From Gossypium raimondii (Eukaryota > Streptophyta > Magnoliopsida > Malvales > Malvaceae): DNA of 64,000 nucleotides. Of this stretch, positions 1 to 64,000 are shown piece by piece. The stretch's first letter is position 1. Each line of letters opens with the position of its first letter. Both the position numbers and the translations under genes were made by a program. The notes under the pieces were generated by a model. That model saw only the letters and a list, made by a program, of their open reading frames with translations, ran no database searches and was not told where the DNA came from. Location: contig NC_068575.1 in the NCBI RefSeq assembly GCF_025698545.1, positions 47,749,980-47,813,979 of the forward strand, read 5' to 3'.

Positions 1-122
1 GGAAAACAATGATTAACTAACAGATACAGAAGGAATAATTACTGACAAAACCACAAATAGTGACAACTAAAAAAACATTATTCCAAAGGAAGAGAAAAGA
101 AAAGGAGCTATAGCAGTCTGAC

Positions 123-850
123 CTCTCTTCTATGATCACGGGTGACTAATTTTTCTTCCTCAAATAGCCGTAAAATCCTCCGAAGTTGCTTTGAATGGAG
201 TTTCAACTCCTTTGCCAAATCTTCTTCCCTAACCCATTGTCTCCTGGAAATGAAAGCAAGCAAAAAAGAGAATGTGCCTCAGAAATTGTAAGCCTGAAGC
301 CAGCATGATTATTGCATGCAACCAGAACATATTTGCAAGCAGGCATAGTAAGTTCTTGGAAATAAACATATTTGCCATCCATATTGAAAGACGTCTTATT
401 GAAGTGGGAAAAAACCACTTGCCAAAGTAGTCAACTCAGTTTCAACATATTATACCAATTACAAAATAGCTCCAATACTAAAATTCAATGCTACCTTCCC
501 ATTTCTCCAGCAAACAAAACCAGTTCTCTTTTACATGCTATCAAATGCAAAACAATTTTTAATTCTTCCATGAATAAAGGATAAAGAATCAGTACCTTGT
601 AAGAGCATCAAGAACTACAACAGCAATCCCTCTATTATCCCCTCGACCCGTCTTTGGTTGATTATCTCCTTTTGTTGTCACGTCATCATAAAACGCCCGA
701 GCAGCAAGTTTAACCAACCTGATTTCCCAATTACGATATCAATAAATAATTACATAGGCAAAATTTACAAAACCCAGTTTGGAGAAAGCCTCTATGGCCC
801 TGATTTAAAGTAAAAGAAAAGGCAAACCTGTTAAATGGCTCGATGCTCAT
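123..850 (-). CDS. TFIIEA: Transcription initiation factor IIE subunit alpha, N-terminal part (partial gene)
   Basis: General RNA polymerase II transcription factor; in the nucleus TFIIE joins the preinitiation complex and recruits TFIIH. Three coding exons read on the minus strand: 850-828, 718-596 and 243-123, all with GT-AG introns, giving exactly 89 codons before a donor at 122-121. The gene continues past the left edge. The start is ATG at 850-848 (MSIEPFNR...), followed by LVKLAARAFYDD and the winged-helix segment WVREEDLAKELKLHSKQLRR, then FEEEKLVTRDHRRE. This matches the plant TFIIE-alpha N terminus as I know it, including the helix-turn-helix that contacts promoter DNA; the zinc ribbon would lie in missing exons. 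The phase is preserved across every splice (23+123+121 nt) and there are no stops, so this end looks functional. A MULE-like MITE ends about 530 bp upstream of the ATG. Confidence 0.93.
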
Positions 851-1381
851 ATTGTTAAGTGATTGGTGTTAAACAACTTCCTCGTAATTTTAACCAAACT
901 AATTTGCGTCACATAATATGCTTCCGCAAGAAGAACTGCATCATCACATAATTAAAGTAAAAAAAAATTATTGGTTTCCAGATCTAGAGTGATGGAGTTA
1001 GAAAGAAAGGATGGGGCTGGTAGTAAATAAAGCACGGTCGAGGGAGAAGCAGTGGAGCAGGATTTGGTGAAAACCCAGATTGCGATTTTTGTGAAGACAA
1101 ACAGAGTACAAGCAATGAGTTCATAGTATCAAAGATTGGAGAACTACCTGTTGAAAAGATGATTGAGGCAAAAATTGACAGAAAGAGGTCAGCCAAAGAG
1201 TAAAGAAAACAGCGTTCAGCAAGTAAGCGTAGCGGAGCTTTTCTTGGAGAACCAAACGATATGTGCGCGATGATGTGCCTGCAAAGAAGGAGAAGGCGTG
1301 TCTGCGCTAGTTTGAACCATAAGGATTACATATCTAGTATCCTTTTTCCATAAATTATGTTTGGTTCATACTTAATACAAT
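851..1381 (-). promoter_or_regulatory. Upstream/5' leader region of the TFIIE-alpha gene
   Basis: Gene-free stretch between the TFIIE-alpha start codon and the MITE at 1382. It should hold the promoter and 5' UTR of the minus-strand gene. I see no convincing TATA box. A small minus-strand reading frame at 984-1196 has no recognisable similarity and may be leader sequence. Confidence 0.4.
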
Positions 1382-2037
1382 GGGATAATATAATTTTTGG
1401 ACCCTAAACTTGGTAATTAGATTCATTTTGGTATCTTTATTCTCTCCTTTTTTTTCCTTTGATATCTAAATTTGGTAACTAAATCTATTTTTGTCCCTAA
1501 ACTTGAAAAAGTAGAAAAGTTTGATGACTTGGCACTTTAAGATTGTGCCTCATCTTCACTTGAGAAATAAAAAATTATATAAAATCTGAGGTGATAACGT
1601 GATAAATATTAAAGTATCACATACAGTATTTTGATAACCGATCAGACCACTGGTTTTGGATTCAATCGATTTGATCGATTCAACTACTAGACCAAATATA
1701 TTAAATAAATAATTAAAAATAAATTCTTTTATTAAACCGATTCAACCTGTTTAACAAATGATTTTTATCCCAGTTTCGAGTAGTTTTCTAATTCAATTGG
1801 TTCAACTTCAACCCCTTTGTTCGGACCAATATATATATCGGTTCTCGATCCAATTAGCACGACTAACCAATCCATTCTTATTTCAAGAACATTGGTTACA
1901 TAATCAAATATTAACATAATCTTAGGGACCAAAATAGACTTAATTGCCGAATTTAAGTATCAAAGTAAACTAAACAGAAAATAGAAATACTAAAATAGAC
2001 CAATTATGAAGTTTAAGGGTAAAAATTATAATATCCC
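1382..2037. mobile_element. MULE-type MITE with long imperfect terminal inverted repeats
   Basis: Both ends begin GGGATA.TATAATTTTT followed by CCTAAACTT or CTTAAACTT when read inward, and the inverted similarity runs for about 50 bp. Flanks are taatacaat (1373-1381) and taatataat (2038-2046), a 9-bp target-site duplication with one mismatch, as expected for Mutator-like elements. There is no coding capacity. The interior contains a pyrimidine/purine-rich segment at about 1620-1870 unlike the ends. Confidence 0.75.
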
Positions 2038-3445
2038 TAATATAATAAATATTGGTTAAAGATATATTATTTGGAGTTTGTTTGATGAAGTTAAAAACTA
2101 TAAGGGTTTTGTTTTTAATTAAAATCTTGATTATTTATTGTTTGAGTGTGTTTTTTCGTATTATAAATTATAGTTGTAATTGGATGTTAACTATGTGAAA
2201 TTTATTTTACAAGATATATATATATGATTAAAACTCATAATTTTATTTAAAATTGAAATAGAAAATGAAAATTTAAGTAACAACTAAATATTAATATTTT
2301 TATACATATTCGATAATCTAAAATAAAACAATGTGATTGCTCTTTTCTATAAAAAGTGTAGAAAATAATAAATAGATAAGAATTACTTAATAATTTTATT
2401 TATTTTAATATTATATTATTTATAAAAACTTTACGTTTAAAATTTGATTTTTATTTAGAATAAAGTGAATTGTTTAAATTTTAAGGATAGAATAAAAAAT
2501 AATTTAAAATCTATATTTGCTAAACAATCTAATTATATTTCATAATTAATTTTAAGTAATATATCAAGTAATTTTATAACTTAAATTTTTAATATTTAAT
2601 TTTTCAATTGATTTAGTAAACAAATATTTGAGAATGAGATCATAATTATTGATGAAGAGAATATTTTCAATAATATTTATTATTAAGATATGTTTGCGTT
2701 AATTGTGTAATAATAAAAATTTTAATTAATAATTTTTAAAATGATAATATTTATTGATTCATTCTTCTACAATTAAATAGAGTATTTAATATTTTCTTTC
2801 AAGTAACATATAAATGTAGATGTTCATTTTGAAGAGTGGGAGGACAAATCCTCTGATTTTTGCATCTATACTGCATATTATGATTCATTTATGAAAAACA
2901 AATGAAGAATTAATACTTAAACTAAAGTAAGGGTAATGTTATCTTAACATTGTTGCTAGTGTAACTGAAATGTGCTTATTCTTCAATTTAATGATTGGAT
3001 AAGGGTTATATTCTTTATAAATTAATTTATTGTTAAATTATTAAAATTAATACTTGAAATGATTTTTTTGAGTAATTTGTGTCTTCATGTTATTCGAAAT
3101 ATTTTTAAACATTAATTTTAATTAAAAATAAAGTTGTTGAAGGTGTATTACAAATGTGAATCACATAAAAGAATAGTTGCAAATTTTGGACATGGTCTCA
3201 AAGTAGAATTGTAAAATAATCAAAACATTTATTTCCTTTCTAAATGTCACATAAACAATTAAAGATTTTGTCCGCAGACATAAAATGTATAAAGGTAGTG
3301 ACATCATTTTAATCTCTAGATGAATAACATTTAAGTCCCTAGCCAATGATAAATCATCTTTAAAAAGCTACAATTCAGCCGCACACTATTGATTTTTGGG
3401 AGATGTTAATAAGCTCCAATTATTCAGTAACCAGAATAGTTTTTT
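2038..3445. other. AT-rich intergenic stretch
   Basis: Very AT-rich sequence with poly-A/T tracts. I see no reading frame with recognisable similarity, no RNA gene and no clear transposon ends. Confidence 0.5.
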
Positions 3446-4939
3446 TGTAATGGCTCCTACCCTCACTTTTTCAGGATCAGTTTCTAATCATCGATTTTTT
3501 TAAACAGCCCGTTTTCAATTAAATCGGAACAGTAGTTTCGGAATCATAAATCTGAGTCCTGAAGAAAAATTATTTTAATATTATTTCAAGGTCTGCATTA
3601 TGATAGAAATATCATATGAAAATTTCGTTAGAAAAATTTTACCAATTACATGTTTAATTTGATGAAAAGAACCAAATTGCATAGAATGCAAAAGTTGAAT
3701 TCTAATAGCTAAAGGGATCAAATAGCTATGAAATTCAAAATTGGAGGTCCTTATTTAGCAAATAGACCATTAAGAGGAGTTAGTAGATAAGTATGATAAT
3801 TCATCCTTGGAAAATTTATTAAAGAAAAGGACTAAATTGAAAAGTAAAAATAATAACAGATGATAAATGATTAAATAATGAAAATATCATCATATTATCA
3901 TCTTTCCCAAATTATTTTTACATGGAAACCCTATTTAGAAGAGCTTGAAGGTAGCAAATTTATTTGGCTTAATTGGGTAAGTATCTTTGTCTTGTTTTTA
4001 GTAATTTTCATGTTTCGGATATCGTAATAGCTTAATCTAGCTATCTCGAGGATTAATTTGCAAAGTTAACAAAATACTAGGGTTTTTCCATGGATGAATA
4101 TAGTTGAATTATGAAGTTTTATGATAGAAAATGAAAGGTTGTTGATAGATAAACAACTTTTGTAAAGGGAATTTTGATGAAATTATGATTTAGGGACTAA
4201 ATTAAAAAGATGTAAAATTTATGAAAAATTCTGAATTTTGTGAAATACATGGGCTGCTATTGTTACATGCAAAAATTGGCTAGGCTTGGAATAATGATTA
4301 AATTGCATGAATTTCATTTTCCGAGCCTAGGGATGAAATTGTAATTAATTAAAACTGTAGGGGTAAAATAATAATTTTGCCTAAGATGTGAATAGGATTG
4401 AATTGAATATAAATTTATGTTAAATTCATCCATATAGGTCCGGATAAATCAAATACGGAGTTAAATCGAGGAAAAGAGAAAGTAGCGAATTAGTAGATTT
4501 TGTATACACAAACACTTCTCAAGGTAAGTTCGTATAATTAAATTGTATATTATATGTTTGAATTGAATGTTATGTATGTGAATTGTGTAATGGTCATGTG
4601 TGAGAAATCAATCACATATCCGACAATGTCCGACAAGTATTAAGTCCCGTTTGAATAAATGAATTTCGATGGATACAAGGTTTCTGAATTGGTTCTGGTC
4701 TTGCATGTGTTGCGGACACACCACAGCTCTAAAAAGTGTCTCGTTTATATGGCTCGGAAGAGCTTCCCAATTACATGCTCGAATGAGCATACCTGAATAT
4801 GAATTGACAGTTTACAAAATTGTACACTCTGTGTGTACCACCCGTATATCTATCGATATTTTAACTGGTTCAACGGGCAAAGTTCCGATATGAGATAATA
4901 TGAATTCAAAATGAATTATTATGAGTAAATACTTGAAAT

Positions 4940-5379
4940 TAGAGGTGCTCATGGGCCGGGCCGGGCCGGGTTCGGGTCGGGCCCATAAAAATTTTTGACC
5001 CGGGTTATAGGTTCGGGCCTACCTACCAAATATGTGCTGAAATTTTGTCCAGACCAAAGGGAAAAATCATAAGTTCGAGCACTGCCTACCTGCCCATTTT
5101 TAATAAATACCAAAATTTATTTTAAAATTAAAAAGTATTTTAAAATATTTTAAAATATTTTAAAAATATTTTAAAATTTTAAAAATTTAAAATAAATATA
5201 TTTATTATATCGGTAGGCCGGTCCGGCCAAAAAGTGGTGTTGAGGCTCGCCCGCTTTCTAAACGGGCCTCGTTTTTTTTCCCAAGCCCATATTTCGGGCC
5301 TATATTTTTACCCAAACCCTCCCATATTTCGGGCGGGCCGTTGGGCCAGGCCAGGCCGCCCGGACCATGAGCACCTCTA
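4940..5379. mobile_element. hAT-type MITE nested in the LTR
   Basis: Terminal inverted repeats TAGAGGTGCTCATGG...CCATGAGCACCTCTA, flanked by a perfect 8-bp target duplication CTTGAAAT (4932-4939 and 5380-5387). GC-rich arms (GGGCCGGGCCGGG, GGCCAGGCCAGGCC) flank an AT-rich core at about 5100-5200. It is non-coding and 440 bp long. Terminal bases and duplication length identify hAT. Confidence 0.9.
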
Positions 5380-6095
5380 CTTGAAATACATGGATATAAT
5401 TTTCATGATATATGGACACATGATGTGGAAAGTATATGTATATAGAAATTTGATTATTGTTGAGCTCATACATGTTTCTTGATGTTTATATGAAATACAT
5501 GTCTAACATTGTTGATGATGATATGTATTAGGGCTTTTGGCCAAATTGCTTGAGTATGCCTTGTATGTTTCCTTTAATGTGATTAAATGGTAAGTTAAAT
5601 TCCATGTTATGGGAACTTATTAAGCTTTAAAGCTTACTTTGTTTTATTTTCCCTGTTTTATAGTAATTCGGAAGCTCGTTGGGTTGGAAGTTTGGTGGAG
5701 GTATCTCACACTATCCATCAGCTCATTTCGGTATATATAATAAATCAACTTTGGTTATAATGGCATGTATAGGTTAATTTGCCAATGTTGGCATGTAAAT
5801 GTTTTGGTTGATAATAGCCATTTGAATGTAGACTTATCATGTTTGAAGTATGAGCTTGATTATGCATATATGCATTTGGTTATTTAGGTAAATATGAACA
5901 TTAGGTAGACATGATAATAAATTGTCATTTGAGGTGTCAAAGAGCACATTGGTTATATGTGGTAATATGTCATTTTTAAAGCTTGATTTTGGCTTGGATT
6001 GAATGTCTTATATTGACTTGTGAATGTGTTAAAGTGTTAATTTAGGTGGAAGACAAATTGGGTGAGAAAAGTGGCTTGGAAATGGTCTATTTTTG

Positions 6096-6475
6096 TCCAC
6101 ACGGGCAGAGATACGGGCGTGTATCTCAGCCGTGTGTCACACATGGCCTAGTACACGGGTGTGTGGTTTGGCCGTGTGTCCCCTGCATCTTTAAAATTGC
6201 AAAACAAAATACCCATAATTATCCACACGACCTAGCATATGGGCGTGTGGCTTGGCTGTGTGACCCCTGCACCTATTTCTTACAAGTCAGTATGCTCACA
6301 CAGCCTAGCACATGAGCGTGTGGCTTGGCCGTGTGACCCAAGTCAATAAGCTCACAAGTTTGGACACGAGCTAGGACACGGTCGTGTGTCCCTATTTCGA
6401 ATGTCCACACAGCCTGAAACACGGGCGTGTCTCTTGACCGTGTGAGACACACAGCCAGGCCACACGGGCGTGTGT
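6096..6475. repeat. Array of CACACGG/CGTGTG palindromic motifs inside the LTR
   Basis: About ten degenerate copies of motifs such as CACACGGGCGTGTG and TTGGCCGTGTG, irregularly spaced over about 380 bp in the 3' half of the LTR. Individual copies are near-palindromic. Similar motifs are, from memory, characteristic of Malvaceae gypsy LTRs. Confidence 0.7.
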
Positions 6476-6708
6476 CCCCTAAACCTTTGAAAAATTTTGA
6501 GATTTTCTGAAAATTTTCTAAGTATCCGGTTTAGTCTCGACTTGTTTCTAATGTGTATTTTGGGCCTCGAAGGCTCACATAAGGGACAATATGTTTGATT
6601 TTTTGATATGATTGCTAAATGATATGAGATGTCTATTATATGTTCTGTAAATTTCGGTAATGCTCCGTAACCCTGTTCTAACGATAGATACAGGTTAGGG
6701 GTGTTACA

Positions 6709-8324
6709 ATACATGATATTTTTTATAGAGTTGAAAAAAACTCTACTAATGAAGTTATACTAATCCCAATAATTAAAGTTGGTGTGTTTTAGTTTTGGTT
6801 TATATATGTATATATATAATTATTATTACTAAAAAATTGTAAAAGAAGAAAACTGTATACACAAAACAAGTTAGAAGGGCAAGGGTGTTTGAATGAGGTA
6901 ATTTCTATTTTCTATTTTGATAAAACTAAGTAAATCATGATTAACACATGTGCACATCATAAGTAGGCAATTCCTACAACTCAAATTCACGACATACATC
7001 ACAAGTAGAAAATTCCTATAGTTCAAACTCACAACATGAATTGTAAGTCATGTCGTAGGATCAACACTCTTAATCAACACCAAGAATTTAAGTAATATAG
7101 CTTGTTATTGGATTATGTTTTGACATATCCAATAGGTTGCCCATTATTTATTGGCAACCATAAAGGATTGTATGTAGCACAAGGAATCCATATTGGTGCA
7201 TTTATGGAAATCATATGAAAGCTGTTATTGCTGCTATGCTCGACCACCTCCTTATTCATTTATGAAAGCAATTTAGATTTGGAGATTCATACTCGTTTGA
7301 CTGTTTAATGTTAGGCTGTTGAGGTTACATCGAAGGTGTCTAGATTTATATTAGTTTTTTAATATTTTAAAAATGGATTGCTTCTTTGATTTTTATTACA
7401 TATATCAGTTCAATCTATATATATGAATTATGAAATCTTAAAATTTTTAAATTACATGAAATAAATATGAATTTTAATTAATATTGACTAATACGTACTT
7501 ATTATATTTTCTATATTTAAATATATATGCCTTCTTTATTTTAGTATAGATTTTACGTTTCATTAATATTATATGTATATATAGTAAACACAAACACAAA
7601 CATAAATATATTAAATATTATATAAATTAAAAGATTAAAATATATGTTTAAGAGTAGTTAAGTCTTTATTTTTTTATTAAAATCCAATTTTATCTATTTT
7701 TCTTGCTAAAAATAGATGTACTTCAGTTCTTTTATTTTTCCTTTTATATTTAAACATCTATATAAATTTAAAACTATTATATAATTAAATATTTATAATT
7801 TCACTATATGTATTATGGGTATTCATATAGAATTAAATAATAATACTTATTTATAGTTTTTCTATACAATGTGTAGCACTATCTATAATCTTTCTTCAAT
7901 CTTTAAATAAAAGGATAAATGCACTTCCACGCACTCAAGTTTACATCATTTTGCATGGACATCAATGTCGAAGCCAACCGAATTAAGACTCAGTCGGTAA
8001 TATTATTTATAGTTACATATTTATGATTTTTTGTTATTTATGTTATCGTTAATATTCTAACGACATTTCTCAACTTCTTTATATGTACGTATATATTTTT
8101 TACTCCAAAAACTTCATATAATAATTTAATTACGCAATATTTTCTAAAAGAAACTATAAGTTAGTAAACCAAAATTTAAAATGAAGATAATCCTTAGGGA
8201 AGGTCATATTGTTTGTTAAATAATGTCTAAGTGCGTGTTAGGTTTTCACTTTTTTAGATTTGTGTTATATTTATACTATGTTGAAGTTTGATTTAGATAA
8301 AAACATATAAGGTTTAAAAGTTAA
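6709..8324. other. AT-rich intergenic stretch
   Basis: No supported gene. It contains short AT dinucleotide runs (about 6802-6818) and a repeated cctatagttcaaactcac-like pair at about 6970-7045. I recognise nothing else. Confidence 0.45.
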
Positions 8325-8330
8325 AATTGT

Positions 8331-8470
8331 TGATTTGAGTTTTAGTTCAGTTGGTATCCGTATTATTGTCAGTGTAAGAGAACGTAAGTTCAAGTGAGTT
8401 GAAACGTATTATCATCTTATTTAACGGTTGGGGAAGGGCTATGAGTAATTTTGATATTGTATCAAAAAAC
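8331..8470 (+). repeat. tRNA-derived SINE remnant (possible)
   Basis: TTAGTTCAGTTGGT at 8341 resembles a pol III A box. GTAAGTTCAAGTGAG about 40 nt later resembles a B box, in the spacing seen in plant tRNA-related SINEs. No clear tail or target duplication is visible. Confidence 0.4.
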
Positions 8471-8744
8471 AAAGACTAAAAATCATGATATTACACTCAT
8501 ATGAAAGGAAATAAATAAAAAAATTAAAATTAAATCGATAATTATAGAATGGTATGTAGTAAGTGTTTAGCAGGGGCAAACCAGCCCCCCTAATTTTTTT
8601 TTTCATTTAGGCCATTTAAAAATTTTAAGTAAAGGTAAAATTAAACTTTGGCACACTTAAAAATATAAAAATTTAATTTAATTCTTTAAAAATTATAAAG
8701 ATATAGGCTATTAAAATGGTGAAATTGATTTTTGCTATTGTAAG

Positions 8745-9621
8745 TGTCGAAACCTTTTTTGAAATCGACTTTTTATTAAAAAAACGAAAACGGGAGTCGC
8801 CACCAATCCTTTCTATTAGGTGTTGATTGGGTCACCTCATAATTTGATTATTTTAATAAGAGTCTAGATTTATTAAAATAATGATTTTCGGTTCAAAATC
8901 TAGGAAATGAGTCCGTTACGCACGAGGAAGGGTTAGCACCCTCATAACGCCCAAAATTGGTACCTAGTTGATTAATTGGTGTCTTAATGTCGAAAGTTGA
9001 AAATTCAAAAATTTAAATATGATCCCTCTTTGCATGGTTTTTTAATTGAAATCATTTAGTTTAATCGAAACTTATATAAGAAGCCTTCTTATTTCAAGAT
9101 AACCAAAACAAAAAAGGTCATGTCCCGTAAGTTAGGACACAACATCCTGAATTCTCGAAAATAAAATTGCTCCTTATTTAATTATTGTTTAAATCTCATA
9201 TGTTTTTAGTTTTAAAAGGATGTTCGGTTATTTAGGTTCAAAAAGAAAATCAAACCCCGTAAGTTAGGGCTGATTTCTCGAATCTCTAAATAAGAACGTT
9301 GCCTTGGTTTTGAAATTCCCCTTTTTATGCATCGAGTAACAATTAATATAACATTTAAAGCGATGTATATTTAGTTTATTCGATTATAGTATGAAAACAG
9401 AGAAATATGTTTAAACGCGATACTTGGCACGAATATTAGCACAATAAAGTAATACAGTAACAAGTAAGAAAGGAACAGATGACATTAAAATAATAAGTAA
9501 GTAAATCAATCAATAAAATAAAATGAAAATACTATGCTAGTGAGTGATGATAATATAACTATAATGATAGTAAAAAAACAACAATTTAATAATAATAGCA
9601 ATAATTATACTAGTTACCATC

Positions 9622-9666
<45 letters not shown>

Positions 9667-11390
9667 GTAATAATAATAATAGACGAATAATGCGCAATAA
9701 GATGGAAATATAAATAACATGAAATTAAAACAAGGGTAAAGAATTAATAAATAGATAAATAGATAATAAAAAATGAAAAGTTGAAATTAAACAAATAAAG
9801 GATTAAATCGGAATTAAAATGAAATTAAGAGCCTAAATTGTAATAAAATAAATGAATAAATAAATAAGGACTAAATCAAAATTCAAATGAAATTTAGGGG
9901 GTTTAAATTGTAAAATAAAAACGAATAAGGGACCAAAATGAAATGCGCTAAAAAGAGCGGGGGCGAATGGGAAAATATTCCCAACCTCATTAAATGCGCC
10001 GTTTCCAGGAGTAATTAAATAACCAAAGGGCTAAAAAAAGAAGAAGATAAAATTAAGTAGATAAATATTAAAAACAGAAAAAAGCTGGAAATAGGGCCAA
10101 TTTGAAAAACATTTAAAAACGGAAGGACTAAAGCTGCAAATATTCCCCCTAAAAAACACGCAGATCCTAGGGATGGTTCGGGTCGAGTCATCGGATCTAC
10201 TGAAACAACATCGTTTCAGGTGCCCATCTCTTAAAATGGTCCATGGACCAAAATGAAAATAAAATGAAATTAAATGGCAAAATAGAAATATAAAACAAGA
10301 CTAAATTGAAGCAAGCCGCAAAACCGGAAGGACCAAAGGCACAAGTAGACCACTTTAAAAAAACACGTGGATCCTAGAAGATCCGGGTCGGGTAATCGAG
10401 TTGGCCCCAAAACAACACCGTTTTGGGGCGTTTAGGGCTTGGATGAAACGGCACCGTTTCACTTGGCCTATTTAAGTTAAATTTTTTTTAAAAAAAATTC
10501 ATTTCAGCCCTCAATAAAAAAAATCCCGAAAACCCCTTTTTTTTCTCTGAAGCAACGGCCACTGGTCCGGCAAGCCTTAGAAACTAGAAAACACAAAACG
10601 ACCCCCATTTTGAGCGTTTCGGCTCTTAGAAACCAGATCTGGGGTCGGTGTTTCCTAAAATTCAATGAAAAATAAAATAAAAAATTCAAGAAGTCCCTTC
10701 TGTATGTTCGCCGTTTCACCGAAGGGAGCCGTCCATCATCGGGGATGATATCCTTGTCCACTCGCGGCAGTGGAACATGAGTCGACATGGTGAGTTTTCA
10801 ATTTCTTTTTTTTTTATTTTTTTAAATAACATATATAAAAAAAATCACCTTTGAATTTTTTTCTTAGTATTATATTTTCTGATTGCTTCTTTGTATGTTT
10901 CGAAATTTTTTGTATTTCTCCGTAAAAAAAATACGTATCGAATCTGGCCTTTATAGCTGATTTTACATATTATTTTCTTTTTTCCTTTTCTGTTTCTGCC
11001 ATCTACGGTTTCTTCCTACTGTTCTTACTGTTGCTTCTCGTGTTATGTTTCTACCTCTGTCCTATTTTTATTCTTTTTGCAGTTATTCGTGGACAGTCAA
11101 CGGCAACGACGGAAAGCGCCTTTGCCATTTTGGTGCAATGGCGACAGGGGTAGACCTCGAAATGAGGAGCCTCGGGCGGCGTGCCTACGAAGGGAGGAGC
11201 AGCGCAGGGGGCACTAGGATTTTTGTTTAGTTTTTTGAAAATTTAGTGTTGTGGGCTTTAAGGTTTCTTCATTTGGGTCATATTTGTTGTAAATGGACTC
11301 TCTTTTTTATTGGACTTTATTATTTTGTTTTAACTTGGCTTTTGTTTCATTTGTTTGTAATTCGGACCCGGGCAAATTTGAGCTATTACA
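8745..11390 (-). mobile_element. Solo LTR with perfect 5-bp target duplication
   Basis: It runs from TGTCGAAAC to GAGCTATTACA and is flanked by GTAAG at 8740-8744 and 11391-11395. Length is 2646 bp. No gag/pol, primer-binding site or second LTR is visible, so it is best read as a solo LTR left by LTR-LTR recombination. Orientation is a guess: read from the right it starts TGTAATAGCTC, like the TGTAATGGC start of the other LTRs here. It carries a TAA microsatellite at 9622-9682. Confidence 0.85.
9622..9682. repeat. (TAA)n microsatellite
   Basis: About 60 bp of ATA/TAA repeats with one interruption (TAG near 9665), inside the solo LTR. Confidence 0.95.
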
Positions 11391-11890
11391 GTAAGAATTA
11401 CAATTTAATTTCGATCCCCCATAAAAAAATTTCTGATTTCGCCCCTGACGTTTAGCTTATTAGTTAAGGGTGTTCATCCTACAATCTATGTCATAGACTT
11501 GAATTGTAAGGATTACTTGATTATGATACATGCCTGATAATTATTTGTTCCTGCCAAAGGTTTGTGAATTATATCCAAAAACATCCTTAATATAAGTTGT
11601 AATTGTTATTTCAAAAATAATTAACTTACTATCAAAATAATTAATAGCTAATTAAAACATGAAGTTAATTAAATCAAATAATTATTGATTGATTAAGAAT
11701 GTTATTAATCTTTTAATTTTGTTAACATTTACTCACTAAATGTTAGCTTACTATTAACAGTCTATTAAAATTGCATTAAAAACAGTTACAAATTTCAATA
11801 TATATTAAACAAAATTATTTTTCTCTATAGCTATCGGTTTTATATTCTATCACACACATTAACTCAATTTGTTAAAACGTTAAATTTTTA

Positions 11891-12177
11891 AGGGTTAACA
11901 TGTAATTTGCCTTCGAATTTATCTAAAATTACCTAGTTGGTATATGTTACTTTTTAAAAATCAATTTATACTTTTAAAATATTTTTAATTTTTTAATTTA
12001 TGTTTGTCACATGTCATACTAAGAAGTTATCACATGTCACTATAAGATTAGCCATCATGCCATGTCAACACAAACTAATGTGTTAGGGTAGAGGTACCAT
12101 CCCGAGTAATGAAATACAAGTTCAAGTACCAACTATGTACTTGTAGACAAATTCAAAGAACAGACTACATAATACCT
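11891..12177. mobile_element. Short MITE-like inverted-repeat element
   Basis: The left end (TGTAATTTGCC at 11901, later CCTAGTTGGTA) matches the reverse complement of the right end (TGTAGTCTGTTC, later CATAGTTGGTA, read from 12169 inward). The imperfect terminal inverted repeats are about 40-45 bp. I cannot fix the exact ends or a target duplication. Confidence 0.5.
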
Positions 12178-12943
12178 ATTTCATAAACAACCTATACTTT
12201 AACAAATTAATCGATATGTATATATGTGTAAGTTAATATACTTTAATTTTACATAATTTCATCTTACTTTTACAACATTATAAGCTAGTCCAAATTAGGC
12301 TGTTAAAATTGATGTTAAAATCGATTTTATAGGGCCTTCTCTATTAGCATCACCTATACCAATCGAAAGTTCTTGTTCCTCTTCTTTTTTACAATTCAAT
12401 TTTTTTCATGAAACAATTTTAAATGACACAAATCTATAAATCAAAATCCAAGCAGCTTTTTTCTTCGATCTTTGACATAGATCATCAGATTAAGGTATAT
12501 TTTTCTACTCGTCAATAGGTGATCCACCATACCAATCATCGATTTGTCGATATGAGCTTGCTAGCCAAACCTTTTTCTTTTTTCTTTTTAATTTAATAAT
12601 CCAGTGACTCAAATAAAAACTTTCGAATAATTTAGTGATATTTTATAACTTTTTAAGTTGAGTGGTCAAAACTTAAATTTACTGAAAGTTTAGTTACATC
12701 GGGTAAAGTATACTAGTTAGAAAAAAATTACAATCAAACAACTTAATTCAGTAAAGAAATCAAAATGCTCTGGAAATGAAAGCAAGGTTAAAGAAAAGAG
12801 TGGAAGCTGCAGTTGATATGCTCATGTCACCAAAATGCCAGATTTGATTAGAGTTGAAATGAATGTGTTGAATAAGAATACATACATGCTGGAGGAATAT
12901 TGCATGCCTTCATCTTTTAAACTCTAAAACAATGAACAATAAT

Positions 12944-13632
12944 TCATATATGTGAATCTCTCAAATAGTTTGGGATCTTCATGTGGACCGTCGATTCTTT
13001 CTTCTTCCTCTTGAAATGCTTCGATGCAGCTTTCAGCATCTTGCTCCACCCCTGTATACGGTACACACCACAAAATCATCAGAGCAAATAAATAAAAAAG
13101 TAACAGCATCTTACTCTGTTTTTCGCTGTCATTTCCATTATAACAATGAAGGATGAAAAAACAAATAGCAGTTTACCCTGGTAAAAATGGGGGCACAGCT
13201 GCCCTTGACAGGAGTTGGAGAAAACTCAGAAGCCATGTTCTTCCTTTTCTTGTTTTTGTTTCTCAAAAGATTGAGACTAATGTTGAAAGCAGCGCTGGTT
13301 ATCTTCTTCTTGACGTGGTTGGGTCTGAGCTGCTTGGCACTGCAATAGCTTTTCTCCATTTTCAATCCAAACCCGAACCCGAACTCATCATCGGAAGCGA
13401 GGTTCCGAGGTGTGATGATGGGACCAAACCCCAAATCTGCAGGGCTGTAAGGGCGGGGGACCAAAGGAGACCAAAGCGTGCTTTGGGTGTAGTCGAAATC
13501 GAAAGCAGAGTTGTCTGGGAACTTGCAAAGAAGCTCCCTTGACATCAACGGCTCCAAATACTCCACCACTTTGGCTGAAGCCATGATCAAACTCTCTTGC
13601 TCCTCTTTCTCGTTCATGGTTGGATTTTGCAT
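12944..13632 (-). CDS. Uncharacterised plant-specific basic protein (two exons)
   Basis: Exon 1 is 13632-13177 (ATG to AGG|GTAAAC) and exon 2 is 13051-12944 (CAG|GGGTGG to TGA), giving 187 residues. The splice is supported because it joins ...FTR to GWSKMLKAASKHFKRKKK in frame. Conserved-looking parts are residues 30-64 (SRELLCKFPDNSAFDFDYTQ, then a SPLVPRPYSP motif), an ITPR motif near 73-76, a basic segment at 107-131, an EFSPTP motif near 136-141 and the lysine-rich C terminus. I recall plant proteins with this SRELLCKFP...SPLVPR pattern but no established function. The basic tail could suggest a nuclear location (inference). Alternative starts are Met6 and Met17; nothing in the sequence decides between them. 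Confidence 0.8.
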
Positions 13633-16600
13633 TTACAACTCCTTTTTTTAAAAGGAATGTCGTGTTTTTATTTTCTGGTTCTTCAGTGCATATGAAGCAG
13701 AAGAAGCAGGAACAAGACATAAAAAATAGCTCAAAAAAAGTAACCGTTGCAAGGACTTTTGTCCGATTGTCCCCACTAAACATTTTAGCCCCCTTTTTTT
13801 TTTACAATGATATGCCTCAATTATCCCTGTCCTTTTATTCTCTTTCCCGTTATGCCCTCGATGTTGTTTTCCTTTTAGTTCTTGGATGGAGGTTAAAAGC
13901 ATCAAGAGAATTCCTTATATTGTATTTCGGTTTTTTCACTCAAAAAAACCAATAAATTAATTCTTATACATTTTAAAATATGAAATTTATTCTCTTTATT
14001 AAATTTTATTTATTACTAATTTGATCACTCAACAATAGTTAACATTTTATTTTAATTTTTTAAAAATTCTTAACAATAATTCTAAAAATTTAAATTCATC
14101 CACTTCAATAAAATTATAATTTTGTTACCGTTAAATTACAATCAAACTAAATAAACAACACGTTTGTAGTAAACAAAATCTTTTGATTTTGCATCTCTTT
14201 TGGCAATGAAGAAGAAGATGAAGACAATGAGCTCATGAAAATTCCATTTTTTTATATTTTATTTCTTCTAAACTGAAAACATTATTTTCTAAAATTTTAA
14301 AACTCATGAAGTCCTTGTTTAGAACCAATAAATTTATATTAAAATTCACAACTTAGAAATTGTCAAACCCAAAGAATCGGGTATTAAACAATAAAATCTT
14401 CGAATAGAAAAGTTTGTAATAGTATGGGATGCGAAAATGAGTAACCAAAATCTTATAACAATAATTACACACCACCAAGAGATACAAAAGCATAGAAAAT
14501 ATGAAAATGAGTATTCACTAAAGTAGAAGAAAGTAAATATTAAATAGTTTTTATATACCTTTTAGTTGAAAGCATGGATGATGAAGATGAAGTTGAACAT
14601 TAACAAAAACATTAAAAATTTAAAAGTGAGTAATCAAAACTTTTAATTGATTTTTTTTTTGCTTCAATCAAGTTTTTATTTATTTATAGTTTCAATAAAG
14701 CATGCGAAAACTTTTTGATTTTTTGGGTTTTGTATAATAGGAAGAAAGTCCTACAAAAGATGATAGTTTTGGGTTTCGACTTAGAAGTTTGATAATAAAA
14801 AAAACATATACATATTTTTAAAAATTTTATTTATAATTTTATTTTTAAAATATTTTAACCTAATTGTTAATATTTTTGATAATATATATATTTTATTTTT
14901 AGAATTATTATTAAGAAAAAATGTAAAAAATTAAAATAATATTTTAGACCAAAATAATAATTAACCATTTAAATTAACATTTAATATATAAAATTTAATA
15001 CTAAATTTGATGATGATTTCTTAAATTTGTTTGACCACTCCTATGCAATATACATGATAAATATGGACGTTGAATAATAGAGATGACTTCCAATAAAATA
15101 ATAATTGTCTTCGAACTTAAATTGGTATGGGCAAGAAAAGGGTAGCCATTAATGAAGGAGGTCTGCATACATATATGTTAACGTGGCGGTGGCCTGCAAA
15201 ATTAGAGTTATGTGTTTTGAGATATTCGGTGACGAGTGGTAAGAGTTATTTCAATGAAATAACGGAGGGGTTTAGTGTGGGGTGTTTATAATTTAGTTAA
15301 AATTAAATTAATTGATTTAATTTGATTAATTAATTGGTGATTTAGTTCGGTTGAAGGGTAGTTAATGGTTTTTTTATTATTATAATTTTTATTGATTAAT
15401 TCGGTTTAAAATTGAGTAATTAATCGAATTAATTAATTAACCAAAATAAATAATATATATTATATATAATTGTTAACTTTTTGTTTGATTGTTAACTTTC
15501 AAGATTTATGTAGTATTTCTGTTAATAATAGTTAAGAAAAAGCCTATTTTTTTCTCTAAGTTGTTTGTTTCTTATATTTTGTTTTGCTCAGCGACGATGT
15601 CAGCTTTTAGGCTGGTTATCACCCATCTTTTTCCTTTCCCATCAACCCTTTCTTTCTTTATTTTTTCATTCACTGCACATGTTTTCTTTCTTTTTAGTTT
15701 GTAGATCTATTTTGTGGGTATCTTTGTTGTCTTCACAAGTTGTGATGGCCACATGACGATGCATGTTGTTCGTTAAAACTCCACCAGTCACCAGTAGTTT
15801 TTCTTCGAAAGTCAGTGACTTTTTGTCAACTTTTTAATCTGTTTTTGTTTTGAGAGTATTCTAGAATAATAAATTATTTCACGTGTCGATTTAGACCCGT
15901 GTTGTCTTAAGTTTTATATGTTTTTTGTTTATTTTTCCATTGTTTAATAAGTCTTCAATTTTAGCAGTTTTTGTCTGTTCTTGTAGCACGTTTTTTAGTC
16001 TTGCTTATGCATGTAATACTAGTTTTACAAATGATTTTAGGGATGATTTTATTGTCATCCTCTCTAGTTCGGTGAATGCTCGATTCTTTTGTTGATTTTG
16101 CTCACCGCTTTGGATCATCCAGGGTTGATTTCTTTATCGTATTAAGTGCTTGCAATCACTCTAGATATGTCGTACTTGAGTTGTGATAAAGCCAATTGTC
16201 AATGTGTTATAATGTTCTATTGATGCTGAGGATAAAGTCTTTGTTATGTTGATGGAGCTTGTCTTTCACCATCTATGACGAGTGTTTGTTATTTTTTTTT
16301 CTTTGAATTGCATAGTTCCATTCATTGAATGAATTAATTTACCTTTAAAAAATAGATTTATGTAGAGTTTCTAATATCTTATTTGTTGTTTTCACCTTCA
16401 TTTAAAGTTTTTCTAAACTATTTAAGAAAATGAATCTTAGTAATGTATTTTTTATATGTTTTATACTTATTTTAATCTAAAGACAAAAAATATAATTTTT
16501 GACCGAATTAACCAAAATATTTTAGTTTGATTAATGTATTTGAAGAAAACTTCGATTCAATTAACAATAATATTTTTTTTTACATTTTAAATAATTCAAT

Positions 16601-16711
16601 TCGAATATTAACTAAACCTATTGTTTCAACGCTCCTAATAAATATATTAATAAGGATAGGCTTCCCTCAATATTTATGTTGGCCGTTGGGAGCTCTTTGA
16701 TTGGTTTGAGT
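13633..16711. other. Intergenic stretch with a degraded hAT-like element
   Basis: AT-rich, no supported gene. Around 15276 (TGGGGTGTTTATAATTTAG) and 16632 (inward TTAGGAGCGTTGAAACAATAG) are facing sequences with AATTAA-rich, GGTTAA-like flanks. They resemble the ends of the hAT MITE at 59034, so 15276-16632 may be an old, longer member. No target duplication was found. Confidence 0.35.
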
Positions 16712-17619
16712 TAGGCTCCGTTCTTCTTTGCGTTAAAAAGTCCTTTTCTCTTAAAAGGAACGAAGAACGACCTCCATTTTCTCAAAAAATTCACCATCTA
16801 AAACGCCATTTTCTCCAGATGAAACTGAAAATTTCACCATCTAAAAAGCTTGAAGTGCTTTTGGTTGATAAATGACCAAATTAACCCGTCTTCTACCCCT
16901 TGGAAAAACGTTCTTTCCTCTGTTGTGAAAGTTCTATACCCATTTTTTTCACATTTTCGCTGTGAAAGCTCCTTCTTGTTCTTTGTTCCTCTTCCGCAGG
17001 TGAGTTCGTTTTCTTCTTCTTCTCTTCAATTATTAATTATGCTTTGTTTTTATTTACTTTTTAATTCTGGCTTTTGTGCCTCTTTTTCTTTACTGCTTTA
17101 TGCCTCTACTGCTGCTTTGCTCTGCCTCTTTTGTTTTGTGCCTCTTTTGCTCACTTTGTAACTCTTCCAAACTATTTTAGTTGATAAGAATAGAAGAAAT
17201 ATAGACTAAATCAAAATTCGTATCCAAATTCCATATCATTGCTGAACTTTCTGTATCTTTTGTATTTAAAAGTTCTGATGATGTTCTTTTTAATTGTTTC
17301 TAGGGTTTAGCTTTACGATAAGAAACATTACTAATTACTCGAATTCAAGCTCTCCAATCTATTGTTGATATTTCGATAACGAAAATTAATTATATAAATG
17401 ATCATAAAATCACATTCGATGGTTGGATTTTGCAATGAATCTCTGAATATTTAACAATTATTGTTATTTTTGAATGAATGAAACGTACTTTCTTTCTTAT
17501 GCATGAAAAATTGTTGGATTTTTTGGATTTTTTTTTAATTTTAGTAGGAAAAAAGTGTGATTAATTCAGTTAAGTGATATTGCCATTAGACAGATAGCTC
17601 TTTGTAGTTGCTTATCTAA

Positions 17620-17917
17620 ATGTTGCCACCTCCAGAAATCATGGAATAAAAGCTTGCTGCACAGCATGTGGAAATGAAGAGACTTGGTACAGAAAACCAG
17701 AGAACTGCTGCTACCCATGGGACATTGAGACAGGAACTTGCTGCTGCACAGCATGAGTTGTAGATCTTGCATGCTCAGATAGGAGCTGTAACATCTGAAA
17801 GAGAACAACAAATGAGGAGCCTTACGGATAAAATAGCTAAGATGGAAACAGAACTGCAAGCAGCTGAGCCTGTTAAGGTAGAGTTGCAGCAGGCACACTC
17901 TGATGCTCAGAATTTGG
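17620..17917 (+). pseudogene. FLL2: FLX-LIKE 2 (FLC-expressor family) exon fragment
   Basis: Reads MLPPPEIME*KLAAQHVEMK...THGTLRQELAAAQHEL*ILHAQIGAVTSEREQQMRSL...METELQAAEPVKVELQQAHSDAQNLV, where * marks stops (TAA at 17647, TAG at 17761). The coiled-coil pattern matches FLOWERING LOCUS C EXPRESSOR-LIKE 2, a nuclear coiled-coil protein of the FRIGIDA-related flowering pathway. Only one exon's worth is present, ending near the expected splice junction, and the rest of the gene is absent. Both stops replace glutamine codons by a C-to-T change. It may have been captured by the surrounding TIR element together with upstream leader and intron sequence. Not expected to make a functional protein. 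Confidence 0.85.
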
Positions 17918-18994
17918 TGTTCTATGTTATAAGCTGGACATTGTTATAATAGAATGTTCTTTCAATTTTAAAACTGTATGAGCAAAATGAAATGGACTAG
18001 GATATTGCAAATGAGTAATCACTTTGATAATAAGTATTATTTAATGAAATCTTCTACATATTCCTTAATCTTTTTGTCATTGAGTTTAAGTGGATTATAG
18101 GTTCAATTGTATTTATTGTTCTAGAGGCTACACTAGGTGTCAACTTTAGCACGATGACTTGTTTAATTATTGGTTATATTCTTATTTCTTTTAATGCTTG
18201 CTTGCTCTTGATTACCAATGCTTGCTTGCTTTTTGTTTACACATTGTCCAACTTAGAACGGGTGTGGATCTTTATCAGAAATGAAAAAGCAAAAGTCTTC
18301 TTGAATTAAAATATATATATTATCAGTGCAAGAAAAGCATCAGTATTCACACTGTGAAGCACTTGACTGTAGCAAAACAGACACTGATGGTTTAGCACCC
18401 TTTCTCTTTCAATTTTTTTTTTCAAATGGTAAATAAATGTGTAACAACAGTGCATTGTTACAGCTAGTTTTGCTTTATGGTGATGTTTTCATTATAGTGA
18501 CCATGAAAGCAGTACCATGTGGAATATTTTATCACAGTAAAGATAAACTGCAGCCAGAGTTTTATCAAGTCTTTCCAAAGCAGAGAGGTTTTCACACTTG
18601 CAGTTTCTGACTGTATTTAGGATTGGATTTCTTTTTAGATGGTAGATGTATGGTATTGTGGAGTGACTCTTTACGTTATGTTGGTATGTGCATGTTTGTA
18701 CGTGTGTTTTCTTATTTTTATTTTGTGCTTCTTTTTTCTTATCTTGTGCTGAAGCGTGATCTTGTAAACTGTCTATTCCTATGGAGTTATGTTTGGTCAT
18801 AATCCGTAAAGAAACTTTCTTGCTAAATGAGGAAAAAGTATGAAGCAAGGTATTTTTATTTCGCTACATATGAAGTGGAATTGCCTTTCTAGGGGTGGCT
18901 GTTTGTATACATTTCATCTGTTCATCAGCATCAATAAGCCTGCTTTTCCATTTCCTCTCTCTTTATTACTCAATTTCAACTTGTGTTTTCACAG

Positions 18995-19309
18995 AGGATC
19001 AGCATCAAAGATATCAAGAGCCATCCGTGGTTTTTGAAGAACTTGCCCAGAGAACTGACAGAGGCAGCTCAAGCTACTTACTACAAGAAAGAAAACCCGA
19101 CGTTCTCCCTCCAAAATGTTGATGAAATCATGAAAATAGTTGAAGAGGCCAAAGTTGCCCCTAGAGTATCATGGCCTATCGGAGGCTTTGGCTAGGGTGG
19201 AGAAGAAGATGGGGATGCAAAGGAAGAAGATACAGAAGAAGACGAAGAAGATGAGTACAAGAAAACGGTAAAAGAGGTACATGCCAGTGGAGAAATTCAC
19301 GTCTCTTAA
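18995..19309 (+). pseudogene. SnRK2 protein kinase C-terminal exon fragment
   Basis: Preceded by an intact acceptor (TTTTCACAG, 18986-18994), the frame reads RISIKDIKSHPWFLKNLPRE...YYKKENPTFSLQNVDEIMKI...SWPIGGFG*GGEEDGDAKEED...EDEYKKTVKEVHASGEIHVS, ending at TAA 19307-19309. This is the end of the kinase domain, the SnRK2 box and the acidic C-terminal patch, probably of a group I SnRK2 (SRK2A/SnRK2.4-like). SnRK2s act in osmotic-stress signalling. TAG at 19193 replaces the conserved Trp (TGG to TAG) before the acidic patch. The catalytic domain is missing. It lies about 1.1 kb after the FLL2 fragment on the same strand, although the two genes have no functional link. Not a working kinase. 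Confidence 0.9.
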
Positions 19310-21100
19310 GGAAAAATGAGAGTAATATATGGTTTCCAAATGTTGGAGCTTTGGTGTCTTTTAGTGCTTACATATGTTCTTATAAATATGATGTCAGTTT
19401 TTTGCTATTGGACCTGGGTGTTGAATAAACAACCTGTAAATTAGTGTGTTTTGGACAAGTAGTTTGTGCAGTCTCTAATATGATTTTGTAGGGTGTATTG
19501 GTACTGATTAGGTAGGTGAAAACTACAAGGATTTGAACCCTGCCTAGTTGGTAAGTTGGGTAAATGTAGTGGTCTACACTTTTTAGAGTAAAATAGAAGA
19601 TCTGTCATCTGTGAGTCCTATAAGTTTGATTTCTTCCATCATAAAGTGGTATGTTATGTCTAGAGTTGCGACTCTATAAAATTTAAGAAATTACCAATAT
19701 AATTTTTAAGTAACATTTTCATTATTACTACTACTACTTTGGCCTTGTTTCTGCATCTTTCATGGTGTCTTCAACTAGGTTTTGGTTATGTTTGATTCTT
19801 TGATGTTGAAAACATGGATCCGATCTTTCCTTAAAAAGAAATATTAGATTTGAGAACTTGGAACACAACACAATTATATGCTAAAAATATATAATATGAT
19901 GATCACCATAAAAGAAAGGGGTAGTATATGTTGCCTCTCTAATAGGTCTATTTATACCCACTAATTGGTATCTATTTTATTTTTTTGATTTAGAACTTTG
20001 CATTTCCTTTGGATGCTCAACACATATGACATGCTGCAAAATTGTTTCTTGCCAATGATTTATTTTATGTTCTTATGAACAAAGTTCGACTCTGATCTTT
20101 GATGCAGTTTTATGTCATTATCATAAAATTTAGGCAGAACTTAAGAACTATTTCTTTGTTTATGAGGCTACTTTGTTAGTGGCTTATTGGCAATGATCTT
20201 TTCTGGATGTGTATTATTCAACCATCTATTTATACACTTTTTGTACTTTATTTACAAAAATAGCAGTATGTTACTCCTCGGTAGACACTTTAGTTCCATT
20301 CTTGTTCATCTTAAAACAATATGCAATGTTAATGATGTGGACTGTCCACTAATTTGGCATATTGCTTGGTTCTTGAGACCCGTTATTTAAATGATTGGAA
20401 TTGAAGAATTCATCCTAACAATCTTCTTTCCATGAAATATTCTTTTTTGTGTTCTTCATCAGACAATCTCGACTTTCATTTTCATATGCTTATCAAATAT
20501 AAGTATTGTATTAACCAAATCATTTATTGAATATAACCAAATCATTTTCATATGCTTATCAAATATAGCATCTAGTTTAATGAATTCACTTTAAATTGTA
20601 AATGCTATTGACAAATTTTTAGTATTTATATTTGGTATATAAATATTATCCCTTTTAAAATTTTAATCCAAATATATGTAATATTTTATAATAAAATAAT
20701 ACAAATGTGTTAAAAGCATTAATTAAAAATAAAAATAATTTTTATAATAATACAATCGTGTCAATATCTAATTACAAATATTTAATTTTATATTTAAATA
20801 TTTAAATATAGTTTATATATTCTAATTAAATTTTATAATTAATATTAATTACTTAGAAATATTTAAAATTAATATTATATATTAAAATATTAACAATAAG
20901 CTATAATAAATTATTTTTTTATATTTTTGCTAAAATATCATAATATTAACTAATTTGAACATTATTTAAATACATATTTGTTACTTTATAATCTCATGTC
21001 TAAAATGGACATTTTATTCTTCAAAAGCACTTTTTGACAGCAACGCCAAACACTCAAATTTCTCAAAAGCACTTCTGAAAAGCACTTCTCAAAAGTAATA
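19310..21100. other. Non-coding right part of the candidate Pack element
   Basis: The first few hundred bases may be SnRK2 3' UTR and flank. From about 20500 the sequence is AT-rich with a duplicated cattttcatatgcttatcaaata (about 20476-20500 and 20546-20570). No gene seen. Confidence 0.4.
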
Positions 21101-21599
21101 AAGAACTGGCCCTTAATATCTTTGGTTTAGTAGGATTATATCTGTTCATCTTATTTTTTTGACAATCACAAGTTTTATTGTTTGGCTAATTAATACATAC
21201 TTTTTGTCCAACTCAAGTTTTTCATTTTTTTTATTTTAAAGAATTTTAATTTTTAGTAAATATATATCTTTTAGTACAGTTATGTGGTTTTTCTTTACAT
21301 ATTTCTAAAATTTACTTTTTAGTCTTTATATTATATTATAATATAATATATTTAATTTTCGTATGATATAAAATACATAAAAATAAAAAGCAACATATTA
21401 TAAAATTGAAAATGGGACAGGTCGAGTCTAAATGTTAAAATTTGTGCCTTTAGTGTAGTGATTTCATTATGACTATACTTGTAATTTATTCAAAATGATT
21501 GAATAAAAAACTACCGCATGCTTATTTAATTAAGTTTTATATGAATGTCCTCGATGGTTATTAGAAGCAAAATGTATAAAAAAATATTAAGTAATTAAT

Positions 21600-21850
21600 T
21601 ATCCTAGGTTTAACCAATAATAAGATGCATTATATGGATGAATTATAATGTGAGAAAATATATTATATTAGTAGGTAATTTAATTTGTCCATAGTTCGTA
21701 AAATCGTATTGAGCATATGATTTAAATTTTAGGGATAATTATGTTGTCTATAAGTCCAATTGGGAGATAGTTTATCTTGGCTATCGGAGTTGGTTTGATT
21801 CCTAAAATAAAGATATAATGATTCAATTTTCAATGGTGTTGAAAAGTTCA
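21600..21850 (+). repeat. Copia LTR remnant
   Basis: The segment around TGTCTATAAGTCCAATTGGGAGA and GGCTATCGGAGT (about 21745-21795) matches the copia LTR at 38260-38330 (TCGTCTATTAAGTCCAAGTGGGAGA, GGGTATCGGAG). Only this portion is recognisable. Confidence 0.55.
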
Positions 21851-24300
21851 GTTTCAGACTAAATATATAGAATTGAGTTCAATAGAAAATTAAAATAGTT
21901 CAAAATGGAAAGGTTAAATCATTAAGTGTTATTTAATTAAATAGGTTAATAAAAATAGTAAAAATACTAAATCGGTTAGTGATTAAAATGAAAGGAAATT
22001 AATGTTCAAGTTAGCAAATGCGAAATTAAACTAAGTTCATACTAACGATTAAACCATATATAATTTATGAGACATGACTAATTACTAATGGTGTCATCAT
22101 TCTCCACTAATTAATGTTAATCTTGAGTAGTAATTAATTAATTATCTAATTACCCCTCTAAATGTGTGTGTAAAGTCAACGGGAGAGAGAAGATTACATC
22201 GTTCTCCATTCTCTTTCACCCTCCACCGAGAAAGGAAAGAAACAATTTTCCGTCCATTTCACTAATAATGTCGTAGCTTCAATTTGAGTTACATTACTGA
22301 TAGATAATAAAAGTCCATGTCATGAATAGGTTTTAGAGCTTTGATGTGAATAGATGAAGTTCATGCATGAATGGAGTCGGTTAGATTTAAGCAACAGCAT
22401 GTTAAAAATGTGGTGGGTGATAGTGAACTAAGTTTAAATTATTTGATAATGTATGTGCTATTAAGGGCTAAATTTTGAGGTTTGATATTAAATATTATAA
22501 TTATAAAATTAACTTTAGAATTAGTCGGGTAAATTGTGAGATACGGGCAATTCAGATATTAGGGTTCTAATGAATCAAATTGCAAAATATGTGTTTATGA
22601 TTGAATTGATGTCTATGTTTTTGTTGATTGTAAATTAATGACGTTTCCGTGATTGGATTTATCATACATAGTTAAATACGACACGGTTGTGCTAACTTAA
22701 TTTAATTCTATTATTTGATTTCATTAAGTAAGTAGATTTAATGAATGATTAATAATGAAAGGTATGTAAATGTGTGTATATATATTGTCATGTTTAAATA
22801 GCAAGTGAATGGTAAGTACTAAGCTCATGGAATGGTTTATAATAAAGGTGAGCATAAGTGTGTCATGCCGTGTTGAATTGGAATTTAAATGATATTGATA
22901 ATGGAATTCATTTATATTATTATATGCTAGTGACTTTGATGATGTTATTCCAACAAGGTAAGTACATATATGCATGTTTGAGATATGAATTGAAAATGGA
23001 GATGTAATGAAAGATATATGCATAAATGTTATTAGCACTTAGAACGTAGCACTTTTAACATTGGGTGTAAATCATCAAATAGTTTCCCTTGAGAACGTAG
23101 CACTTTAGCATTGGGTGTAAATCATTAAATAGTTTCCCTAGAGCATTGGGTGTTCGTGGGAATGTATTGATAGTTCTCCAAAATACTAGGTGTTCGTGAG
23201 GATGTATAGTTAATTCTAGAGCATTGGGTGTTTGTGAGCATACCTCAAAGAATTAGTTAGAATCCCTAGAGCATTGGGTGTCTATGGAAACTAACGCTAA
23301 CTTCAAAGCCTTAGGGGTCCATGAGCGTATATTGATATAATGATCCCTGTATCTAATCGTGAGTAGAAATTAGTTAATAAAGGTCACATATACGGAAATT
23401 TTTTATCAGTTATTTGATTTACGCCGTATTTTGAAATTGAATACATATGTTAAAGTGATGAGTGATATCATGCGAATGGTGAATTACGAATCTGAGGCTG
23501 ATGATGCTATGAAAACAACTGGATATATATTTGATCAATAAAATGAGACATGGATGTTATTATAAAATGTTGTAGGCAATATAGAAATGAAATCGTTATT
23601 GCTATGGTACGATGATATTGCATCTAAGTGTGATGTTAGATATGGTGGTGTACGACTTTGAAAGCATATAGAGATGATGGTATGCATAGTTTAAATCGAA
23701 TGCGAAATTCCATAGGCAAGCATTACATGGTGAATTTGGAGAAAGATGCTTATTATAAGCATGTTTATATATGAATTATAATTAGTTTACAAGCTATATT
23801 TGATCATGCATTATTATCAATTTATGTTAGCACCATTGAGTATACATTATTCAACGCACAATTTGTTATTTATGTGCTCATGTTTCAATAAAGCTTAGTA
23901 GATTAAGTTGAAAGCATTCAAGACTTAGCGACTTCGCTCGGACCAAGTTGTATGTACTTTTTATGTATATAGTAAATAAGATGTACCTAGAAAGAGTCTT
24001 ATGGTTTAATACTAATTTTGTTGGTTTTGGTAACATGACTCATAGTATTTAAGTGATGCATTGTAATGCCTGGTTAGTGGAAAATGATGCATGATTATAG
24101 GTGTTTAATGATGCAATTTACCTTGTTATGTTGTAGTGCATGAAATGCTATGTTTGAGTAATGATTGAATAGGCTATCATGTGATATATTGTTGTAATTG
24201 TGTGCGGTATAGGTTTGATTAAGTTAGGGATGTTTTCGCTATGGTTTGAAAGCATTAAAATGTGCATATTAGGCTATTTAACCATTAAGTTTCGAGAACG
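21850..24300 (+). repeat. Degenerate gypsy-type LTR relic
   Basis: No gene is visible. The internal order resembles the gypsy LTRs elsewhere in this window: a leader-like stretch, AAGGTAAGTAC near 22958, a tandem array (about 23035-23330), then a TTCGCTCGGACCAAG block (23932) like the GCTCGGAGGTCGG block of the 52810-55666 LTR. The ends cannot be defined. Confidence 0.45.
23035..23330. repeat. Degenerate tandem array with core GCATTGGGTGT
   Basis: Units containing (AGAGCATT or AGCACTTTAGCATT)GGGTGT followed by TCGTG or AAATCAT recur at about 23059, 23114, 23143, 23221 and 23269. They occupy the same relative place as the hairpin array in the 52810 LTR. Confidence 0.65.
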
Positions 24301-24810
24301 CAAGAGCATGTAATGATAATTGAATTATTTTTAAGTCTCTACAATATTAGTTCTAGATGTTCTTTAGGGGTATGAAATTTAACTTGAAGATATTATTAAT
24401 TTGGTTTCGAGAAATATTGATGAAGCATGTATTGATCTAACTTTTTTATAAAAGATTTGTTCTATTTTAATTTATTATTGGATTGTATTGAATGATAATT
24501 TCTTTATTTCTCATACATACTAGTTCTTCAACAACATTTTCAAGATTTTCTTTTTTAGAATTTTATATAGATTTTTTATTTTAAAATAATTTTGAGATTT
24601 TTTATAACTTTTATATAAAACTAGAGTTAAATTGAAAAAAAAATTATAAAAATTGAGATTATTATTATACCAAATAAAAAAATGCCACACCAACAAATAA
24701 CTACAAAAGGTTTAGTAATTGTAATTTTTTTAATTAGGTGAATTTCCCCATTAATTTCACTGGATTCTTTTATGAACTTTCGAAGTGATTTGACTAAGGA
24801 CACCTAATAG

Positions 24811-24850
24811 TTAGGGTTTTATATATAGCCCAAGATTAAGAAAACCCTAG
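24811..24850 (+). promoter_or_regulatory. Ribosomal-protein-type core promoter: telo boxes, TATA, site II
   Basis: Within 40 bp lie an inverted telo box (TTAGGGTTT, 24811-24819), a TATA box (TTTATATATAG, 24818-24828), a site II-like motif (AGCCCA, i.e. TGGGCT on the other strand, 24827-24832) and a direct telo box (AAACCCTAG, 24842-24850). Telo boxes with TGGGCY motifs are typical of plant ribosomal-protein promoters. The coding start is 165 bp further on. Confidence 0.8.
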
Positions 24851-25011
24851 AAAGAGGGCAGTCTAAATTCTTAAAATATCCCCTTCCCGTCTTCAGCCGG
24901 AGGTGCTCCTCCGCCTTTTCTATTTTCGTTTCTTCTTCCCATCTGTCTTTTCGGTTTCTTATAATAATTTGATAATTTTTGTTCTGTTTCTTGCATTGAA
25001 ATGACAGGTAA

Positions 25012-26207
<1,196 letters not shown>

Positions 26208-26587
26208 GGTTGCTTTCTTCGAGGACTATGTTTTGGTATTTGACTTGTTAAAGACAACAGTTTTTGTTTTCGGATTGTCAGGTGAGTCTAAAGCCAGCTT
26301 TAGTTATCTTTTCATATTTTGTTCAAAATCCTGTTTTTGGGCCATTTTTTTTTATTGAGAAGTTTCCTCCAACTCCTTAACATGGTATCGGCGTTATGAA
26401 ACTAAAAATGGTGGCAAGTTGTTTAATTTTGTTCTGATAACTTGGTTATGGCTATTTAGTTTATTGTTTTATTGTCGTACCTTATGCGGAAAGGTGATTG
26501 CATTAACCAGTTGGTCAAATTCAATTTGAAATTATGCGTTCCTGTCATTCTTAAGTCGGAATTAAATAACAAAAATGTCACGAGATA
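26208..26587 (+). other. 3' flank of the eL13 gene
   Basis: Should hold the 3' UTR, running T-rich from 26208. I see no canonical AATAAA close to the stop; an AAATAACAAAA run lies at about 26565. No other gene is present. Confidence 0.4.
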
Positions 26588-27085
26588 TCACTCCCCCGCG
26601 GCGATTAAACAGCCTGGAGGCTGCTGATAAATAACAAAATAGCTAGTAGAAAATGTAAAATATGATTTTGAGGGATTTAGAAAGTTGCTTCCTAATGTGG
26701 CAACTGCATCTGTACACTGATTGTCCACCTTAAACGTGTGTTTTAGCTGATAATGCTGAAGCTGATTGAGTAGAGTCCTGCATTCATAAACCAAGGTATA
26801 TAATAATGGGTTAGAGACAAGTCAATTTTGGATTAGACTAATGACACTCGTAGCATTGATCTCTATAATTAATCTAGAGATATTGGCCTACTTAGCGAGT
26901 TTTAAGGCCATACTAAAGCACCCAAAGTTCAGATTGTGCACGTTGCATAGGGATTGTGCCCATAAGCCTCGATAACCCAATCACCATCACTGTCTCTAAT
27001 TTTTATACCAGCTCTAGCTTAGCCAGGATTAGTGATGGCAGAGCCATCAATATTAGGTTTTAAGTGCATATTTCAAATCGAGCCA
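26588..27085 (-). pseudogene. L1-type LINE RNase H domain fragment
   Basis: Read on the minus strand from 27085, pieces such as LKPNIDGSAITNPG, GIKIRDSDGDWVIEAYG, LGALVWP, INATSVISLI and YECRTLLNQLQHYQLKHTFK appear in order. This is the pattern of the RNase H-like domain (RVT_3) at the end of plant L1 LINE ORF2. Frameshifts and stops interrupt it. No other LINE domains are attached here. Confidence 0.75.
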
Positions 27086-27089
27086 GTTT

Positions 27090-30000
27090 GAACAAACATA
27101 AAATTTATTAACAACATGTTTAATTCTAACTTGAATCTTGCCTATAACACCTCTAATCGTGATCTATGCTTGTTACTGCCGGCTCTAGTAACTCACAAAT
27201 CTGTACTTTTCGAATCATATTGGGTTTCACTTCATAATGTCTACTGCATACAAAGAATTTTGTAATTAAAACGTGACAGGTTTTGCTAAGTGGTGAAGCT
27301 AGAAATGAAGAGAAAAGGACCTCAACCTCAGGTCGGCAGCTTTTCAATTTAGAAGTTCGTTTATATGCATACTCGCCTCACGATCTATGAGATGCTTTGT
27401 GAGCTTAAATTACTTGCGAGAATAAGATCTTATCAACCAAAATTTCGTCAATCCTTAACGTTGTGGATTAAGAGTAAGGCGAACATTGTAACACATGTTA
27501 TAATAACCACACTCGAATACTTATCATTCCTACATCCATTTATGTATCGTTCATTTATATTTAGGTGGAAAAACCGTCAATAGATTGACTAGCTTTAAGC
27601 ATCCAGATATTTCTCTTTTCCTCTCTTTCTCACCTATGAAAGTCTTTCTTCTTCTTCCACTCACTAATTAAACCATCGGTAGCAACAAAAATCTATATTT
27701 AATACACCTGTAATATAGTGGTTGAACTATAAGACACCATTTGGTCAAAATATAGCTTCTTTATTTACTTTTAATATAATTTATTGATTGTATATACACT
27801 CATACAGAAATATAAATGGATAATTTTACCACCTAAAATCTAGATTAATAGTTTATAACTTATAATCATGTTGATTTTAGCATGTGTTGATACCAATTCG
27901 CATTTTTTAAACGGGTTTAAAATGTGGATCGAAAATAATCCGATCACTCCATTTATTCTTTGAGATTCAACCTTGGGCGTAATTTATATTTTTAATTTTT
28001 ATTCTAAACTTCTATTACATAACAACCAGCTAAGATTGTGTAAAAAGAGGCAGTAAAATATATGAAATAATGTTCAATAATTAGCATAGAAGATTTTCTA
28101 ATTTTTATTTTGAGGAATCACCGACTACCTTTTTTGTATTTTGGTTTTAATAGGACAAAGAAGTAAGAAGGTTGGGATTTATGAAAACAATTACAAAGCC
28201 TAAGACTAGATGAGATGTTATCTGTCCGTGGGTGGGGTATGGGCTGCTGCAACCTCTGTCCTCCATACGCCTTACGTACCAATTATTAACAAATTTGTCT
28301 CTCTTTTTAACAATATATATATATATACTTTTCTCACCCTCACTAGTTTTTTTTTTTTTTTTAAAAACAATAGTTATGTTATAAATAAGGGAGAGTATAA
28401 GAGCAATACGACAGCAAAGACAACACTCTATTATATTTTTCCAAAATATATATTTATAAACATAAAAGTATAAATTATATACAATTTTATTTTATTGAAC
28501 ATTAGAGTTCTAATTTATGTCAAATTCTTTTTATCCTAATGGACATCCACTTCTATTATAATAAAATATTTATAATACTCTCCTTTGGATGTTCATTGAT
28601 AGATAATGTCCATCGTTAAAACTTTATTAAAATAAAAATCCCGTGAGAAAAATAAATCTTAGGAATGAAAAATAATACACATAATATGAACTTTACTAGA
28701 AAAATCCAAAGGGACAAAAGCTAATGGAAAAAGTGACAACACTACATAATATCTCATATTCTACGTATTCAATATTCAATATTAGCTTTTCAAATTATTA
28801 CTTGAATGAATTTTGGGTAAATGTATTTTGATCTCTTCAAGAGTTTCAACAATAATCATAGTAAACTTTAATCATGATCCTTTTATACATGCGTATGTTA
28901 GATCATTATACAATCTTCTTTCAACTATTATTCGCTGAGTCAAATTTACCACATATGTTCAAATTATTTTAATTTTTATAGAACAATTTCCCAAGAATTT
29001 CTATATGTTTTCAGTATTCTAAATCCTTCAAGGCTTATCATTAGATGCTTGTCAAATTTTCATGCACTGTCAAACAAAGTTTTTGCATCCACCACAAAAG
29101 AACATCTTTTCAAAATCAATGTTAGAACTTAGTGAAAAATTTCATATTTCTTAATTCATTTTTGCAAAACTACTCATTTTGTGCCCTCACTGGTTTTTTA
29201 CCTTTAAACGTTTAGACTATTGGTCCAGAAACTTCACGAATTTAATTATACTTGAATCGTCTTTCTATTTTAGTCAATTTATTCCAAATTTATTCAAGAT
29301 CTTATTTTTCTTTTATTATCTCAATAATACTATTCCATGCAAAAATTGTTTTCAACAACTTTCTATTTCGATTCCATATTTTCTCATATTGACATAACTT
29401 ATCGAGATCTATTTACTTTAATTATTTCCACATTCAATTTCAGGTACTTGAATCACTTTTGGAATTTTAATAATTAGTCATGTCTAAGGGCACTTGCCTT
29501 CACTATATGACCATTTTGATTTATTATTTTCTTTTATGAGAATTTTTATCTTTAGAGCAAATCAAATTATCATGCTTCAGGCATGCAATACTTTCAATCT
29601 ATTTTAACAGATTATCCAACTGAGACTTTGATTCAAATAAAAACACTAGTTGGCATATAACACTTGATTATTCTCATCAGGTCAATAAATGCATCTAGTA
29701 GTTAACTTGCAATAAGGTGAATTATTCATTTGAACTATTAGTTTAAATTACTTTCTACGAGGACCTAAATAATGATAATTTATTTCAAATTTACTTCATC
29801 TAACTATTATATCTCTCCCTCTAATATTGGGAAAACTATCAAAATTAAAGTTTTGATCACCAAATCATGTCATAATTGAATCTTCAATTCGATCAGAACA
29901 TCTAATAACATAAGGAGACTCATAATTAATATGTTCCCAACTTTCTTTGAATGCCCATTTTGTGCATTGTGGTGGAGCAAGTTGAGCATACATCACACAT

Positions 30001-32280
30001 TCAAAACTTTTAAAAATGGGTTGTATTTGGCTACTGACCAAAAGTCAATTGTAATGAGAAGTATTTATCATAATTTATTGGCATGATGCAAACAAATGCC
30101 AATTCATGTAAAATATCATATCCTTATACATATATACAAAAAAGTTTTGTTCTCAAAAGATATGGTTTAGCTACTAATTGAAGGCATTGAATTATTAATT
30201 CTATTAAACCATTTTATACACATAAACATCAGACTTTGCGATACTTACTTGTACCGAATATCTAGCATACAATAATAATTTAAAGTTTGAGTAATAAATT
30301 GACAAACATTAGCAAATTTTTCTCGATTGCATAATCTAAAAATTTTGTTCTTAAACTAATCTCGCAAATTACAGATTGCGATTTAATAACTCACATGTGA
30401 TTATCTTGTAGATGCATCTACCAAAATCATATCATAACATCCACTTGTTGGATAAATGAATCCATATTTCTTTAAAAATAGAAAAGATTCAATCTCAACT
30501 TTTGCTAGTGAGATTCTATAATAATCTTATTTGGGAACAAAGAACACCGAGAAATGTTTAAAATGAAGAATCTCTAGATTCTTTAATAAATATCTATGTA
30601 AATTTTCATCTGTTGCATCATTATTGATCGGGATGGTTTAACCGATCATGCCGACTAATTAATATATTTGGTCTAGTTTACTATACATGTAATTAGTCAT
30701 ACCAAAATAGAGTATAAACTAGAGAAAATATAGATAATTTCACATGCTAGCATTGTATCGAAGAATTCATAAATTATGTTTAACTTATTAGCTATATTTA
30801 AATTGTCGTGAAATTATTGCTTTTAATTTGCTTGGATTTTAATTAAATTACTTTTGTTAATTTACAATTATATATTGTTATTTATAAAAAAATAATTTTT
30901 GTTTGAATTTATATTATTTTACAGATTTGAATTCAAATATTTGTAGATTTGAAAATCCGAAGATAGTGATATTTAATTTGGTTTTGGATAGTAATACTCG
31001 CATACTTTGTTAATTTGGGGTTTTAAATATATTTACAGATTCAATTAATCCAAAATGACAGATATCCTACCCGTTGTCATTCCTAATTTTCAACCTAATG
31101 GTAAACGAACTTAATAAGAATATAAATATAAATAATTTTAGTTTTAATAAAATAATATGGGTTTTTGAGTACATATTATAATTTATAAATGGAAAAAGAG
31201 AATGATAATAACAAAATTTTAGTTTGAAGCGCTAGCTACTTTCATTTTTGGGTACATTTAACCATGACTCTTAACAAACTTCAAAATTAAACGCTTTAGA
31301 CTAAAATTTGAGATTCAGTCAGCACTACATTGCAGCTGATTTTGACAATGAGATATAGAGCCAAAATTGTGAACATCAGATTTTGGACTTTAGTCTGATG
31401 GTCCCTTACATTACATGTGCCCCATTCTTGATTTTACCCCCAAAATTCATCATCAATATATTGACTTAATACTTCAAACCTACTCCACTTCTTGGCTCTC
31501 CATTGATATTTATTAACAGCAGCTGGAAAATCAATGAACGAAATATTGATAAAATATGTCCCCTCCAGGATATGAAAAAGAGTTACCCAGGTGGAATTGC
31601 TTGATGGATGTTGGATTTAAGTTACAACACTGACAATGTTGTTAATCTGATGGTGTTTATTGAAGTTGCTTATGTATCATAATATTTTTGTTATAGGTAT
31701 TTTAAAAAGAACAGTCTAATTTATAGATCCCTTACGTAGTGTACTGGACCCTTTGTTTGTACTTGTTTGGGCGACAATGGAACATGGCTCAGTGGCCTAA
31801 TCAGGCAAGGGCTCCCGCTCTCGTACGTATTAGTTAAGGGTATGTGAACCAAAAAAAAGGGTATATATTGCGGGTGACATTGAGGACTAGACATGTGGTT
31901 GCGAATGTGAAATCGATTGTTTGTAATCTTATGCAAAAAAATATTTTTTTTTTTTGAGGAAAAGAAAAATAAAATGCAAGTAGCAAATCACGGGTCCGAC
32001 ACTCCAACTGGGTACTAGGAGTTAAAAAATGTCCTCAATCAAGCATGTGGTTTCTCCATTCCCTTCCCCTTCAAAATCCGTGCCACACAATATATAAATC
32101 GGACTATTATCCCTTGTTGGTAATGAAATCAGCATAAAAGTTGGGTCTAGATTTTGCAAAGTTGGAAGTTGTGAGTAATCTCACTTCATCAAAGTCAAGG
32201 CTCTAATAAATTATCAGGAAATATGCTAATTTGCATGATGGATACACCTCGCCTTCCTTTTGTCTGCACACTGCATGATG
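27090..32280. other. Long AT-rich gene-free region
   Basis: About 5.2 kb with no supported gene. It includes an AT dinucleotide run (28313-28327), a poly-T tract (28350-28362) and, at about 28570-30640, sequence with a GTGGGA/AAGGGACAAAAGC-like texture that looks like decayed copia leader or LTR material, which I cannot assign. No RNA gene recognised. Confidence 0.4.
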
Positions 32281-32282
32281 GA

Positions 32283-32291
32283 TCTATAAAT
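32283..32291 (+). promoter_or_regulatory. TATA box of the proline-rich protein gene
   Basis: TCTATAAAT lies about 75-80 bp upstream of the ATG at 32365, placing a start site near 32315 and a leader of about 50 nt. Confidence 0.6.
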
Positions 32292-32364
32292 GAATCATTT
32301 GGATGAAGCTGGGAAAATGAACTAAGCTCTCTTTTAAGCAGGGAGGAAAGTAGCAAGTTCAGTG

Positions 32365-33216
32365 ATGGGGAACTATAGTTTACCCAATCTCATTGTCCTG
32401 CTTCTGAACTTGGGAGCTTTGCTTGCTTCTTTTGCTTGTCCTCTATGTCCCCGTCCAACTCCTCCACCCAACTGTCCTCCAACTTTCCCACCCAAACATC
32501 CTCCCATTGTGAAGCCCCCATTTCACCCCAAACCACCAAAACATCCGCCTCATCATCCTCCCAACCCTCCCGTCGTAAAGCCTCCTCATGTACCCAAACC
32601 TCCTGTCGTTAATCCCCCACCACCTCACTATCCTAAACCCCCAGTCATTTCACCACCACCAAAGCCTCCCGTCTACCCCAGTCCTCCTATTGTAAAGCCG
32701 CCAGCGCAAAAGCCTCCCGTCTACCCCAGTCCTCCCATTGTGAAGCCGCCAGTTCCAAAGCCTCCCGTCTACCCCAGTCCTCCCATTGTGAAGCCGCCAG
32801 TTCCAAAGCCTCCTGTATACCCAAGTCCTCCCATTGTGAAGCCGCCAACACCAACGCCTCCTGTATACCCAAGTCCTCCCGTTGTGAAGCCACCTCCAGT
32901 GGAGACCCCTTGTCCACCACCACCACCTGTGCTATATCCACCACCCCCGGCACAGCAAACATGCCCCATTGACACTCTCAAGCTAGGCGCATGTGTTGAT
33001 GTGTTAGGTGGCTTAGTGCACATTGGTATCGGCAGCAGCGCCAAGGACACATGTTGCCCAGTGCTTCAAGGGTTGCTAGACTTGGATGCTGCTATCTGTC
33101 TTTGTACCACAATCAAGGCCAAGCTTTTAAACATCAATATCATAATACCAATTGGCCTTCAGGTCCTCATCGACTGTGGCAAGACTCCACCTCCAGGATT
33201 CCAGTGTCCAGCATAA
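32365..33216 (+). CDS. Hybrid proline-rich protein with eight-cysteine domain (cell wall)
   Basis: Secreted cell-wall or plasma-membrane-associated HyPRP, 283 residues, no introns. A signal peptide occupies about residues 1-24 (MGNYSLPNLIVLLLNLGALL...). Residues about 30-195 are Pro-rich with KPP, HPP and YPSPP motifs, including five 16-residue units KPPVYPSPPIVKPP(VP/AQ/TP) encoded by 48-bp repeats (32662-32901). The C-terminal domain has eight cysteines at 200, 210, 230, 231, 245, 247, 271 and 281, spaced C-x9-C-x19-CC-x13-C-x1-C-x23-C-x9-C, the 8CM fold related to lipid-transfer proteins. The start is ATG 32365; an upstream in-frame GTG (32362) is not a plausible plant start. Family members are often developmentally or stress regulated; that is family knowledge, not seen here. 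Confidence 0.93.
   Translation: MGNYSLPNLIVLLLNLGALLASFACPLCPRPTPPPNCPPTFPPKHPPIVKPPFHPKPPKHPPHHPPNPPVVKPPHVPKPPVVNPPPPHYPKPPVISPPPKPPVYPSPPIVKPPAQKPPVYPSPPIVKPPVPKPPVYPSPPIVKPPVPKPPVYPSPPIVKPPTPTPPVYPSPPVVKPPPVETPCPPPPPVLYPPPPAQQTCPIDTLKLGACVDVLGGLVHIGIGSSAKDTCCPVLQGLLDLDAAICLCTTIKAKLLNINIIIPIGLQVLIDCGKTPPPGFQCPA
32662..32901 (+). repeat. 48-bp coding minisatellite, five units
   Basis: Five consecutive 48-bp units start at 32662, 32710, 32758, 32806 and 32854, each encoding a 16-residue KPPVYPSPP-type repeat. Units 2 and 3 are nearly identical, which points to recent duplication. Unit 5 is the most diverged. Confidence 0.9.
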
Positions 33217-33230
33217 GGATAGTACCCCTT

Positions 33231-33276
33231 TTTGGACAATAACATCATGTTCATTTGGACAATAACATCATGTTCA
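33231..33276 (+). repeat. Perfect 23-bp tandem duplication in the 3' UTR
   Basis: TTTGGACAATAACATCATGT plus TCA occurs at 33231-33253 and again, with no spacer, at 33254-33276, just after the HyPRP stop codon. Confidence 0.95.
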
Positions 33277-33494
33277 TCTCATGACAAGAAGTTATAATTG
33301 TCGAAAATTTCGAGTTTCCCCATAAAGATATATTGAGGCATGACAAGATGTGCTGATGTATTTCTTAGTAGGTAGTGTTCCGAGTTCCTAGGGAGGAGTT
33401 GTGCTTCCAAGTTTTCTATTATGTTTTTAATTTGATTTAATCGCCACTTACATTTGTGGTGCTGCTTTTTCTTTCAATGTTATTTTGATGATAC

Positions 33495-33500
33495 AATAAA
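33495..33500 (+). terminator. Polyadenylation signal of the HyPRP gene
   Basis: AATAAA 279 bp downstream of the stop codon, after a T-rich stretch; a plausible near-upstream element. Confidence 0.55.
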
Positions 33501-35972
33501 GTGTCCAAAAATAGGCATTCTATAAAATCCCGTGTTTAACATTAAATTTCATATGTAAATGCCTTAAGGGCTCATTACTGTAAGTGCCCGAAAGGCTTTT
33601 TTCAATTACACACGTCCCAATTCATGATGGTAAAATTTCAATTTTTATCTTTTTACTATGTTCACATTTGGGATTTAGAACTTATATTTTAATTTAACAT
33701 ATTGTGTTCTTTTACGTTTGCAATGATATTAGTTAGTCCAAATAGTTGATGTCTCTAATTGTATTGGTTAAAATGATATGAATTTTAACACATTTCTAAC
33801 ATACTTAAACACAAAAACCTATTTTTGGCATGATAAGTTGGGATGTGTATTTTAAGAGAAATTCGCCTCAATATCTTTATTGAAAAATTAATTTTAATTA
33901 ACTAATGATATTATAAAAATACATGAATCAAATTAAAATATAAATTCTAAATCTTAAATTTAAATATAACAAAAGGACCATAACCATAATTTGACCTAAA
34001 ATAAATTTTGCGTAATTTGCTTTAATAAGAAGTTTGATGTATTTTAAGAAAGAATTTAAATTAATAATATCGTTTTAAGTTAAAGTCTAAAATGTTATAA
34101 TCCACGTGGCAGAAAATGATTGGAGGGGCACCAAATAGGGCAGAAGAATTTTGTTCAAACAACCCAAGGACGAGTCACTTTTTAACCTACCTGACATTGG
34201 TATATCAATGGAGAGCTGAAGCACAAAGCCCAAGACAAGCAACAGGTTAGAAGGCCCAAATCCCACAAATATATATGAATAGATAACAAGAAGTTGTTCA
34301 AACCTAGCAATGATAACAGACTAAACAAAGAGGTTGAAGGCACAATCTTGACGGATCAAGGACAAATGCCCCGACTAATCATGTCTTAATCCTCACATAT
34401 CTAAAAACAATCAAAGCATGAGCATCAAAGACATCGCCATTACTCTACTCTTTCTCGTATTTTGAGATAAGCATTAGAGCGTCCTAGAGCATAAGTTCCA
34501 AGACAACCATTGTTCATCCTGTATCTTGTAGTCCCCAAACTTCTACAAGCCTTCAACCAAGATGTTAGCAACAACAAAACATAGTAACTAGTATTTATAT
34601 AACTTTATTTTTTTTGGAGTTAAAAACAACTAGCAAAAGCCCAAATTATGAATGTTAAAAAAAATTCTCTCATATTTAAAAGAAAAATAGAAAAAGAAAG
34701 CGTGAATAATAGAAACTTAACAATAAAGAGTGGTAATCAGTCAAAACCATTTTAATTCGATTATTTCATTTAATTGCATCCAACTTTGAGTTAATTGACT
34801 AAAAATGTTCACTTCATATCCACTTTGTGAGATTGAATTGTAAGAACCACTTGCTAATAGTGTAAGTGATAGTGATTTGTTCCGGTAAATGTTGTATATT
34901 TATCCAAAAATACATTTCATTTAATTACTTTTAAAATATAATATTAATAAGCTTTTTAAAAAAAATACACTCAAGTCAAACGAAACAATGAAGAACAAAA
35001 TGAGAATGAGGGCCAACTAAAAGATAAGGAGTACTTTGGTGCAGCAGGTCGCCAATCTTTATGCTGGATAAAATATATTTTAGTTGATTGAGCTTAGCTT
35101 GTTAATAGTCCACAGTGGTAGGGGCATTTCCCCAGGCAGCCAACATTAGTTTTGCAACCCATTTTTTTTTAAACTCCTTGTCTACTCTCAGACAATGATC
35201 TCTTTTTCCCTTGAAATATACATGTAAATGTTTTGGTCTATAAAAGATTGCGGGCCGAGTCGGTATAAACCAACCCATTTCCTCCAATGCCCAAACGAGG
35301 ACAAATATGTAATGTTTTTCCTTGAACCAAAAAAATAGTTGAAAAGCTGTCATATAAATGTTTGGGATGATGGGTTTGAGTTTATGATATTTTGATTTGG
35401 TTGCATACATTTCACATTAAACATTAATGTTATTTAGAAAAGAAAAAGGGGGGAATGGGAATATTAAAGATGAAAAATAAAAAAAAAGAGGGAGAATCTT
35501 GCAACGGTTGCGTGACGAAATGTACATCATAAATATTGACTACTACTCATAATACCCTGATGGCCATCCTCTCTTGCGCTGTCCACTGTCTTTTTGGACC
35601 ATTTCTTCATTCACAATTCAATTATTTTATTTGATTCAAAAATCGAAAAACAAAGCTGTGACACTAATTCTATGCTAAACCAACTTTGGAAGTATTATAA
35701 TGAATCCTAACAACTCATCTCAAACTTTCCTCAACATTCAGTATAGTGTAGTTAATGCCAAATTCTGCACTTAGCTGCTTACGAATTTTTCTCCTGTCCT
35801 CATGCACTAATCACTCAAGTTGGTAAAATGGATTTTTTTTTTAATTTAAAGAAATAGATTGATTTTGGAAAGTGTTGGATGTGTTTTTGTGCATAGTTAA
35901 CAAAAATGCATGTCCAATTGGACACGTTTTCCTTTTAAGTTGCATATTCTGACTTTTAAAATATAATTAGTA
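33501..35972. other. Intergenic stretch
   Basis: No supported gene. A perfect G-box palindrome (CCACGTGG, 34102-34109) stands alone, and a segment at about 34190-34560 is less AT-rich than its surroundings but has no long reading frame. A 102-codon ATG frame on the minus strand (35102-35410) resembles nothing I know. Confidence 0.4.
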
Positions 35973-36103
35973 CCCCTTTGGATGGGCGGGGCGGTGTCTT
36001 TAATTTTTTTTTTGTCTCATGCTACAGTATCGCTATAGTACTTAATCTCACCACAATCATTGTTTTTACACTAACCGTAAATAAACGCATCACCTATCCA
36101 AGC
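35973..36103. mobile_element. Short MITE-like element
   Basis: The ends TTTGGATGGGCGGGGCGGTG and, inverted, TTGGATAGGTGATGCG bracket about 130 bp containing CTACAGTATCGCTATAGTA and ACACTAACCG. I associate this layout with a common GC-ended MITE, but no target duplication could be fixed. Confidence 0.45.
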
Positions 36104-37380
36104 CCACACTTAGTGTCTTTGGTTGGATGGTTAAATGTGAGTGGTTTTGTCCTTCATTCCTGGATTCGATTGCTCTTCCACAGTTCCACTCATATTTGTA
36201 TTTTTTATTTAATGTTGTTTTAAGCTTTTTATTATTTTTAATTAATGCTTTTAACATATTTGCTCATTTAGTTAAATGGATGAATAACAATGATTTCATT
36301 CTTCTAAACACATTTGTAATTTTTATTTCATGTTATTTCAATTTTTTTAAAATTAATAAATATATTTCTCTTTGGTATTATTTTCTCCATCTTGTACTCT
36401 TCGTTGGTTTGCTGATTAGTGAAGTTTTCTTTGTTCGTGTTTTCTATCCTCTTCGGAGGAGTTTTTCACGTAAATATTTATATATTCTATCTTCTCCAGC
36501 TTTCTATCTCGTTGTTTATTCGAATCGATCCCTAACAAATATCAATTAATTTTCAGTGTGTAATAACAAGCATGATTAAAAGAAAATGAGGTTATGAACT
36601 TAATGAACAAGTTTGAAAGCAATATTAAACATAATTTAGGGTGGTCCTTGGATGGACATATGCTTACGACAAAATGATAATCTTAAAAAAAAGAATATGA
36701 AGATTTGAATTCTTTTGTTACCCATGAAAAGAGTGGGTCACAACTCGCAGTCGCAGGCATTGATGAATAAAGAGACACGCGAGAAAAGAAAGCTGTGCAT
36801 AATTAATTCATAAATGGTGAGGTGTTATAGTGTATTGTATGTAATGTGGGACTGGAGTGGGATTTTTAGATGCATGCTTTTGGCAAACCCAGTAAGAAAA
36901 TGAATCAATCAACTGCTTTCCCCAGTCAATTTAAACATAAGGATGTGTGCTACATGCCCCATGTGCATCTCTCTTTCTTCAATGTTTTTAATATTAATAA
37001 TACCTTCAACAGTTTAAGTTTATTTGCTCCCAATATTATCTAAGAATTCCAGTTACAAAATTTTAAATTGAACCCAATTTTTTAAAAAAATAATAAAAAT
37101 ATTGACTAAAATTTTTAATTTTTAATGTTGTTCAGGTGGCAATTCATATGACAGTTCATATTGTGCACATCATGCTAACAAAATATCATTTATCGTATAT
37201 GTGCATTGTCATGTAAGTTGTCCTATTTAAAAAAAATTAATATTTTAGTCAATTATGTTGATGGTATGAGTAAAAAGTAGAATGTTTCTGAAAATTTTAT
37301 ATAAAAATGGGTAAACTATTTAATTCCCCAATTTTGTGTTAGCAAAAAGAAAAGGGGGTAGTGCAAGTAATTTTGAAGCT
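36104..37380. other. AT-rich intergenic stretch
   Basis: Only a T-rich, low-complexity open frame (36127-36549). Its Phe/Leu/Ile-dominated translation is what AT-rich DNA yields by chance. Nothing else recognised. Confidence 0.45.
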
Positions 37381-37394
37381 ATATACTTTTGCAG

Positions 37395-37508
37395 AGTGCA
37401 GCAAATGTTGTGGCTGAAAAAGGTGAATCTGAGGATGGGAAGCGTGAGAAAGGCAAAGCTAAAAGTGGAGAATATACATACATCAAAATCAACAACAAAA
37501 TAAAATAA
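37395..37508 (+). other. Exon-like orphan segment
   Basis: After an acceptor-like CTTTTGCAG (37386-37394), 37 codons stay open with non-random, charged composition (SAANVVAEKGESEDGKREKG, then KAKSGEY) and end at TAA 37506. It stands out from the surrounding AT-rich DNA. It could be the last exon of a lost gene or chance. No parent recognised. Confidence 0.25.
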
Positions 37509-38028
37509 AAACTATGGGGTCAATCTGTAGGTAGGACAGGTTATTCTTTTAACATCCTAAGTGTCGCAATCTGTACGATAATGATCCAACAATCCTAATT
37601 TTATACAATTTCATTTATTATAAGTTTATCCCTTACTTTTTTTTTTGGATTTCACTTGATGAAGCTATGTAATCATTGTTATTTTAGGATTTGGATTGAG
37701 ATAAATGATCATCATTTTGATTCCATCTAAAAAACTTAATTTTAAGTTCTTATTTCAATTCAAAATTTCACAAATTATTAGGTCTCAACACTTCTTGATT
37801 TGGTTTTAGCTCTTCCATATTTTGGTTTTGTGAAAATTTGATTTAGGGGTTTTGGTTTGTGTGAATTGCTCAAAATGGATTGTGCTTGGTGTTTACAGGT
37901 TTTTAAAGTTATGGTCTTTATGAACTTTAGTCGAATTTGGAGGTAGCCTCAACTAGGGCTTTTGTCAATTTGTTTGACACGAACCAAATCAAAAGGGTTT
38001 GTTGTATGATTTATGCTTTCTTATGGAC

Positions 38029-39860
38029 GTTGGAATCTAGTGTTTTAGTGTAGTTTTTCGCCATATGTAATACTAATTTTTCGAATAGATTGTTTTAATA
38101 AAATTCCATCATTCGCATTAATATCTTTTATATTTGTCTTCAACAATTTTTTTGCACACAAAACAAAATAAATAAGCAAATATTAGCTCATTGGTTATCT
38201 AATATTAAGTTGCATTATGTGGTCGGATCATAATGCAAGAAGACAACAATTGAGCAAATTGATTAAAATACTATTATGTCGTCTATTAAGTCCAAGTGGG
38301 AGATTCTTGTCTTGGGTATCGGAGCGGATAACTTCCAAAAGATAGAGACATAGATGTGATTGTTTGGACTAGCAATACATCAAACTGGACCCAAGCAGAA
38401 TAAATCCTAGATTTGTTTATGATTTTATTCATTTGTGACATTCATAGTGTGACTTACCTCAATACTGAGTAAGTGACAGACTATGTGTGCGTAACTCGTA
38501 TAATTTGATGTATTGAAAGCTTAAGTTCAATTGGTTATAGAGCTTACAGCTGGTATGTTGGGTATACGATTTCCGTATGACATAACTTCACTTATGATAG
38601 TGGAATTCATAGCCCAAGTAAAGGGTAAATGGTATCATCTTATTAGCATTACATGACAAATGAAAAATTAACATGATTATAATTCATTTGTCTAGAATGA
38701 ATAATTTAATTACTACATATTAGTAATTGACTTTTCCATGAAGGAAAATGTAATGATTATTATGAGATAAAATAAGATCAGATTGGGTGAACAAATCTAA
38801 CCCAAATAGATTGAGGATATCCTACGAGGGTAATACATATATGACAAGGCTATTGGATGAGCACTTAATAAGTAGCTTTTGTGATGGTATATAATAAGGA
38901 GAGCTTAGTCATGGTACTTTAGTGGAATGACTCCATGACTAAATAATCTTGTAATTAATAGACGAAAAGTTGAAACTTAATTACAAATTCTTTGAGCCCT
39001 AATTATATATGTTCAGTCAGGCTCTCCGCTAGCTCGGTATAACTTTGATGGCTTGCATTTAAATTGATGAGATAAAAAAATGAAAATGACAAATTAGAGA
39101 AATATAGTGCATATATCACTATTATCAATGAATACATTTTCTCGTTGTGAGCAAGAGATGGCTTGGAGATTAGATTTTTTAAATTATTATTTATTTGATT
39201 GTAATTAAATAATTAAAATTCAAAGTCATCGCAATTTTATCGAACAAGAAAATTAAATTAATTAAAATTAAAGAAATAATTAAAATTAAAATTAAAGAAA
39301 TAATTAAAATTAAATTAATTAGTCATCGCAATTTTATTGAACAAGAAAATTAAATTTCTTTACTCGGGTTTTGGTACGATAAAGTTGTCATGACTTTAAT
39401 GGAATTTAAATTAGGCTGAGAAAATAATTTAATTGAGTGAATTAATTAAATTTATTTTAAATAAATAATATTTTGGGAAAAGAAAACAAGTTATTGAATT
39501 GGCAAAATTATATATGTTGGTTTAAAGACTAGATAACACATATAATTGAACATGATATAATAAAAGACCCAATAAGCCCAAAATACACAGGATAGATAGC
39601 ACACAAAGTTCCCAAAAAGGGTGTGTGTCGTTCACCCCTAATAGTCCTAGTAGGACTATATGTTTTCTCTATAAATAGAGACCATTGGCTAGGTCAAACT
39701 GGCACTATACTAAGCGTCAACACTCTGTCAAATTTCTAAAAGATTTATTCTTCCAAATAAATTCTAATTTTGAAGAAGAGTTTTTTTTTTTTTTGGATTT
39801 CTAGCCTTTGAGAGTTATCGATATTCCCACTGAATATCAATAGAAAGTTTTCACAGTGTT
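38029..39860 (+). mobile_element. Copia-type LTR, plus orientation
   Basis: Begins GTTGGAATCTAGTGTTTTAG, matching the LTR starts at 40389 and 56176 on the minus strand. It includes TTGCACACAAAACAAAATAA and TATGTCGTCTATTAAGTCCA, a TATA box with CTCTATAAATAGAGACC at about 39668-39684, and runs to about 39860. The 3' end is approximate. No gag or pol is attached. Confidence 0.6.
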
Positions 39861-40389
39861 CATCAGTTCATGAATTAAATTATACAAGTCATGCATACAT
39901 AGTCCGCCATCCACTTAGGATTTAGGTATGCCACACTATGAACGTCACAAGTGAATAAAACAATAAACGAATTCAGGATCTATTCTTCTTGGATCCAATT
40001 CGATGTATTGTCAGTCCAGCCAGTCACATCTATGCAGTCTCTATCTTCTTGGAGTCATTTACTCCAATGCCTAAGACAAAACATTTCCCCAATTGGACTT
40101 GATAGACGACATATTAGTCTTTAAATCGATTTGCTCATTTTTTATTAGACTAAGGACATGTTTAGGTTTGTCTACTAATATAAGTTAATACCGCTTAATA
40201 TTAGTTTAAACATTAGACGATCAATGAGCAGCATTTGCTTCTATTTTGCTTTGCGTGCAAAAACCACATGAGGATAATCATACAAACTATATTAATGTAA
40301 TCAATGAATTTGTTTTATTAATCAATCTGTTCGAAAAAAATTACAAGTTTACAAATGAATATACTACACTCAGTGTACCAAATCCAACA
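39861..40389 (-). mobile_element. Copia LTR fragment, inverted relative to its neighbour
   Basis: Read from 40389 leftwards it starts TGTTGGATTTGG, then shares TTTTTGCACGCAAAGCAAAA, TATGTCGTCTATCAAGTCCA and GACTATGTATGCATGAC with the first about 450 bp of the plus-strand LTR at 38029. It is truncated at about 39861, where it meets the end of the other LTR. Confidence 0.7.
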
Positions 40390-41290
40390 GAGATTACTAA
40401 AGCCCTAAAGCAAATGCACCCAAATAAGTCACATGAACCTAGCAATATGTCTACTTTAATATACCAACATTATTGGCATATTATTAAAAGTGATGTCATT
40501 TATGCTTGGGGGTTTCAGCGAAGAAAATTCCTTGGCTAGTTGCAACTACACTTATATTAGCCATATCTCAAAAGCCTATTTCTAAACAAATATCCTAGTT
40601 TTGATTGATTAGTTTATACAATATAATATTGTTAAGGGGGGTCGACTCCTTTGGGAGAAGTCTCCAAAGTGTCGTCCATCGGGCATTCAATTAGGCTCTA
40701 AGCAATTGAATATATTGTCTTGAGCCCAGGATGGTCTAAGTTTTGTCTCCCAACTCCGCGGAGATCCCCGAGGGTTCATAGAATGGGAGCACCTTGGTTA
40801 GTGGAGAGAGTTCGTACCTGAAGGATGTGTAGATAATTAATTGTGAAGAATGCACGCATACTGAATATAACTACCAACAATGAATAAGTAGCCTTTTCAA
40901 GGAGACATAGGTGCTTCCACTCTATGAACCGTCGGGGGTTCTCCGTAGATTCGGGAGACAAAACTCGGACCATACCAAGCCCGGGACAATACCTTCGATT
41001 GTTAAGGGCCTAGTCGACTACCCAACGAATAACACTTCGGAAACTTCTCCTGAAGGACTCAACGCCCTCAAAAAATATATAACATAATCTCTAAAGTTTT
41101 GACCAATCATTTGAAGGCTATTTTACCTGTTTGTGTGAGCAAGAACCATAGTCTTTTTGTTCATAATTGTTTGATAGTAGATAATGTTGGTGCTGCTTAT
41201 GAATTTTCAAGGTTTTTCGATCAAAATATGTCAACCAAACATGGAAAGTTACATTGGTCTACCAAATGCAAGCTAAGTTGCAACTAAAGT
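40390..41290 (+). pseudogene. L1-type LINE reverse transcriptase fragment, split by a foldback element
   Basis: The left piece (about 40380-40610) reads PTEITKALKQMHPNKSHEPS then YQHYWHIIKSDV, typical of the start of plant L1 reverse transcriptase. The right piece (41072-41284) reads YNIISKVLTNHLKAILPVCV, then SKNHSLFVHNCLIVDNVGAA, the next conserved block (NRLK...FVP.R.I.DN). The foldback element at 40636-41069 sits between them. Stops and the lost catalytic region make it non-functional. Confidence 0.75.
40636..41069. mobile_element. Foldback/long-TIR element inserted in the LINE
   Basis: Two inverted arms of about 165 bp (40636-40800 and 40905-41069) share GGAGAAGT, TTTTGTCTCCC, CGGAGA.CCCCGA and GGTTCATAGA.TGG.AGCACC, around a loop of about 100 bp. 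The element is GC-rich and non-coding. The target duplication is not clear; Mutator-like or another foldback family is possible. Confidence 0.75.
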
Positions 41291-41399
41291 TATATATGGC
41301 CCATGTAATTGGCACTAACAGGGCCAATGAGATCATTTACCATCCTTATTTATGCCCTACGGATATGTGGTGGTAGTGGTTTGCCCTAGAAAAATTAGG

Positions 41400-43030
41400 T
41401 AACTATGAGTCTTCTTATATTCTACTAGAATTTCCAATACCTAGTTTCCAACCCACCCAATCTGTAATCAACTTTGGTGTCCTAAACACCCTTTCAAGTC
41501 AAAAAAGGATTCTTGCCCAAATATGCTTCTTGAAAGTCTGAGGCAAATAGAGTAAGAATCCTCCACCCATGTTTGCTTAGCTTCTTTAACTATACACACC
41601 TCTCAGTATTGTAGCCAACTATTCCCCCTTCTGATTTTGCTATGTCTCCACCAGTAGCTACTAATAATCTTGGTAGTCTTAACTATAAAAGACCTGAGTA
41701 ATTGAAAATAATCCATATAAATAAGTAGGGATGACTTGTGAAATTGCCTTAATAAATATTTCCTTACCCTTACTAGATAGGCTTCTAATGCCCCAAGTTA
41801 TGATTTTAGCTCTCAGCTTATACAATAGTATATGAAAAGTTCTTCTTGTGTTCCTTTCTACTATGGTTGGTAAACCTAAGCATCTCTCAAGGGTTCTTCT
41901 TGTGTTCCTTTCTACTATGGTTGGTAAACCTAAGCATCTCTCAAGGGCATTGGTTTGTTGAACCTCTAGTTTCTTTTTGACATTAACTTCAGCCTTTAGT
42001 GTTGTATTAGAACTAAAAAAGACCTCAGATTTATCAAAATCAACTTGTTGATCTAAACAAGTTGTACAAGACTAAATAATCCTTTTAATTCTTGTTTCCC
42101 TTACTAAAGTAAAGTCTTCGAAAATAACACTATCATTAGCAAAAAACTAGATGTGTCACACAGTCCATCTTTGCTTACTTGTATACCTTAAATTCTTTTA
42201 TCCCCATTGCTTTTTCTTAATAATGCAAAAAAAAAAATCTTCACTACAAAATAAAAATAGAAACGATGAAAGCGGATATCATTGGCGAAGACCTTTCCCT
42301 AACTGAAAGCTATTGGTACGATATCCATTAACCACCACAGTTAAGATACTAAGGTGACACATCTCATAGCGAATTTAACCTAGTTGTTTGCAAAACCTTT
42401 TTGTGCATGTTATACTATCCAAAAATCCCCATTCTACTGGGTTAGCGCAAATAAACCATCCCCCTTTCTTTGTTTTTCATAGCATGCATCATTTCAAAAG
42501 CTACTAACACATTATCAAAGATTAGTTGTCATGATATAAAAGCACTTTAGGACTCGATAATACAATCACAGATGGCATGCCTTAGTCTATTAACCAAAAC
42601 CTTTGAAATTATTTTTTATAAAACATTATAAAGACTTATAGGATGAAATTGGCTAATAAACTTAGGATTCTTGATCTTAAGAATAATAACAATATTTATA
42701 GAGTAAATATCAGGCAAATCCCTCCCTTCATTAAACACCTCCAAGCAAAAATTTAGAACCCCACTTTCAACTAAATGTCAGTAGTTCTAAAAAAGCATCG
42801 TAGGCAGTCGAGTCCAAGAGGATTTGGTGGGATGCATATTTTTAAGGCAGCCACCGCCTCGTCTTCTTAGAAGGATGAAGTCAAGTAGTTATCCATTTTT
42901 TCGATTACTTTGCTTGATACCCCATCTAGAACTTATGTAGAATTAGACTATCCTTGTGAGGTGAACAAATTTTGAAAATAGTCTAGAACAATTTGCATCA
43001 ATTCTTCGTCTTGTTTTTATGTTGATGCTT
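41400..43030 (-). pseudogene. Second L1-type LINE reverse transcriptase pseudogene
   Basis: On the minus strand, from 43030 to 41400, successive frames give PDIYSINIVIILKIKNPKF, PISLYNVL, KIISKVLVNRLRHAI, QLIFDNVLVAFEMMHAMKNK, then KSEVFFSSN-like, RCLGLPTIVERNTRR, KLRAKIITWGIRSLSSKGKE and IFIKAISQVIPTYLYGLFSI. These are consecutive blocks of a plant L1 ORF2 reverse transcriptase and downstream region. Many stops and frameshifts. Orientation is opposite to the LINE fragment at 40390. A 54-bp tandem duplication lies inside. Confidence 0.8.
41840..41947. repeat. Perfect 54-bp tandem duplication within the LINE
   Basis: TTCTTCTTGTGTTCC...CTCTCAAGGG is present at 41840-41893 and repeated without change at 41894-41947. 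The unit is 18 codons long and covers the LGLPT motif of the reverse transcriptase. Confidence 0.95.
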
Positions 43031-43652
43031 TGTAAGTATATTTGTATAGTTGAAACCAAAATCAAAATTTCATTTATATATTAAATCAAAATTAAATTTA
43101 TATTTATACAATTGCACCAAAATAAAATTTTGAAATCACATTCTACATCAAATCAAAATTTAATGTAATTTTAAGATTTATTTGAAATTTGGTATAATTA
43201 AAACAATATTTTGTTACATTTAAATTTTAAGGCAAAACAAAAGACTTTGGTCCGTACGTCCCCTTCCCAATTCCGACCACTAATTTTAGAACAAAAAAAC
43301 ACATACAAGTTGACCCCATTCTCACTTCTTCCGACCTCCGTTGCCTCCCTCTCCTTCTTCTCCCCTGTCATTTTCCTTCTCTACGCTACTATCACTTATT
43401 TTAATTATTATTACATGGTCCTGGTTTAATGTCTTTTCGATTTATTGTCGCCATTTCCATTTGTTGAGCTAAACTATTATTTATTGGCCTCTCTTGGATC
43501 TCATTCATTCAGCTTTAAAATATAAATTCTTCTAAATGCATAATTAATAAATTCACGTACGTCCACCGTCTGTCCCTCCTTCCCTCCTTTCTCTCTTAAA
43601 GACTTATGAGCTTGTTTTTCAGGGTATTTTCTTTTTTGTGTTTGATTCAGCA

Positions 43653-44909
43653 ATGGCTTACCAGTACCAGCCATGTTTTTTCCTTCTTTTTCTGCTGTTT
43701 TCCGTCAATGCGTCTGTTCTAGCATTTCAGCAACGACCCAAGATCAGCGCCGTTGATCTGGCGGCGCTGTCAGCGATCAAAGACAGTCTGACAGACATTC
43801 CAGGCTCAAGATTCTTCTCCACTTGGGACTTCACCGCACCAGATCCTTGCTCCTCATTCACCGGCGTCACCTGCGGTTTCAACGACCGAGTCACCATTCT
43901 GTCGCTCGGCACTGGCCTTTCCGACTCGCCTGGCCTCGCTGGCTCCCTCTCCCCCGCTCTTTCCAACCTTACCCAGCTAACCCAACTCATCCTCTTCCCT
44001 GGTCTCGTCACCGGTCCCATCCCCCCCCAACTGGGTCAACTCACTAGTCTTCGAGTCATTTCCTTGACCAACAACCGCTTAACAGGACCCATACCACCCT
44101 CCTTTTCTACTCTCCCCTTCTTGCACACTCTGGATCTGAGTTCAAACCGGCTCACCGGGTCCATCCCGCCAGGCCTCACGAAGCTTCCATCTTTAAAAGT
44201 CATGGTGTTGAGCTGGAACGAGTTAACAGGGGAGTTACCCAGAACAGTGTCGGCGCAGTTATTACACTTAGATTTGAAGAAGAACAAGATCAGCGGACCG
44301 TTGCCAAGGTTACCGTCAACTGTCCGTTACTTGTCAGTGTCGGAGAACTGGATGTGGGGCCCACTCAAGGCCCTGGAATCGCTATCCGAGTTAGTGTACC
44401 TGGACGTTAGCATGAACCAATTCAGTGGGCCCATCCCGTCTTCACTCTTCTTAAACCCCTCCCTCACTTCACTGTTTTTGCAACGGAACAATTTATCGGG
44501 TGGCCTCCCATCATCAATCAAGATGGACCCCACCTTCCAATCCTACGGCGGCAAGGGATCCATCGTGGACTTGAGCCATAACTTCATCACGGGGGATATA
44601 ACCCCCTTCTTGGCTGGGGTGGAGACTCTCTTCTTGAACAATAACCATCTCACTGGGTCTGTACCTGAGGAGTACGTGAAAAGCGTGTACGACGGCACCA
44701 CCAAAACTTTGTATTTGCAGCATAACTATCTATCCGGATTCCCATTACCTCAAGGTTCCACTCTGCCTGATACCGTCTCCTTGTGCTTGTCCTATAATTG
44801 CATGGTGCCGCCCGTTGGGATATCAGCCTGCCCGGCCAGTGCCGGAAGCCAGCCCTCCAGGCCGCAATCGCAATGTTCCGTATTCACCCATCGTGGCTCC
44901 ACCAACTGA
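43653..44909 (+). CDS. Secreted leucine-rich-repeat protein (receptor-like, no kinase)
   Basis: Intronless, 418 residues. Signal peptide at about 1-24 (MAYQYQPCFFLLFLLFSVNA...), then an LRR N-terminal cap with the DPCSSFTGVTC pair of cysteines, and about ten plant-type LRRs (LxxLxLxxNxLTGxIPxx) over residues 75-370. The C-terminal cap has SLCLSYNCMVPP and a final Cys near QC. There is no transmembrane helix, GPI-like tail or kinase, so it is probably apoplastic. From memory it resembles the Arabidopsis At4g03010/At1g03440 group, which shares the SLC...YNCMVPPV ending; no function is established there that I can cite. The start is ATG 43653 in a good context (AGCAATGGC); an in-frame GTG at 43638 is not credible. 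The coding part is markedly GC-richer than its surroundings. Confidence 0.9.
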   Translation: MAYQYQPCFFLLFLLFSVNASVLAFQQRPKISAVDLAALSAIKDSLTDIPGSRFFSTWDFTAPDPCSSFTGVTCGFNDRVTILSLGTGLSDSPGLAGSLSPALSNLTQLTQLILFPGLVTGPIPPQLGQLTSLRVISLTNNRLTGPIPPSFSTLPFLHTLDLSSNRLTGSIPPGLTKLPSLKVMVLSWNELTGELPRTVSAQLLHLDLKKNKISGPLPRLPSTVRYLSVSENWMWGPLKALESLSELVYLDVSMNQFSGPIPSSLFLNPSLTSLFLQRNNLSGGLPSSIKMDPTFQSYGGKGSIVDLSHNFITGDITPFLAGVETLFLNNNHLTGSVPEEYVKSVYDGTTKTLYLQHNYLSGFPLPQGSTLPDTVSLCLSYNCMVPPVGISACPASAGSQPSRPQSQCSVFTHRGSTN

Positions 44910-46304
44910 CATCAGGATAAGGTGGATATGGTTATACGTTTCACATTACTAGAAGCAATATTAAGAGTGTGTGTAACTTATATTACTACCATATAGGTAT
45001 TTTTTTTTTTAATTTATATAATTTGTTTTAAGGATGAGTTATATAAAAAGTGAAAAAGAAAGGTTTTATTAGCAGCCCTGCTTCTCTTATACTTAACCCC
45101 TCCCCACCCCTCAATGTAATCGTATTTTATTTGGGTTACTTTTTTTTATTATAAATTTTGACTTGACTTGTTAATAATTCATAGTTTTTAATATATTTAT
45201 TTTGTTTGATATTGATTTCATACGAAAATTTAATAAATTCCGCTGCTATGATTTCATACATCAAGGATGATGTAGGTGGTCACTTATTTGGGATGTCCGA
45301 GGGAGTTTTAGAAACCAATGAGTGAATGTTGGTTAAAGTGAGTGGGTGCTGCGCACTGTCCATATCATTCACCGCTCTGTTAACATCTCTTGCAACTTGC
45401 AATCTAATTTGTAACCAAATACAATTATAGTTATAACATAAAAATAAAATTTTCAGTTCAATTATAATAAATAAAGTTCTTTGAACCCCATATAATGGTT
45501 TGATGGTTAAGAATGTTCAGCACTCTATGTGTAGCGTTTATTGTTCGGGCTTTACCCTATTATTATAATTTATGAAAATCCTTTTTTACATTGAATGTGA
45601 CAAAAGTTAGTTTTAATCATTTAAAAGAATAAAAGACCTAAATACTTGACTTTTATTTCCTTTTAATTATATATATATATTGCTAATATCATTTGAGTTG
45701 AAGCTTTGATAAATAAATAAAGAAAATATAAACCAACAGAAATGAGTTGTAAAAGAGAAATATAGGTTTTTATATAATTAAAAATCAAAAAGGAAGAGAA
45801 AGTAAATTAGTGAGAAAAGGGGAAAATGACATAAGCGAAGGAGAGGGAGACAAGCGGGCCAACCGTCAAAACTTTGAAACCAATCCATAACCGGATTGGA
45901 TTAGATTCTACTCAAAAAAATATTTAATAAATCCGAGAAATAATTTGAGTTTGAGTCGAATTGAATTTTAAAATTCGAATCATTTGAATAACAAATTTGT
46001 GTAAATATCCATTTATTCCTTGTCAATTTTTTTAAAAAAAAAAATCTCATTATATCTGCTCTTTTTAATACAATATCTAGAACTACCCACAGACAATATT
46101 ATTATTAACAATAAGCTACCGTTAGGCTCTGAACAATGTGTAAATTACAGGAAAAAGTAAGCACCCACATTCACATGATTTTACAACACGAGTGAGTTCC
46201 CTAAACCCTTAACACCAGAAAACAATGAAAGCCTAACTTATACAACATATGCAATATGAAATACCACCTTCAAAGAAAAATAAAAAATATTCAACCACTA
46301 AGTC
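44910..46304. other. Intergenic region between convergent LRR and HEMF genes
   Basis: Holds the 3' ends of two convergent genes. At about 45490-45600, ATGGTTTGATGGTTAAGAAT followed by TTGTTCGGGC resembles the A and B boxes of a tRNA-derived SINE. AT-rich elsewhere. No gene seen. Confidence 0.4.
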
Positions 46305-50363
<4,059 letters not shown>

Positions 50364-50465
50364 TGCAAAGGATGAAAACGCCAAAACCGCAAACAAAAAC
50401 TTAAAAAAGAACACTTAAGGATGAATTGGGAACAAAAATCAGTTGGAGTTAGAACGAGAGAGAGA

Positions 50466-50501
50466 TCATATAAAAAGGGAAAAGCGTAGGAGTCGGCCCA
50501 C
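50466..50501 (-). promoter_or_regulatory. Core promoter of the HEMF gene
   Basis: Read on the minus strand, a TATA-like CTTTTTATATGATC (about 50466-50479) lies about 105 bp upstream of the ATG. A site II motif TGGGCC (50501-50496) lies just upstream of that. Confidence 0.55.
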
Positions 50502-50559
50502 AGTGTGCGAATGGTTCCGCCATTGGTATTTTAGAGTTACTCTACTGATTTAGTCAAAA

Positions 50560-52079
50560 CCCACCACCCTCCCCAAGCAAACAAACCATCCATTGGATTT
50601 CATTTTCCGCTCGACTCATCTCTCTCTTTTTTATATTACCATCTAAACTTCTTACTTAATTATTTATTTTATATTATATTTTAAACTCTTTTTTTTTTTG
50701 TTTAATAACTTATTTTTATTCTATTTTTGCAATTTTCGTCTTTCAAATTTAATTCTCACAATTGTTTTTTTATTTATTCACTCAACCTATTTAAATTTTT
50801 TTATTTGGGTACTTAATTTTTTTATCACAACAAAAGGTACATAAATTATTCTTTTCCTAAGTTAATACATTAGTTAGTCAAATTGTTACATTTTCAGTCA
50901 AACCGTTAAGTTTTTAAAAAGAGTCTTAACCTATAAATTGGTGCCTAAAATATGTTTTTTTTTCTCATTTTCATACTTAAATACTTTTAAATAAAAATAA
51001 AAATATATTTAAAATAGAGAAAATTGCTTTAACTATTTTTTTAACTTGGTTCAATCAGCATGTATCGGTTCGAACCTCACCTTCTTGCTAATACTCCATT
51101 GGTTCCCAATCCAATAGGTCTAGTTTTGGAAACATTGGTTTTGATCAATGAATTAACTTTTTCTATCCCATCAAGTAAAGCAAGTAGGCAATTAAGTTCA
51201 ACAACAAAATTAATTGCTAGCATCACGATCTCGGAAGGATAAATTTTGAGTATTGTTGGAATTGCTAAACATTATAAAGCAAAAAAAAGGGAAAAAAAAA
51301 GAGAAAACAATTTGTCACCAAAGTAGCAACTTGGGGAAAAAAGATAGTTTAAGTATCACTTGTGACAAAAAATTTAGAAAAATAATAATTTAAGTATCAA
51401 TTTGTGGGTTAAATCTTTTTATATATTAAATCATCTCAATACTTACAACTATTCTGCTCGATTTGGATACTTTTATCTCAACCCCCACATAACATGATTT
51501 CCACTATTGGGATATTATCTTGATCTCAAGTCTAATGGATGTGGACGTCTTCTTCTTCATAAAACTTAAGATTGACCTCCACACTATAAGCGTGGAGGTT
51601 ATTGTCGGATTTCTGCTACACCTTCCTCTATAAATGCATTTTAAACATTTTAAATTGAAACATTTAATAAATGCTCGTTCAACCTAATCAAGTTTGACTC
51701 CAAATTTAATCGAAATCAACTTTGCTCTTTTGATTTAGATGCCTTGAGTGAACATTGTCTTTTATAAGTGTTTAAGCATTTTTTTAAATAAAAAAACTTC
51801 TACACTAACTGTAAATAAGGTTAATGCGATTTTAATAAAAGCTATTTAGGGTTAATCTAAATGATGCTATTGAAAGTGGTAGTGAGTTGGTTTGTGTACC
51901 GGTTAGGATGTTGATGTTATGATTTGTTGTTTATAAATGCTATATTAACTTTCTTTTGAATTTTCCTTAAAAAGTAAATAAATAATTTTAATTTATTTGA
52001 TAGAATAAAATAAAATTATAAAATTAAACAAACAAATTATATAGAATCTAATATAATTAAACAAATACATGGCACAAAC
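50560..52079. other. AT-rich intergenic stretch
   Basis: No supported gene. A partial inverted pair (AAGATTGACCTCCACACTAT and AAGCGTGGAGGTTATTG, 51568-51606) forms a short hairpin. The rest is T-rich. Confidence 0.4.
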
Positions 52080-52640
52080 CTATATGATCATACGTTCGAT
52101 GGTAGCACTACTTAACCAAATATTGAGCTTAATCTTGATCTTCATTGAGGTAGAAAAATAAACTCATCACCTAAGTGTCTCATCGGTGAGTAATAATGTA
52201 ATAAATTCGAAGAAAAATTCAAGATGACATCTTTCCATTATTTTAACTTATATATTAGGATTAGTAATTACTTAATTTGGTTTAATTAAAATTAAGTAAA
52301 CTTAATTGACTTAAACCATCATTAACTAAATACAAGTGGAATCTTCCATCATCAAGCACTAACATATATTTCAAAATGGTTTAATTTTCATTTTAACATT
52401 TGGTTAATTGCAATTTAAATCCTTAAGTTTCGCCAATTAAAAATCTATAGAGATAAGACTTTTACAATTTAGTCCCTGTACCCTAATTAAGCAATTAATT
52501 TAACAAATTATCGAACCAAACTTTAATAAACTATTATGCTAACTCTATAAGTATTTATATTTAATATTTACAGATCTGGTTTACGAAAATAGGGTTCCAA
52601 AATCGCCTTTTTCAGTACCACTGAAAATTGGGTTGTCACA
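52080..52640 (-). mobile_element. Truncated gypsy LTR start
   Basis: Reading from 52640 on the minus strand gives TGTGACAACCCAATTTTCAG, a typical gypsy LTR start. 52230-52500 shares long stretches with 58740-58960 of the LTR at 56213-58984 (for example AAGTGGAATCTTYCATCATC and CTTTTACAATTTAGTCC). The left end is lost near 52080. It cut into the copia LTR that resumes at 52641. Confidence 0.55.
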
Positions 52641-52809
52641 CGATATCATTTACCATTTATTGCGCTATGAATTCCACTATTGTAAATGAAGCTATGCCAT
52701 GTAAAAGTCATATACCCAATGTACCAACTTCCAACTCTAATATCAATTGAACTCAGGCTTTCAGTACATCAAAGTATTTGAGTCAAGTACATGCACGCAT
52801 AGTCAATCA

Positions 52810-55666
52810 TGTAATGGCCCAAATTTAAAATTATCGGAATAGTGGTTTCGTAACCACAAATCCAATTTAAAGAGAAATTTATTTTAATATTTTTGCATGA
52901 ATATTGATATGATAGGAAAAATCGTATGAAAATATCGATAGAAAAATTTTCTTGATTAAGCGGTTAGTTAGAAAAAGAAATTATTGAAGAAATTAGGTAA
53001 AATAAGATATCGAGACTTGATCTCAGAAACCGAGTCAAAAATATTTTTATAAATATTTATGAAGTGTTAGTAATATGGTATTAAAATTTCGTTAGAAAAT
53101 TTTAATGTTTGGGTAGTCAATTAAGTAAAAAGGACTAAATTGAAAAAGGTGTAAAAGTTACTAGAGGGATTAAATAGCTCCATTGTGAAATGAGGAGGGA
53201 CATAAATTGAAAATAACCCCAAAAGGAGATATTTTGGGCGGCATACGCTGAGAAAAATCAGGAGAATTGAAGAAATAAGGGTAAAATTGGAATATTACAA
53301 AATTTGCTTTAAAAGTTAGAACTAAAGTGGAATTATCTAGATTTCTCTTTATTTTTCTGCATTCCCATCAGCCAAAAATGTCCTAAGGGTTTCTTCAAGC
53401 TGGTTTTTCATAATTTTTGCACCAAGTGAGTTAATTCTTGCCTTTTTCTTGTAATTTTTGTGTTTCTAAGACTTTTACAACTAGGTCCTATTACTAAATT
53501 CATTAGTTTTTGATTTTATGAATGAATTTGAAAGTTTCTATGAATATGTGCTGGAATTTTATGAGGAAATAGGATGAAATTGATGATTTAATTTGTTTAT
53601 GAGATGATTTTATTAGGTAATTCCAATAGAAATTGATTTGTAGGACCTAATTGTGAAAAAGTTTGGAATTAAAGTTTAGTGCTGAAATTCTGATTTCCAA
53701 AGGTTATAAGGTAGTTTAAAGTGATATAATAAAGTGTTGATTGAGAAAAATCAGCTCAATTGAGAGGTTAATTGAGCAGGGACGAAATTATCATTGTTGA
53801 AAGTTTAAGGGAAAAATGGTAATTAACACCATGCACTAAAACAGTTTTGGACAGCAGCAGTACTCTGACTTTGAAAAATCACCAAAAATTGTAGAGATAG
53901 AATTAGAGGATGAATAAAATATGAAATTAAAGCTTATTGAGTCTAGTTTCTTATAAAAGAAACGGTGTAAGAAATGGAATTGTAAATCATGAGATATAAT
54001 AGATTTTGTGAGACAAGGTCAGAATGAATTCGGGTTCCCCTGTTTTGACTTTTGAAAATCATTAAAAATTGTACAAAAATTATTATGAGTTATAATTTAT
54101 ATGCTTAGAATCCTTAATGAGTCTATTTTCTGAAGAAATAAAGGGAAGCATCATCCTAATTCTGTACAGTGAGATAATTAATTTTTAGTGAAGAGGGGTC
54201 AGAACTGTCATACAGTGAAACAGGGGAAACTTTAAAGAATAAACTGTACTTATTGGCTAAACCAAAAATTCTGAAATTTTTATGGTAAGAAGATATGTGA
54301 GTCTAGTTTTAGGTAAAATTAACGGATCTTAATTTGGAGTTCTTTAGCTCAAGATATAAATAATTTAGTGACTGTGACTCAGTGAAGCAGCTTTGAATGC
54401 ACTATAAATAATAATGGAATTGTAGAGAAAGTTACATATGAACATGAAATGTATTAGATTAATGATTAAATTTATTTATTTAGATCCGGAAAATTAAAAT
54501 ACGAAGCAAGATCGAGGAAAAGAAAAAGTTCGGGATTAGTAGATTTTTGGTTATGAACAAGTGTCGAGGTAAGTTCGTGTAACTTGAATTATATTCATAA
54601 ATGCTTGAAATGTTTGTTATTGATGTGAATATGAGTTGGATGTTTATTGTATGATAATTGATGAAGTATTGATATTCTTGATGAAAAGAGAAAATAAATC
54701 CCGGTTGAATGAAAGGAAAAATTCGATGGATCTCTGAAAAGGAATTGACGGTAAAAAGGATCTAGCCCGGACGGGTGATCCTATCCTGATATAGCCCTCC
54801 CGAAGAATATGTGGAAAATGGATTTAGCCCGGACGGGTAATCCGAATTAGGGTCTGAATTTAGCCTGGACTGGTAATTCAGATCCAAGCTCATTAGAGTA
54901 ATTGTCGTTGCAGGGGATTTAGCCTGGACTGGTAATCCCGACAATACTCTGTGAGTTTATATTACAGGGGATTTAGCCTGGACTGGTAATCCCGCTGTAA
55001 GGATGAGGTTCGCGGGAGTGTGCTCTCTGAAATGGAAATGTGCGCACATGAATATGAATTGACGGACCCGGATTTGTACACTTAGGTGTACCCCTGAATA
55101 TCCATCGAAATTCCAAGTAGTTCAACGGGATAAATATGGAAAAATAACAAGGAAATGGAAATCATGGAATTGATGAGCTCATCAATCATTTATCTTTGTA
55201 ATGAATTTGTATGAGGTTGAGTTTGTATGTGATAGGTATATGTTTATGTGAATTGGATGTGTGCTTGTGTTATTAAATGATGGATGTATAAGTATGGTAA
55301 GTATAATTCCTGTTGCATGAACTTACTAAGCACAAAGTGCTTACCCTGTTTCTTTTTCCCCTGTTTGTAGAGTTAAGAGCTCGGAGGTCGGATTTGGTTG
55401 GAGACACATCACACTATCAATCTCGAGATCTCGGTACATAAAGGAACTTTATTTTGGAAATTAATGGCATGTATAAGCTAGTAAATTAGATGTTAATGTG
55501 AAATGAATGTATGGTTAGCCATTGGTATGGCTAACAAATTTTGGTTTTGGTATGTGATGAAATTATCTTATGAATATGATAAATCTATCTTGAAAAAAAA
55601 ATTCGGTAAAATCTGGTAATGCCTCATACTCTATTTCGGCGACGAGTACGGGTAGGGGGTATTACA
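52810..55666 (+). mobile_element. Gypsy-type solo LTR with perfect 5-bp target duplication
   Basis: It runs from TGTAATGGCCC to GGGGGTATTACA, flanked by AATCA at 52805-52809 and 55667-55671; 2857 bp. Both flanks belong to the same copia LTR, confirming a clean insertion. No internal region is left, so it is a solo LTR. It carries a five-unit hairpin array at 54758-54993. Confidence 0.9.
54758..54993. repeat. Five dispersed hairpin units (GGATTTAGCC...GGTAATCC)
   Basis: Units at 54758, 54820, 54854, 54913 and 54967 read GGATTTAGCCTGGACTGGTAATCC or close variants. Each is self-complementary (GGGATT pairs with AATCCC). Spacing is irregular (34-62 bp). A related motif occurs inverted at about 57720-57795 in the next LTR. 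Confidence 0.8.
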
Positions 55667-56212
55667 AATCACATGCTCAGGATTTAGGTAAGCCACACTA
55701 TGAATGTCACAAGTGAATAAATCTATATAAAATCTAGAACTTAATTCAACTTGGGTCCTATCTAATGTATTGTCACTCCAAAGAATCACATCTATGTCTC
55801 TATCTTTTAGGAGTCATCCATTTTGATACCCAAGACAATGTATCTTCTCAATTGAATTTAACAGACGACATAATAGCCTACTATGGACTATTTAAATTAA
55901 CTACTAATATAAGTAGTTTTCTCGCATTATTTAACTACTAATATAAGTAGTTTTCTCGCATTATGATCCTGCCATATAATACAACTTAATACAAGTTAAA
56001 CGTTAAGTAATCAATGAGTCAATATTTGCTTGTTTATTTTGCTTTGCGTGCAAAAACCATTAAGGACAAATACAAACAATATTAATGTAAATGTTGGAAT
56101 TTTATTAAACTAATCTGTTTGAAAAATTACAATGGCATATAAAGAAAAACTACACTAAAGGCACTAGATCCCAACAATCTCCCATTTACCCTAGTGAAGT
56201 AAATGAATATAT

Positions 56213-58984
56213 TGTAACACCCCTCACCCGATCCTATCGTCAGGTCCGAATTACGGAATGCTAAATTCGTTTTTGGAGCAACTAGAGTAAAAAAACACAG
56301 TAAATAATATTTTACATATGCAGTTAAACATCAATCACAATCTATTTATAATAAACAATCAATTTTGTGTCTTAATCGAGCTTACGAAAGCTCTTTTGTC
56401 AACCCGAACTCGAAATAGGACCAAATTGTAAAATTTTAAAAGTTCAGGGTCAACTGTGTGATGTCATCCCTTCTATGTCGTGATGTTGTCAAAAAAATTT
56501 TTCACATTGCGACCTCAGGCCACTTGACGTCGCGACGTTACATATTGTCGGTCAACGTTGCGATGAGGAAAGATACTCGTTGGGACGGGGACCCTGTTTT
56601 TGGTAAAAATGAACCATTTGGTACCTATTCCAAGTTTCCAACAACAACCATTCAACATATCTACCACATACCAATTCCATTTGAATCAAAACATACCAAA
56701 TGAGTTCAAACATACAATTTCAACTTCATATTAAACATTCCATACCTATTCATCAATTAAACTTAACAATTCAATGCCATGGAATACATATCAACCAAGA
56801 TATCCAAATTCCAAACCTTACCTATGCCATACCAATTTGAAAAATACCATTTCACCTTATCTTCATACATTTATGTTCATTTTATCAACATGAACCAAAT
56901 CAACCATTCAACAATACATATATCAAGCATACCAGTCAAACATACCATTTCAACTAAGTATCATTTTAGCCATTCTACTTATCTCATTTCACCATATTAA
57001 ATATACCAAGTTCAAAAGATTCATGATCCTCCTTTCCAAAGACATCAAACATTGCTTAGGTATGCATTACTAGTTCATATACTTTGCTTAACATTCAAAA
57101 ATCAACATTTGCCATAATCATCCCAAACCTTTTAATTCACCATAACTTGTATACATATTATATATATATACATGCCAAAATCTTAGACTCAAAAAGACCA
57201 AATAGCTACTGACTCAGTAATAGTGTGAGCTCTAAGACGACCCGACTTGACATGTTCTGCAGTGTGACAATCTATAAGGAAAAGAGAAAGCAAACTAGGT
57301 AAACATATAAATTGCTTAGCAAGTGCATAGACATTAAACAAAACTTACCTTATCTTTCAATTAAATACTATAAGCTACCATAATTTTGGCATAGTTTGGC
57401 TAGACATGGCAAATCACAACATCAACAAGGTGAGCATTAGTTTAAAATGAATCCACATATAAAACCACAAGTGTTCAATATGCCAATTCATGACACATTA
57501 GATAACAATTTCAAGCTCATTCAATCAAGAGATAATATAATCACATACATGTCTAAAATGTTATTTCAATTACATTGTTCATGATCAATTCAACATTTAT
57601 CTTTTTAACAAGTTCATTCCATTTCATTTCAATTTCTCGTTTCCACCTTAATCGTTTCACCCGATGAACCTTAGTAAACGGGGTCGGATACACATGTATC
57701 TACACCACACCAGTTACTCGTCTGATCTAAATATATATATCCGTCTGGGCTAAACCTTTAAAACGACATCAAGTTACTCATCTGGGCTAAACCTATGTCA
57801 TATGTATTTATAAGTCCGCAACAAATGTTGGATCTCAGTAATATATGTAATCAATCCCGTATAAGCGCGCACAAGACCCTTTTAGCATGCCAATTGTATC
57901 CTAACATTTACTAAGTTCACATGGACATCTTTAACACATGTAAACATTTCTTTTCAATTTAGTCTAATTCTAGCATTTTGAACCAATTCACAACCAAACA
58001 CATAAATAATTACAAATCAAATATACAACAACCTATATAAAAAAAAAATCATATAAACTTACCTGATCAAAACAACAAACAAGTTGAATCTTCAGGGACT
58101 AATAAACAATTTTAGCTTTTCATCGATTATCTCCGATTTGATCCAATTCTTGATCTATACAATTATTCCATTCAATTTATCAATACGAAACATTTATACA
58201 TTATGTAATGACATGTATGAACCTATATAATCTTATTTTTATACCCTTAAGGTTTTACATTTTTCAATTTAGTCCCGACATCAAAATAACCATATCTTTT
58301 AATTTTGAGTCTCGATTTAAAACCGACTTTAATTACATCATTTAGAGACCCTATACTATCTATTTATACCAAAATTTCACAAAAATTAGATTTTATTCAC
58401 TTTAGTCCTTATGTACAAAACTATCAAGTAAATGTTACAATCTAGTCCTTTTCATAATCTAAGCTTAAAATCTATCAATTTAACATCAATTTCTTCAAGA
58501 AATAAACAATTAAAACTTTAAAAATTTTGCAAATTGGTACATGAGCTAGCTAAATCAAGCTACCATGACCTCAAAAACATATAAATTACAAAAAAAAAAA
58601 CTTGAAAATACCTTAAAATTGAGGGCCAAAAGTTTAAAGCTTTGAAACCCTTTTATCCCCTTTTTTTTTCTTAGGTTGGATGGTTGAAGAAGAAAAAGAT
58701 GAGCATCTCCACTTAAATTTGTTATATATACTTTAATTAAAATCGTAATCACCTAATTAAATTAACTTAATCCATCATTAACAATTATAAGTGGAATCTT
58801 TCATCATCAAGCATTAACTTATAATAAAAAATGGTTTAATTACCATTTTGGACCTTGGACTAATTGCACTTTAATTCCCTAAGTCTTTGGCCAATTAAAA
58901 ACTTATAGCGAAAAGACTTTTACAATTTAGTCCTTATACCTTAATAAGCAATTAATTCAGCAATTAATTCCACATTGTATAACA
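56213..58984 (-). mobile_element. Gypsy-type LTR with adjacent polypurine tract (minus orientation)
   Basis: On the minus strand it runs from TGTTATACAATG (58984) to GGGGTGTTACA (56213); 2772 bp. Just upstream on that strand lies GGTCAAGGGGGCAGAA (58985-59000), a good polypurine tract, so this looks like the 3' LTR of an otherwise lost element. It shares 5' sequence with the truncated LTR at 52080-52640, and GTTTAGCCCAGATGAGTAAC motifs at 57720-57795 with the 52810 LTR. Confidence 0.7.
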
Positions 58985-59033
58985 TTCTGCCCCCTTGACC
59001 AATTGTATTGCATATAATTCACCCCCTTAAGCC

Positions 59034-59468
59034 TAGGGGTGTGCAAATTTCGGGTAAAACCGAATTAATTTGGTTAACTGGCTGAATTCGGTTAATCGAT
59101 CGGTTAATCGATCAGTTAACCGAATTAATTTGGTTGGGGGTCGGTTAATAACTTTTTGAAAGTTTGATTAATGGTTAATTCGGTTCAAAATCGGTTAATT
59201 AATCGAAAATTTATAGTTTTTATATACATTTTACATATATTAAATTCAGTTAAATTTTTATATGTTTTATACTTGTTTTAACCAAAAAACAAAAACAAAA
59301 AACATATAAATTTCGGTTAATTTGGTTAACCGACAGAATTAACTGAAATAGTTCGGTTTGGTTAATTTTTTTTAAAAATTTTTGGTTTGATTAATGGTTA
59401 AGGGTTTAAAAGGGTCTATTAATTCGATTAATGGTTATTCGGGTCGGTTAACGAATTGAACACCCCTA
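59034..59468. mobile_element. hAT-type MITE
   Basis: Ends TAGGGGTGTGCAA...TTGAACACCCCTA; flanks cttaagcc (59026-59033) and tttaagcc (59469-59476), an 8-bp duplication with one mismatch. 435 bp, rich in GGTTAAT/CGGTT motifs, no coding capacity. It sits in the internal remnant just upstream of the gypsy 3' LTR. Confidence 0.85.
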
Positions 59469-59794
59469 TTTAAGCCATAAGGTTATACTTTATATTAACA
59501 AAGTATTTGTCAATTTTTAATTGTATAACTTGAATAATAATAAAATATTAATGTATGATGGGCCTTGAAACACTAAGCTTAGAAACCCAATATGGACTTT
59601 AAAGCCAAATTACAGAATTAATCGATTTGGCCTATACCCATACATATTAGGTTAGTGACTTTTTTATGTTAAAAAAAGGTCATTTGGATTTAGAAGTTTC
59701 GCCCCCCTTGGACTAAAATCCTGGATCCATCCCTGTTTCTAATCAATATGTTTTATTCGTTTATGATTTCTCATTTTCTTAGTATTAGCTATTG

Positions 59795-60290
59795 TCACAT
59801 TGTCATCGCAATACAATGTAATAGTTTTCTCCATACTAGGAACGACTTCGACATCAGCAAGGAACTTCCGAAGTCAAATTGCTTCTTTTGTTACTTCAAA
59901 AGCAACCACATATTTGACCTCCATAGTGGAGCCAACACTACAACTTTGCCCAACACTTCATCATACCATGGCTCTGTTGTCTATTGCAAAAACACAACAC
60001 GACATCAATTTCCACGAATCCAGATACATTTGAAAGTCAAAGCTTGTATATCCAATGAGAGTTAAGCCCCCTCCAGAATATACTAACGTATAATCTCTCA
60101 TTCTCCGTAAACATTTGAGTATGTGCTTAACAAATTGCAGGCGTTTTAGACCAGGATTTACCTGATATAGACTTACCAATTCTACTACAAAACAAATATT
60201 TGGACGTGTGCATAACATTGCATACATGAGACTTCTTACTAACAAAGAATATAAAACCTTTCTCATATGCTCACTTTCTTCCATTGTCTT
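59795..60290 (-). pseudogene. Copia polyprotein fragment (end of reverse transcriptase and RNase H)
   Basis: Minus-strand frame 60284-59961 reads PYxSxxGSLMYAM-like (LLVRSLMYAMLCTRPNICFV), then LKRLQFVKHILKCLRRMRDY, TLVYSGG and an IGYTSFDF block. After a frameshift it continues with STMEVKYVVAFEVTKEAI, LRKFLADVEVVPSMEKTITL and YCDDN. These are the classic copia RT/RNase H junction and RNase H motifs (DxDF, STxExEY, CDN). Stops and frameshifts show it is dead. LTRs and the upstream domains are absent. Confidence 0.9.
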
Positions 60291-61438
60291 GGGACAATTC
60301 TCTAAAAGAAGATAAAAGCTAATACAGGAGGTTGTGTACCTTTCTTTGAATCAGCTATAACAAAATATTACAATATCTTGTTCATGTATAAAGTTTGTGA
60401 TAAAACCATCACTTTATTATTTCAATCCTTAAGGATTCTATGGGTTCCACAAGTTCTCACATTAGATTGAATTTCATAAAATCTATCTCTACATTGCTTC
60501 ATCAAATTTGAAATATAGAATTTTGTGATAACACATGTATCCAAGATTTGGAATACGAATTCTTTGATTTATTTCAATTAAAACAAATTCTATTGCAAAC
60601 CAAACGTGAGATGATTTTTTTTATTCCATTATCGCAGTTCTCTTTAAAAAAATAAGGATATTTCTAAAAGAATTCTTAAACTGTGCTATTTTAATATTAC
60701 ATGGTTTTGATGGGGTGGACATGAATAGTTTTAGATGAATCTCAGCAGAGCTTAGAGTTTTTAACTTTTTTCCTCTATTAATAGATTCATGATGTAACAT
60801 GATTCATATCACTATACATACATGATATGGCATTACCTTGATATGGATATCTTGAATCTCACATATATCAGTTTTGACTTCAAGATTTATGGATGTTGAA
60901 TTCCTCACCAAATTTTCGCTATCCTTTTTCCTCCAACACCATAAATATACCCAAACGTTTAACTTTTTCAATTAAACCTTGAATCATTTAATTTGAAATA
61001 TTTGGTAAATGCCAACCAAATTATTTTCATCAAACCTAGTTAAGTTTGAATCTTTGTCTAGAGAAGGATTTCGATCCAACTCTAATCCTTATTTGAAAAC
61101 TTATTTTTTTTTAAAAAGAAAAAACTTTATCCACCTTTAACATTTAAAAAGTTTACCCAAATAAGAAAAACATCATTCATGTCTTGTAGTAGTAAGACAT
61201 AACCTTGACTGCAATGGAAAATTCTAGTCTTCCTATCACCTATTGCCTGATTCAAGTCTCAATCACACCATCTATCATCAAACACGGCAAAGCAAGAGTA
61301 CAGACAAGTGACAAACATGGGTACCATCCGCTATTTAGGGACCTTCCTTATGTTAAAAAACACAAAAAGTACACAACTAAAATTATTCGCAAAATATTTG
61401 AGGAGATGATTACCAACTAAACTTTTTGGTCTTCCACC
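60291..61438. other. Intergenic stretch
   Basis: No supported gene. It probably contains further decayed copia sequence next to 60290 and the 3' flank of the aminopeptidase gene near 61438. Confidence 0.4.

Positions 61439-64000
<2,562 letters not shown>

Follow-up and report, generated by a model that had tools for sequence, protein, structure and literature searches.

A probable Pack-type PIF/Harbinger transposon of cotton carrying fragments of an FLX-like and an SnRK2 gene

Pack-MULEs are among the DNA transposons that capture gene fragments, and both Pack-MULEs and the Tgm-Express element of soybean belong to superfamilies other than that of the cotton element described here, with different ends and different lengths of target-site duplication. 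Tgm-Express, a CACTA element, shows the same capture of gene fragments by a DNA transposon in the portion of its description drawn on here (PMC1947982). Closer in kind are the Pack-PIF elements known from maize and rice, which, according to the sections of the study used here, are PIF elements with mostly TTA or TAA duplications that contain pieces of host genes, as the cotton element does (Gisby and Catoni 2022, PMC8903248). The same sections describe the Zm-Pack-PIF cluster 18, four elements with an average length of 535 bp that carry pieces of two genes (163 and 58 bp), and they treat the orientation of neighbouring insertions, not that of the cargo. In grapevine, the PIF family Pifvine-3 is reported, in the part of its description consulted, to have a long variable 5′ region composed of exons and introns that were copied from genes of the host (Benjak et al. 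2008, PMC2528002).

The window analysed here is a stretch of 64,000 nucleotides of Gossypium raimondii DNA (C11:47749980-47813979). Its positions 16714-21112 form a 4,399-bp element that, as read from the sequence, is flanked by TTA at 16711-16713 and 21113-21115. The element is very probably a complete non-autonomous DNA transposon, a Pack-type member of the PIF/Harbinger superfamily. Unlike the 535-bp elements of the maize cluster, the cotton Pack copies with both ends are about 2.4-4.5 kb long, and their cargo can exceed 2 kb and stem from two or three genes, non-coding DNA included, which differs from cluster 18 as presented in the sections cited (PMC8903248). Pifvine-3 of grapevine is described as a transposase-bearing family, whereas the window copy retains only the last transposase codons (PMC2528002). 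Gene-carrying PIF elements are already known; a strictly sense orientation of the cargo was not found discussed in the parts of that literature considered. A literature search, within the terms and the collection used, returned no title on Pack-PIF elements in cotton or on the orientation of Pack-PIF cargo.

Ends of the element and their recurrence

The element consists of the following parts, given in window coordinates together with one related site outside it.

15610..16360, minus strand: related empty site for the copy L027, outside the element; spans the insertion point and holds one target copy
16711..16713, no strand: left target-site duplication TTA, read from the sequence, with the matching copy at 21113-21115
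16714..16726, plus strand: left terminal inverted repeat GGCTCCGTTCTTC, from the terminus pattern and an alignment of 21 left ends that includes the transposase-bearing copy L039
16714..17223, plus strand: left subterminal region; identity 91-95% in L009-L011 and L023-L025 and less in the remaining copies
16997..17005, plus strand: splice-donor-like site CAGGTGAGT, from the left-end alignment; putative role in splicing
17224..17623, plus strand: FLX-like fragment 1, from upstream of the coding exon of the C7 gene, 94.0% identical to the parent
17620..17921, plus strand: FLX-like fragment 2, coding exon with in-frame stops, 96.4% identical to the parent
17920..18121, plus strand: FLX-like fragment 3, out of order (in the parent it precedes fragment 2), identity 93.6%
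18122..18443, plus strand: piece X, also in other FLX-type copies
18445..18693, plus strand: SnRK2 fragment a (parent L012 3373-3621), 97.6% identical; X/SnRK2 join as in L026
18683..20009, plus strand: SnRK2 fragment b (parent L012 3905-5231), 92.8% identical; last coding exon with a premature stop, plus 3′ flank
20010..20565, plus strand: right internal region, common to the SnRK2-carrying copies and L017
20566..20595, plus strand: remnant of the transposase gene end, IASSLMNSL followed by a stop, matching by eye the end of the L039 transposase ORF
20683..21112, plus strand: conserved right end; 22 of the 23 other copies compared have it at 90-97% identity, and L023 is without it
21100..21112, minus strand: right terminal inverted repeat, reverse complement GGGCCAGTTCTTT, sharing 9 of 13 letters with the left one
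21113..21115, no strand: right target-site duplication TTA, read from the sequence

Likeness between the two ends was dropped as a proof of a transposon, since the score of their mutual alignment (360 vs 280 bp; 63.5) was no higher than that of random window pairs (mean 66.8); shuffles of the same alignment gave a mean of 56.4 (s.d. 7.2). Therefore, the reality of the element ends rests on their recurrence. The left-terminus pattern, which was derived from the family, has one match in the window against 0.00 expected. The right-terminus pattern, with at most one mismatch, occurs at 425 sites in the genome, and the reversed-pattern control at none. A search of the own genome (750,779,957 bases; 40 of 1,908 candidates scored) with the whole element gave at least 108 matches, which are spread over contigs up to C13. 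These were grouped by eye into 34 other places, 24 of which were taken for comparison, the parent gene L012 among them. The recurrence across the genome shows that the inverted ends proposed in the preliminary description are real, and its start position was near-exact, one base off, as the left TTA begins at 16711. The left subterminal region of the window copy (16714..17223) is without about 20 bp found in most relatives. The motif GGTGAGT stands at or near the equivalent place in 10 of the 21 aligned left ends, including that of L039 (counted by eye).

Equal 3-bp flanks were found in 17 of the 20 copies with both ends located, against about 0.3-0.4 expected by chance from simple arithmetic. 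The 20 copies comprise a set of 15 (13 with equal flanks), L036, L039, L040 and L041 (all equal) and L043 (unequal); for L040 the left boundary was placed by eye, and the remaining compared copies have one end missing, unrecognised or beyond the sequence taken. Eleven copies are flanked by TAA (L013, L016, L019, L020, L025, L027, L028, L033, L036, L039 and L041) and three by TTA (the window copy, L009 and L014), so that 14 of the 17 equal flanks are TAA or TTA, in agreement with the 3-bp duplication of PIF/Harbinger elements. The other equal flanks are TGA in L011, GTA in L010 and CTA in L040, and the flanks of L024, L026 and L043 are unequal. Empty sites were sought for 17 copies by comparing their flanks with the sequences taken for comparison only, and two copies gave such sites: the joined flanks of L025 and L027 align, across the insertion point, to related unoccupied sequence holding one target copy, which in the site related to L027 is TAG rather than TAA.

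Cargo, parent genes and capture

The cargo of the window element originates from an FLX-like gene on C7 (L032) and an SnRK2 gene on C12 (L012). The first coding exon of the C7 gene, for which the preliminary description used the name FLX-LIKE 2, lies inside a 204-codon stop-free open frame, and the C12 gene contains kinase exons. The FLX-like version in L010 gave only Pfam matches below the cut-off, mostly to coiled-coil models. The copy of the last SnRK2 exon in the element matches SnRK2 chains in the PDB, with SAPK10 as the best (3.6e-9). Numbered along the parents, the pieces in the window follow one another as FLX 1051-1440, 2876-3177 and 2361-2563, X, SnRK2 3373-3621 and 3905-5231. The preliminary description had recognised a single FLL2 exon and the final SnRK2 exon on the same strand. 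Both exons are present in that arrangement, but the pieces exceed single exons, and non-coding DNA of both parents was captured too. The FLX piece contains one TAG and one TAA in frame, and the SnRK2 exon a stop after GGFG; with the frames interrupted in this way, a chimeric protein is not to be expected. Piece X has 28 matches, many of them in known family copies, and no source gene for it was recognised among the places compared. The pieces are 92.8-97.6% identical to their parents by block, with one 287-bp SnRK2 stretch at 86.2%, which, at a plant mutation rate, would date the captures to some millions of years ago, as an order of magnitude only.

Matching to the two parents divides the copies by cargo. 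Both FLX and SnRK2 pieces are present in the window copy, L009, L010, L011, L013 and L026; FLX pieces only in L023, L024, L025, L027, L028 and L033; SnRK2 pieces only in L015, L016, L018, L019, L020, L021, L022 and, by a 52-bp match, L014; and neither in L017, L036, L037 and L038. The copies L009-L011 contain a third piece between the FLX-like and SnRK2 ones, which in L010 is from PDH E1 (3.3e-15). The cargo of other relatives includes RNase P p30, PP2A B55, PDH E1, TFIIB-repeat and more, so that the family as a whole holds fragments of a dozen genes or more. The join of X to SnRK2 in L026, on C3, is identical to that of the window copy; therefore, the chimera moved after it had formed. The preliminary description proposed to look for copies with the same ends and different cargo, for both parent loci and for empty sites. 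The present comparisons gave copies with the same ends and cargo such as RNase P p30 and PP2A B55, the FLX-like gene on C7 and the SnRK2 gene on C12, and, for the relatives L025 and L027, one-copy sites.

A course of events can be proposed from these comparisons. The window element has retained the left terminus, the leader with the splice-donor-like site and, on the right, some 550 bp in which the final transposase codons are included, and DNA copied from host genes has taken the place of its middle. The fragments may have entered by faulty gap repair inside the element, in which an unrelated template was copied with switches at microhomologies. We favour gap repair as the way of capture with modest confidence. 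The out-of-order pieces and the short letters shared at the joins (by eye, ATGT between FLX fragments 1 and 2, GGT between the SnRK2 pieces and ATTTC between SnRK2 and the right end) fit copying with template switches during repair. A further exchange may have joined FLX-type and SnRK2-type elements.

In the fusion model, which was argued for Pack-PIF elements of maize in the sections cited (PMC8903248), two neighbouring insertions are mobilised together with the DNA between them, and the FLX/SnRK2 chimera would be two tandem elements fused. The window copy resembles an FLX-type left half and an SnRK2-type right half with one join, as this model would have it. However, the FLX-like pieces do not follow the parental order and are in part duplicated, the joins show microhomology, and L009-L011 have the third gene piece in their middle. 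Furthermore, a search of the parents (6.5 and 9 kb) for termini within two mismatches gave four matches, all with two mismatches and none at a captured boundary. AT-rich sequences of the parents match the right end over 61 bp at 75% and over 78 bp at 73% (E 0.001). The latter is located 176 bp past the SnRK2 capture boundary; it counts in favour of fusion, and we take it for a chance match. On this evidence, fusion appears rather unlikely as the origin of the cargo and of the chimera.

Two of the four terminus matches in the parents are one place read on both strands, inside the last SnRK2 exon.

Transposase-bearing relatives and superfamily

PIF/Harbinger elements usually encode a second protein with a Myb/SANT-like domain in addition to their transposase. 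Two copies with the same ends as the window element, L039 and L040, contain a DDE_Tnp_4 domain (PF13359; 1.2e-11 and 4e-12, profile positions 75-158). They were chosen by eye among the matches listed (C1-C9 for the right terminus), as the two places in which a right terminus and a DDE_Tnp_4 match share a strand at a distance of about 820 bp. L039 has the family ends on both sides, with TAA flanks, and its right end is about 90-94% identical to that of most copies compared and 83% identical to that of L014. The nine codons (IASSLMNSL) and the stop that close its transposase ORF recur, by eye, at window positions 20566-20595, and the ORFs of the window copy contain no transposase beyond these last codons. 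The L039 ORF 4007-4594, upstream of the transposase, had no Pfam match. A third copy, L038, has related coding sequence (92.6% over 2,576 bp); its left end was not found. The transposase of such same-end relatives would move the window element in trans.

The 3-bp duplication and the DDE_Tnp_4 domain in relatives with the same ends assign the element to PIF/Harbinger and not to hAT, the superfamily suggested in the preliminary description; no 8-bp duplication abuts the window ends. Pack-MULEs have duplications of about 9 bp and long inverted repeats, and Helitrons neither inverted repeats nor a target duplication. The inverted repeat of about 13 bp, with 9 of 13 letters equal, and the 3-bp duplication do not fit a Pack-MULE, and the presence of inverted ends and a target duplication does not fit a Helitron. 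Host gene fragments between family ends, the lack of a transposase and the several copies are those of a Pack-type element. The central proposal of the preliminary description, a non-autonomous Pack-type transposon with fragments of two unlinked genes, is upheld, the parents being on other chromosomes.

The subterminal AGTGCTTTTG-type repeats, which resemble those of other plant elements, were counted for a Pack-hAT element, which is nevertheless refuted to the point of being highly improbable by duplications of 3 and not 8 bp (17 of 20 copies), the one-copy empty sites and DDE_Tnp_4 in same-end relatives. That two decayed gene remnants came together by chance or local duplication, for which only the decayed reading frames speak, is virtually out of the question given the defined ends with duplications, their recurrence, the join shared with the C3 copy and the parents on C7 and C12.

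Orientation of the cargo

The cargo genes that were located, 12 in number, all point the same way as the lost transposase, in sense. They are FLX-like, SnRK2, PP2A B55, CBS, TFIIB repeat, NAD_binding_8, LRR and PDH E1, as well as RNase P p30, whose three exons stand in order; DUF7733, RRP5 and oxysterol-binding come from copies selected blind to their cargo. Pfam matches are below the family cut-off in several of these genes (RNase P p30, LRR), and PP2A B55 was assigned from a PDB search with a single sense ORF, a search that covered the sense strand only. For the blind sample, nine places were chosen, four taken and two scanned for cargo (L043 and L044); L041 is a 0.6-kb element, and the left end of L042 was not found.

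Twelve copies contain 121 sense and 109 antisense ORFs, of which 105 and 100, from 11 copies, entered the Pfam scans; L023 (10 sense, 9 antisense) and six of the 13 sense ORFs of L026 were left out. The 105 sense ORFs matched 12 families, and the 100 antisense ORFs of the 11 copies gave no Pfam match at E ≤ 0.003. Among the 12 families, four coiled-coil-type models are ascribed to the FLX piece and a further two are of the LRR type; K_trans_C and MoeA_C, for which no locus was traced, are outside the 12-gene count. The whole antisense frames of L014, L016, L018, L036, L043 and L044 gave only a weak DUF7480 match in L014 (E 0.0075), which, being below the cut-off, was excluded from the count together with a weak sense match to BatA in L018, also below the cut-off. 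The whole-frame scan of L020, L010, L013 and L019 covered the sense frames, and their antisense ORFs were in the 100-ORF scan. By arithmetic, 12 sense genes out of 12 correspond to about 0.0005 in a sign test, a value to be read with the reservation that some genes may have entered together and that short exons are easily missed.

We tentatively speculate that the family acquires or retains only those host fragments that are oriented like its transposase transcript, by transcription-coupled capture or by purging. In the case of purging, antisense captures would be lost because they would silence the source gene. Transcription might proceed from the left end through the cargo, and the donor-like GGTGAGT would suit such transcription through sense cargo. 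Since the cargo found is uniformly sense, a left-end transcript would have the polarity of the parent genes and not be antisense to them. Should the sense-only pattern hold true, it offers a direct test of transcription-guided capture against selection against antisense captures.

With both parents, transposase-bearing relatives and empty sites in one genome, the family shows at good resolution how PIF/Harbinger elements shuffle genes. Its copies are also a hazard for annotation, since they can pass for FLX-like or SnRK2 genes. In the sense-only layout, the left-end leader and the splice-donor-like site are located upstream of the cargo, and the end of the transposase gene downstream.

A short derivative and an unoccupied site

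The genomic place L041 holds a short element of 0.6 kb (L041 3451-4026), which has ends of the same kind as those of the transposon family and is flanked by TAA. It probably derives from that family in shortened form. The repeat a short way upstream of the window element (window 15610-16360) is related to the site at which the family copy L027 is inserted, and is itself unoccupied.

Matches in family copies

The segment between the FLX-like and SnRK2 pieces of the element (window 18122-18443) is found in family copies with FLX-like pieces, and its source gene was not recognised among 28 matches. The family copy L018 contains a weak match to BatA (L018 1102-3956, + strand; 1.3e-4, under its cut-off) and also holds a TFIIB piece.

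Other coding matches in the window

Additional coding features of the window
32338-33216, + strand, hydrophobic seed/lipid-transfer domain (4.5e-29) in a proline-rich protein
43551-44909, + strand, leucine-rich repeats in a 452-codon open frame
49767-50411, - strand, exon matching coproporphyrinogen III oxidase (9.6e-26)
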